The translations under genes and the position numbers were made by a program. Positions 1 through 62,885 of a stretch of 62,885 nt of DNA are shown piece after piece. Numbering within the stretch: the first letter of the stretch is position 1; each line of letters opens with the position of its first letter. The stretch is taken from assembly GCA_022695795.1 (NCBI GenBank), contig MU404213.1, forward strand, positions 1 to 62,885. Direction: 5' to 3'. This DNA is from Biscogniauxia marginata. Taxonomy: Eukaryota > Ascomycota > Sordariomycetes > Xylariales > Xylariaceae. Under the pieces are notes generated by a model, which worked only from the letters and a program-made list of their open reading frames with translations, made no database searches and was not told the DNA's origin.

Positions 1-783
1 TAAATAAATAAATAACTTATTTAATTGTTTTTCTTCTTTTTTAAAATTTTCGTTATAAGTAATTATAAAGTGTTTAAAAACATAATAACAAATAAAATTC
101 GATATTAAAAACCCTTTAACTTTTATAATTAACTTATAACTACATTTAAAATAATAAAATAATAAAATAATAAAATAATAAAATAAAATAAAAAACTTAT
201 ATTGTATAATAAAGTGTTATTTCTTTTAATTTATTAAAATTAATAAGTAATAAAGTTCAAGTAAATAACCTATTTTTAAATATATAAACCTTAGATTTAT
301 TATTTGGTTTTAATTTAAAATTAGGGTTATTTTCTTTTTCGAAAGCTTTATTATTTTTAATTCTAAGTTAATACTATTAAAATTACTCGATTAAGTAATT
401 TTAATAGTAAATTTAGAAATAATAAACTTATTATCGAAAATATTAAATGAAGTTATTATAAGTTATTTAAAATAATACCATAAAATTTTTTAATAAAGTT
501 ATATAATGTTAAATAATGTTATAATAAAAATTGAAATAAATAAAGGAAATTAATTAACTTTTATAATAATTAAAATTTTAAAAATCAAAATCAAAATCAA
601 AAGTATTAAAAGGATTTAAAAATAAAGTTAACATTTTTATAAAAAAGAAATAAATTCCCTTATAAAATTTTTTTTAAACAAGTCATTCGTTAACCTTTAC
701 GGATATACTGTTTTTAAGTTTATTATTTAAATAATTAAATTATTATAATCATTAAAGTTATTATTATTATATTTTATAATGTA

Positions 784-1203
784 ACGTGTCTCATAAGCGA
801 GTGGGCCACTTGATTTCCCACACAAAATCGACTTTTTCAAAAACTTACAACTTTGCGCGTAAAAATCGTAAAAATCTCGGACCTTTTTTTAAATTATATA
901 ATTATAAGGTTTAATTAAAAGTAAAATCGAAAAAAATAAAAGTGAGATATATAAAGAAATACGTAAAAAGGACCGTGCGTTTTATTTTGATTTTAGTTTT
1001 TACGCGTTTTCTTTTCGCGTCTTTTGAAATTATTTTTTTTCGATTTTACTTTTAATTAAACCTTATAATTATATAATTAAAAAAAAGGTCCGAGATTTTT
1101 ACGATTTTTATAAGTAAAGTTATGAATTTTCGAAAAAGTCGATTTTATATAGGAAACCATTTCGTTCGCGAGCTTGTTTCGTCCACTCCCTTGTGTGGTA
1201 CAT
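784..1203. mobile_element. Fold-back (MITE-like) element with TA flanks, copy 1
   Basis: The two halves are inverted copies of one another. The arm starting near 829 (AAATCGACTTTTTC...) recurs reverse-complemented up to about 1147, with the shared core AATCTCGGACC / GGTCCGAGATT. The ends read ACGTGTCTCATAAG... on the left and ...GGTACAT on the right, flanked by TA at 782-783 and 1204-1205. This fits a Tc1/mariner-type TA target duplication. No coding capacity is seen. Related copies lie at 50647-50989 and about 54618-54946. Confidence 0.6.
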
Positions 1204-1610
1204 TATGTTTTTTTTTTCAAATATTAAGATATATAAAGTATAATAATATTAAGTTCTTTATAACATTTTTTTTAATTTTATAAAATAATAATTCTCGTGA
1301 TTATTTAAAATTAATAAGTGTTTAAAGTTTTATATTTATTTTTTAATATAAAAATCAAAATGTTTTATAAATTTTATATTAAATACGTTTATTATTTAAT
1401 TATTATTTAATATTTTATTTTTACTTTTTAATAATAATAAATTATTATAATATTATAAAATTAAATAATTATTTTATATATTAATTTAAACCATTTTTAG
1501 TATATATTTAAGTTTTTATATAAAACTTTTTAATTAATTAATTATTTATTTAAATGTGTTTATAGTATTTTGTTTTATTATATAAAATTAAAAATTAAAA
1601 ATTTTTTATA

Positions 1611-3558
1611 ACGTACTATATAAGCGAGTAAACGAAACAAGCTCGCGAACGAAATTTTATAGTTATTACACTTTTAACCATTAAAAATCATTTACGTCGC
1701 ATCGAAATTAATTAATAATTATTATTATTCGAACCGTCTTATTTAGCTTTATACTTTAAAAATTAAATACTTTTTTATATTAAGTATTCGGTTTTTTAAA
1801 GCGTAATTTATATTATTTAATTTATTACATTTTCCGAGTTAAAACCTCTTAAAATTAAAATAAAAAATAAATAACAAATAAAATTAATTATAACTCTTCG
1901 AAATTTAAATTATTAAATATTTATTTATTTATTATATAAATATTATTAATTATATTTTTATTCGTTGTATTATTAAACATATTTTTATTCGTTATATAAA
2001 TACGCGTATTATAATTAAATTAATTATAATATTATTTTTTTAACTTATAAAGTTATCCCTTTTTTTATATTAAATAATTTTCTTATTTTTAATTTTACGT
2101 CGCTTATTAAAAATGTAATTTATTTCTCGAAAATAAGTAATTTTATTTTATAATAAAAACACTTTATATATTAATATTAAAATAATTTTTATAAGTTAAT
2201 TATAAGTATTTATAATATTTATAAAAAAACTTTTTTAATGTTTTTTCACTTTATTTATAATATAATTAAATTATAAAAATACCTCGTAAGTTATTATAAG
2301 TGTTTTAAAAAATTAAAACACTTAATTTATATCGAGGTTAAAAAAAGGTATATATATTTTTTATATAAAAGGTAATATAATAATAACCTTTTTTAAATTA
2401 AAAAGAATTAATTTAATTACGCGAAATTTAATTTATATATTTAAAATAGTTATTATAATAATGAAAACTTTTATAAAATAAATATAATAGCGATTTATTA
2501 AACTTTATAAATAATTATTATATATTTATTTTAAAATATTAAAACATACGAAGTTAAAAAGTTAAAACTTATATAATAAATAATTAAATATATAAAATAT
2601 AACGATATTTTTTTATAATAATAATTTTCGTAATTTATTTAAAATTAAAAAGCGCGTAATTTTTTTCCTTTTCTTTTTTATGTATTTATAAAAATACTTT
2701 ATAAAATTTATATTAAACTTATTTATAATTTAATTATTATTTAATATTATAATTTTACTTTTTAATAATAATAAGTTATTGCGATATTATAAAACGAGGT
2801 GTTTTTTTTAACTAAAATAATATATAATAATAAAAAATAATTAATAATATTTATAATTTAAATAATTATAATTTATTTTTAATTATTTTATTAAAATTAT
2901 TATAATCGTTTATATCGTTTTATATTTATTATTATTATATTAATTTTAATAATTATTTTAATTATAAAATTTAATTTATTAAAATTATATATATATATAC
3001 TTAAATATTATACTTCGTAATCGTATTATATTTTAATTTATATTATTTTTAATATATATCTAGATTTTTATAAAAAGCTTTTTAATAATTAATTCGTTTA
3101 TTTAAATACGTTTAAAAGGTTTTTTATCGCCGTATAAAATTAAAGGCTTAGTTTTATTTAACACGCCTCGCATTACGATCGCGTAATAAGATATTTATTA
3201 TCTTGATAACGTAATAAAAACGAGAAAAAATAATTAATTATTTAAATTAATAATACGTTAAACGATTATAACTTCTTTATAAAGTATACATTTTCGGAAA
3301 TTTAATATAATAATTAATCGCGTAAATATATTTTTATATTATTATTATAATATAATATTAAAAATATTATAAATTTTCGATAACTAATAAAAACTAATAT
3401 TTAAATAATATTTTTGGTTATTAAATTAAATTAAAATAATTCGAATAATAATAATAATAATTAATTAATTTTAATATACCGCAAATAATTTTTATTAATT
3501 AAAATTATAAAAACTAGTTTATTTATTTATATAACTTATTTATATATATATAATACGT
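1611..3558. mobile_element. RIP-decayed DNA transposon with long inverted repeats, copy 1
   Basis: The left end (ACGTACTATATAAGCGAG...) and the reverse complement of the right end (ACGTATTATATATATA...) align over more than 130 bp, including a shared TTAATTAATAATTATTATTA segment. TA flanks both ends (1609-1610 and 3559-3560). The length (1.95 kb) and ends match the copy at 54949-56958. I infer a Tc1/mariner-like DNA element. No reading frame survives, so the superfamily rests on the ends alone. Confidence 0.55.
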
Positions 3559-3690
3559 TATTAATAATTATTTATATTTATAATTATAAAAATTTATTAA
3601 TTATTTTAATATTTTAATATTATGAATATTAATTAAATATTTATAAATAAAAGCTTAATTAATAGTTTCTTTTAATAATTAGTGAGGCTT

Positions 3691-4883
3691 ATATAATATT
3701 AATTGTAATAATCTTTAAAGAAGTGTAGTTCAAAGTAGTGGAACACAGTGATACTAGCCAGGAATACAGTGAAAATAGGTGTTTCAGATACATTGCTAAT
3801 CATCGCTTGTTCAGATAGCGCCTTTTTGTCGAGTGACACGAGGAAAGAACATCAGCTTCTGAGATGCGAGATTCTAGACCTTAATATCCGGGATCATGGA
3901 ATAGAATCTAGACTTTTACTGAGTTTTGTTGCATGATAATGTAGAGAGACATAGTCAGGCCATCTTGAATTTTCGAGCACTGGTAGGGGTTTCCCGTTAG
4001 CTATAGTCCCACGCCAGCGAGATTTCGCGTTCCGACCGGGGGGGGGTGGGGGCCGGGGGGAAAGGGGGAAGGAAAAAAACAAAGAAATAAAGTTTAAAGA
4101 AAAAAATTTTTTTTTTCGAAGTCTGACGAATAAAACAAAATACGACCCCCCATTGTCTCCGACTTGCATTTACATATACACAGGTACACATATTGCTGAC
4201 GTATCTGCCGTTTACAATGGTAGACTGATGTAACTAAAGTGTACTCACTTCTTGGCTTGCGTCGTTCCTGAATTTACTTATGAATGCACGCCGATCCTGA
4301 AATCCCCCGAGACGGGAAAGGGGGAAAGATACCGAGTTCAGATCACGTCAACAAAATCATTCGACAATTCGACTTCGCTTCTGAATACCATCGGGTTCAA
4401 GCTGTGGGCTCTAGTTCTCCATCGGCATCTACCTTTGACGTCTTCTTTTTCTTTATTTTTCTAACCGATGTCCAACCACTCTGCGGCAAGGCGGCTGCAG
4501 TAACGGGGGCGGCTGTTCCATCTTCAATGCTCTAGCGCGTCTATATCACGGAAGCATTGAAACGTGTTATTACCTACCTTCTTGCCTTGCCTAAACGGTT
4601 CTACAGACCTAGCCATGCCCGTTGCGTTACATAACCGACTTTACTGCAAGCGTATTATCTATATCACTAAGGACAATAGCGAGCGTACTAAGTAGGATCA
4701 TCAGTGCCGGTGCCCTTTTCTGTCCAAGTAGCCATCCAACGGCTTCAGGGCCGTGGTCTGTGTGGTGCGTTCGGTCTGTCTGTGAACACACCAACTTGGT
4801 GGCCCTCATTGGGAACAGGACAGGACAGGACAGGACAGGACGGGTAGTATAGGACAAGCCCGACACGGAAGAGGTGCGGAAGC
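3691..4883. promoter_or_regulatory. Intergenic region upstream of the MIT-domain gene
   Basis: Normal-composition DNA with short poly-G/poly-A tracts (about 4038-4110) and a pentanucleotide repeat (AGGAC, about five units at 4813-4840) just before the start codon. I see no coding sequence with support. It presumably holds the promoter and 5' leader of the gene starting at 4884. Confidence 0.5.
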
Positions 4884-7800
4884 ATGATGCCGCCGCAACC
4901 GCAAGCTCTCGGCTATCCAAGTAAATCGCCATCTCCACCCCAATCACAAGCACCGCAATTGCATCGTTCGACTCCGCCCCAGTCGAGTTACTATATCTCG
5001 TCGCCGCCACCGTCGACATCGGCATTTTCTAGATTCCCGCCTGGGGAAGGTAGCGAGTCATACACGCAGCCATATAACCGTGCGCGAACGCCGTCGAGTG
5101 CCGAGTTCGATTCTACGTCGCAAGGACCGGTGGCTAACCGCCACCACTTCCACTATAACAATGGCGGCCGTCAGATAAGTGGAAGCAATGATTCAAAGAA
5201 CGGCTCAAAAGAAAATGCAAACGCAAATGCTTCTGGGATTGACGTTGGCATTGGCATGGGAATCGGATTTGGTGGTGTAGGTATCGAGGAAGACGATGGT
5301 GAAAGTCGAGATGGAGGAGATGCAATACCGATAAATATAGATGCAAATGACGCTGCTGCCACTACTACTACTACTAATGCTACTAGTAGTGATAGCTCTG
5401 GTCGCCGACTCGCCGGAATGCGCCCTAAAAACGAACCGAGCGAAAGTCAATTTCAGTTCCGGACCCAGCAGCAGCAGCAGCCGCATAAAAAAGGTAATAA
5501 TTACAGTCACAGGCTTTATAGCTCTAACCATAATCATCATAAGCACTGCATCTAATAAGGTAGAGAGGTACTTTTACCTTTATCTGCCTAGTCTACCCTA
5601 ACTAATCCATAATAATCCCGCTTCAACTACAGCCTCCAACTACCTACACAAACGACTTCTCTTTTGTTCTTCTCTTCGTTCCTCCCCCGGCTTCCCCTGT
5701 TCTACCTTGCGAACTACGACTACGAACTGCATAAACTAATAATACCTTGGCTTTGGCAGCGACAGCGAATTACCCCCACTCATATCGCAACCCGGCATCC
5801 CAGACTTCGAATTCCAGTTACAACTCCAATTACAATCCCACCCCGAACTCGAACTCGAACTCGAACTCGAACTCGAACTCGAACTCGAACTTGAACTCGA
5901 ACTTGAACTCGCACCCGAACCCGTCTTCGTTCGCCTACCGCCATCGCGCCGCCTCGTCCTCCGCCTCGTCTTCTGCCGCGCCGCCGAGGAAATCCTCCCT
6001 CCTGCCGCCGCCTTACGATACGAACAACAAGACCTTCACTCCCATCCCATCAACAGTCTCACCTACCGACACCACCACAGCGTCAAATGCCGAACGCACG
6101 GAGCCCTCTGCCACATTTTTCTTCGACCCTGTAACTAGTCCCCGACGCCATTCGCGGGCGAGTAGCATTGGTGCCGTCAGCGAGGGCTTTCGAAACCTCA
6201 ATCGATGGTCCTCCTCTACTGCCTCGAGTCGAACTTCCGCCTGGGATCATTTCAATCAGCAGCAACACCAACAGTATCAGCCCCAACATACCAGGCTGAA
6301 CAGCTTCTCGCGTCGCATGAGCGTGGACTCTGTCGGAATACTGACCGATCCTAACTTCGCCCAGTCCCCGCCGCAGCGTTCCTCCCCGCGCAAGCTGAGC
6401 AAGCGACGACCTTCTACCGGGACTAGCGTCTCGCCTAGGACCACGGTTGCTAGCCGGCGGTCTACACCTCCGCCGCCCAATTTGCCTCCGATCGTTTCCC
6501 TCCCTCCTCTCGATACCGACCCCGAGACAGTCACCTTCGGGGCCGAGTCTTCATCGCGCGTCATGAGCCGCGCCAGTCCTGCTACCACCACCCCCAATTC
6601 CATTTTTTCCAGCCAGCACGGAGGAGAGCCGCGGGATTACTTCTGGAATGATCTTGCCAACCCTGCCAATAGGACTGCATCGCCTGTCGCTACACGACCA
6701 AACCAGGGGCTCCTCCCAGCCGCGCCTCTCACACGTGATACCATGCTCGAGAAGAAGGGTCACGCGAGGAGCCGGTCAGCAGCCACTAAGAACAGCGCCG
6801 AATCGGCCAAAACTAAAGACCGTCCTAGCAAGCCTTCCCAGAAGGCCATGCTCTCCAAGGCTTTGTCCAAGGCAAATGCCGCCGTCCAGCTGGACAATGC
6901 GCAGAACTACGAGGCTGCTAGAGAGTCGTACTTAGAAGCCTGCGATCTCCTGCAACAAGTTCTGGCGAGAACAAACGGCGAGGACGATAGGAGGAAGTTG
7001 GAGGCAATTGTAAGTCACTCGCAGCGAGATCCCTCTCCACACGACTAATATTATTTATTGTCTATAGCGACAAACATATACGAGCCGGATAGAAGAGTTG
7101 GATGGCCTGGTACCGACGAATTCGCAAGACGACAAGGCACTTCCTGCGAAACCTGATAATGCAAACCAATACGAGGCTCAGATGGACCAAGCAAACGATG
7201 AAGCAAACTCACAGGCGGCGCACACCCTTACTAACCAACGATACAACACCAAGACGCCTACCGACTTATCGTCACGATACACGCCCTCTCCGAGTCTAGG
7301 TGCCGACCAGCGCCCGCTTCAGTCGTCCTTCTCGAAGTCTCCTATGCGCCGGAACTTTGAGGGTGCTGCGCTCAATATACCTCGTCCCGAGGAGGCCATT
7401 GTGCCTGCACCCTTGTCACCTCGGCGCCCGGCGTCTCCAACCAGACCGGCGAGCCCAGAGTTCATCGTGCGCCAGGACTTCTCCATTCCTCACGAACGGT
7501 TAGGTGCACCATCTGGCTGGAGGGGCCACCGCCGGGCTGCAAGCCATGAATCAGCATCGTGGTTGGATCCAATTGAAGAATCAGGAGGTTCGGCTGCGTC
7601 CTCGGTGCACTCGAGATCATCCTCGCTCGGCGTCAGACGAAAGCATCTTCGCCACATCAGCGGCGACACGGAAGCCGAGTTTGATGCCGCCTTGGATGCT
7701 GCCGTCGAGGCAGCATACGACGACGGTTTCGAACCCATGGACCCATCCGATATGGACGGCGATAGCAACGACGATTTTGACGTGCTAACCAATGCGAGAC

Positions 7801-9806
7801 GTAAGGTAGAAATGGCCAAGGAACGAGTACGACAGACGGAGCGAGAGGCAGCGATAGAGCTCGCCCGCGAGCGCGAACGTCATAGACAGATATCGCTCAG
7901 CCAAGAGCCACAGGCCTTTAATGGGGATTTCTTCGATGCTAACGACTCGGATGAAGAGGAGGAGCGTATGCTGGAGGAAATGACCAAGGGCTACGCGATG
8001 GAAGACTTCGCTTTCAACCAATCGACCAAGTCCCGATCGAATATTCCCAGGGCGTCTGATTCCAGCGGACTGACCAGCCGGACGTGGCATAGTTCGATAG
8101 GTTCAAGCCCACCGACTGGAATGACGGGACTGTCTACGGTAACCGAAATGGCGCCACCGCCCCCCATATCCAAGGAGTCACCTCCCCCGTTACCCCCTCC
8201 GCCGCAAGCGCTACCACAGCTACCGCAGGGTCGTCCTCCATCCGCGACTGGAGTGCGCAGCCGTCGCCTATCAGGTCAGAACGCAAAGCAGCTCAAGATC
8301 GAGACGTCCAAGATTGGCCAGCCGCCTAATATACCACTCCCACCGATCTCGACAACGGCCGTGCCGTCGAAGTCCTCCAGCAGCTTCATCGCCCAGCAGC
8401 GACAAGCGCTCTCGGCGACCTCAACACGTCCAGGGCCCTTCTCTATGCGCCCCCCCTCTTCGCCCGGTAGAGAGGCCAGCCCGTCTGATACAACAGCCCC
8501 CCAGAGCCCAATTAACGTGACACTCGGTCTGGAAGCCGACGATCATCGAACTAGCTCGCCAGTGTCCGTCCGACACCCTCTCCGCGAAAACTTCTCATCT
8601 TCTAGCCTGAAGGCGCTGAAGACGCGACAGGTCTCCGTGTCGCAGATGGATGATTCTGATATGTCCCCGAACACGCCCCTTGGCCACCAGCTCTCCAACT
8701 CGGTACTTCCCCGTCCACCTGCTGTGCCTGCACTGCCTACGCCCATCATGGGTGCTTTCCACGAAAAGATGGCGGGCGGCTTTGGCGGGTTGCATCTTTT
8801 CGATTCCGACTTCCACTCGCCAATAGCGCGGCCACCAAGCTTACTACACCATCAGCAGATCAACCCTGACATACCAATGCCCCTGGAACCTTGCCCTTCT
8901 GATGGCATGCTTAGGCCATTCTGGCTTATGCGCGCGCTCTATCAGACCCTAGCTCACCCACGTGGTGGGTACATAAGCAACCGGCTTTTTGTGCCTCGTG
9001 ACGCGTGGAAGGTTAAAGGCGTCAAGCTGCGAGCTGTGGAGGACAAGATTGGTCAATGCGATCTGCTCACCGCCGCGCTTCTCAAGCTCGCGAGGGTTGA
9101 CAGTAACGACGCAGATGCTGTCCTTGAGGAGATGCAGAGCTTCGAAAACATTCTTGAGTCTGTCCAGTTTGTTCTTTCAAGGAAACTAGGTGCCGAGGTT
9201 GGTACCCAAGGTATTACCAACTTTCGGGATGAGAAAGACGGCGAAGCTACACCTGCTGTTCCAAGAAGCTCCAGTGTCAGCAGTAAAGCCGGGGCGTTTA
9301 GTTGGCGCAGGCTGAAGAGCAAGGGATCGGCTGTCAATTTGTCCAGTGCATACGGCGGGAAGTCTAGTAGTAACGGAGGCAACGCTCCCACGATTCACGA
9401 GAAGGATACTCTCAGTCCAGGAGGCTCCATACCGAGTTTGCCGATGACGACCCATCCTAGTAGTAGGCCTGCTAGGAGGGATGTTGCATCAGCCAAGTTC
9501 GACGGGCCTTGGGCAAACTACATGGCTAGCCTGGCACGTTTGTTTGACGCTGCACAGACAGTCGGTATGTCATGATTTCCGTAGCTTGGATTTAGGGCCT
9601 GGACTAACATACGTACAGATCAAATCGCGCGCCAAGTCGAAGATCCCGGCCTACGTCACGCTGACAAGACTCAGGTCGGACTCGAGCTATGCACTAGGCA
9701 TGCGGCTGAATTCTTCGGTTTCTACATCTGCCGCTTTGTGCTGGCTGATCTGGCATTGTTGCTTGACAAGTTCGTGAAGAGGGGCAGTGAATGGGTTCTT
9801 AACTAA
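4884..9806 (+). CDS. Large MIT-domain protein
   Basis: Model: exons 4884-5493, 5760-7009, 7068-9564 and 9619-9806 (1514 aa). All phases join, and the introns are 266, 58 and 54 nt. The N-terminal 560 residues are low-complexity (Ser/Pro/Asn/Gln-rich, with an Asn-Ser run from a hexanucleotide repeat). An MIT-like three-helix segment lies at about 565-640 and spans the 7010-7067 intron. A long disordered middle with Pro-rich and acidic stretches follows. The end (about 1230-1514) looks like a folded helical domain starting near DGMLRPFWLMRALYQT. MIT domains bind ESCRT-III tails in vesicle sorting, so a trafficking role is inferred. The family is conserved in filamentous fungi, but I know no assigned function. 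The long first intron is the least certain part: an alternative start at 5747 would drop exon 1. Confidence 0.8.
5845..5912 (+). repeat. Hexanucleotide coding microsatellite (GAACTC)n
   Basis: About ten near-perfect GAACTC units inside the MIT-domain gene, encoding an alternating Asn-Ser (later Asn-Leu-Asn-Ser) tract. The unit length keeps the frame open in any expansion, and the shifted frame reads Arg-Thr. Confidence 0.85.
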
Positions 9807-10894
9807 ATGTGAACCGTGTGGAAATGCATATCCTTGACAAGTACCTAGGTAACTGACCTATTGAAGATCGTTCAAGATCGAGACAACTAGATATATCAGG
9901 CACTTGGTTTTTCACATGGCGATCCAGCAAGCATTTAGAGGTTCATTTTATTCCAAGTGGTTTGGGGAGTGGTTTCGACCAATGGCCAATTATTCGATCT
10001 TCCATGGTTAAAGCTTTCAAGGCCGGACAAGCTGTCATAGCAGATGATGCCCCTCAAGAAGATGACAGACAGCATCAACCAGGTCGAAGGATTTTTTTCT
10101 TATTAAAGCGTGGGGAATGTAGAAGGAGCGAGCCTTTTCTTTTCAAAGAACCTTGACAGGAGGAACAACCACTTAGACGATATGGGAGACGACCGAGCTA
10201 TCATTTCTAACTTTCGTTCACTTAATTATCTTCTCATTAGTTCCAGACGTAGACATACCAAGACGCTGGTGGGGATACCAATAGGAGATACCAATGGTCT
10301 GTTCGACTGTAAATTACTTGCCCGGCTTGTTATAGCCGCACGAAGGGAAAGCTCAGCTGGATATTATTTACTACAGAGCTTGCCTACTATACAGTAGATA
10401 TTGTACATACAGATAAACGAGTCCAAGTTCAAAAACTGGAATAGAACAAGATTTCATCGAACAAGTGAGCTGCAATTTGGCGGACATACAATCATCAGTG
10501 TACGCATAGTTCACTACGTTTTCTAAATGAGCTGGATGCTATGAATTTGTGAGGGATTCCCGTCTAAAAACCGAAAGATAGAAAATCCAAGGCAGAGGCT
10601 TACTCGAAACCGATGCACGCGAGCTAGTAGGTAAAGGCGTGCGAGCTCTTGGTGTGAAGAGTCATTTGCATCATCAACTAAAACTTCCCCTTACGAATAA
10701 CGAAGCTTACATTCGAAGTTGTGTTATTTCCTCTTGATTATTAAGAACCCATCAAAAGCCTTCCCTTAAATATATCAAGGAGGAAGACGTCAATAAGTTG
10801 GCAAATGCTCCTTCGTATTACCATTTTCATATTCCTCATCGCCTCCTCTTCCCGGCTTCCTCGCTCGCGCGTAGAAAGGCAACAACCCAGCCCG
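9807..10894. other. Convergent intergenic region
   Basis: Lies between two genes that end towards each other, so it should hold both 3' UTRs. Composition is ordinary. I see no coding sequence, RNA gene or repeat that I can support. Confidence 0.5.
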
Positions 10895-11692
10895 TTATGC
10901 AGAAGCGACCTCTAAGATAGTCTTGTAGAACTGCTTCGGGTCGTGCGCGAAGCGGCCCAGGAATAAGCCGTCGACGCCGTCCTTGAGCTTGGCAAAGAGG
11001 CCCGGCCCGGCGCTGCCGCCATACAGGAGGCGCGTCGTACCCTTGCGCCGGGTGACGCACGGCAGCTCCCGGATGCGCCGGGTGACGGCGACGACGTGGT
11101 CAGCGCCCGCGGGCTCGGCGGCGCCGATGGCCCAGACGGGCTCGTACGCGAGCACGACGTCGGCACCATCTGGCACGGCGGCCATGACAGCGGCGACCTG
11201 GGCGCCGCACTCGTCGACGGCAATGGAGGTCTCGCCGCGCGTGCGCTCCCCGACGCAGACGAGCGGCACGAGGCCGTTGCGCGCGGCCGCGGCGGCTTTA
11301 AGCGCCGCGTCCGTGTCCGTCTCCCCGAAGAGGCGTCGGCGCTCAGCGTGGCCCAGCTCGACGATGCGGCAGCCGACCTCGGCGAGGACGGCGGGGGAGA
11401 CCTCGCCCGTGAAGGCGCCCGTATCCTCGTGGTGGGCGTCCTGGGCACCAGTCAGGATCGGGACGGGGGAGGACTGGAGCTGCGCGATCACGGAGGTGAG
11501 AGTTACGTGATCGGGGATGATGAAGATGTCGACGTCGGATAACGTTGACGACGATGATGCTGATGACGAAGGCCCCGGGTGGGATTGGGAAAGCTCTCGG
11601 AGCAGATCGTCGACGTATTGTTTTGTCTTGGCGGCGGAGAAGTACATCTTCGTCGATACACCGACGATGCGGCGGCGCGGCGGCGCGGACAT
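10895..11692 (-). CDS. EYI1: Triosephosphate-isomerase-like L-erythrulose-1-phosphate isomerase
   Basis: A single-exon 265-aa TIM-barrel isomerase. Catalytic landmarks of the triosephosphate isomerase family are present: Lys15, His115 in ELGHAERR, Glu184 in the AYEPVWAIG loop, and the phosphate-binding GG at 225-226. The usual N-x-K-M-N near the start reads S-T-K-M-Y, so the substrate-loop Asn residues are replaced. That argues against a housekeeping TIM and for the TIM-like erythrulose-1-phosphate isomerases (Yarrowia EYI1, bacterial LerI/EryH). The inferred reaction is L-erythrulose 1-phosphate to D-erythrulose 4-phosphate in the cytosol. The next gene upstream on the same strand is RpiB-like, and an erythrulose-kinase-like gene follows it. 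Very GC-rich coding sequence compared with the flanks. Confidence 0.82.
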   Translation of the reverse strand: MSAPPRRRIVGVSTKMYFSAAKTKQYVDDLLRELSQSHPGPSSSASSSSTLSDVDIFIIPDHVTLTSVIAQLQSSPVPILTGAQDAHHEDTGAFTGEVSPAVLAEVGCRIVELGHAERRRLFGETDTDAALKAAAAARNGLVPLVCVGERTRGETSIAVDECGAQVAAVMAAVPDGADVVLAYEPVWAIGAAEPAGADHVVAVTRRIRELPCVTRRKGTTRLLYGGSAGPGLFAKLKDGVDGLFLGRFAHDPKQFYKTILEVASA

Positions 11693-12480
11693 GGTTGTCA
11701 GAGGCGGGGCGGTCGTGTGATAACGGTCGTAGAAGGTAGGTAGATGTAATGTATGTAATATGACTTGGAGTGCAATACTTGGAATTGCACTAGAACTTGG
11801 CTAAACCCAAACAGCGCCACCATTACTAGCATTAAAATGCTCTACTTCTGTGATGTGAAAGCTTAGTTGTGGGTGAGGACCCTGAGAATCCTAGCCTGTG
11901 CCTTTGCCCTTAAGTCGACAACGGCCCGCGTTTCCCGGCCCCGCGGAGGAGACACATCTATAGGCAATTATTGGCCGGGATGATGAGCACGAGGTAGGTT
12001 AGATAATGATGAGTTGTCGATCTCGGAAGTGGATATTATTGTGCTTGTTTTTCAGGTCCGGAACCCGCTCCCCCAGTTCTTTGTTCCCACACGCACCGAG
12101 TTGGCATCCCTTCGGACTCCATCGGCCGGGGAGGGGTTATCCTGGCTTGTCTGGCCTGGAGACGCCAGGAGGTCGGGTTCTTCTTACAAGGGATGGGAGG
12201 GGTCATCAGGCGTTCCACACCCCCCGTGTAATACTATGGGTTCAAACTAGCGATTACCCTGACTAGTAAACTGTCAGCTCACGATGCGGGCAAAGTCGAA
12301 TGGGAGACAATACAACCGCACTTGTAAAGTAGATACGGAACATAATTTCACATTAGAAGGCAGGTAGGGTTAGAGTTCCAATTTAGTGCTCTTAGTTCAC
12401 GATAGCACCCATTTTGGTTCATTTGTAATAGCGGAAAGGCTGTGTAAGTCAACGAGCGACGATTCTCTCTAGCAGAGTTA
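11693..12480. promoter_or_regulatory. Intergenic region between the two isomerase genes
   Basis: Both neighbours read leftwards, so this contains the promoter of the TIM-like gene and the 3' end of the RpiB-like gene. I find no supportable gene, RNA or repeat in it. Confidence 0.5.
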
Positions 12481-13049
12481 TCACAGCTCCTTCTCTAGCT
12501 CCGTAATCGCGTTGACCTTGGCCGCGCTCGCACTCGAAGTGTCGAACACGTAGCCTAACCATTCCTTTGCTAATCTCCGAGCAAGCTCGATCCCGACTAC
12601 TCTCTCACCCATGCAGAGCACCTGTGCGTTGTTGCTGAGCACCGCCCGCTCGACCGAGAAGCTGTCATGGGCGGTGACGGCACGGACGCCCTTGATCTTG
12701 TTGGCCGAGATAGCTACTCCGAGTCCCGTCCCGCAAATGAGGAGGGCTCTGTCCACTTTGCCTTCGGCGACGAGCCTGGCGGCGTCTGCAGCTCGGTGTG
12801 GGTAGGCCGTCTTGTCGTCGGTGCTGCCGCTGCCGACATCCACGACGGACTCGACGCGTGAGTCGTTCTCAAAGTCGGCCTTAATCTTGTTTTTGTATGT
12901 GACACCGGCATCCTACTAACATATCAGAGAGAAGGGGAAGAAAAAAACAGGAGGAATTTCAATACAAGTAGTATTTTATGACGGAAGCTCAAAATCGGAA
13001 ATACACTTACATCGCAGCCAACGGCAATCTTCCACTTTGGTGCAGCCAT
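12481..13049 (-). CDS. EYI2: RpiB/LacAB-type sugar-phosphate isomerase (erythrulose-4-phosphate isomerase)
   Basis: Model: exon 1 is 13011-13049, exon 2 is 12481-12912, with a 98-nt intron 12913-13010 (GTAAGT donor, TAG acceptor); 156 aa, the usual RpiB size. Exon 1 encodes 13 residues ending GCD and exon 2 continues DAG, restoring the N-terminal active-site strand of the family. The conserved loop CGTGLG with the catalytic Cys is at residue 73, followed by ANKIKGVRA and [10 protein letters not shown]. The classic SDHAG motif reads CDDAG here. RpiB homologues named EryI, DerI or EYI2 interconvert D-erythrulose 4-phosphate and D-erythrose 4-phosphate. The neighbours (TIM-like gene and DAK-like kinase) support that role over ribose-5-phosphate isomerase. 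It is divergent from the kinase gene. Confidence 0.82.
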
Positions 13050-14265
13050 CCTTTTCAGTTCGTTTTTGGGGTATGGACTGGTAGTAAATCAAACGAATAG
13101 AAACTATCTGAGCGATAGGCTGAGGAATGGAGGGAAATTTGTCGAGTCTATTTCGTAGCCCGGGGGGTGGGGAGGCTGCGTTTGGTCGAGGCTCGAGACG
13201 GCTTTGACTTGATGGAAGAACCGGGAATATCTGACACCGTAAAAGACTCGGTTCTGATTCAACAAAAATTAAAATTTTAGTTCTCTACCTCTAAAAAAAA
13301 AAACCCCTCACGATCATCTGACACAGAGAAAGAGTCCTTTTTTGTTTTCCCTCTTCTCTCATCGTTTCACGTACAATTCAACAACACACGTAACTCGCGC
13401 CTCGTGATGGGCGAGTTGTAACGTTGGTGGGGTATAGAACCTTCATTGACAAGCATCCGGTTTGCCGTAATAGGAAATCCGACGGCAAATAGTGAGCAGA
13501 CGATTAACTATTTTACCCCTCCGCAGTTCCCTACCGCCCATTTCTAAGACCCCCGATATCGTTAGTCGTACGAAATACGTACCTAGTTGCGTTTGCCCCC
13601 CTGTTTGCCTTACCCCCCTTTCTACCCTTTTCCCCCACCTCGATACCCATCCCCGTGGAAAGGCTAAGTTTCCTTTCACTTTCACTAGTCCCGTGGGGTT
13701 TCCAAGCAAAATGGGGTCCTGTCACGACGGCCAAGGCAGCCTAAAGCTTCTCCGACTTATACTGACCACTAGTGTTTCTCTTAGCAAGGGAAGGCTTGGA
13801 TCTGCTGTATAAGCCCCCTTGTGTTTTCATCTTTGCTTTTTGGGGCGAGCACCGGATACCGACAGCCACTTACTCACCGAAAGCGCTCCATAATACGAGA
13901 CCTCGTGAACCGAAGATTGGGTCGTGCCAGGCTCAACCCCTTACGCAGCTCAGTCAACAGTTTGTCTGTGTAATCGCTCCTCTGTCTGGCCGGTTATAAC
14001 GCCGGCGTAATTCACGAGAGCTTCCTAGTCCTTCACTTGTCTTTCATCCCCCCTCCCCTCTCTTCCTCTCTTACTCTCTCCCTCTTACTCTCTTACACAT
14101 ACACACACCCCCTCCTCCCTCCTACACTCCCCCCTCGGCAGCTAGGTAGTATCATTGCGAGTGCTAAGAAGCCTACCTGTTACCACGGCATTTCCGACCG
14201 ACTAACATTTACCCACACTTGACATTCACGCAATCCCCTGATACCTCAATTGCCGTACCGTGATA
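13050..14265. promoter_or_regulatory. Divergent promoter between EYI2-like and EYK1-like genes
   Basis: A 1.2-kb region between two genes transcribed away from each other, so it probably drives both. A strong C/T-rich tract at about 14041-14135, typical of fungal core promoters and leaders, precedes the kinase gene. No coding sequence is supported. A cluster-specific regulator could bind here, but I cannot name a motif. Confidence 0.6.
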
Positions 14266-16038
14266 ATGTCGAAGCGCCATCTCTTCCAGTCCCCAGATGG
14301 GCTTGTCAACAAGTGTCTCCGAGGCATCGTCGCATACAACCCCTCTCTCAACCTGGACGAGACCAACCGGGTCGTGTACGACAGCACATACGATCGGTCC
14401 AATGTCTCCATAATCAGCGGAGGTGGTTCAGGCCACGAGCCTGCGTGGTCCGGCTACGTGGGGAAGAACCTGCTTGCCGCCTCCGTCGCCGGTGACATCT
14501 TCGCTTCCCCCAGCACAAAGCAGATCGTAGCTGCTATTGATGCTGTCCCCTCGGACAAGGGCTCCATCCTTGTCGTCACCAACTACACTGGCGACTGCTT
14601 GCACTTCGGCCTAGCAAACGAAAAGGCTATTGCAAGAGGACACAAGTGCCGCATGATCATCTGCGGCGATGATGTCTCGGTCGGCAGAAAGGGCAGCCTA
14701 GTAGGGCGACGAGGCCTAGCGGGAGAGCTTGGTGTCCTAAAGGTCTTAGGAGGTGCGTCGGGCGCTGGCGGATCGCTCGACCAGGTCTACGACCTTGGTG
14801 TCGCCTTCTCCCAGCAAATTGTCTCCATTGCTGCCACACTTGACCACTGCCACGTTCCCGGACGGACAGAGCATGCCACATTGGCGGCCGACGAGGTGGA
14901 GATTGGAACAGGACCTCACAACGAGCCCGGATACAAGAAATTGTCGCCTCCACCATCACCGCAGGAACTCGTCAGCCAGATTCTCACGTACTGCCTAGAC
15001 GAGAAAGACCCCGAAAGAGGTTATGTCAAGTTTGCAGGCGGCGACGAGGTGCTACTCCTTGTCAGCAACTTCGGTGGCATCTCATACCTCGAGTTGGGCG
15101 CGCTCGTGGATGAACTCCTTGAGCAGCTGGCGAAGACATGGAAGATTGAGCCGGTGCGCATCTGCGCCGGCTTCCTCGAGACTTCGCTGAATGCGCCGGC
15201 CTTTTCTGTATCCATCGTCAATATTACGGCTGCGGCACGCAATTGCTCGTACTCGGCAGAAGAGATCAAGAGCTTCATCGACGCCAAGACCGACACCCAC
15301 TGGGAGTCTATGACGGGCTCCCAAGCGGTGCGCCGTAGCCGGCAGCAGCAATTCACGTCGCCGCCTCAGGAGCCTCACAAGACCGTCGATGACGCCAAGG
15401 ATCTGAAGATTGAGCCAGTCCTGCTAGAGAGGATGCTGCGCAGCGCGTGCAATGCCATTGTGGAGGCAGAGCCCGACCTAACCAAGTGGGACACCGTCAT
15501 GGGCGACGGGGACTGCGGTGAGACGCTCAAGACGGGTGCGACAAGTCTGTTGGCGGCACTGGACAAGAAACTCGCAGCCAACGGCTCAGTCGTCGCTGTG
15601 CTCCAGGACCTCGAGGATATTGTCGAGGGCAAGATGGGCGGCACACTTGGCGGAATTTTGGGCATTTTCTTTGTGTCGCTACGGACGGCGCTCGAAGACA
15701 ACATCAGTGTTGCCAAGAGCGAGGGGATCCCCCAGTTGTGGGCCAAGGCCGTCAAGACGGCGCTGAACAACCTGGCCCGTTACACGCCGGCTAAGGTGGG
15801 CGACCGCACGGTCATGGACACCCTGATCCCGTTCGCTGAGAGCATGGCCAAGTCGGGCAAATTAGAGGATGGCGTCGCGGCAGCGGTCAAGGGAGCGGAG
15901 CTGACCAGGACGCTCAAGCCGAGACTGGGTCGGGCTACGTACGTCGCAGCAGGCGAGGACGCTAGCAAGGGGTTGCCTCCCGATCCCGGTGCCTGGGGAG
16001 CCATGGTCGCCATCAAGGGCCTGAAGGACGGTTTGTAG
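14266..16038 (+). CDS. EYK1: Dihydroxyacetone-kinase family erythrulose kinase
   Basis: A single-exon 590-aa two-domain kinase, the normal length for eukaryotic DAK/EYK1 proteins. The ATG at 14266 is chosen because the protein then begins MSKRHLFQSPDGLVNK, as usual for DhaK domains; an in-frame GTG lies two codons upstream. DhaK domain (about 1-330): GGGSGHEP near residue 52, TNYTGD, and an HCHVPG motif (H194-H196) carrying the His that anchors the ketone substrate. DhaL domain (about 385-590): the Mg-ATP aspartates in GDGDCG near 412, and GGTLGG. The reaction is ATP phosphorylation of dihydroxyacetone or erythrulose. The paired TIM-like and RpiB-like isomerase genes favour L-erythrulose, as in the Yarrowia erythritol cluster. 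A general dihydroxyacetone kinase is the main alternative. Confidence 0.87.
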   Translation: MSKRHLFQSPDGLVNKCLRGIVAYNPSLNLDETNRVVYDSTYDRSNVSIISGGGSGHEPAWSGYVGKNLLAASVAGDIFASPSTKQIVAAIDAVPSDKGSILVVTNYTGDCLHFGLANEKAIARGHKCRMIICGDDVSVGRKGSLVGRRGLAGELGVLKVLGGASGAGGSLDQVYDLGVAFSQQIVSIAATLDHCHVPGRTEHATLAADEVEIGTGPHNEPGYKKLSPPPSPQELVSQILTYCLDEKDPERGYVKFAGGDEVLLLVSNFGGISYLELGALVDELLEQLAKTWKIEPVRICAGFLETSLNAPAFSVSIVNITAAARNCSYSAEEIKSFIDAKTDTHWESMTGSQAVRRSRQQQFTSPPQEPHKTVDDAKDLKIEPVLLERMLRSACNAIVEAEPDLTKWDTVMGDGDCGETLKTGATSLLAALDKKLAANGSVVAVLQDLEDIVEGKMGGTLGGILGIFFVSLRTALEDNISVAKSEGIPQLWAKAVKTALNNLARYTPAKVGDRTVMDTLIPFAESMAKSGKLEDGVAAAVKGAELTRTLKPRLGRATYVAAGEDASKGLPPDPGAWGAMVAIKGLKDGL

Positions 16039-16314
16039 AACGCAGCATAAATTAAAAGTAAAAAGGAAAGGGAAGAAGGGAAATATAAAAACAGAAATGT
16101 ATCGACGCTGCTTGTCGTGGAATGACAGGGATTTGGTGTCTGTTTAGCGGTTCATTGGTAGCAATACTGGCCATCTCTTAATGACATCTTTGGATTGTAA
16201 GAAGACAACCGTGAGGCAATTCGTCTGAATACTGATGAATTGTATCTACTTCACAACATTGCTCGACTCAAACCACGTTTCTATTCCCTATGCCGCTCTT
16301 CCCACCTTTCATTT

Positions 16315-17181
16315 CTACGCCTTACCGGCGCTGCCAAGCCAGTGCATATACTGCTCGATGGCCTTCTGCATCCTATCTGTACCCGCCTCGATGACGCTCG
16401 TCAGCGGCTTACCACGCATTTCCTCCTGGACCGCGGCGTAGTGCTTGTTCATGCCTTTATTGATATTAACTTTCGATACTCCTGCGTTGATGCACTTCTG
16501 AAAGATCTCTTCGGTGAACGGGTCCGCTCCGTGCAGCACCAAACGAACGCGGTCGCCAACGGCGTTGTTGATCGATGTCAGACGGTCGTACTCGAGCTGG
16601 ATTCCGCGGGGGCCATATTCGCCATGTACGTTACCGAACGCCGGGGCCAGCATCTCGATGCCTGTGGCGACAAACTCTTCGGCCTGCTCCGGGGTCGTGA
16701 GCACGGCCTCGAGGTCGACCGTCTCGGCGACGCCGTCCTCGCCGCCCTCAATGCGGCCCGGCTCGGCCTCGGCGGCGATGCCCCGCGCGTGGCAGTACGC
16801 GACGAGCTCACGGGTCAGCGCGAGGTTTTCCTCCTTCTCGTAGTGGCTCATGTCGCACATGATGCTGTCGAAGGCGCCGTCAATGTCCGCGGCGCGGCGC
16901 ACGAGCTCGGGCGTCTGTGCGTGGTCCAGGTGCAGGCTCACGGGAACCGAGGCGCCGTGGGCGGCGTCGGCAGCAGCACGCACGAGTGACGCACCCGCGT
17001 ACTGGATAGCCCAGGGGAATAGGAGCACCATGGCGGGCGAGCGTGCCGCCTCGGCCGCGCGCACCGTGGCAATGATCGACTCGATGTTGTAGCAGCACAT
17101 GCCCGGCACGGCATACCCGCCATCACGGGCGGCGTTGAGGATCGCCATAGATCGGTTCTTGGAGAGCTCTGGTCTGCTCAT
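16315..17181 (-). CDS. Class II (Zn-dependent) ketose-bisphosphate aldolase
   Basis: A single-exon 288-aa protein close to bacterial GatY/KbaY-type aldolases in length. Metal and catalytic residues are all visible: HLDH at 84-87 (catalytic Asp86, zinc His87), EAEPGRI at 138-144, zinc His186 in GNVHGEYGP, zinc His217 in LHGADP, and the phosphate-binding VNIN at 238-241. It is therefore a working metal aldolase that yields or uses dihydroxyacetone phosphate. It faces the kinase gene tail to tail (276 bp apart) and is divergent from the dehydrogenase gene. Related aldolases (OtnC) sit in bacterial threonate/erythronate operons. In plants an aldolase of this type is fused to hydroxyisobutyrate-dehydrogenase domains. 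I infer a catabolic role for a four-carbon or acid sugar; the exact substrate is open. Confidence 0.85.
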   Translation of the reverse strand: MSRPELSKNRSMAILNAARDGGYAVPGMCCYNIESIIATVRAAEAARSPAMVLLFPWAIQYAGASLVRAAADAAHGASVPVSLHLDHAQTPELVRRAADIDGAFDSIMCDMSHYEKEENLALTRELVAYCHARGIAAEAEPGRIEGGEDGVAETVDLEAVLTTPEQAEEFVATGIEMLAPAFGNVHGEYGPRGIQLEYDRLTSINNAVGDRVRLVLHGADPFTEEIFQKCINAGVSKVNINKGMNKHYAAVQEEMRGKPLTSVIEAGTDRMQKAIEQYMHWLGSAGKA

Positions 17182-18291
17182 CTTGGATTTCTGCCTTTGG
17201 TTTTTTCTCTCTCTACCTTTTTACTTCCAAGGCGTCAGAAAAATAAATACCAATGATACTCGGTGACTGAGAAATAGCTATACATTCAAGAGAGGTAGGT
17301 AACTAAGAAATAAGACAGGTATCTCAAATCAATATATTCTTTCAACTTTAATTGATGACGAAGGAACAGACGACGGTTGAAGTGAAGGCCCGATCCCGAA
17401 TAATTACTAGCAGGTAGGTCAAGGTAGCATCTTAGGTCAATAGAGCCAAATTTCAGTAACACATCAGGATTCTCGATCGAAGGTAGGTTTTCTCGTTTCC
17501 GGAACAAACATCGGTATACTATATGTGCCGAACAATCAGAGGGGAATATGTAAGTCCCAACGTGGGGTTAATAAGTACATGTAACTACATATACAGTACC
17601 TACCTATAACGTAAGTGTAAGTGTAACTGTAGTATACATAGCGTATATTAGCAGGTAACTAGCACCGTCTCGGTACGTAGTCTTCCCAAGAACTAACTAA
17701 CCTACAGCAGAGAGAACTGTCAATATACAAGTCTAGGTTACTAGGTTTATTCACCAGCTTTACCGGGAGAACGAGTAGTCAAAAAAATCTATGGAGAGGC
17801 ACGGGGGGTGATCGAACGAGCGTGCGCGTGTGGGACGCTTCCGACCTGCTTCTCTTCCATCAATCATGTTCCCCTCCCCGATTTCGCTCGGTTCGTCGGA
17901 TAAGTTAAGCCCCAAAATCCTTTGATGTTCGATTCGTACTATGGATATTCGGCAAAATAGCATGACAGGGGGCTTTCGGGCTGTTACTGTGCTGCTAGGA
18001 GAACGGTGCACGCCGTGCTGCTTTATTGACCGCTGGCTGGCAGAGGCAGAGAGAAACCCAGGCTTGGAACAACTACTATACCTAGGTTGAGCTACTTCCT
18101 TCGTGATTACTAGACAGAGGTGTAAGTGTGAGGCTTCAATGACGTTATTATGCAACGTTCTTATCCTATAGGCTCGCACACACCACTCACTCACTCACTT
18201 ACGCCTACGCCTAAGGTACACACACATGGGGATTAGGGCCCTGTAGCAACGGAAGATCAAGCTAGCTCTGGACAAATTGTACAAAGCTAAA
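17182..18291. promoter_or_regulatory. Divergent promoter between aldolase and dehydrogenase genes
   Basis: A 1.1-kb region between two divergent starts. It carries several short TACCTA/TAGGTA motifs (for example near 17590-17610), which are common in intergenic DNA throughout this window. No gene or RNA is supported. Confidence 0.55.
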
Positions 18292-19635
18292 ATGGCGACG
18301 GCGATAACGGCAAAACCGGAGATCTCCTTCATCGGCCTCGGGGCCATGGGCTTTGGCATGGCAACGAACTTAGTCAACCAAGGGTACCGTGTGACCGGGT
18401 TCGACGTCTGGCCACCGACGCTCGAGCGGTTCCGGGCCGCCGGGGGCGACGTCGCAACGACGCCGGCCGAGGCGGTAAAGGACAAGAACTATTGCGTGTG
18501 CATGGTGGCGACGGCGCAGCAGGCGCAAGCCGTGCTCCTCGAGGGCGAGTACCCGGTCGTCCCCGCGCTCCCCGCCGGTGCGACGCTGCTCCTCTGCTCT
18601 ACGGTGCCGTGTGCCTACGTCCAGAGCCTGGAGGCACAGCTGGCCGAGCGCGGCCGTGGCGACGTGCACCTGATCGACTGCCCCGTGTCGGGCGGTAGCG
18701 CGAGGGCCGCCGACGGCACCCTGTCCATTATGGCGGGTGCTTCTGACGTGGCGTTCGAGAGGGGTCGCTTCTTGCTGCGCGAGATGGCCGACCCGCAGAA
18801 GCTGTACATCGTGGCCGGCGGCCTCGGCGCTGGCAGCAACATGAAGATGTGCCACCAGGTGCTGGCGGCGGTGCATATCCTCGCCGCGAGCGAGGGGATG
18901 GGGTTCGCGAGCCACCTCGGCCTGGGCCCGGAGCTCGCGCGTGACAGCATCCTGGCCTCCGGCGAAGGGTGGGCGTGGATGTTCGAGCACAGGGTGCCGA
19001 GGATGCTGACGGACTTTCAACCCGTCGCTAGCGCGCTAACCATCATCGTCAAGGACACCGGGATCATCACCTCGGAGGCGCGGCGGTTCGGGTTCCCGAC
19101 GCCGATGACGAGCGCGGCCGAGCAGGTATACTTCTCGGGCCTAGGGAGGGGGTACGGGCCCGACGACGACAGCAGTATGGTTCGGCTGTATACGGAGGGC
19201 AAGGGCAAGGTAGGGCCGGTGCAGGGGACCGCAGCCACCGACGAGGCTAAGCTGGCGCTGGTTGTTGCCCTGCTGAAGGGGATATATCTCTGCTCGGCCG
19301 CGGAAGCCATCTCCTTCGCGAGGAGGTGCAACCTCGACCTGGACCAGGTCTACGAGCTGTGCGTGAACGCAGCCGGGGGTAGCGCGCTGTTCAAGACGGT
19401 TGGGCCGGAGATGATGAAGCTGTGCCGTGGCGAGCAGCCGTCGGCGGCGGACGGGGAGGGTCTCGGGGATCTTGCCCAGCAACTCCAAGACGCTGTTGCC
19501 GAGGCCCAGCGGCTCAAGGTGCCGGTTTACCTGGGCAGTCAGGCGCTCAGCTTGATACGGCTGGCGTTGCAACGCGCGCCTACGAACGTTGAGAAGCTGC
19601 CCAGAGCTATAGTCGCCAATATTTGGACCTCGTAG
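18292..19635 (+). CDS. 3-hydroxyisobutyrate / L-threonate dehydrogenase-like oxidoreductase
   Basis: A single exon of 447 aa; the ATG at 18292 is chosen because it places the Rossmann strand at the N-terminus. The NAD-binding domain has GLGAMGFGMA at about 15-24. The substrate motif CPVSGGSARAADG lies near 128-140, and the catalytic Lys185 is in the GAGSNMK helix. The family is normally about 290-300 aa. The extra C-terminal portion (about 315-447) looks like a second all-helical domain of the same type, as in the plant and fungal fusions that join hydroxyisobutyrate-dehydrogenase, DUF1537 kinase and class II aldolase. Bacterial LtnD members oxidise L-threonate. Next to an aldolase and erythrulose genes, a four-carbon acid substrate is a reasonable inference, not shown. 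Confidence 0.8.
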   Translation: MATAITAKPEISFIGLGAMGFGMATNLVNQGYRVTGFDVWPPTLERFRAAGGDVATTPAEAVKDKNYCVCMVATAQQAQAVLLEGEYPVVPALPAGATLLLCSTVPCAYVQSLEAQLAERGRGDVHLIDCPVSGGSARAADGTLSIMAGASDVAFERGRFLLREMADPQKLYIVAGGLGAGSNMKMCHQVLAAVHILAASEGMGFASHLGLGPELARDSILASGEGWAWMFEHRVPRMLTDFQPVASALTIIVKDTGIITSEARRFGFPTPMTSAAEQVYFSGLGRGYGPDDDSSMVRLYTEGKGKVGPVQGTAATDEAKLALVVALLKGIYLCSAAEAISFARRCNLDLDQVYELCVNAAGGSALFKTVGPEMMKLCRGEQPSAADGEGLGDLAQQLQDAVAEAQRLKVPVYLGSQALSLIRLALQRAPTNVEKLPRAIVANIWTS

Positions 19636-20138
19636 AGATAAAATTATATATATATTCTGTCATATATCGACTTGACGTCCTACGTCGGCGCTTGGATCGT
19701 GATTATTTTCGCTCTGACCCGTCGGTGACCTCTAGCCTGACTGTTCAATAAGATAGGGGCTGGGCGCAATTGCTCGCACATTACGCACAGCTGCGAATCA
19801 ACACAGTTGTGGTCATGCAATCGTATATTTCTTGACAGCATATGTAGGTACCTAGGATTAAGTCATACTAATCCTGTCTTCTAAATGAAGCGAATTCGTT
19901 TGCAGTGATCATTCCGCAATTGTTGTACGGATGGTCGCCAGAGACCCCCTATTAACATTAGCCCATTCATCGGTACAGGTATTACAACCGCCATATCCCT
20001 CAAAATGAATCTAGTGCATATGTGAATGTCCCATCTAGGTTTTCTGGCACCTTTTTCCTCAGCGTTCATCAGTTATGTAAACCCAGAAGTAGATAGTTAC
20101 GATTGTAAGCTCTATTGTTACCTTTCATTCATGAGTAT
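19636..20138. other. Convergent intergenic region
   Basis: About 500 bp between two convergent genes. It holds only presumptive 3' UTRs; I see no other feature. Confidence 0.5.
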
Positions 20139-21795
20139 TCAATAGCCGCTTTGTTCCTTCCGATTATCTTCCTTGGCAGCTTCGCCAGCATCCTTGATAG
20201 CCTTTTCGTCTCCTCTCAACTTTGCAAAGTACTCTTTGATATCCTCGGCACCAATAGCCTTGCCGCTCTCGGCGAACTGTTGGAAGAACGGCTTCAGCTG
20301 TTCCTTGAGGTGATTATACGCCATGACACCCTCTATTGCCCGAACGCGATCCACATTCTTCAGTGCGGATTCGCCGCGCTCATACAGCGACCCGCTGCCG
20401 TGCGTGGACCCGTGCTCGGATCCGCCATCGGAAAGAGGTGGCTCATATGCTTCTTCCTCTTCTAGAAGCTGTGGGTGGGACTTGAGTTTCGGGAAGCACG
20501 AAGCGCAGCGGCAGAAGTGATCGCGGAAGTCTGGATTGACGAAGAGGGAGAACTTGCCAGTTGGTGCAGGCGGTAAAGATGCCAGCTTGCATTCCTCCAT
20601 TTGGGACACGTTGTCTTGTTTCGCCCCTTCGTCTTCGGCTTTAGCTGGAGTATCGTCCAGAGCAGCTTCAGACGGTGCGGCGGTAGCCTCCTCTTCTGTA
20701 GGCTCGTTTTTGACACGTTTACTAGGCTCACTATCCCTAGCCTCGCCATCATCTTCCAGCTTGCGTTTCTTGGCCAACGGTGCCTCATCCGCTTTCTGGA
20801 GATACACGGCGGGTAAGAACCCAGGAGTTCCGGCATATCGTTTGATCCATGGACATGCTTCGACGCATTTATAACAAAGGAAGTGGGAAAAGTCGTCTTC
20901 ACCAGGGAATCCATCTGGTAAAGGAGCGTCTTCTTCCTCTTCCTCCTCCTCCCCTGCCGCATGGCCGCCGTCATTCTCCTGCCCCGCGTCCTCAGGAATG
21001 GGTGCGAGGGTTACATCGGTGGTAACATTGGAAGACTGCTTCTTAGGCATCTTCTCATACCACATCGGACCTAGGCCAACTAAGCAACCGGGATGGTACC
21101 AATCCTCGCCGCATCCACCCGTCTCGTGGGTTCCCAGACCTAGACATTGAAACATGGTGCCCTTCTGTTCATGGGCGTTATAGTCGATCGAGCACGAGCA
21201 AAAACGGTTGCGGAAGTTCTGGTTGTATTTGTTGTCGGGGTCTGGTTCCTCTGAGTGAACACCCCCTTTAGTATTAGTTTCGGGGTTGATGCGAAGGGTA
21301 CATTTCTGGTCGGGAGTGAATCGCGACGTGCCGCAGTCGCACGTGAAGTTACGCTTCTGGAATATCTCGACCAGCTCGTGCTCGCCGTGACATTGAACGG
21401 AGCATGAGTAACAGACGCCTGCAGGGTTATACGAGTCCGCAGGATTCGCAGGCGGAGGGTTGCAGGTGAGGCAGGCGAATACGTTTTGTCGCAAGGATCC
21501 AAGCGGCCTGGTACAGTTCTCGATGCTCTAAGACGGAATACAGTTAGCAACGAGGAGAGTTCATATCAAGTCGTAAGAGTCCTTTAGATAATACAAGACG
21601 TACATATGGCAGAGCCTCGCGCGCATCGGCTTCCAGCTGCATCTGATCTCTAATAAAGTCGGCTGCAGTCTGAGAATCATCAGATCGCTGAGATGAGCTC
21701 TCTCGTCGAGGGCGCGGATTCTCATTATGAGGTGCGTCGTAGACACCAGGCTCGACCGCGTTGTGTGAGGCCTCTGGGGCCGACGGAGGATCCAT
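20139..21795 (-). CDS. mlo2: UBR7/Mlo2-like E3 ubiquitin ligase
   Basis: Model: exon 1 is 21604-21795, exon 2 is 20139-21527, with a 76-nt intron; 526 aa. The junction gives ALPY followed by SIENCTRPLG, matching the start of the UBR box. A Cys/His-rich UBR-type zinc finger spans about 70-150 (CLTCNPPP, CYSCSVQCHGEHEL, CDCGTSRF). A PHD-like finger follows at about 172-290 (FCSCSIDY, GCGEDWYHPGC, FLCYKCVEACPW), then an acidic and Lys/Glu-rich linker. A conserved C-terminal block has FCRCASCFPKL. Human UBR7 is a nuclear PHD-type E3 acting on histone H2B; S. pombe Mlo2 is its homologue. Role in the nucleus inferred from family. Confidence 0.88.
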
Positions 21796-22190
21796 GATCG
21801 CCGTACCGTTCTTCGATGAAGAGATAGCAAAGTAGTGATTTAAAGGAATGAGTTGAACGAGTCGAATAGGCGTCGAAGAAACCGGGAGTTGAAGGTTGAT
21901 TGATCGATGGAATGGACCAATGCGCTAGCTGGATACCTCAAGTTACAGATACCTGGGGTACCAGATACTTACAAATAACCAGTTTTGGTAGGGCAGCTTC
22001 GAGTTGGACAGGTATCTTGTCCACAGGTAGGACACGGTACGAGATCAGCGATCGCGCCGCGTCTCCTAAATGATGTAACATACGGGGCCCTAAGAGCACC
22101 TATAAAATCAACTGGAGATGGATAATCGTAGTGGGTCACATACCACCTTACAGGGCGAGGGCGCCATAAGTAGCTTAGTGCCACAAGTAG
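21796..22190. promoter_or_regulatory. Promoter region of the UBR7-like gene, cut by an LTR element
   Basis: Normal-composition DNA upstream of the leftward UBR7-like gene. It ends with AGTAG at 22186-22190, the left target-site copy of the retrotransposon. An open stretch with a CPTCGQDTC motif on the minus strand (21969-22184) has no ATG and no other support. Confidence 0.55.
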
Positions 22191-22298
22191 TGTCAGGGAA
22201 TGTTGTTATATTCTTAATAAAGAACTAAGTTCTAGGTGCTAACAGTGGAGAATAGCTTATCTATATGTATATAAGGTTATAAACCCTGTCATGTGACA
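22191..22298. repeat. 5' (left) LTR
   Basis: 108 bp with terminal TGTCA...TGACA. It has fewer A/T transitions than the right copy (for example GTCATGTGACA here against GTTATGTGATA there). Confidence 0.88.
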
Positions 22299-25200
22299 AA
22301 ATGTCCCTTCTAAAAAAAATAACAATATTTTTATCGTTTATAATTATTTATAATAAATTAAAGTTATTTTATGTTTTTTAAATTAAGGAATTTAAATTTT
22401 AAAATCCTTTTTAGTTTTTTAGTCTTTTTTTATTAATTTATTTAACTTTTTTTTCTTAAAATCTTTATAATTTATAATTAACTATTTAGATTTTTATTAC
22501 TTATTTTTTTAAAGTTATTTATTTATTATATTTACGTTTTAAGCTAAAAAACTCGATAAAATATCGTTTAAATGTGTTTTTATTAATAATTCTTTTTTTA
22601 TAAGTTTTAATATAAATATCTCTTATATATAACAATTAACGTTTAAATACATTTAAAAGGGGTATTAACTTAAAATGATTTATTAAGATAATATCGTGAA
22701 TTTTAAAGTGTTTCAAGAATTTAAGTTTATATATTGATTTTTTAATTCATTTTTAAATTTTAAATAGATTTATATATTATTAGTTTAGTTTTCGATTAAG
22801 AATTATTACTTTAAAAATATTATAACTTTTATAAAAACGAAATAAGATTTTATTTTCGATTTTAAAGAATAAAAATTAATAATATTAATCGTAGTATTTT
22901 TTTTAAATTTATTATAAATATTAATTTATAAAAATAGTTTTTAATAGTTATTTTACACGATATTTAAAAAGAGATTTAATAAAAATCTTGTAATAACTTT
23001 AATTAAAATTAATTTTATTATTAAGGATTTAATCGAATTCATTAAATATTACATTATAAAAATAATATTTAGTTATCGACTTAATTTTAAGAATAAAACG
23101 TTTAAATTAGTTATTTATAATAAAGTAATAAGTAGTAAAATATAAAAGTTTTATTTAAATTTAAATTTAAATCTTAATTAAAAAAAGAATTTAAGGTTTT
23201 TATCGTTTAAAATTAATTTAAAGAATTTTTAATTAATTAATAATAATTTATCGATTATATTATTTATTTAAGATTCCGCGAATTAATTATATCGTTTAAA
23301 ATTAATTTATAAATAATTATAAAGAATGTATTTAAATTATAATACGACTTAAAAAATTTAAATACGATATTTATAATAAGTATATAAAATAAGCAAAGCG
23401 GGTTAAAAATAAGTTATATTAAGTTATAAAGTTTATATATTTAGGTTTTTATAATTTAGTATTTAAAGTATTTTTAAAGTATTTTTTTTAATTCTTTATA
23501 GTTTATTATAAAAAAAAGAAGATAAAGACTTATTTATTCGAGATTAATATAGTTATCGCCGTGAAATATATCGAAAATTTTATAATAATAAATTCGCAAA
23601 ATTTAAAGCTTTTTATAATAAATTATTTTTAAAGTAAAATAATAATTAAACTTAGTTAACGACTTAAAATAAGTTATTACGTTTAATTTAATTTAAAACT
23701 ATTTTCCATTTTAAATTAATAAAATACTTTTATTAAAACCGGGTTTTAAATTTTAAGGTTAATTATATTAAAGCGATACTTTTAAAATTTAATTTGTTTT
23801 TATTAGTAATTAAAGCCATTTTAATTATTAATAAGATTTTTTTAATAACATAACCGCGGAATTTACTAAAAATACTTATTAATATTTTTTAAAATTATTA
23901 AGTAATTAATTTAATTTTTTCTATAAATTCTTTAATATTTATAAAGTCTTTTTTAGTAAGAAGTTTAAATAAAGCGTTTAAAATAATATAAAGTTTTCTT
24001 AATTTATATATAATTTTATAATTTATATAAAACGAAAATTCTTATTATTTAAAGTTATAAAATTTATAATGTTTTTATATTTAATTATATTAATAATAAC
24101 ACGATAATTAATAAAAACAAAAACTTATTTTATTACATTTATTTAATAACAGGGTTTTTAAAAAATTTATATAAATCTTAAAATCTTTATCTTAATAAAC
24201 TAATATTTCTTTTTAGTATTAGTTAAAATTCGTAATAAAAATGTAATTATTTCGCCGTTTCTTAAAATTTTAATTTTAATCTTTTTTATAACGTAATATA
24301 TAAACACTTCAATTTCGTATTTAAACACGTCGAAATCAATATAAAGGGGTTTAAATAAGGTGAAGAAAGTTAAGATTATATATTTAATAAGACTAGCTTT
24401 TAAGGATTCGAGTTTCTTAAGTTTTACGCGTATAAGTATATTTATTAGGACGTTAATAGCTTATTTTTACGTTTTTATTTTAATGTTTATATAAATAAAC
24501 GCGGCTTTATATTATTTTAAGGGTTTCGTGATTTTAACATATTTAAGTATATTTTTTCGTATATATATAATTATATTAATAAAGGTTTTTAAGTTTTTTA
24601 ATATAATTAAGAATTTAATTTTAAAAATAATAGTTAACTTTTCTTTAATAATAAAAAACCGAAAAAATTCGTTATTTAACTAAAAATTATTATATTTAAA
24701 ATATAATAAGATTTTTAAAGAAATTAATAAAAATATTTTTATAAGTAAAATGTTAAATAGATTTTTAAGGTTTATTATATGTTTTTAAAGGTTTTAAATA
24801 TAATATAAATATTATTATAATAATAATTTACGGTTTTAATCGATTTAAATATAATATTTATTTGTTTTTAAACGTACGCGTTATTATTTTTATATATTAT
24901 TTATTTAACGTGATAATCGTAAGGACTTAATATATATAAAAATAGATTTTTTATTAATAATAAAATAATATTGCGTCGTAAATAAAAATAAAAAATTTAT
25001 TAGTTATTTTATTTAATATATTATCTTGAGATTTTATAAAATAAACATTATTTAATATTAAATTATTAACAGCTTATATATTAATTATTATCCTTTTTTT
25101 CGTTTTATTTAATATAATTCTTTAAATAATAAAGATAAGAAATAAAAATAAGATTTATTAATATATATAAATAACTTTGCTTTTTATTTTAAGTTTCGTA

Positions 25201-27315
25201 ATAATATCACGAATTAATTAATAGTTTTAAAAATTTAAAGAGTAAACTTTACATTTTTTAAGAATATTTTTTAATTAAGTTTAAACTTAATACGGGTTTT
25301 TTTATTAAGAGGTATTTTAACGAATTCGGTGTTTTAAAAAATCATTTCGAATTTTAAAATAAAAGATATTAACGCTTAAAATATTTAAGGTCCATACTCG
25401 TTATAAATAGTTACGTTAATAAGGTATTTAATTGTTTTCTTAAATGAAATAATAATAAAATCCTAAGAATTATTAAAAATCTTAAAGTTACTTTGTAATA
25501 ACTAATAAATAACTAAGTTAATTACTTTTTTATTTATAATATAATATTCGTGATAATTTAACTTAATTAATAAGAAATATTTTATTAAAATATTTTAAAA
25601 AATAAATATAATGGAATTTAAATCGTTTTAAATTAAGATTTTTCGTAGCTTATTTATAGTTATTATTACGAATATTAAAACTAAATTCAAGGTTAATTTA
25701 GAAATAAGATTTTAATTAAAATGCGTTTTATAAAACATTTTAATTATATAATATAATTTAAAAGAGATTCTTAATACTTTAATTATAAAGATTTTAACTT
25801 TACTTAGGTTTTTTATATTAATTATAAATAAAAGAATAATTACTTAATAAGATTAAATAATTACGATTTTACAAGATAATTATTTATTTATTTATTTAAA
25901 ATTTAAAACGTCGATTTCTAATAATATATTAACGTTTAAACTATTTATTAATATCACTTCACAAATGAAAATAACTAAAATTATTTTATTATTTTATACG
26001 CCTTTAAAGAAAAATCGAATAATAATATAATCGAAAGAAATATACTAGGTTTTACTTATTTCATAAATGAGAAATAACGTGGCTTAATAACGCATTTTAA
26101 ATTTTAAGTAATGTTTACGGATTTATTTTTTATTCATTAAAGTTTTAATATAATTTATATTATTATAAATGTTTTTTTATGTTTTTAAAGGGGGATAAAG
26201 TAATATATAGTTTAAGGTAAATCCGTTATTTATATAAGAATCCCGTATTAATATTAAGTCGTAAATCGATTAAAAATTAAATAATAGGGATTCTTATAAA
26301 GGTAAATTAAAGTGTTTAAAATAGTTATTTATAATCTTGCTTATTATTTTATTTCGCAAATTTTAAGGATTTAAACTTAAGGTTATTAATAAGAATTAAA
26401 AATATATATATCTTATCATTTATATAAAGTATATTTTTAAAAATAAGACTTATAATTATTATAATAAATATGGAATTAAATTTTTTATAAACTACAAAGT
26501 TCGTTAAAAATATAAAAATATAGTTTTAACGGATATGTTTATAAAGCTTATTTTTACTAAGAAATAACATTTTGCATTTTTTATATATAAATAAATAAAG
26601 TTAAAAGGCTATAATTATCCCGAAGTTATAAGCTTTTTTACCGGTGTTTTAAAAATTTAAAAAATGTTTAAATCCCTTAGAAATTTAGCTGTAAATCATG
26701 ATATCATCTTAATTTTAAAGTATTAAGTTATTCATTTAGAATTTATTTGCGTTTTTAACGAATTTAAGATCGAAATCGTTTTTTAAGTTATTATAATATG
26801 CTTTTTACATTTAAAATAATTAACAAGGTGTTTAAAGCTATTAAAAAAGGGCGTTTAATTATAGTATATTACGGTAATTATTTTGATATAACTAACGATT
26901 TTAATTTTAATAACCTTAATAGTTATTTTAATAGCCTAATAATTTTAATTAAATTCTTGATTTTACGGGGATTATTACCTTTATTAGTAGTTATTACCAG
27001 GGTTATTAAAAAAACTAGTAGTTTTTAGTTAAAATTAAGTTACTAACTAACTTACTAGTTTAAGTTACTAAGTTAACTAACTTAAGTTTTTTATAAGTTA
27101 GTTAATTAATAACTTAAAAAAAAACTAGTAACTTACCAAGCTTTTTTAAAAATAATTTTAAATTTTAAATATTATTTATAATATAATTAATTAACTTATA
27201 ATTAACTTATAAATTTATTTTTAATTAATAAACCTTTATTTAAAAATAAATTTATTTTTGTTTTAAAAAGTAATATTAATAATTATTTTATTTATAAATA
27301 TTTAAAATATTATTA

Positions 27316-29176
27316 ACGTGCTTTACTAATACCTTATACATATTAGTACCCTGCGCACTTTCCTTTATTTTATACCCTATAAACTTTGACACGCGTTTTC
27401 TTAACAACTATAAATAGAAATTTAAACCCAGGAAGCACGAATTATCTTAGCTATCGAGGCTATTTGTTTATTTAAAAAGCTAAGTCGTTGGTTTATTACG
27501 AAAATCTATAAGGTTCCCGAATTTACGTTTCGACTTAGAATAAATAGTTATACTTCTCTTAACGAACGTTTACCCTTAAACCTTAAATTAAATAAAATAA
27601 AAAAGGATATAATTATTCGATATATACTCGATTTAAATTCTCGAGGTTTTACGCCTCGGCTCGCTAGTGTTAAAGATATAGTAAATTTTTTACTTGAATC
27701 TCGAGGGGCATTACGCGTCGGGAAGAATTAGGTATATCGATTCGTATAATAACGACTAGAGTTAAAATCGCGTTTTAATCGCGTTTATAACTTCTAAAGA
27801 GCCTTATGCGAAGATTTAGAGCTAATTAGCGCGTGGTTCCGACTAGTTAAGAATATACAAGCGAAATATAGTATTTAGGATTCCGATTTTTATAACTTCG
27901 ACGAAATAGGCTTTATAATAAGTGTAATCTTTTCGGTAATGGTTATAACTCGCGTAAATCGACATAATAAAAGTAAGGCAGTTTAGCTAGGTAATCGGAA
28001 ATAAGCGATAGTAATTACTTGTATTAATAGCGAAGGTTAAAGTATCCTTTCGTTTTTAATAGTTTAAAGGAAAAATCATTTTGTAAGTTAATATATTAAG
28101 GGCGGCTTTCTACATAACTAGGTAATTAAACTAACTAATAATAACTAGATAAACAATAAAACAAGCCTAAAATGGCTTAAGCACTTTGATAAGCATACTT
28201 TTACTTGAGCTAAAGATCCATATTAAATGCTTGTCTTTAATAGGTATAAAAGTCACGAATTAGCGGAATTTTAAAAGTATTATAAAGCACATAATATTAT
28301 TACTCTTTATTTATCTCTTTATTCTTCTTATTTAACTTAGCTACTAAATATTAAGTGTTTTAATGTTTTAAAACGGGTATATAATTAACAAATTAAGACT
28401 TTTATTAAGGTTTATATTAACTATATTATAAAGGTCGAGTTCTTTCTCGCTTTTAAAGCAGCTTATTTAGCCTTTATAACAGCTTAGAATGGCTAGGTTA
28501 GATTTCGCGGAGCTGGTTTAATGCTTTTCGACCCGCAAGTTATAATTTTAAAACTTGATATAAGGTTATAAACTTTGAATCTTAATATACCCCCCTTGAT
28601 TAATACTAACCCTTAAGTCTTTTAAACTTTTTATAATGCGACTAATACGCTTTTATAATTAACCTTAATAAAGAGTCGCATTATATGCCATTAAGGAAGC
28701 TCTTTAACCCCCATTTTTGAGACGGTAGCGGCGTTAACTAAAAACACTAAAATGTTAACTCATAAGATGACGCTTTTATTAGCCGAGGTGCGCACACTTC
28801 GAGCAGTAAATAAGGCACTTAGTAAACGCCGCAAGGCTAAAAAGACTCGAGTCCGTCAAGGGGGGGCACTTACTATAAAGGATACGCAAGACGTTTTGGC
28901 TCAAAAGGAGGCAGAAAAGCAGGCTCGACGCGATAAGCGCTCTAAGGGGGGTAAGCAAAATGAGGGGCAGCCTTCTAGGCGACGATATAATACTTGCGAG
29001 GAGACTAGTCATAATACGCGTACTTATCAAGATACTATAATTGTATTAGGTTTATCAAATTCTAAGTAATTTAAGTTAATTCTATACGTTGTGGTTGTTA
29101 AATCTTAATTCTAATATAAGAAGATAAGGGAAAATGCGCAGGGTACTAATATGCGTAAGGTACTAGTAAAGCACGT
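27316..29176 (+). mobile_element. Fot1/pogo-like DNA transposon nested in the hAT-like element
   Basis: A 1861-bp element with about 52-bp terminal inverted repeats starting ACGTGCTTTACTA, with five mismatches by hand alignment, all transitions. It is flanked by TA (27314-27315 and 29177-29178). Size, TA target and transposase type fit the Fot1 branch of the pogo group of Tc1/mariner. It is clearly less AT-rich than the DNA around it, so it inserted last or underwent fewer RIP cycles. Confidence 0.88.
27432..29069 (+). pseudogene. Inactivated Fot1/pogo-type transposase
   Basis: One reading frame runs from about 27432 (EARIILAIEAI, the N-terminal helix-turn-helix region) to 29069. Many stop codons interrupt it, but I see no frameshift between the landmarks checked. 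The first catalytic Asp survives in FDEIGF (codon 27900-27902). The second lies in a motif reading FNRYKSHE (28239-28241) and the third in LLNIKCF (28347-28349). Both are Asn where the family has Asp, exactly what G-to-A RIP changes give. All three codons and the intact C-terminal stretch (28752-29069, Lys/Arg-rich) share the same frame. A terminal CCHC-like knuckle has lost two Cys to Tyr. Non-functional. Confidence 0.85.
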
Positions 29177-31979
29177 TATATAAATTAATTAATTTTTTAA
29201 TGAATTTTAATTTTTAAAATTAAGGTTTATATAAATTATATGTTATATAATTTATCTTTTAAACTTTATAATTAAAAGTTATTTATTTAATAAGTTATTT
29301 AACTTATAATTATTTATTATAAAAAAACGTTTATTTTTAATAAAAAGAAAATAATTAAGTTATTTAATTAAAATAACTTTTTAATTATAAGTTAAAATTT
29401 AAGTTTCTTATTATATTATATAAAGATAAAGTTTAATATAATTTATATAATGAAAAAATATTTTTATAATAAATCATTAAAAATATTTTAAAAAATATTT
29501 TTATTTTTATTTAAAATGTTAAATGTAACTTTTTTATAACCCTTAATTTAAATAATTAACCTAAAATTATAAAGTTTATATAATAATTAAAATAACTTTT
29601 TAAAAAGGGTTTAAATTAATTTAAATATTAATTAATTTAACTAAACTTTTAAAAAACTTAATAAGTTACTAGTTTTTTTTAAGTTATTAATTTGACTTAT
29701 ATAAATTAATTTAAGTCAAGTTAGTAACTAATTAACACTAGTTTAAGTCAGCTTAATAACTAATTAGGACTAGTTTAAATCAAGTTAATAATTAACTAAG
29801 ACTAGTTTAAGTCAAGTTAATAACTAACTTGCACTAGTTTTAATTAAAGGTTTAAAAAACTAGTCTTGGCAAGTTACTAACTTAAGTTACTAATAAGTAA
29901 CTTAATTATAACCCTGGTTATTACGATACCCTTAATAGTTTTAATAGTTGATACGAAATGGATTTTACGAGGTGCCGTATTTCTAATTTTAAAAGTTTTA
30001 ACCTTTACCACGATTTTATTTACGGCTACGAATATTCTAGTATTAATTTTAATATTAAAGCTAGTTAACTTATTAACCTTAATATTAAAAGTACATTACT
30101 TAATAAAGATTTAAGGAGTATTATTTACCGTAATAAGTAGTAACAAGTAATTATTATTATAATTATTACTTTTATTATTAAGAAACATATAAAAATAAAA
30201 GTTAAGTTTTTTTTTAAAAAGAACGCTTTTATATTTATTTATTTAAGCGAGAAATCCGTTAAAAGTGGTTTTATTTATAAGCTTATTAAATTATCTTTAT
30301 ATTTTAAAGTTTAAAGATTTAAAAGTATATATTAATTAATTATAAAGTTTAAAGTTATAATATTTAATATCTCGAATAACTTTTTATAAAAATAATTATA
30401 ATTTTTTTCTTTATTAAAAGTTAAATATAATAAATTAATGTTTCTTAAGATTATCAAGGGTTTTGTTATAAGTTTTTTAAAGCAAAACTTAAAAGTCTTA
30501 TAAATAAGTATTATTATTCCGAATATAAAAATAATCTTTTTAAGGTTTATTAATTTTATAATATATTAAATTAATATCGTGATTTAAAAATATATAATTT
30601 AAATAAATTTAACCTTATTTTCGTTATAAATCCTAGTTAAATATATAAAACGATTTATAAATATAAAGATATTTATATATATAATATACCTTCTTTAAAT
30701 AATAACGTTAACATCATTTAGATTTTTAACCGTAAAATTAAAGTATTTAACCTCTTTTAATTTAAGGATTTCGTTACCGTTTTTATTATTAAGACTTAGC
30801 AAATTCTTAGGTTAATTATTAAGCTTTTAAATAGTTTTAATAATTAAATTATTAATATTTGTTTTTTACTTGTTAAAAGTTATAATAATAAGGTTAATTA
30901 TATCTTAAGTTATAAACGGCATGAAATTAAATTTAAATCTTAATTTTAAATTAAATATTATATCTTTATTAATTAAGTTGAAAATCGGCGGGTTTAAAAT
31001 TAACTTCAAAAAAACTAAATTTCAAAGATTATATTTAATAAAGTTATTAAAAATTAAAGATAATGTAATTAAAATAACGGTTTTAAATTTTACTTATTTA
31101 ATTTTAATGTCTAATAAAAACAAAGATAAAATATAAAAACTAAAAAAATCGCTTAGTAAATATAAGTTTAAATTAATTATAATTCGTGATTTTTAAATTA
31201 ATATCTCTAAATCGCTATTAACATATAAGTAAAAAAACTTAAAAAACTTAAAGGTTTAATTTTAAGATAACAATATAAAGTAAATAATAATAAATATATT
31301 AGTTTTAATAATTATATTTACCTTTAAACTAAAAATCTTAAAAGTTTAATAATAAATACTTTTTATAAACGTGGCGTTTTTAAACTTTATAAAAACACCG
31401 AAAACCCTTATTTAAAACCTTATTTATTTCTTATAAATATAATAAATTCCTTTTTTATAAATATAACGGATTTTTAAAAGCTTTTTATAATTATAAATTT
31501 TAATGCTTATTATTCCTTCTTTGTTTTATACTTTTCTCATTAAACTTTAAAGAAATTATAAAATTTCCATTTTAATTTAGCTTATTTAATAAAATAAAAT
31601 AAAATAATTTAAATCTTTAAAAAATCGATGTAAATAATAAAAAGCAAGTTTATAAGTTAAAATAAAGTTATATTTAAATGTCGAGTCTTAATAAAGCGTT
31701 ATATTTATCATATTAAAATATTAATTTTAAAATTAAGGTAATTTAAATTTAATTTAAAGTTTATATTAAAATAACACGAATAATATAACTTGAAAGAAGT
31801 AACAAAAGAGCTAGAGGTAACGTTTAGTCGTTAAAAAAACGTGTTAAAATACACGTTATAAATTTCGAATATTAAAAAATGATTTAAAAGCTTAAAAAGC
31901 TTAAAAAGCCTTAAATTTAAAAGAAAAGCCGCGAAAGCTTTTAAACATGAAAATTTTCGTTAAAGAGATATTATTAATT

Positions 31980-32087
31980 TATTAAGGAATATTATTATAT
32001 TTTTGATAGAGAACTAAGTTTTAGGTGTTAATAATGGGGAATAACTTATTTATGTGTGTATAAAGCTGTAAGCCCTGTTATGTGATA
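31980..32087. repeat. 3' (right) LTR
   Basis: 108 bp, a direct copy of 22191-22298, beginning TATTA and ending TGATA after RIP transitions. It is followed at once by AGTAG (32088-32092) and then by normal-composition MCM2 promoter DNA. Confidence 0.88.
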
Positions 32088-32092
32088 AGTAG

Positions 32093-32377
32093 CCTAGTGC
32101 TACTTTACGCGATATCGCGACGCTGACACGTCCAAGACGCGCCGGGCTGTTTGTTTCACTGCTAAATCTAAAATCTAAAGCGGGATGAGTCCCCACCTTC
32201 ATCCACCCCATTCAGTGCAATTTTCCATACAAGACCCGATTCACCCTTTTCCCTCTCTCAACCTCAAACTGGTGCAAAATACCCCCCCTTCTGCAAATAT
32301 TATCCATACTCTAGCACGTATCGAACAAGTTTTATGTCTGCCATCGACTGGAAGTTGTGAGGAAAGATAAATCCACA
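32093..32377 (+). promoter_or_regulatory. MCM2 promoter with ACGCG (MCB/MBF-type) boxes
   Basis: The 285 bp between the retrotransposon and the MCM2 start codon. It has ACGCG at 32107-32111, a CGCGA at 32116-32120, and ACGCG at 32137-32141. ACGCG is the core of the MluI cell-cycle box bound by MBF at G1/S genes in yeasts, including MCM genes. The first box is only 15 bp from the target-site copy. The function of the boxes in this fungus is inferred. Confidence 0.6.
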
Positions 32378-35143
32378 ATGAGGTATGTCTCAATTTCTCC
32401 ATATCACCCGGTGCCAATTAGGCTTGTAAAATCGGGCGTGAAGCCCAAGCATGATGATGATAGCGTCTGACAAGACTGTGGACATACAGTTCCCCTCTCC
32501 GAAGTAATATGGACTCGGCGAACCGCGGCGCTGCTCCACGAGCAAGCCGCAAACGTTCTCGCACTGGCGGCGATGGCTCCTCTTCCGTTGCAGCATCGAG
32601 CCCGATGCCCTCTTCCCCACCCGCCTTCAACATTGCTCACGGCGGTGACGACGACGACGACATTGAGGAGGAGGCCGAGATCGAAGACGACATTGACGAG
32701 CTTGATGAAATGGCTGAGGACGATGTCGATCTCTTCCGCGAAGGTTTTGAACGGGACTATAGGGAGAAGGACGACAATGACGCATACGAGGGAATTGATC
32801 TCGATGACGAGGGAGACTTCGAAGACATGAACCTAGGGGATAGACGACGACTAGAAGCTCAATTGAACCGCAGAGATCGAGAGGTTGCCCGCAGACGCGC
32901 TCCTGCTGCTTTTCTGCCAGATGAGGATGAGGATGGTGACATTGATCTCACCGCCCAGCCTCGTAGGCGACGTCATCACTACGACGAGGATCCGGATGAT
33001 ATGATGGAACAGGATATCATGGACGAGGAACTCTCCCTCGAAGCATTGCAGGACGTCAAAGCTTCGAGCTTGACCGATTGGGTATCCCAGCCCGCAGTCC
33101 AGCGTACCATCAAGAGAGAGTTCAAGGCTTTCTTGACGGAATACACCGACGAGAGTGGTTCGTCCGTCTATGGCAACCGTATCCGTACTCTTGGTGAGAT
33201 CAACGCCGAGTCTCTTGAAGTCTCGTATGACCACCTGTCATCGTCCAAGGCCATCCTTGCCTATTTCCTGGCCAACGCGCCAGGTGAAATCCTTACTCTG
33301 TTTGATGATATTGCCATGGAAGTTGTGCTTCTTCACTATCCCGACTACGAGCGTATCCACTCGGACATCCATGTGCGTATCTTTGATCTGCCCGTCCACT
33401 ATACTCTGCGACAACTGAGGCAGTCGCATCTCAATTGCCTTGTCAGAGTGAGCGGTGTTGTCACACGGCGAACCGGCGTCTTTCCCCAGCTGAAGTATGT
33501 CAAGTTCGACTGCGCCAAGTGCCACGTCACATTAGGTCCTTTCCAACAAGAATCCAATGTCGAGGTCAAGATTACCTTCTGCCAGAACTGCCAGTCCCGG
33601 GGCCCTTTCACGTTGAACTCGGAAAAGACGGTCTACCGCAACTATCAGAAACTGACACTCCAGGAATCGCCTGGCACGGTTCCTGCAGGTCGTCTACCTC
33701 GACAGAGAGAAGTTATTCTGCTTTGGGATCTAATCGACAAGGCCAAGCCCGGCGAGGAGATCGAGGTCACCGGTATATACAGAAACAATTACGACGCCCA
33801 GTTAAACAACCGCAATGGCTTCCCGGTTTTTGCTACCATCCTTGAGGCGAACAATGTAGTCAAGGCTCACGACCAGCTTGCTGGCTTCAGGCTTACTGAA
33901 GAAGACGAGCACGAGATCCGCAAGCTTTCGCGTGATCCCCAGATCGTCGACAAAATTGTCAACTCGATAGCCCCCAGTATCTACGGCCACACCGACATCA
34001 AGACGGCTGTTGCCTTGTCGCTGTTTGGTGGTGTAGCTAAGATAGCCAAGGGGTCACATCACGTCCGAGGAGACATCAATGTTCTTCTCCTGGGTGATCC
34101 GGGTACAGCTAAGTCTCAGGTGCTCAAGTATGTTGAGAAGACCGCACATCGAGCTGTCTTCGCCACTGGTCAAGGTGCATCCGCGGTCGGTCTCACAGCT
34201 AGTGTGCGCCGAGATCCTCTAACAAGTGAATGGACTCTAGAAGGTGGGGCTCTTGTGCTCGCCGACAAGGGCACATGTCTGATCGACGAGTTCGACAAGA
34301 TGAATGACCAAGATCGAACGTCCATCCACGAGGCTATGGAGCAGCAGACCATTTCCATCTCCAAGGCGGGCATTGTGACTACTCTACAAGCTCGATGTGG
34401 TATCATTGCGGCTGCCAACCCTATCGGTGGCCGTTACAACTCTACAATCCCATTTTCATCCAATGTTGAGCTAACAGAGCCCATCTTGTCACGTTTTGAC
34501 ATTCTCTGTGTTGTACGAGATACTGTCGATCCTGCCGAAGACGAGCGCCTTGCTCGATTCATTGTTGGATCTCACAGCCGCAGTCATCCTTCAACACGAG
34601 GCGATGAAGAATCAATGGACGTCGAGCAAGACGCCGAGCCTGTCCGCGAGAGTGAAGATGCAGCCAAGAAAGAGGGCGAGATCTCGCAGGAACTGTTACG
34701 GAAATATATCCTCTACGCACGGGAACACTGTCAACCAAAGCTTTTACACATGGATGAAGATAAAGTTGCCCGACTTTTCGCAGACATGCGGAGAGAATCA
34801 TTAGCCACTGGCGCGTACCCTATTACGGTGAGTTTCGATAATCATACCTTTTCCATATACGCCCGTGATTACTAACCCATCTCTCTAGGTCCGTCATCTC
34901 GAAGCCATCATTCGTATCTCGGAATCTTTCTGCCGTATGCGGTTGTCCGAGTACTGTTCTGCGCAAGACATTGATCGCGCCATCGCCGTCACTGTAGACA
35001 GCTTCGTCGGCAGTCAAAAGGTCAGCTGTAAGAAAGCTCTTGCGCGTGCGTTCGCCAAGTACACACTGGCGAGACCGGGTGCTACCGGGTCGCGTAGAGG
35101 TGGTGCGCAGTCACAACGAAGGGCTACATCGGTCGCGGCTTAA
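32378..35143 (+). CDS. mcm2: MCM2, DNA replication licensing helicase subunit
   Basis: Model: exons 32378-32382 (5 nt, ATG-AG), 32490-34827 and 34889-35143; introns are 107 and 61 nt; 865 aa. The micro-exon gives M-S-S-P-L-R-S-N ahead of the in-frame ATG at 32509, which is the alternative start. The N-terminal tail is Ser-rich then strongly acidic (Asp/Glu runs), as in MCM2. A C4 zinc finger (CAKC...CQNC) lies near 342-370. The AAA+ core has the Walker A GDPGTAKSQ near 537, the Walker B LIDEFDKM near 598, and the Arg finger SRFD near 669. The C-terminus is a winged-helix region. It is one of six subunits of the replicative helicase loaded at origins in G1. The promoter carries ACGCG boxes. 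Confidence 0.95.
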
Positions 35144-35670
35144 AGAGTGCAGCCGGTTATGAAAACTGCATGTGGCATGAGCTTACTATAGACGGCGAGT
35201 TTGACAAGGATATTATGCTTTAAAAAGTCCAGTGAAGTCTTGTATGATGATGTTGGCACGTTAATGCGGACAGTGATTATTTGTCTATTAGGGAGTTATA
35301 GCTCTGACTAGGTCGTCGTTACCAACTGATTACGTGTTCAAAGTACCAGGCTTGAGAGGTTAAGTACCACCATGATGATTGCTGTGATCTAATGGGTACG
35401 TTACCTATGGCACATACATTGCTCCTATGTCAATTCTCCGAGAGGGAATATGTACGAAATGCAGTCAACTTGCTTACCTATGTGTCTTATCGATAAAGAT
35501 TACGTATTATATTATCGATACAAGTGTAGCAACCATTGCCCATTATCTTATCAATATCCCCCAGTCTACTAGTGCCATATCTGTGTACCATTTATCGGTA
35601 TTCCATTTGTTAGGTTATTCAATTCCATTAGCAGTAGCATCAGTTTATTGAATTACTAGGTATCTGAATC
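35144..35670. promoter_or_regulatory. Intergenic region between MCM2 and the PQQ-rich gene
   Basis: 527 bp. It should contain the MCM2 3' UTR and the promoter of the next gene on the same strand. Nothing else supportable is seen. Confidence 0.5.
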
Positions 35671-36932
35671 ATGAATTTCCCTATCCCACCAGCTCCGTTA
35701 TTTGAAAATCCCCAACTCCCGCCAAGACAACCACAGCGACAACAACAGCAACAACAGCAACCACAGCAACCACAGCAACCACAGCAACCACAGCAACCAC
35801 AGCAACCACAGCAGCAGCATCAATACCAGCAGCAGCAGCCCCATCTACTTCGACCACCCACCCAAGACGAACTTCAGCGCCAACAGCAGATCTACTTCAT
35901 GAACGGTGCCGGCGCCATGCAAGGTAACGGTGCCGGAGCTGCTGCTGGTGGCATGGCCATTGGACCCACACCGGCTGGCCACCAGGCCGAACTAAACATC
36001 ATCTACGGTATGGTCGAGGAGCTCTCACGCCAGCTTGCCGAGAATAGGCGGGTCACGGAAGATATCGTGTCTGGTCTGGGAAGAGTACGGAATCGAGCAC
36101 GCGAGCGAGGTCTGGGCAATGACGAAGTGCTAGGCGAAGCTGCTGATGAGATATTTGGTACGCATAAGCCTCCGCGCTATAGTTGACTCTTTTCTGCAGA
36201 ATCCAGATTGACAGTGTATGGTACTATATTATAGCCCAGGAACCCAATCTCGAAGCCCTCCTGTCCATACTGACCGAAACCCTTGATCGCGCCAAGTTGT
36301 CTCGCGACGCCAACTTCTCTCTCCTCACAAACTATGCACGGGTCCTATATGATATCCTCTCTAGATTCTCCGCCTACAAGCAGAAGCAGATTGCCGACGT
36401 CTCCGCCTGGCACCGATCGTACCGAGCACAACTAGCCGAGGCCCGCGCTGAGAACTCGCGACTGCGTGAGCAGATATGGGACATGCAAGAGCATGCCGGC
36501 CGTGCCAACCAGATGTTGCGAGAGTTTCGCAAAAAATACGATGAGGACGCCGAGCGATGGGAGAAGCGTGTGGATGAGAAGGCTAAGAAGCAGGAGATCC
36601 GGTTCTGGAAGCGCATGGCTATGCCCGAGGTGCCCGAGACTGAAGAAGGGTACTGGAGCGACGATGATGACCTCGTTGACCCCGTTGAGAAGGAGAGGCT
36701 AAAAGAGGTCGAGCGTAAGGTTGCCGAGCAGGCTCTGGCTGGCCTTGGTAGTGGAAGCAGTCAACAGAGCGAGGATTCGGAGGGAGAGGGAAGCGATCCT
36801 CACCCCCTAACGGGTGGCATGATGGGAGGTGTCGCCATGGAGAGGGACCGGGATGGCAGCATTACTGGCATTCTTCCAACACCTCCACCAAGGCCCGCGA
36901 GTACGGGAAGTACCGGCGGTCAAACAGGCTAG
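35671..36932 (+). CDS. Uncharacterised Gln/Pro-repeat coiled-coil protein
   Basis: Model: exons 35671-36157 and 36235-36932 with a 77-nt intron; 394 aa. The TATAG acceptor at 36234 is chosen because nearer CAG acceptors lead straight into a stop. The N-terminus has a Pro-Gln-Gln repeat from a tandem nonanucleotide (about 35758-35815), then a Gly/Ala segment. A helical region starts near residue 105 and continues across the splice junction (DEIF then AQEPNLEALLSILTETLD). A charged coiled coil (about 205-300, rich in Arg/Glu/Lys) follows, then an acidic and Gly/Ser-rich tail. I do not recognise the family. Low-complexity and coiled-coil content suggests a scaffold or RNA/DNA-associated protein, but no function can be assigned. 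Confidence 0.72.
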
Positions 36933-38157
36933 TGGAAACTGGGTAGCCTCCGACCTTTTTCAACCTGAGCAGCATGATTAGGGGTTCGTGTTTGTTTCTA
37001 GTCATCGGATAGCCCGGTCAAGGGGATTCAATATTGCACGCGGCGTAAGGCTGGATATCTCATCTGTCTTACGGTACCAAGAGATAGCCACCAGCGATAT
37101 CCTGCCCTCGAGCACTACCCATTTGCCATTTCTATTGGCAGTGGATAGTTGATATCGGGCATACCCTTACACCATGGTTAGCACGGAACTTTTACGCTGC
37201 GATGTCTAGAACCGAAGATGTATTCGTTAAGCCAGAGATACGCTTAATTCCTCCTAATCGGGTAGTCTTAAGAGTCCGCCTGTCCTTGTTGAAAGTTCAT
37301 ACACCCCAGCATTCTTCGGTCGAGGCTATTATTCGTTAGCCTTGGTCCATTCCACTTAGATAATGTCATAAGACAACCTTTTTAATAGATACCCTGTCAG
37401 CTGGCAATAGCGCGGTGCGTCTAGAAGCGAAAAGTAATCATCAGTATATTTTAGCTTTAATAGTTATTTAATCCTTAAATTAATAAGTTATAATTTTTAA
37501 AAAAACAATATATACTTATTATAAAGTTAATATATTGAAAAAAAATATTATATTATATATTAATTAACTTAAAAGTTTATTAAATAAATTTATAACTTAT
37601 AACATTTTTTACTTGATTAATTATAGTTTTATTTCTTTAAAGTATAGTATTACTATAATCATATAAAAGGGACATAGGCTTGGACTTAATAACTGAAGAT
37701 TCATCTTAGTATATGTATGTATGTTGTTTGGCGGATTTGTTATAATCGCGTCTCTCCGCCAATGAGAATTCAAGCTGACCTAGGTGCCTTGCTGTGATTC
37801 GTGGAATCGCTAACGACATTGAGCCATGATGCCAAGAACTAATTAATACTAGATCTACCTGTATTCACCCCTAACTATCTCGGTGGTTTCATGTAAACCG
37901 GAATAGGGAGACCTTAAGCAGTTTTTCCTTCGAAAGAACGGAAGAAGAATACCAAATAGTCAACGATGTTATGGACTCACATAGGGACTGACGATCATAG
38001 TAGCGGGTCAGACTGAACAAGAAGGTAGCAAGCTCTCACAAAATGGGTTAACTTCAGTGAATACAGGGTATATATTTCCATGACCTTTGCCAGCCTCTCA
38101 AGTTCCTCCGTGGTTGATTATGAGTGGTTAGATTGCGGTCTCTTTGAGGTTTATACG
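36933..38157. other. Intergenic region with a small AT-rich relic
   Basis: 1.2 kb between two plus-strand genes. A sharply delimited AT-rich patch at about 37440-37640 looks like a short RIP-decayed repeat fragment. I could not define its ends or family. The rest is ordinary promoter/UTR-like sequence. Confidence 0.55.
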
Positions 38158-39452
38158 ATGTCTCGTAGAAGCTCTATCACTACGGCTGCTATCTTAGCCA
38201 TTTTACTTTGGGGCACACATGGTACCGATATCTACGTCTCGCCGAAAGGAACAGGCTCTGGGACTATTGATGCTCCTTATGGCTCCATTCAAGACGCCGT
38301 AGATGTGGCGGAGGCAGGTGATACCGTTTATCTGCGCGCTGGAACTTACTCGCCAACGACCAATATCAAGATCACAAAGAGTGGTACTGCCACTTCCCCC
38401 ATTACTCTTCGCTCATACAATGACGAGGTAGTAGTACTTAACGGAGAAGAGCTACCAGGGTGAGATATACTTACTATGTGTTGAAACAGAATAATGAAAG
38501 GCTAATTGCGCTACCTACCACAAGCACTCCTTACGGTGTCGGCGAATCACTGCCTAATGATGAACGAGGTATCCTTCACATAGAGGGCGGCAATTATTGG
38601 TACTTTTACAAACTTGAGTATGATCACCGACATGAATGATAAATCTTTTCCGTAGCCAGATATTCATTATGCTCCAGGTTGATCAACGGCCCATACGGCG
38701 TATACTCGCGTGACTCGTCACACAACTATTATGAGCGCCTCTCGACGCACGATAATTATGAATCCGGATTCCAAATCCAGGGTACTGCTGAAAACAACAC
38801 AGTCGTCTACCTAGACTCATACCTTAACCGCGACCCACGCAAGAACGGGGAGAGCGCCGACGGGTTCGCTTTGAAGGAGGGCTCAGGCGAGGGCAACGTG
38901 ATCCGCAACTCGCGGCTGTGGGACAATGTCGACGACGGTCTAGACTTGTACATGTTTGGATCCGCCGTGACTATTGAAGAAGTCTACGCGTGGGGTAACG
39001 GCTTCAATCGATGGGACTTCTCTGAGTTCGAAGGAGACGGCAACGGATTCAAGCTGGGCATCACCGACAACCCGCCGGCGAACCACTTTATCCGCAATTC
39101 GATTGCCTTCTCGAATGCCAAGAAGGGCTTCATCGACAACGGAAATCCCGGCTCGTTGACATTCGAGAGGAACACGGCGTGGAACAACGGTGATAACGGG
39201 TTCAACATGCGGAGCTCCACGTCGACGCTCAAAGCTAACATCGCAGCCGTCAATACGAACGACCAGGTGAACCTGGTTGATGGTACCACATCTAGCGGCA
39301 ATTCTTGGGACTCGAGTACCAGCTGGTCGAACAGCTCCTTCGTTAGTGTAGACCCGTCTACGTTGCAGGGCCCCCGGGGTTCGGATGGGAAAGTTGCTAC
39401 CAGCGATTTCTTGTTGCCAATATCTGGTGATACTATTGGAGCAACAACTTAA
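38158..39452 (+). CDS. Secreted pectate-lyase-like parallel beta-helix protein (PL9-like)
   Basis: Model: exons 38158-38459, 38525-38617 and 38678-39452; introns are 65 and 60 nt; 389 aa. The ATG at 38158 is chosen because it puts a signal peptide at the N-terminus (hydrophobic AAILAILLW, cleavage near THG). An in-frame ATG at 38080 would bury it. The mature protein begins DIYVSPKGTGSG, followed by repeated beta-helix turns with many Asn/Gly/Asp. Blocks such as INGPYGVYSRDSS, SADGFALKEGSGEGN, DNVDDGLDLYMF and NGFKLG resemble fungal PL9-type pectate lyases/polygalacturonate lyases. Role: extracellular cleavage of pectin by beta-elimination, inferred from family. It would fit a plant-associated or saprotrophic lifestyle. 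Confidence 0.83.
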
Positions 39453-40035
39453 AATGATATCTGAGAGCGAGAATCGAACATCAAGGCTTGATTCATTGTA
39501 GTTATTTTGTGTACCGGTGTCCGGCTCGGACAACTCCAATTATCTCTCCAATATCTCTATATTCGCGTAAATATAACTTCATCGAAATAAATGTATGGGT
39601 AAAACCGAAAATTCATCGTATTGTGTGTTTGCTGTGTTTGCTGTGTTTGCTAACTGGATTGGTGATATTATATATAACATGGGATTGCCTAGCAAGTGAC
39701 GAAGGTATTAATCGCCGAGTTTACCTAGGCATATGCTTTCATCATACTGCCCGTGGGCCGAATATTTTCGATAATACGAAAAGGTGAATAGAGTATATGG
39801 AAAAAGAGAGGGGTGGATTAGTTACCTTCAGGTCCCTACAATATGGAGAGCTCTGATAACAATTATGCTAGTAACAGAAATAAATCATCAGTCTCAGCTG
39901 ACGCAACGCTCTCGTTGGCCATATTCTCCGCCTTCTTTTCCTTCCGCCTTTTAACAGATGTCGATACGATCAGTAAGCCTTAACATATGCACCTTAGAGC
40001 CTGACGGGCATATCACTCTGAACTGAATAACTTCG
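39453..40035. other. Convergent intergenic region
   Basis: About 580 bp between convergent genes. It includes a short imperfect repeat (TGTGTTTGC units near 39620-39650). No gene is supported. Confidence 0.5.
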
Positions 40036-40629
40036 TCAAGAAACATTCGACCTCTTCTCCTTCCTCTTATCCTTCTGGGAATCATTGCGAGGAGTTTTCG
40101 ACCTTATCCTCTTTGTCTTGTCCTTCTTTGAATCATGGCGGGAAGTGTTCGGCTGCTGCTTCTTTTTCTTCCACTTCTGGGATTTATTGTAGGAAGTATC
40201 CGGCCTCTTATTTTTCTTCTTCTCATTTAGGTATTCATTGCAAATGACGCCCTCCTTCCTGTCTCTTCCAATTATGAACTTGTTACAGGTGCTCATACAG
40301 TTCGTGTCTGTTAGGTGTGGAGAGACCTTGCTGACATGTTTTGAGCTGGTGATATCAAAACTGTTACCAGATGAGATATCCTCCCGGTAAAGTGGTTTTG
40401 TGCATTCGTCACAGACACGCGCGATCAAGTGACAATCTCTCGACTCGTCAAAAAGGGATTTTTGTTGATCACAATATGCCTTGCACTCCACCATACTCTC
40501 GAAGTATCTATCTTTTTTGGTGGAGAATATAGGTCGGAGTTGGGCTGTGAAGATCGTTGTTAGATTCTTGACAGTTCATTGTTATGACTGAAGTAAAAAG
40601 GTGCAATACTTACCCTTTGGCCTTGCCAT
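40036..40629 (-). CDS. Small Cys-rich, Lys-rich hypothetical protein
   Basis: Model: exon 1 is 40614-40629 (16 nt), exon 2 is 40036-40544, with a 69-nt intron having GTAAGT and CACAG borders; 174 aa. Joining them yields M-A-R-P-K-A followed by an open frame of 16 residues before the next Met, which supports the splice. Residues about 20-90 contain about seven Cys, including a VCDECTKPLY motif, possibly a small zinc- or disulfide-bonded fold. The C-terminal third is a very basic Lys/Asp/Ser tract with three imperfect DS-x-KDK repeats, resembling a nuclear or nucleolar tail. No signal peptide is seen. I do not recognise the family. Confidence 0.6.
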
Positions 40630-41578
40630 TCTGAACGTGCAAGGACCCAAGTATAGGAGGCCGCGGGTTTAGGGTACTCTCAGGAAGGAGTTCGGCAGAC
40701 TTATGAATTTCTCCTTCAAGGGATTTTGAGTATGATATATCTTGAAAGTACTAGACGACCCGAGCCCCGTTCCGCCGTTAAGTTTATTTTAATAGCCACG
40801 CGGTTCTAGCATCTAGTTTGGGTGCACGTGGGCTGAATCTCTATTGCCTTCACAGTGTTTAAGGTGACACGAGTAAGCTGCGTCACAATCGTACCGAAAC
40901 CTGTGATACTCTAAGGAAATATTCTCGAAAAGCTAGTGCCAACCTCTGGCTGCTTTGATATTTACCATGTTCTTTGCCTTCCGGCGGTTGTTGATGTACT
41001 ATAAATACTTTGTGCGCCTGATCATCTGCTTGTCGCTTAGAACGAAAACCCTTTAACGAAGCCGCGGTTACGCCAGTAGCCGTCGATATTGGGACTACCA
41101 TCGCACTTACGGCTAATGAGTTTCTGAACGGAAATTAGTTTGGTAAGCGGGTGTCGTAACTATTTAGACAGAAAAAGAGCAGAACGCTACTGAAAATAGG
41201 ATAATGTTGTTGACATGACTTCATGATTTTGGTACCTATGTTGGACGATCTTGCAGCTAATACAATGATGCCATCAAACGCGCATCGGCGGACGACTTAT
41301 CACGAACAATATAGAAACAAATTAAAGATAATTTATCGTGTCAGCGGTGTGGAACTCACCCGTTGCATCTGTGGCTACCTGAATATAACTTCTACACTTA
41401 AGGGAACCCCCGTGTGAGCCACGGTATGACAATCTTATGAAGCAACATGTGTTACAACAGTTACCAACATATCCGTCATGAGATTCTTTTAGCAAACAAA
41501 TCATCGTGGCTATTATTGGTCGTCCAATCGGCCACAGTGGATTTGCCACTTTCTCAGCCCTGAATTCCGGTATACGTT
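40630..41578. other. Intergenic region
   Basis: About 950 bp between two minus-strand genes: the promoter of the Cys/Lys-rich gene and the 3' flank of the DUF2235 gene. Short open stretches here lack ATG, splice or homology support. Confidence 0.45.
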
Positions 41579-43661
41579 TCAACAGTCGGCTGGTGAAGTC
41601 ATCTTCTTGACCCAGACCTCTTCTATTGGGTCGCCAGATCCCTGGACGCACTCCCATTCACCAATACCGTATTCTTCCGGCGCTCTCCTTGTTCCACGTC
41701 CACCGCCGCCGACGATTAGATTTCCAGGCCTGTAGGACTTATCTTCCTTCATACGACGGATAACTGAACCATGCACGCGCGCGGTGTGCGGAATATCCCG
41801 TACTTCTCCACATGGCAGAGGCCAGCGGATAGGTTTCCACGATCCGTCCGGTTGAAGGTCCATTCGCCTAAATGGCATGTATTCCATTATTTTCCAGCTG
41901 ATCACTTGTCCCTTACTCAGACCGGACGAAAACTCAAGCGAGTCATGAATGGGGGCTAGGTGGGCTTTAAAGTGCATCTGATGGAACGGCCGCGGTTCCT
42001 CATCGCCCTGTGCGTCCTGGCTCCTCGGCTTGAAATGATCACAGTCTTTAGCTGCTGATCCAGGTTGATTAGAAATCGTTAGGCTTGGACTAGAGATATC
42101 AATACGTATATCTGGAACAACTCCATCTCTGTCATTCTGTTGGCGATGGCCTGCGTTGCCCATGCCATCCAAGGCCTCCGAGATCCCCATATTGATCAAC
42201 TTCTCGGGGTCAAAATGGAGACCAGCCTTTTCAGCCTCTCCGATCATATAGGTAAGAGGCACATGACTAACTGATTTGCTGTCAGCGAGAAGTTCCCATC
42301 CACCTCCAACATCCCCGTGGCCGCCAGCAAACCTGGCTGTATTAGTAATGTCTTCAATAACATAAGTAAGCAACGCCTTACCATATCTCGTCGATGTCTT
42401 GTTCATCGTCATCAGAGTCAGAATCGTCAACTATTTGGGAAACCATAGATTTTCCATCTGCTGCCAGGTTGTCTTCATCTACAGAACCTCCAGTAGTTCG
42501 CGATCTAGACCGTGAATGATGAGGCCTAAAGGCACGCTCATCAGGAGGAGCCAGAGTTTCTCGTCGACCTCGTGGCCGATCTTCTGCGGAGCCTGGTCCC
42601 GAGACAGCTGGACGTCGTGCACGATATTTTTCGTGCACAATCTCATTCAATTTGCGATGAGAAGGATGAGATCCACCACGCTCACCGGCTCCTTGATATA
42701 TGAGATCCTGCCTGAACTTGGCACGACGTTCATCGATTGACACACAATGCCGGATCACCTTTTAATGAACATCAAGATTAGAGTTAAGAGATATGCTTGG
42801 ACGCAGAATACAACATACCTTAGCGCTACTTCTCGCGGTATATGGAAACTTGGATCTCTGCATCCAGGCTGTCTCGAATCGAGGCACAGAATTTACCGTA
42901 TCGAAAAGACCTAGGAACTTGATCCTTTTGACAGGGCGACTGAAGGTTTCCCGGAAACCTTTCATGAAGCGATAAATCTCGCGTCGCTTAGCTTGATGCT
43001 CTTCTGAACTATCGGCTTGGCGACTCTGCCACTGAGAGAATGCCTTCCAAGCAAAGGCAACCATCTCCTCGTTACCGTGGGAGAGTAACCCGACATAGTC
43101 GAGCATCTCCGCTAAGAAACGCGCAACATAAGCGCCCCGGGAAAACCCAAAGAAATAAATTTCGTCTCCTGGATTATAGAAACGCATGAGAAACCGATAA
43201 CCACCGACCACATGGTGGTCGAAGCTTGAGCCAATCGCAGAGTCTTTGGCTTTTAGAAACCATGATCGGATACGAGCCTTTGCACTGGTATGAGTCAATG
43301 AATTTGATACCACATACGTTCCAATGCCGGGCTGATAATAGTGGTCTTCTTAGTTAGTAGTAGCAAGAGATCAGGTTTGGCGGGCGTTCTACATACATTG
43401 ATCGCCAGCTTCACGATCCAGACATCTGAATATTTTCAAGATGTTACTGTCACTATCATCCCCCCTGAATTTGTTGCCAGTGCCGTCAAAACATAGCACG
43501 AGCTTACGGGGAGAACGACGATATCCGGCGGCTGGAATCATTGCGGATGACGAGGTCGATTGACGACCATCGTGAGCGAAATCTTGCGATGCCGTTGTAC
43601 TTTCATTTGACCTTTCTCGCGATTGTCTTTGTACCTCGGGAGCCAAGTGTAATTTGTCCAT
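41579..43661 (-). CDS. DUF2235 alpha/beta-hydrolase protein
   Basis: Model: exons 43397-43661, 42819-43345, 42382-42758 and 41579-42332; introns are 51, 60 and 49 nt; 640 aa, all phases consistent. DUF2235 landmarks: [11 protein letters not shown] at 54-63, YYQPGIGTY near 92-100, the nucleophile Ser157 in [33 protein letters not shown] near 270, and [13 protein letters not shown] with His395. A hydrophilic insert of about 105 residues, rich in Arg/Ser/Asp, separates the last two blocks. The family includes the bacterial Tle1 phospholipases and many fungal paralogues of unknown role. A lipase or esterase activity is inferred from the intact Ser-His set. No signal peptide or transmembrane segment is seen, so it is probably cytosolic. 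Confidence 0.85.
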
Positions 43662-45373
43662 ATTCAGGCTTGACCGGTTGACGTAGCGTGTTATACTACA
43701 GGAAGTAGTGCAACGGGGCGATCAGGTAGTATTCTCCAGAGTGCTACCCACAATTCGGCACTTCTTTATTATAATGCTTCCGTAGATTCACATATGCCAG
43801 GTAACGTGAGTTCTTCGGGAGTTACATATGTAATAGAACCGCCAACATAGGGTTAGCTGTTGTGTTGGATGGCGGCCTTCACCCGAGAAGACTCATTGCT
43901 AGTGCTGGGCCATACTAATGTGTTTTGAAGGCGTTGCTTTTTCGCCTTGGCAAATATTTAAAAAATCAAGCATATTCAGGCTAGTCATCTCTGAAAGGCT
44001 ACTAAGAGCAATCTATTGCTACCCGGCCCTGCGGCTTGGATGGATAGTCTTGTCTCGGGGCTTGTGTGAGGCCCCACGATTCTCAAGACAAAATCCGCAG
44101 CCGTTCTAGGGACATCGGTATCTTCATTGATTGGCTCAACTACGTCCTGGGTCTTGTCCCAGACAAGTACTGGTGATCCTTGGCCATCACTGGTTAAGGG
44201 GATAACGTTGATTCGTTCAATCTGTTTCAGCGATTCAATAGTTCACAAAACTAGAACCGCCGTTATCATAAGCACAAGGAGAGTTGCATGGGACTGTATT
44301 CGAGTTACATAAATCTTAGCCTCCTTTGGTTTCTATAGGTCTCACCCCTATCTAGCGTTCAACATCACCAGAAGAAACCCTAGTGTACGGGCCGAGACCT
44401 AGCGGCGATCTCGGGTGAATGCCGGGCGTGGTATATCCCAATTGGCTCGGGAGGATTAATAAAAGCGACAATCCATGCCCTTCCTGACATATTCAGCTCG
44501 CCAGAAAAGATTGCCATAAGCAAAGCAGTAGACCATTTTCCAATCGGGTTGTCTACGCAGTCTACTGCATGGCAGTCTCGGGTACGTATGGCCTATTGAT
44601 GTTTATTGCTCGTCTAATTCGAATGGCCCTTCTATTCAGCTTGCTTACTAGATTCCACTGTGAGGAATGAAGCTATTTCACAGACCGGATATATCCCTAT
44701 GTACAATATGGCTTTTTAAGCCATTCTATTTGAGGCAACGACGGTTAAGGGGCCAGCTCTTGCGGCGCGAAGAATTTTCAGTAGAAGAATAATGTAAGGA
44801 GTTCGACTGACTTAATCTGGTTGAACATAATTCCCTAGAAGAAACGCAACAAGGAGCAATACTGTGATAGTATGGTTCCACCGTACCAGTTTCAAATGCT
44901 AATACTGTTATCACCAGACATCCTCATCTTTCTTAGAACACTAGTGTGGTAGCTCTGATGATCAGACATGGCTATCTCTCGATTGCCCCGCAAATGTTGT
45001 GGAAGGTTGCGTCGCAGTCCATGTTGTCCAACTTGTCATTATCTCGGTGGGATCGGTTGTCTAGCTAGATTTTGGTTGGCCTTGAAACTACCTGTTTCGT
45101 GCATGGTCCCCGAGTGGAGACTATACCGACTTTTACACGTAGCTCTCGGCACTACGTATTGTGAAATAGAGCAATTCGATGTGTCTGTTGTTGGGTAGTT
45201 GCTCGTTGTCTCTCAGCTGCCGGGGTGGCGAGGGCCCACGGTTCGATTGACGAGTACTCTGGGGAATGCTTATATTATGCCATCGAAGCTTTGGCTGAAG
45301 GGCTTGGTCTTCCTACTTCTTCTTCCCATACTATTGTGCTCTAGATACCTCTGGTTGGAACAGTATAGCAAGT
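43662..45373. promoter_or_regulatory. Long divergent intergenic region between DUF2235 and ppo genes
   Basis: 1.7 kb of ordinary composition between divergent starts. I searched both strands for exons with splice sites, tRNA A/B boxes and repeats and found nothing I can support. It should include both promoters. Confidence 0.5.
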
Positions 45374-48300
45374 ATGGCGAAGACAAACGGGTCTTACGAC
45401 ACCGATGGCACTCGGACACACTCGAACAGCTTGACAACAACGGGCAAGGGGTTACATTCACCTTCAGGGCCTGTGGTCAAAGAGAACCCAGACCCTCAAC
45501 CAGAAGCAGATCGTGAGGGAGTCAAGAAAGCGTTTGCCCAATTCGGGCAATACATGCATACCTCACGACGCCCCGTTTCTACCCAGCATGGCGAAGCATC
45601 GTACAGCATAATTATGCAAAAGTCCGGTTTGAAGAAAGACTTGAAGTATATTGGCAAGAACGGTTAGATGAGTAATTATACTTGCTAAGAATTATATGTG
45701 CTCACTAGATAAACAGATGTGAAAACAGTCCTGGCGCTGGTAAAAGCAAAGTTGAAGGGGGAGCAGCTTGTGGATGACAAGACTATGATCATGGAACGGA
45801 TCATACAGCTAGTAGCAGGACTCCCTCACAGCTCGAAACGCAGAGAGGAGCTTACCAACAACTTTCTAAACGAGTTATGGTACACCCTAGACCATCCTCC
45901 GCTCCTCTACTTGGGGGAGAAACACCAATACCGAATGGCGGACGGGTCCTGGAACAATCCAATGAATCCTCAACTTGGGGCAGCTGGTTCGACGTATGCA
46001 CGAAGTTGCCGTCCAGGGATTGTCCCCCTCGGAGCGATGCCGGATCCGGGTCTCATATTCGATTCCGTAATGAAACGAACAAAATATAAAAAGCACCCAA
46101 ACAATGTTTCTTCAGTTCTCTGGTACTGGGCAACCATCATCATCCATGACCTTTTCTGGACCGACTATACTGATATGACCAAGACGAAGACGTCCTCATA
46201 TTTGGACCTCTCTCCACTTTACGGCAGCAACCAGGAGATGCAAGATTCGGTGCGTACATTCGAGGACGGCATGATGAAACCTGATACGTTCGCGGACAAG
46301 CGACTCCTAGGTACGCCACCAGGGGTCGGTGTTATCCTGATCATGTTCAACCGATTCCATAACTACGTCGCTGCAAACCTTGCTGCCATCAATGAAGGTG
46401 GTCGTTTTTCCCCGCCCTCTCATGGATTGGACGAAGAGAGGAAGGCCGCAGCCTGGAAGAAGTATGATAACGACCTCTTCCAGACAGCACGACTGGTCAC
46501 TTCGGGCTTGTACATCAACATCACCCTCGTGGACTATGTGCGAAATATCGTTAATCTGAACCGATCAAACACAACCTGGACCCTCGACCCTCGACAAGAA
46601 ATGGGCAAGGATGCGGGAACCATGACTGGGTCTGAGCGTGGTACCGGCAGTATGGTCTCTGCAGAGTTCAATCTATGTTATAGGTAAGCTGGCCTGGATT
46701 TATTAGTTACGCGTCCGGTGACTAACAAGATTGCAGATGGCACTCTTGCATCTCAGCCAAGGATGAGCAGTGGGTGCAGGATTCTTACCGTGAATTATTC
46801 GGCAAGGACCCGCTAGACTTAACGACTCAGGACATGTTGAAGGGCTTCGTCAAGTTTGAACGAAGTGTTCCCGAAGACCCTGCTGAGCGCGTATTCGGCG
46901 GCTTCAAGCGCAATTCTGACGGGAAGTTCAACGATGATGATCTTGTCGGCTGCATTTCGGATGCCATTGAAGATTGTGCTGGAGCGTTTGGCGGCCGTAA
47001 TGTACCGCAAGCGATGAAGCCCGTCGAGATATTGGGTATACTTCAAGGAAGAAGGTGGAACGTTGCAGGCTTGAACGAGTTCCGTAAGCACTTCGGACTC
47101 AAACCGTATGAGAAATTCGAAGATATCAATTCAGACCCGGAGATTGCCGACTCTCTCAGAAATCTCTACGAACATCCAGATTTTGTAGAGTTGTATCCCG
47201 GCCTTGTTGCGGAAGAAGCAAAGGAGCCAATGGTTCCCGGCGTGGGTATTGCTGTAAGTCGTTCAGGGCAATCACTTATACAATTTGCCGACCAATCTCT
47301 GATATTTCCTAGCCGACATATACGATCTCGCGCGTTATCCTTTCTGACGCGGTCTGTTTAACCCGTGGCGATCGTTTCTACACCACTGATTACAGCCCGC
47401 GATTCCTCACGTCTTGGGGTTATAACGAAGTAGCGTATGACCTGAATCTGAACCAAGGTTGTGTCTTCTATAAACTATTCATTCGGGCTTTTCCAAACCA
47501 CTTCAAAGCTGATTCAGCCTATGCGCACTACCCTATGTGCGGTATGTCGCTTATCACTTTCTGTAATATTGTATTAACTTGGCTAATACGTGATTTAGTT
47601 CCGAGCGAGACCAAAAATATACTGACAAGCTTGGGCCGGGTCGAACACTTCAACTTCGAACGCCCGTCTTTCATCCCACAGCGCATTCATGTCACTACGT
47701 ACGGTGCAGCGCAATACATACTCGAGAACCAGTCTAAATACAAAGCCGTATGGCACGAAGGTTTGTCGCGGCTGATGAGTGCTGGCGGTAGCCGTTCCAT
47801 GCTTTCCGGTGACACTTCCCTCCATGCCAATCGGCAAAAGGAGCTATACAGTGACAACTGGGACAGCCATATCAAGACGTTCTACTCACAGACCACTGGC
47901 CATCTCATACGAGAAAAGACGTTCAAGCTCGCGGGACAGAATTTTATTGATATTAGTAAGCTAATTTTTGGAGTTCTTTACTGCCCCTTGTAGCCTATCT
48001 CATGAGTAAAACATGCCTGTTCTGGCTTGTTACATGCGTTTTTGCTCTGGAGACATGTTTCACGGGTTGAAAACAGTCTAAATGTAGCAATTACTGACTC
48101 CTGTTTCTGCAGTCCGAGACGTAGGCAACCTTGTGCCCGTTCACTTCGCCTCACGAGTGTTCAACTTGCCGCTCAAAACAAATGATAATCCGAAAGGTGT
48201 ATACAGCGAGGACGAGCTGTATATGGTCCTAGCCATAATATTTGTTTGCATTTTCTTAGACATTGACCCTGTCAAGTCATTCCCACAAAGGCAGGCCGCG

Positions 48301-49258
48301 AAGACTGTCGCAGTCCAACTAGGCGAGCTCATCGAGGCGAATGTCAAGCTCACAACCGGGTTCAGTATTGGTGTGATTTTTGCCTCGAGACCTAAGAAGG
48401 ATGATATATTGGCGTCGTACGGAACCAACTTGATCAAGGGTTTGTCCAAGGTTGGTTTGAATAACTACGATATCGCATGGGGCCATGTGTTACCGACCGC
48501 ATGCTCCTCGGTGCCGAATATCGCGCAAATAGTATGTTGCGCTTTTCTGATACGATTCACTAATGGAGTATTGATGTTGTTTTCTACACACAGTTCGCTC
48601 AAGCGGTCGATTACTACCTCAGCCCTAAAGGATCTAAATATGTCCTAGAATTGCACCGCACTGCCAATCTCCCGTCGTCGGATGAGACAGATTCCTTGCT
48701 GCTAGGATACTGCATGGAAGGCATTCGACTGGGCGGGATGTCTGGATTGTGCCGCGAATCATCTATCGACGATACAATTAGAGAGGACGATGGCCGTGAA
48801 ATCCCTGTCAAGGCTAAGGACCGGTTGTTCGTTAGCTTTGTAAGTGATCCCCCCTTTCCTCCCCTCTCCTTCTCTCCTCTGTAGTCCCATTCCTGCATGT
48901 CCAGCTACGATTCACTCTTATGGATCAACATTCTGATTGTGGCCTTGCTTAGGTGGACGCTGCCACGGACGCGAAGCATTTCCCTACTCCCGAGGAGGTA
49001 AATCCGCGTCGTCCTTTGAATGCATATATTCATTCTAGTCTTGGCCCTCATGCCTGTTTCGGACAGAACGTCGCCCAGGTCGGGTTGACAGAAATGTTCC
49101 GATCTGTGTTCAAGCTAAAGAACGTCCGGCGAGCCCCTGGCCCTCAGGGTGAGCTGAAAAAGGTTCCGCGCCCTGGTGGGTTCTCTGTATACATGAGGGA
49201 TGATAGAGGGGCATTCTTCCCTTTCCCGTGTACAATGAAGATCTGTTATGATGACTGA
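45374..49258 (+). CDS. ppoA: Psi-factor-producing fatty-acid oxygenase (Ppo; dioxygenase-P450 fusion)
   Basis: Model: exons 45374-45662, 45717-46683, 46737-47253, 47313-47541, 47599-47955, 48113-48531, 48594-48839 and 48953-49258; 1109 aa, all phases consistent. The N-terminal heme dioxygenase domain has distal-side His240 in IIIHDLFW, SSYLDLSPLYG, and Tyr418/His421 in YRWH (catalytic Tyr and proximal His). The C-terminal P450 domain has ExxR as E968-GI-R971 and the heme-thiolate Cys1043 in GPHACFGQ. Both centres are intact, unlike PpoC types that lack the P450 Cys, so a bifunctional 8-dioxygenase plus hydroperoxide isomerase (PpoA or linoleate diol synthase) is expected. It makes oxylipins that control sporulation and secondary metabolism. 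The first donor (GTTAGA) is weak. Intron 5 is the 157-nt sequence shared with the MFS gene. Confidence 0.93.
47956..48112 (+). other. Introner-like intron, copy A (intron 5 of ppo)
   Basis: A 157-nt intron from GTAAGC to TGCAG. Five of the other six ppo introns are 53-62 nt (intron 7 is 113 nt). By hand alignment it matches 51977-52133, intron 1 of the MFS gene, at about 135 of 158 columns, with one single-base gap in each copy. Similarity runs from the donor GT to the acceptor AG and stops there; the flanking exons are unrelated. It interrupts a codon after base 1 (A|TC). Confidence 0.85.
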
Positions 49259-49529
49259 AGCTAGTCTCTATGCGGATATCATTTCGCATCTTTTGTAGAC
49301 GCGATGAAAAGTGAGAGCTATTTAGGCATACATGGTGTAGTTTATAAAAATTGGTAATTAAGTTCAAGATAATGTTGACTGGGGATCGTGTACGGGCTGA
49401 CAAGGGGGTCGAGGTATGGATGCTATATTTGGGGTTGGTTTAAGGAACTGAGAATGATCGAAGAATACGGTTGACTATAGAGGCGAAATGGAAGAAACGA
49501 TTTATGGGACACGGTATTCATTAAAACAG
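49259..49529. other. 3' flank of the ppo gene
   Basis: Ordinary sequence leading into the AT block. It holds only the presumptive 3' UTR. Confidence 0.4.
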
Positions 49530-51470
49530 CTTAATAGCCATAATATATATACTTCACAAGTAAAAAATCATAATATAAAATATTATGTGTTTAATTACTT
49601 AAGACTTCTTTATTAATATTATTTGATTTTATATAATGTATTATATAAATAAATAAGTTATATAAGTAAATAAACTAGTTTTTATAACTTTTATAATTTT
49701 AATTATTATATAAATAAATAAGCTATATAAACAAGTAAACTAGTTTTTATAATTTTCGTAATTTTAATTATTAAAAACCATTTATATAATATTAAAATTA
49801 ATTTTTTTAAGTTTTATACTTTAAAACCTAAGTACCTTTTTTATATTAAATATTTAATTTTTTAATGTGTAATTTAGATTAATTAATTTATATATAATAA
49901 TATATTTATTATTATTTTTAAAACGTGTAAAATTATATTTATATTTTTAAAAATTTTTAAAATATATTAATTTATTTATTTTAAAACTTAATAATGTTAA
50001 TAAAAACTCGAATAATTTATACGGTTAAATATAAATAATATTAATTTCATACCCCGATAAAAATTATTATAAACGCGTTTAAATAAATAATTAATTAATT
50101 AAAAGTTTTTATATAAAGATTGAAATATATATTAAAATTAATTAAAATTAATATATAAAATTTTAATAAAATAAAGTTTATATTTAAAATATTTAATTAA
50201 ATTAATATAATAATAATAATATAAAACAATATAAACGACTTTATTAAATTTAATAAAAATTAATTAAGTTATTAATATTAATAATTTTATTATATTATTA
50301 TTTATTTTTATAATATTATAATAATTTATTATTATTAAAAAATAAATTTAAAATATTATATAAAAATTAAATAATAAATATATTTAATATGAAATTTATA
50401 AAATATTTTAATATTTATATTAAAAATTAAATATAAAGTTTTAAACGTTTATAATATAAGACGATAAGAGGTATAACGTTATATAAGGATTAGGTTTATA
50501 AAAGAGAGTTTTAACAAGGCTTTAAAAGTTAAGCTCTTTATTATTAATATAACACCTTCTTTCACACCTTTATATATTTATATTAATTTATTAATTTTAA
50601 ATAATTATAAAAATAATTATAAAAAACTTAATATATTTATGTTTTAACGTGTCTCATAAGTGAGTAAGCCACACAAGCGAGTGGGCCACTTAATTTCCCA
50701 TATAAAATCGACTTTTTCAAAAATGCATAACTTTACACGTAAAAATCGTAAAAATCTCGGACCTTTTTCATTAATTATATAATTATACGGTTTAATTAAA
50801 ACTAAAATCGAAAAATAAAAATAAAAGTGAAATATATAAAGAAATACGTAAAAGGTCCGTGTGTTTTGTTTTAATTTTAGTTTTAATTAAACCGTATAAT
50901 TATATAATTAATGAAAAAGGTCCGAGATTTTTACGATTTTTACGTGTAAAGTTATGCATTTTTGAAAAACTTAATTTTATATAATATGTTAATATTTTAA
51001 TTAATTTTATAAAACGTTAAATTAAAAATATAAAGATAAAACTTTTATAATTATAATTTATAAAATAAATTATAAGGTATTTAAAAATTATAACTTTATT
51101 AATAAATATATAATTAATTATATTTCTTATAACTTAATTTTGATATTTAAAAAATATATATAATAAGTTAATAATATAAAGATTCCTCGAGTTTTCACGT
51201 TTTAAATCTTATTATAAACCATGATAATATTAATAATTTATATATATTATTATAATTTTAATTAATTAATTTAAAATGTTTTAAATTTTTAATTAAATTA
51301 TATATATTAAAAATGATTTTATTTATATAATATATTATTAAAAGTTTAATTTATATATTTTTAATCAATTAAATAATTAATAATATTAAAAACAATAAAG
51401 GTATATAAAACTATATAAGGTTTTTTACCTGTTAATTAAATATTTTAATCTTTAAAGAGGTGTTATAAAT
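49530..51470. repeat. RIP-like AT-rich repeat block
   Basis: Stop-saturated A/T sequence between the ppo and MFS genes. From about 49636 (ATGTATTATATAAATAAATAAG, preceded by TA) it carries a decayed left end of the same long-inverted-repeat family seen at 1611 and 54949. The end is partly duplicated in tandem near 49700. A fold-back element occupies 50647-50989. No gene survives. Confidence 0.8.
50647..50989. mobile_element. Fold-back (MITE-like) element with perfect 96-bp arms, copy 2
   Basis: The arms at 50713-50808 and 50874-50969 are perfectly complementary by eye over 96 bp, separated by 65 bp. The left end ACGTGTCTCATAAG matches copy 1 at 784. TA flanks both ends (50645-50646 and 50990-50991), though the right terminus is short and decayed. 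No coding capacity. The transcript or single strand would form a long hairpin. Confidence 0.65.
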
Positions 51471-51881
51471 CATTTTGAAAGGCGGGCAAGTTGCATTCGA
51501 CGCGGCTTATCATGCATAATAATGTACGGGCTATGTCGCCTTAGGTACTTAGACATGCACGTCCACAGTCTAACCTACGTACCTCTTATGTGAATGAGTG
51601 ACGATCGGAGCGTTGCCCGATCATGCCCTAAAAAGTCGGCCGTCTCGGCTAACAATCGATTTGCTTATTAGGCTGGAGTCGGAAGGTCTCTTTGCAGATT
51701 GCAGCTAGAACCTGTTCATTTTATTTGGTAAAAACTTCATATTTTGCCTCCGAATACTCCGCCGTTAAACGTTGATCATCTGCTAATTGCCCTTCTGCGT
51801 AACCCCTTTTTCCCTTCTAATTCCTTGACTTGAATTTCGAACCCCTCGTATGAGTTTCGCTTTTCTGCATTCCCATAAGTG
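51471..51881 (+). promoter_or_regulatory. Promoter region of the MFS gene
   Basis: About 410 bp of normal composition between the AT block and the start codon at 51882. It is the only upstream space the gene has. No further feature is seen. Confidence 0.5.
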
Positions 51882-54008
51882 ATGCCGGCAGACGAGACGA
51901 CGCCGTTGCTTCGCAATGGAGCTTCCGACCCTTCTAAAGCCACGAAGGCCGCGAACACGGCCTTTGGGCCGGCTAAGTGAGCTAATTTTGGAGTTCTTTA
52001 TTGCCCCTTGTAGCCCGTCTCATGAGTAAAACATGCCTATTCTGGCTTGTTATATGAGTTTTTACTCCCGAGACATTGTTTCATGGGTTAAAAGCAGTCT
52101 AAATATAGCAATTACTGAGTATTACTTCTATAGTCGCATACTCCTCGCCGGGTTGTTGATGTCCTTCACGTTGGGCATTACTCAAGTTCCGTAAGCGTCG
52201 ATGAGTCTATCTCGGACGAGACTCTGGAAGACTGACGGGAAACCCCAGTATTATCTACGTCTTCCGTCTCATGGAATGTGACATATTTTGGAGCCATCAT
52301 GATCCGTTCCAGGGTACCGGAGATCGCTGTCATCGCTGGGAGATTAACGCAGGGACAGCCAGGCAAGTGTCAATTGTCGGGATGTCGACATCTTTCAGTG
52401 GTGTCCTTAACTTGTTTATATGTGGCTATTTCATCAAGATATGGGGGCCGCGATGGGCATTCGTGTCACAGACCGCACTATTAGGGCTGAGGGTCTCAAC
52501 CCAGATTTTAGGTGTCACCATTGGAGGTCGTGCTGGTGAGATAATATTCCAGGCACTACAAGCCATTGGCATAATCGGGGGCCCTCGAGGGTACCAGTGA
52601 GTTGTTTCCGCATGTTCATTCACACCGCCGCTTCTACTAATGTGAGTTAGGTTAGTGTTGAACACAGCAGTCTCTGAACTTGTGGCAGCCAAGGATCGTA
52701 CTGCGGTATTTGGTCGGTTACAAGGCTCTATAATGCTTGGTACAGCATTCGGATACCTCTGTGGGTGATCTTGGCCTTACAAATACCAGAACTCATGACC
52801 TGACAATACCATAGTGGGCGGTGTCCTTGGTGATGTCTATAACATCAGGCGTCCCTTCGAGATAGCATTCTTCCTATACGTCGTCTCTACCATATATGGG
52901 GCATTATTCATACCTACGACCACTGGCAACGAAAGCTCTGAACAGAAGCGAGCAGGCCAGGGTATCAGTAGCTTCTTCGCACCCATCAAGGTGATTGTAC
53001 CCCACAAATATCGCCTAGAATCCGGCAAAATCATTGAGAATTATGGCCTGATATTCCTTGCTATGGGAATATTTCTTGGTGTGGTAAGCTATTATTGCCT
53101 CGCAATTCAGCTCTGTTGTTCCCATCTCACTTTGGCCAGTTCGCGTCTGGATACGCACCGATCCTTCTTCAGATGTACGCAACCTCGGAATTCGACTTCG
53201 GAACAGCCGAGAATGGCTACCTCATGTTTGGAAACTCTCTAATCCGCGGTCTTTTCTTGCTCCTATTGTTCCCCAAAATCATCTCGGTAGGACGAGATTG
53301 GTTTGCTGGAACTACCGGAGATGAGTCGACAAAACATTCACCTGAGAGCAACATCCCGACACACCCCGGAGATTTTGAAGCAGCTGAAGGCGACGAAGTT
53401 CCTAATGAGCCAAATCGGGTTCCTGACCAAGATGAAGAGGACTCTGGTACTAGTTTTGATTTGTTTTTTGTCAGGTGGAGTCTTGTCATAGACTCGCTCG
53501 TGACTTTCTTCGCGGCATTCTCCTCGAATGGGTGGCAGGTTTATCTGGGTAAGACACCCCTTACTTATAATCACAGATAACTGTAATAAACCTGACCTAT
53601 TAAACTTCAGCCGGCTTTCTGCTCCCATTTGCATCAGGGTCGGCACCTGCTGCTAAGGGAGTTATGACGGAGATGTGTCCGCCACACCAACGACCCGACG
53701 CGATCAGTGCCATCACGCTTGTAGAAAGCACAGCAACCTTACTGACACAAGGACTTTTTGGTTTAATATTTGCAGCGTTTTCTGAAACTGACCAACCCAG
53801 CTTGACTTTCTTCTGCAACGCAGTAAGGCAAATAACATTCAAAACAGAATCAAAAGAACGATAACTAACATGGTATCAGGGGTTTGCCGTACTTGGTTTT
53901 GCAGTTTTGTTCCTAGCACGATCTCCACCAGACAACAGCAAAAGATTCGATGACAATGAATCAGAGTCTGTTACAGAAGTCGAGATTCATTCCTCATTTA
54001 ACGGATAA
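51882..54008 (+). CDS. Major facilitator superfamily transporter
   Basis: Model: exons 51882-51976, 52134-52190, 52249-52596, 52651-52760, 52815-53083, 53140-53548, 53611-53822 and 53880-54008; 542 aa with all phases joining and no internal stop. The donor of intron 4 is taken as GTGGGT so that the codon reads Leu in GYLLGG. The N-terminus has an acidic dileucine signal (ETTPLL), a common vacuolar/endosomal sorting motif. Conserved MFS blocks include LGITQVPIIYVFRLMECDIF, a loop with paired Cys, GPRWAF, KDRTAVFGRLQGS and GGVLGDVYNIRRP (motif-A-like). Twelve helices are expected. The substrate cannot be told. The 2.5-kb gene island lies between two RIP blocks, and the stop codon sits at the very edge of the right one. 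Confidence 0.87.
51977..52133 (+). other. Introner-like intron, copy B (intron 1 of the MFS gene)
   Basis: A 157-nt intron from GTGAGC to CTATAG, about 85% identical to ppo intron 5 (47956-48112) over its whole length. The other six introns of this gene are 54-62 nt. It splits a codon after base 2 (AA|T), a different phase from copy A. Many differences are transitions towards A or T in this copy, consistent with mild RIP because it lies between RIP blocks. Confidence 0.85.
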
Positions 54009-54617
54009 TAAATAAACAATTAAAAGGATAAATCAAGTATAAAAAAGTTTAAACTAGCATATAAATATAAAGTAGTAATTCTCGGTTATTAAAATTAATT
54101 ATAATAACTTTTAAAAAAAGGAGAAAATAAAAATATATATTAAACATTTAACTTTTTTATTTTAATATTTCAATATTTTAATATAAATATATAAAAAGAT
54201 TATTTAAATTAATAATTTAAAACATTATTTAAATATATAACTTATATACTTGTTTTTCACTTATATTTAAGCTTTTTATAACATTATATTATATTATTTA
54301 TATTAAAAAGTGATTTTATTAAGTTTTTATTTATTTATTATTTTAATAATAATAATTAAATTAAATTTTATAATAAACTTTAAATAACGTTTTTATAAAT
54401 AATTAAAGGAAATAAATAAATGAATAAAACGAGGTTTTATATAAAATTATACTTCTTAAAAAATTTATAACTTAATTAAAAAATCAAACAAAGTTTTAAA
54501 CCTTTTTTTAATTAAAATTAAAAACTTAAAATTAAAATATATAAAAATAAAACCGATAAAATAATTTATATATTTTAATTTAATTTTAAATTTTAATAAA
54601 AACTTTTATTATTATTT

Positions 54618-54946
54618 ATAATATATTATATAAACAAGTAAATAAAATAAGCTTATAAATAAAATGGGTTTTTATATAAAATATAAAAACCTTATAACCC
54701 TTTTATAATTATATAATTATAAAGTTTAATTAAAAAAAAACTTAAATATATATAAAAGTTTATATGTTTTATTTTAATTTTAGTTTTCTTGCTTTTTTCC
54801 GCTTTTTTTAATATTAACTTTTTTAATTTTTAATTTTAATTAATTTATATAATTATATAATAAAAAAAGGTTTACAATTTTTTTAAAAAATTTTTATAAA
54901 GTCGATTTTATATAAAAACCCATTTTATTTATTTATTTATAAAATA
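54618..54946. mobile_element. Fold-back (MITE-like) element, copy 3
   Basis: Inverted arms sharing AAATGGGTTTTTATATAAAA (left) and its complement near 54905-54930, plus the central TTATAATTATATAATTATAA-like segment seen in copies 1 and 2. More decayed than the others, so the ends are approximate. Confidence 0.5.
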
Positions 54947-54948
54947 TA

Positions 54949-56958
54949 ACGTGTTTTATAAACGAATAAGCTATATAAACAAGTAAGTTAGTTTTTATAA
55001 CTTTTATAATTTTAACTATTAAAAAACATTTACGTAGCATTAAAATTAATTAATAATTATTATTATTTAAATCGTCTTTTTTAGTTTTACGCTTTAAAAA
55101 TCGAATACCTTTTTTATATTAAATATTTAGTTTTTTAACGTGTAATTTAAGTTAATTAATTTATAAATAATATATTTATTATTATTATTAAAATGTATAA
55201 AATTATATTTATACGTTTTTTTAAATAAAAAATAAAAAAATATTAATTTATTTATTTTAAAACTTAATAATATTAATAAAAACTTAAATAACTTATATAG
55301 TTAAATATAAATAGTATTATTCGAAAATAAGTTATTATAAGTTAATAACATTTTATAATGTTTTTTATATAATATTATAAAAGCAAAATAATAATATATT
55401 TATATAATTAATTATAAAACTAAATATTTAAAAACTTACGTTTTACAAAAAAATAATAATCGTTTAACATATTATTAATTTAAATAATTAATTTTTTTTT
55501 TCTCGTTTAAGTTACGTTATCGTAATAATAAACTTTTTATTACGTAAACGCGATATAAAGCGTGTCAAAAAAAACTAAACCTTTAATTTTATATAGTAAT
55601 AAAAATTATTACAAATGCGTTTAAATAAACGAATCGATTATTAAAAAGCTTTATATAAAAACCTAGATATATATTAAAAATAGTTTAAATTAATACGTAA
55701 AATAATTACAAAATATATATAATTTTAACGAAATAAAGTTTATATTTAAAATAATTATTTAAAATAATATAATAATAATAAATATAAAACGATATAAATA
55801 ACTTTAATAAGTTTAATAAAAAAAATCGAAAATAAGTTATAATTATTTAAATTATTAATATTAATAGTTTTATTATATTATTATTTATTATATTAATTAA
55901 AAAAATATTTAATTTTATAATATTATAATAATTTATTATTATTAAAAAGTAAAATTAAAAAGTTAAATAAGAATTAAATAATAAATAAACTTAATATAAA
56001 ATTTATAAAGCATTTTAATTTTTATATTAAAAATTAAATACGAGGTTTTAAGTATTTATTAATTTTAAATAATTATAAAAGTTATTATTTTATAAAATTT
56101 AAAAAATGTTATAAAAAACTTAATATTATTATACTTTATATATTTAATTATTTATTATATAAGTTATAACTTCTTAATTTTATATATTTTAATATTTTTT
56201 AAAAAAATATATAATAATTATTTAAAAAAACTTAATAAAGCGTTATTATTATTACGTTATAAAATATTTGTTATTATAATAATTATTTCGAATATATAAA
56301 TTAAATTTTACATAATTAAATTAGTTTTTTTAATTTAAAAAAGGTTATTATTATATTACTTTTTATATAAAAAGTATATATATATTTTTTTAATTTCGAT
56401 ATAAATTAAGTATTTTAAGAAATTAAAACATTTATAATAATTTGCGAGGTATTATTATAATTTTTTTATAAATATTATAAATATTTATAATTAATATATA
56501 AAAATTGATTTATTATTAATATATAAAATAACTTTATTACGAAATAAAATTATTTATTTTTAAAAAAGAGTAATAATTAAATAAAAACGATATAATATAT
56601 ATAATTAAACTAGTTATAATACGTATATTTATATAACGAATAAAAATATATTTAATAATTTAAATTTCGAGGAGTTATAATTAATTTTATTTATTTTTAA
56701 TTTTTAATTTTAATTTTAAAGGGGTTTAACTTAAAAATTATAATAAATTAATTAATTTAAATTACATGTTAAAAAATTAAATATTTAATATAAAAGAAGT
56801 ATTTAGTTTTTAAAACGTAAAATTAAAAAAGATAATTCGAATAATAATAATTATTAATTAATTTTAATATTATGTAAATGTTTTTTAATAGTTAAAATTA
56901 CGAAAATTATAAAAACTAACTTATTTATTTATATGGCTTATTTACTTATAAAACATAT
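54949..56958. mobile_element. RIP-decayed DNA transposon with long inverted repeats, copy 2
   Basis: 2010 bp flanked by TA (54947-54948 and 56959-56960). The left end ACGTGTTTTATAAACGAATAAGC and the reverse complement of the right end ATATGTTTTATAAGTAAATAAGC align for more than 200 bp. These are far longer terminal repeats than the Fot1-like element's 52 bp. Same family as 1611-3558. The interior segment near 55600-55680 recurs in the first AT block on the other strand. No reading frame is left. Confidence 0.62.
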
Positions 56959-57065
56959 TATTATAACTTTTAATTATTTATTTAAAAAAATAAAAAAGTA
57001 AAATAAAAGTAAAATAAAAATCACGAAAAAAGATATTATAACGTAATAATTATATAAACAAAATT

Positions 57066-58048
57066 CCTAAGTAATAATCAAAAAGGAAGGGCGGGGACTA
57101 ACTAGATTAAATACACAAGAGATGGAAGACCAGTTTAAGGTTTCAACCAAATAATAGCAAAAATACAAAGCTTACATCATACAACCTTTCTTCATCAGAG
57201 CGAGTTAAAAAATGAACTCCGTTTCTTCGCCTTCTCTCGCCCTTTAACACGTCCGCTTACTCCTTTTTAGAGTCCTGATGAAATTGAAAAGCAATCATAT
57301 ATCCGGCTAGTGTCGCAAATTACGAAGCTTGAATAACGCTATTCCAGTAGATCGCGCCCGTCTCACATATTTTTTACGCCTCCCCACGCTAATATGTTGT
57401 GACGACTGTAGTTACCTGAGGACCAAGATCCCGAATAATTCGGAAAATATAGTTTGTCCGAGGCTCAATGTACGTATTTAAAGGCTCCATAAATCACTTG
57501 AGCCAAAGTCCCTCGTAAGACTTCGGAAATTCGTCCATAAACTAGCTCGCCCCCTAAAGGTATAAATCGGCCGAGACTAGCAAGACCAGCGAGCCAATCG
57601 TAATAAAGGGGAATAATACCCACAGGATCACAAAGCACGCTTTCTCCAGCAAACAAAAAAAAAGGGGGAAGGGGGGTAGAAACCAGCCTGGACACCATTC
57701 ACACACCCCAGTTGGTAGATGGTCAAAGCGGAGCGACTGACAATGTCATTGAGTTGTTAGTATGACAGGTGGAATAGCTAATATGGAGGCAAGATATGGA
57801 CGCCACCAGTCAAGTAGCGGGATGGGGGTTTTTTCTCTCTTTTTCTTTATCGAGCAAATTTAGCCTTTCGAACAGTCGTATTTCGTTTCTGGTCTGTTGA
57901 GCACGTAATAACCGGGAAACGAACGACCACGAACATATTCCAGATGCGAGATGTAGATAACCAGCCGATGAACGCCTTGAGCATGCCCAGCATTGGAAAT
58001 AAAAATATGTTTAAAGCATGGATTTAGGGCGGCAGAGAAAAACCAAGA
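57066..58048. other. 3' flank of the Som1-like gene
   Basis: About 980 bp of ordinary composition between the AT block and the end of a leftward gene, presumably including a long 3' UTR. Short purine and A tracts only (for example 57652-57676). No gene is supported. Confidence 0.45.
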
Positions 58049-60670
58049 CTATTCAGCTCCAATTTCCCCACCTGCTTCCATCCCGAAGTTTGCCGTGCCG
58101 AAGTCAAATGTGGTGGCGTCTCCTTCATTGTCATGTAGGAACGAGTCGAAATCGAAGTCCTGAAGTACGTTGTCTGTTGTGAGGGGGTTGGCAAAATCCA
58201 TTGAGCTGAAGTCCTGCACCGAAGTTAGTACGAGTAGCCTGACATTTAAGCGGCCAAGTAACTTACCATTGTGCTTGTATTGTCTATAGCATTGAAAGAG
58301 TTCATTTGTGAATCAGTGTGCGTCTGTGGTACAGCAACTGGAGCTGGAGCTGGCTGAGGAGCAGACACTGGCGCGTTAACTGCTGGCTGTGCAGCGCCTG
58401 TGTTTTGCCCAGGCTTATATCCTGCTGGGGTGGCAGGTGTAGGAGGCTCAGCATCTTGTGTAGATTCGGCAGCTGGTGTAGCACCTGTATTCTGGGCCGT
58501 CTTCTTCTGAGCACCCGCCTAAGACAGATTTGTTAGCATCATATGGGCGAAAATCACGTCTCGAATACAGGATAATATACCTTGTTCTTGTTATTTTTAG
58601 CATCCTTCTTTTTAGGTGCAACTTTGTTAGACTGCTGAGGCGTAGGCGGGGCGGCATTTGGCTGCTGTGGCGATGACGTTTGGGGACGACCGTTCGTATT
58701 GTTGCCCGCAGCGGCCGGAGCCGATGGAGGTGGCATAGCAGATCTTTGCTGCGGTGTGCCTTGCACGGGTCCCTGAGGACCTTGAGGCGGCATGCCGTTG
58801 CCGTTCGGACCTTGCCATTGCATTTGCTGAGGACCACCCTGAGGACCTTGCTGCTGTCTCATCATCTGCGGATTCATCTGGCCGTTGAATGGTTGTTGGC
58901 CCGGGTGTGAGCTCGGCGGCCGCATGCCCCCATTCATCTGTGGGACCATACCGCCTTCCATGCTGTTCATGCCCTTGAAGAACTGATGGTGTTGCAAGTT
59001 AGGATCCATGCCGTTCGGCATGAAATTCATGCCGTTGGGAGAGCCTCTCGACTGGGCACCCTCGGGAAGAGGTGATGGGATACCGGTGGGATTCATCTGA
59101 GGGGTACCGCGCTTCATTTGTTCCGCAGGGTTGGGAGAGGCCCCGGTTCTGGCTCCCTGAGGTGAAGTATCTTGGAAGGGCTGCCCATTTGGGCCGGGAG
59201 GCCCACCAGGTCCTCCGGGACCGGCGGGACCAGCACCGTCTCCCCGTATTCCGGTCATACTATCTTGCTCTTGTCTCGCCATCATAAGCCGCTTCTTGTT
59301 CTGTTGTTCGAGCAACATCAGCTGCATCTGGTAGTCTTGAAGGGCATGGTTGCTACCACCACCCTGAGTAGTGCCGGGCCCGGGCCTCATACCGGGGCCA
59401 CTCATCTCACCTGCATTGTAGAAGGCACCGAGCGCAGCTCCATCAGGTCCTTGCGGCATCATTGGAGAACCCTGTCCTTGCGGACCCGCGGGATTTGGGA
59501 CCTGCTTATTCGGCATCTGCTGTCCATGATGTTGTTGCAGGGTTTGGGAGTATGTTTGGATCGACTTGGCCTGGGCTTGGGGAGGCTGGGTTTGAAAATT
59601 TTGGAACTGCTGCGGGGTCAGATTAGCTGGGTCGATGCCGTTTGTTGAAAGCATATGCTGAGCTATGGCAGCGGTTCTGGTGTTGCCTACTTGTTGCCCC
59701 GGCATTCCATGCTGTGGTCGTTGGCCATTCATCATGTTTGGCTGCTGAGGGTTAAAGGGCCCCGATCCATCCAGGCGTGGTCTCTTACTCGGCGACGGCG
59801 CATTCTCGGTCGAGCCGGGCGAGGCCGGGCGATTCTGGGAACCATCCATGTTCGAGCCGTCACGCTGCATATGATTTTGCTTCGCCTGAAGCATCTGCAT
59901 TTGCGGGCTGGTAGGTGCCGGGGTTAGCATGTAGACTGGCGATTAAGCGTTGCGCGCTTTACAGGTAGACATACTTATTTTGATTATTGGCCATAGCCGT
60001 CCTAGCTAAATTAGGCTGCTTAGAGTTTATCATGCCGTTCGCTATCCTCATCCCGTTATACGCCGCTGCCTCGGGCCGCATGTTTCGGAGCATATCCTGC
60101 TGTTGACTTTGTCTTAGTCGCGACTGTTGCTGTAGGACAAGTTAGAGTCCAAACCATAGCAAGCTAGAGGGAATACTAAGGGCGAATGGCTACCTGTGTA
60201 TGGCTTACGTATTGGCTCACTTGGGGACTGATGCCGGGCTTATTGCGCTGGGCCATCAGCATATCCCAGAATAGACAGAACCACTCATACAAAAAACAGC
60301 TGTCGGCTCCGCTAGGCACATTAGCCGCAGGTAAATCGCTAGGTCGTTTCGAGTCTATATCATCTTTGCTGTCGGTGTCCATAGGATCGTCGCCGATGCC
60401 ATTGCCGAGGACATTGCCATTGTCGTCGCGCCGTCGGCCGGGACTATCCTTGATCACATTGAGAGTCTGCTCGCTATTAAGCATGGCGCGCGCACAATCA
60501 TACATGCCCTCTCGTAGAAAGTAGTCGTAGATGTATGTGTTGAGGTTTGTTCGGTTGTTCCCATCCAGCCTCTGGACTTGCTGCGCGGCAAGTGCATTGT
60601 TCATCATAGGGATAGGGCCGCTGACGGGCCCGCCAGTCATGGGCATATTGGCCATGTTCACGTTGTTCAT
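58049..60670 (-). CDS. som1: LisH-domain transcriptional regulator Som1/SomA (Flo8-like)
   Basis: Model: exons 60209-60670, 59975-60129, 58581-59907, 58267-58518 and 58049-58213; introns are 79, 67, 62 and 53 nt; 786 aa. The acceptor at 59908 (CCTACCAG) is chosen because it alone keeps frame, giving ANNQN then NPQMQML; the AG at 59940 frameshifts. A LisH motif lies at about 41-70 (LNTYIYDYFLREGMYDCARAML), followed by FLYEWFCLFWDM and AQRNK, diagnostic of the Som1/SomA/OM1 family. The rest is Gln/Pro/Met-rich with a short Lys-rich stretch (KKKDAKNNKNK) and an acidic Phe-rich C-terminus. Family members act in the nucleus downstream of cAMP-PKA to control adhesion, conidiation and virulence. Function here is inferred by homology. 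Confidence 0.9.
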
Positions 60671-62700
60671 CGTCGGAGGTTGCAGACAGACCGAGTCTGT
60701 CGGGATCTAAGAGGGTCAATCAAGGCGAGGTGGTATTATGAGATTGTAGACATGCGTCTCGTTCCGACAGATTGGCAGAGGAGCGGGATCAAAGTTGCAG
60801 ATATGCTCGAGAGCTACTTCAGGTGCTCTGCGACCGCGGCAGGTGATCCGTTGTAACGTCGATGCTTTAGGTTACCTTTCTTCTCTTGGTCAGCGACAAC
60901 AGAAGGAGGTCAGCTGCTTAGATGAAAAATACCTTCGGATGTCGTGGCGAATCGATGGCGCGTGTGCAAAGTGATCGACGACGCAATCCAGGGTCGCGTA
61001 GCTGGGAAACTTGTCGACAGCAACAAGTCTTTATTGAGGGGGCTGGAACAGAGTGCGAATGCTCCAAGTTTTGCCAGGTAAGAGGAGGCAAGGATGCGAG
61101 GCGACAAAAAACCGCAAGAAATTCCGCGTCTCCCTGATATACAACACTCGGGAGAAATGGTATAATCGAGGCCGGAAGAGAATAAAAAAGGCAAGAGCAG
61201 TGAGTATTGATGAAGCGCGACCAGTAGGTCGTCGGTAGAATCGGCCAAGATGAGAAGGGGGAATAAATATCAAGTTGAAAAATGAGGGTGGTGTACGGTC
61301 GATATTTTTCCTTGCTGCAACGGCGGCGATGGCGAGGATGGGCAGTCAGATCGGGTCAGTCGACGGTCGGGTGGTATGGATGGATGGTTAGGTATGGGAT
61401 GGCAGTGGCCGAAGTATGAGCGAGAGTCGTGGTTGGGGGCTGGTGCTGGCTGGGCTGATGGCGAATAGTGATTGCCAGTTGCTAACTTCTGGCAACTCCC
61501 CCCCCTCCCAGGATTTTTCGGGGCCTCTGAGGATCGACCGGTGCCAGTTGGAAATAAAAGCCGTCAAGTGGGTGCGTGGGTGTATTGGGTTGTCGACGAC
61601 AAGAAGCGAGAAGAGTCTTTTTATTTCTGCGACTCGCTCTCTATCGTCTCGTGTCTTTCCCTGCCGGTGTGCCTGTGCAGTGTCTCGCCTTCAATTTGAG
61701 ATTTACTTATTGCGCCGCTCTTCTCTCCTCTGCAGTGCTAGGTTGTAGCAGTAGTAGCGCGTGTCTCGCTCTCCCACGACCGGGATGCCAATGAGGCCAA
61801 CTAAAAATCGCGTGCGGTGATGACGACCTCGCAGACATTCAAAAGGTGGATGATATCCAGGTTGAATAGATGTCTTGCAGGCGTCGGCTGAGGTTGTCGT
61901 CGATTATACCTGGGATACGATGGTGGTGGTGTTGGTGGAGATGTGTGGTAATTGTAGGTAGGTCGGTAGGTCGGTAGGTAGGTATGTTAGGTAGGTTAAA
62001 AGGACGGGAACAGAGAATTGTCTGGCTCTGCCTTAGGCCGAGACCTTTTTTTCTTTTCTTTTTGCCTGCGGTAGGTACCTGTGTATTGTGTGTATGTACC
62101 TAACCTTAAGGTACATAGGTACATGTAGGTACATAAGGCAAGGCCTGTAGCGAGTGCGCGGGCCTTGGGTTGTCACTGACAGAATGCCTCGGGGCAGAAC
62201 AGAACAGCGATTGCTGTTATGTACTGTACTGTCTGTGCCGTGCTAGGTGCCTGTTACTGCCACTCTTGCTACTACATGTGTATCTAATTTTCTTGCGTCT
62301 TGGACTGGATTTCCAGTATTTGCGAGCGCTGCGGGTGGCGGCATACACAAATGTAGGTAGGCTGACATATACAGATATGGGAAAAATCAATTGAAAAATG
62401 TAGGAACGTTGATTGAGCTTGAACGGGGATTGGGCTTTGGAGGGACTGGGGGGGACATGGAGATATCCAGAGAAGCCTGGGATGAGACACGCGCAGTGGA
62501 AAAAGCCCATGCCGCCATGGGTCAGACGTCGGGTGGGGGAATATTTGAGAACGGCCTTTATGTACCTTTTGTTAGGGATTCATATGAGGATATGTGATTA
62601 TGACTAATAGTCTACGGCACGAAGAGAAGACTCGTGCTGCGTACAATTGGGGCTGGGCCCCATATCTAGTGTCTTGGCACCCTCACGTCAATTTCAAGCT
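60671..62700 (-). promoter_or_regulatory. Long upstream region of the Som1-like gene
   Basis: About 2 kb without a credible gene. It carries short tandem tracts (GGTA/GGTC units near 61957-61990 and TAGGTAC motifs near 62070-62140). It probably contains a long promoter and 5' leader, as often found for developmental regulators. Short upstream ORFs are possible, but none can be assigned without a transcription start. Confidence 0.5.
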
Positions 62701-62791
62701 CTTAAAACCTCTTTAAAGACTATTATAGTTACGGCTTTATAAGGCCCAGTGCCATTTAAAAGTAGACTTTTATATAAATATCTAGTAAATG

Positions 62792-62793
<2 letters not shown>

Positions 62794-62885
<92 letters not shown>
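62794..62885. repeat. ATT trinucleotide microsatellite at window end
   Basis: At least 30 uninterrupted ATT units continuing past the end of the window, preceded by about 40 bp of AT-rich sequence. True length unknown. Confidence 0.95.

Follow-up and report, generated by a model that had tools for sequence, protein, structure and literature searches.

The origin of new spliceosomal introns is a long-standing open question, and fungal introners, whose mechanism is contested between reverse splicing and DNA transposition, are among the few live cases. Dothideomycetes such as Fulvia fulva, Dothistroma septosporum and their relatives carry introner-like elements, described as similar spliceosomal introns that have multiplied at new positions (PMC4457414). 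These are summarized as seamless, with a predicted stable structure and, in some families only, a preference for AG/GY insertion sites (cited in PMC8469720). The ascomycete introner families of a eukaryote-wide survey are characterized there as having neither TSDs nor TIRs, and those of Alternaria alternata are described as direct insertions (PMC9860276).

We analyzed a 62,885-nucleotide stretch of Biscogniauxia marginata DNA (the window) in which two genes share an intron, and the family to which this intron belongs. Like the Dothideomycetes introners as described, the B. marginata introns are seamless, multiplied spliceosomal introns with a predicted stable structure; the published description sets the two apart by insertion site, which is AG/GY there and YR|T[C/G] here (the bar marks the junction). 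They share the lack of TSDs with the surveyed ascomycete introners, Alternaria alternata included, but unlike these, which the survey gives as free of TIRs, they have an imperfect inverted repeat and a narrow target motif.

The hosts of [D1,2] stwintrons belong to the same order, and NCBI places some in the same family, Xylariaceae. According to their descriptions, these elements also resemble the B. marginata introns in internal symmetry, seamless coding-sense insertion and near-terminal inverted repeats (PMC8469720, PMC12403724). However, stwintrons are described as nested, with a GGT start and an external donor split by the internal intron, whereas the B. marginata donor GTRAG is unsplit and position -1 is mostly A. 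Their 3' repeat is said normally to lie between branch point and acceptor, whereas the 3' arm in B. marginata ends at the branch motif, and the bordering exons reported in the Hypoxylaceae study lack a conserved pattern, which in B. marginata is strong. Group II introns also insert seamlessly at a sequence-specific target, a likeness that is a mechanistic analogy only: 156 nt is too small for a group II core or reverse transcriptase gene, and the B. marginata signals are spliceosomal (GT..branch..AG). The B. marginata family is small enough for a near-complete listing and has a sharp motif that any mechanism must explain; together with scarless insertion in coding sense, this leads to testable predictions.

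Two similar introns in unrelated genes

Both introns lie on the forward strand and are 157 nt long. One (47956..48112, phase 1, GTAAGC...CTGCAG) is intron 5 of ppo, a gene for a Ppo-type fatty acid oxygenase (heme peroxidase/P450-like; 45374..49258, forward strand); the other (51977..52133, phase 2, GTGAGC...CTATAG) is intron 1 of a gene for a major facilitator superfamily (MFS) transporter (51882..54008, forward strand). An earlier note on this DNA had reported end-to-end homology from donor to acceptor at about 85%, unrelated host genes and different codon phases. Alignment bears this out, with 86.5% identity over the whole length (BLAST gives 88.8% for the first 143 columns), and the two proteins belong to different families. 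Its count of the remaining introns, mostly 53-62 nt with one of 113 nt, was also reproduced: the seven ppo introns measure 54, 53, 59, 57, 157, 62 and 113 nt, and the seven of the MFS gene 157, 58, 54, 54, 56, 62 and 57 nt. Outside the two copies, the window contains nothing beyond 11-base matches to the intron.

Since related proteins align without gaps at each junction, both segments are, on protein comparison, genuine introns. The spliced ppo protein is gap-free at the introner junction against 18 database proteins, among them the NCBI model P0001 of B. marginata, which removes the identical 157 nt; the spliced MFS protein is gap-free against 10 related proteins. A B. marginata model of the MFS gene was absent among 89 database matches. 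Across the N-terminal 170 residues, identity amounts to 80-86% for the MFS proteins of B. mediterranea and Camillea tinctor. We rejected a 63-nt GT..AG stretch (48197-48259) as a further ppo intron, as the NCBI model and related proteins both retain it as exon.

The intron family, its location and kinship

The two genes have an intron in common because it is one of roughly seventy related introns that form a family across the genome. A first whole-genome search with the ppo intron returned at least 40 matches at 1.2e-36 or better, a similarity far beyond chance. Together with pattern searches and searches for divergent copies, it brought the family to at least 71 intron-precise members in this one genome, plus one distant relative. 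The absence of further copies, which the earlier note had named as refuting its introner-like element, is thus not what was found. A later genome search yielded no new location among the best 40 of 70 candidates, and an exact 33-nt core had 0 matches in viral contigs.

Most per-copy measurements were made on 70 of the 71 copies. The 5' end is GTRAG in 69/70 and GTTAG in the remaining one, the 3' end is AG in all 70, and the ends resemble GTRAGYTAATTTTGG and TTACTGACTCC...CAG. Median length is 156 nt, compared with 53-113 nt for 12 ordinary introns, in line with the expectation that such elements exceed normal introns; two short copies, C7 (126 nt) and C30 (130 nt), have internal losses. The copies form a larger (n=49) and a smaller (n=21) subfamily, and in the copies examined, homology extends no further than the splice sites. 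We are almost certain that this is an introner family, in which whole U2-type introns of about 156 nt, able to be spliced, have been copied to many protein-coding genes.

Joining the flanks as spliced gives an open reading frame of at least 80 codons at 69/70 sites, compared with 43% of random window positions; an antisense frame of this size also exists at 47/70. By codon usage, 61 of 65 sites score as sense and four as antisense (L014, L017, L068 and L077); protein evidence places L017 and L077 in sense, and L014 and L068 keep the antisense score. Among 20 cases chosen as recognisable, 18 have a Pfam domain that crosses the junction. These results show that the introners lie mostly in coding sense and, as far as protein alignments of the compared genes indicate, that their excision is precise.

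The same host genes bear on whether gene conversion could have homogenised a set of old introns, or duplicated gene segments could have carried them along. The tested hosts come from different gene families, and the intron is missing from the matching site in paralogous domains: of the 40 genomic matches listed for the acyltransferase domain of a PKS, 20 (counted by hand) run uninterrupted through the L012 site. Intron gain is thus suggested by these paralogues and by the repeat family itself. Some copies do lie close together, and two on one contig (C89:92191 and C89:114546; 22 kb apart, 87.2% identical) are closest kin from the standpoint of one of them. Nearby copies are generally no more alike than distant ones, however, and we consider old introns a very improbable source of the family.

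The earlier note had also proposed recent and perhaps local spread, which kinship among the 70 copies speaks against. The closest pair is 95.5% identical, median divergence from the consensus is 9%, and in none of six neighbouring pairs are the partners mutual closest kin. The two window copies rank 21st and 5th of 69 in each other's kinship, and partners in the other five pairs rank 32nd to 68th; because neighbouring partners rank only 5th to 68th, we rejected local hopping. Adjacent pairs under 7 kb number six, against 0.7-1.7 expected under random placement, an excess for which the RNA-based mechanism proposed below does not account.

Target site

Insertion leaves no target-site duplication at the 70 sites: flanking 3-mers are identical in 0/70 and 2-mers in 3/70, and no exon (0/70) begins with the intron's first base. 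A duplication concealed in the splice sites, with their AG or GT repeated in the flanks, was also tested and is absent.

The flanks are nonetheless far from random. T occupies +1 in 68/71 copies (67/70 in the measured set), and in 57/60 after removal of ten copies first found only with a search pattern that itself ended in T. At -1 the base is A in 48/70 and G in 14/70, with C and T also present. R|T[C/G] spans 59/70 sites against a background of 6.5%, and 0/12 ordinary introns, of which five have T at +1. The fuller motif is YR|T[C/G], its +1 T nearly invariant. In the window, copy 1 interrupts TA|TCC (47954..47955 and 48113..48115) and copy 2 AA|TCG (51975..51976 and 52134..52136), where -2 deviates from the Y preference. 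Further preferences are seen for T at -12 (z 5.3) and A at -17 (z 4.8), against a peak of 3.5 in 688 control tests; both are weaker in the smaller subfamily (8/21 and 6/21) than in the larger (28/49 and 24/49).

Plain reverse splicing is expected to follow the AG|G exon preference. This preference is absent at introner sites, where G at +1 occurs in 0/70 copies. Since the 12 ordinary introns have flanks that do not resemble the introner target motif, the choice of site seems not to be simply the spliceosome's normal exon recognition. The further proposal, that a spliceosomal intron family itself selects where to insert by recognising the sequence A(-17)...T(-12)...YR|T[C/G]C, unlike the exon signals of ordinary introns, we regard as distinctly doubtful.

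Group II introns recognise their targets through base pairing, and a possible basis for the YR part of the motif is pairing of the target YR with UG beside the branch point, extending the hairpin described below (YR|GUAA with UUACUG). G-U wobble would allow the R/Y degeneracy at -1 and -2. The T:C ratio at -2 is 6:1 with A at branch position 140 and 21:25 with G140 (p = 0.10), which is suggestive only. This pairing leaves T at +1 and the -12 and -17 preferences unexplained.

Inverted repeat, fold and mode of spread

Alignment of the main consensus to its reverse complement reveals an imperfect inverted repeat that occupies nt 1-138, beginning at the 5' splice site and reaching the branch motif, so that 18 nt separate the 3' arm from the intron's 3' end. 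In the smaller subfamily consensus the repeat is alignable over nt 11-126 only. From this alignment and the fold, and with coordinates mapped by eye, the predicted foldbacks of the window introns span 47956..48094 (copy 1) and 51977..52115 (copy 2), forward strand. They run up to the branch motifs ACTGAC (48093..48098, predicted branch A 48097, followed by a pyrimidine tract and CAG) and ACTGAG (52114..52119, predicted branch A 52118).

The fold check suggested in the earlier note gave a mixed answer. The consensus is predicted to fold at -41 kcal/mol (z -3.85), and this model would bring the 5' splice site beside the branch point. Single copies are barely above the randomly mutated consensus, folding better in 44/70 cases (p = 0.052); copies with 16-22 substitutions fold better than simulated ones (-37.1 versus -33.5), and fold does not decay with divergence (Spearman 0.07, p = 0.58). 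Covariation does not exceed that of shuffled alignments (cells paired 90.4% versus 90.2%, with 97/500 shuffles as high), and compensatory changes upholding the fold were accordingly rejected.

A strong consensus hairpin is also what a duplicated, functional small RNA gene inside introns would present, an alternative raised in the same note in which the homology would reflect the RNA gene and not intron mobility. We find it scarcely credible: a search of 47700-52400 against Rfam gave nothing up to E = 1, homology in the copies examined coincides exactly with the intron, and covariation does not rise above shuffles.

We favour instead spread through RNA. The mobile unit would be the excised intron RNA, folded into a long hairpin with the 5' splice site held beside the branch point; the hairpin may help an intron of almost three times the normal length to be spliced, and perhaps shields the RNA once excised. 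This RNA would enter transcribed coding sequence on its sense strand, coupling spread to transcription, by reverse splicing into a transcript or into coding-strand DNA, followed by copying. RNA-mediated spread taken by itself is a reading towards which we lean; the whole account, an introner family with the features shown above and RNA-based spread, is in our judgement probably the best explanation.

The inverted repeat, the defined target (A at -1 in 48 and T at +1 in 67 of the 70) and preferences at -12 and -17 that resemble a DNA-binding footprint would also suit a non-autonomous DNA element, foldback/MITE-like or Helitron-like, moved by an enzyme from elsewhere. Its terminal splice signals would let it survive in genes, selection having purged other copies. 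Most introners outside ascomycetes are presented in the eukaryote-wide survey as looking like DNA elements (PMC9860276). In B. marginata, however, no copy was seen in intergenic DNA or clearly antisense (L014 and L068 being the two of 65 that keep an antisense score), and the lack of copies in such positions counts against a DNA element because selection could not have purged them there. Nor does the structure agree with a TIR/TSD transposon (MITE), given the 3' arm that halts 18 nt before the end and the absent duplication, and the supposed footprint is weaker in the smaller subfamily.

Helitrons integrate between an A and a T, leaving no duplication, and their termini are 5' TC and 3' CTRR. 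The introner site comes close to this, yet -1 can also be G, C or T, and the introner ends are GT and AG, with no Helitron termini. A search for Helitron_like_N (PF14214) gave no match in B. marginata, and none in the control genomes either. Matches to 5', middle and 3' patterns all fall within introner copies of 126-186 nt, so no longer element emerged at up to 3 mismatches. We consider a DNA element unlikely, if worth keeping in mind, and prefer RNA-mediated spread.

Among the loci compared and the window, no second introner family was seen. Other repeats were noticed in the same sequences: L011 and L022 have a common 138-bp repeat that is not bounded by GT..AG, L011 has a tandem repeat, L021 shares one 46-bp match with the window, and the window also contains AT-rich repeats.

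The shared intron and its family

The two host genes are a ppo gene (45374-49258), whose product is an oxygenase of the Ppo/linoleate diol synthase type, and an MFS transporter gene (51882-54008), which we rebuilt with seven introns. Intron 5 of ppo (47956-48112, forward strand) and intron 1 of the MFS gene (51977-52133, forward strand) share 86.5% identity across their full length and 88.8% within the initial 143 columns of the alignment, bearing out the earlier note's claim of homology from end to end. The database protein nearest to the ppo product is P0001, 'heme peroxidase [Biscogniauxia marginata]', from a species that NCBI taxonomy places in Xylariales, Xylariaceae. Exactly 47956-48112 is spliced out in the P0001 gene model, and the junction (...NFIDI|IRDVGN..., the bar marking the insertion point) aligns without gaps with 18 database proteins, P0001 included. 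Nearby, window positions 48197-48259 form an intron-like, in-frame GT..AG stretch of 63 nt, yet this is exon in the P0001 model and related proteins. The MFS junction (...GPAN|RIL...) is gap-free against 10 related proteins, with N and R invariant; because none of the 89 protein matches is a B. marginata model of this gene, splicing of this intron is deduced from the alignment.

When the whole genome was searched with the ppo intron, the best 40 of 69 first candidates all had E values of 1.2e-36 or better. More members were added by pattern searches with three intron segments and by searches with divergent members, and were placed by profile on fetched flanking sequence; one further genome search gave no new places among the best 40 of 70 candidates. 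The genome search proposed in the earlier note thus uncovered many further copies, and the family comprises at least 71, a lower bound because scoring covers the best candidates of each search and the patterns tolerate three mismatches, plus one distant relative (L070, C2:238654, E 5.9e-9). Copies have a median length of 156 nt (range 126-186, 70 copies measured) and fall into two subfamilies with distinct donors (GTAAGC and GTGAGT) and a distinct middle part. The distant relative lies 545 bp upstream of another copy, matched nothing beyond itself in a DNA search, and is possibly an older introner.

Coding position and target site

A spliced open reading frame of at least 80 codons spans 69/70 sites, compared with 43% of random window positions, and one of at least 200 codons spans 53/70, compared with 17%; antisense frames of these lengths occur at 47/70 and 8/70 sites. 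Leave-one-out codon usage, tested at 65 sites with later-found copies left out, favours sense at 61 when both flanks are taken jointly, and each flank alone gives the identical sense frame on both sides at 47. The remaining four sites (L014, L017, L068 and L077) are called antisense; despite this call, L017 is the window's MFS gene and L077 has an acyltransferase domain spanning the junction in sense. Among 20 junction peptides, picked for their familiar look rather than at random, a Pfam domain spans the junction in 18, stops short of it in one (L021) and is absent from one (L020). Host products include transporters, amidases, glutamine synthetase, dihydroxy-acid dehydratase and polyketide synthases (PKS).

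Flanks are strongly non-random across 70 copies. Downstream, T occupies +1 in 67/70 and C or G occupies +2 in 68/70; upstream, -1 is A in 48/70 and R in 62/70, and -2 is Y in 59/70. The combined motif R|T[C/G] is found at 59/70 sites, as against 6.5% of positions in the coding sequence around 64 copies; among 12 ordinary introns of ppo and the MFS gene, none has it and 5 have T at +1. The 71st copy has C at -1 and T at +1. By phase, T at +1 is present in 16/16, 41/42 and 10/12 copies. Phase 1 is overrepresented (42/70), which fits the target motif, since the split codons are ATC, ATG, GTC or GTG in 34/37. A codon-position-aware scan also detected T at -12 (36/70, z 5.3) and A at -17 (30/70, z 4.8), whereas 688 tests outside the core region reached at most z 3.5. 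Both signals are weaker in the smaller subfamily (8/21 and 6/21, versus 28/49 and 24/49 in the larger), under the 21 + 49 split used in that scan. Identical flanking 3-mers were seen at 0/70 copies and identical 2-mers at 3/70, and no downstream exon among the 70 starts with the intron's first base.

Probable gain, structure and possible routes of spread

We searched the genome with the PKS acyltransferase peptide that holds the introner site of locus L012, and the site was crossed without a stop in 20/40 among the matches listed. For the PKS gene of locus L002, the match starts at the position of that gene's introner (query about 63-65), a point crossed unbroken by at least 25/40 rows among the matches listed. 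Combined with the fact that the introns are repeats, these uninterrupted matches point to intron gain; loss from the paralogues instead is a formal alternative.

The overall consensus has a predicted fold of -41 kcal/mol (z -3.85), and its nt 1-138 can be aligned with the reverse complement of the same sequence; for the smaller subfamily consensus, which folds at -40.2, this self-alignment is limited to nt 11-126. In the predicted fold, G1-U2 is paired with the branch motif ACTGAC at its A-C, an arrangement that would bring the 5' splice site to within a few nucleotides of the branch A; this complementarity is partly inherent in splice motifs. Pairs are retained in 90.4% of cells, not above shuffles of the same columns. 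Predicted folds of the copies are slightly more stable than those of consensus copies with random mutations (-35.4 versus -34.3, p = 0.052), with the greatest excess in copies with 16-22 substitutions (-37.1 versus -33.5). Because pairing is no better than in shuffles and folding is barely above that of mutated copies, we claim an inverted repeat and not its selective maintenance.

Insertion is scarless and nearly always coding-sense, which suggests a route via spliced RNA or transcription, and we lean somewhat towards RNA-mediated spread. A DNA element that inserts without target duplication seems rather unlikely. The target motif disfavours ordinary spliceosomal exon choice, and would suit recognition by a sequence-reading enzyme or by pairing with the intron.

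A literature search, judged from listings, found no report of introners in Biscogniauxia. The nearest known systems are the introner-like elements of Dothideomycetes (PMC4457414) and the stwintrons (nested introns) of Xylariales (PMC8469720, PMC12403724). PMC8469720 describes its stwintron family as lacking an exon pattern and cites earlier introner families as favouring AG/GY. In the PMC9860276 survey, ascomycete introners are treated as outliers without target-site duplications or terminal inverted repeats; the B. marginata family likewise lacks target-site duplication, but differs from them in its imperfect inverted repeat and sharp target.

Age, clustering and other repeats

Pairwise identity averages 83% (closest pair 95.5%) and median divergence from the consensus is 9%, which argues against a very recent burst; the 'recent' and 'perhaps local' spread previously proposed from the two window copies is not upheld on either count. 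Adjacent copies less than 7 kb apart form six pairs, where 0.7-1.7 would be expected (depending on the assumed genome size, P lies between 0 of 4000 simulations and 0.006), and the partner's kinship rank in these pairs runs from 5th to 68th of 69. Given such low ranks, the clustering seems to reflect neighbourhoods that were used again and again, not local copying. A longer-range exception is C89:114546, the closest kin of C89:92191, 22 kb away. Pairs and triples 0.45-6.4 kb apart occur at L047, L002, L070, L026/L087 and L019/L078/L079 (contigs C89, C193, C2, C5 and C3); these clusters exceed chance, and their members are not closely related.

Other repeats were also seen. Between the ppo and MFS genes lies an AT-rich block, apparently without genes (window 49300-51460), and an inverted repeat inside it, near 50700-50984, also matches locus L029, which in turn matches window 824-1179; the block may be a degraded repeat. 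A separate 138-bp repeat, about 90% identical between L011:542-676 and L022:2653-2789, has an internal hairpin, TAGGAGGGCGAAGCCCTCCTA, and ends that are not intron-bounded, and is MITE-like.
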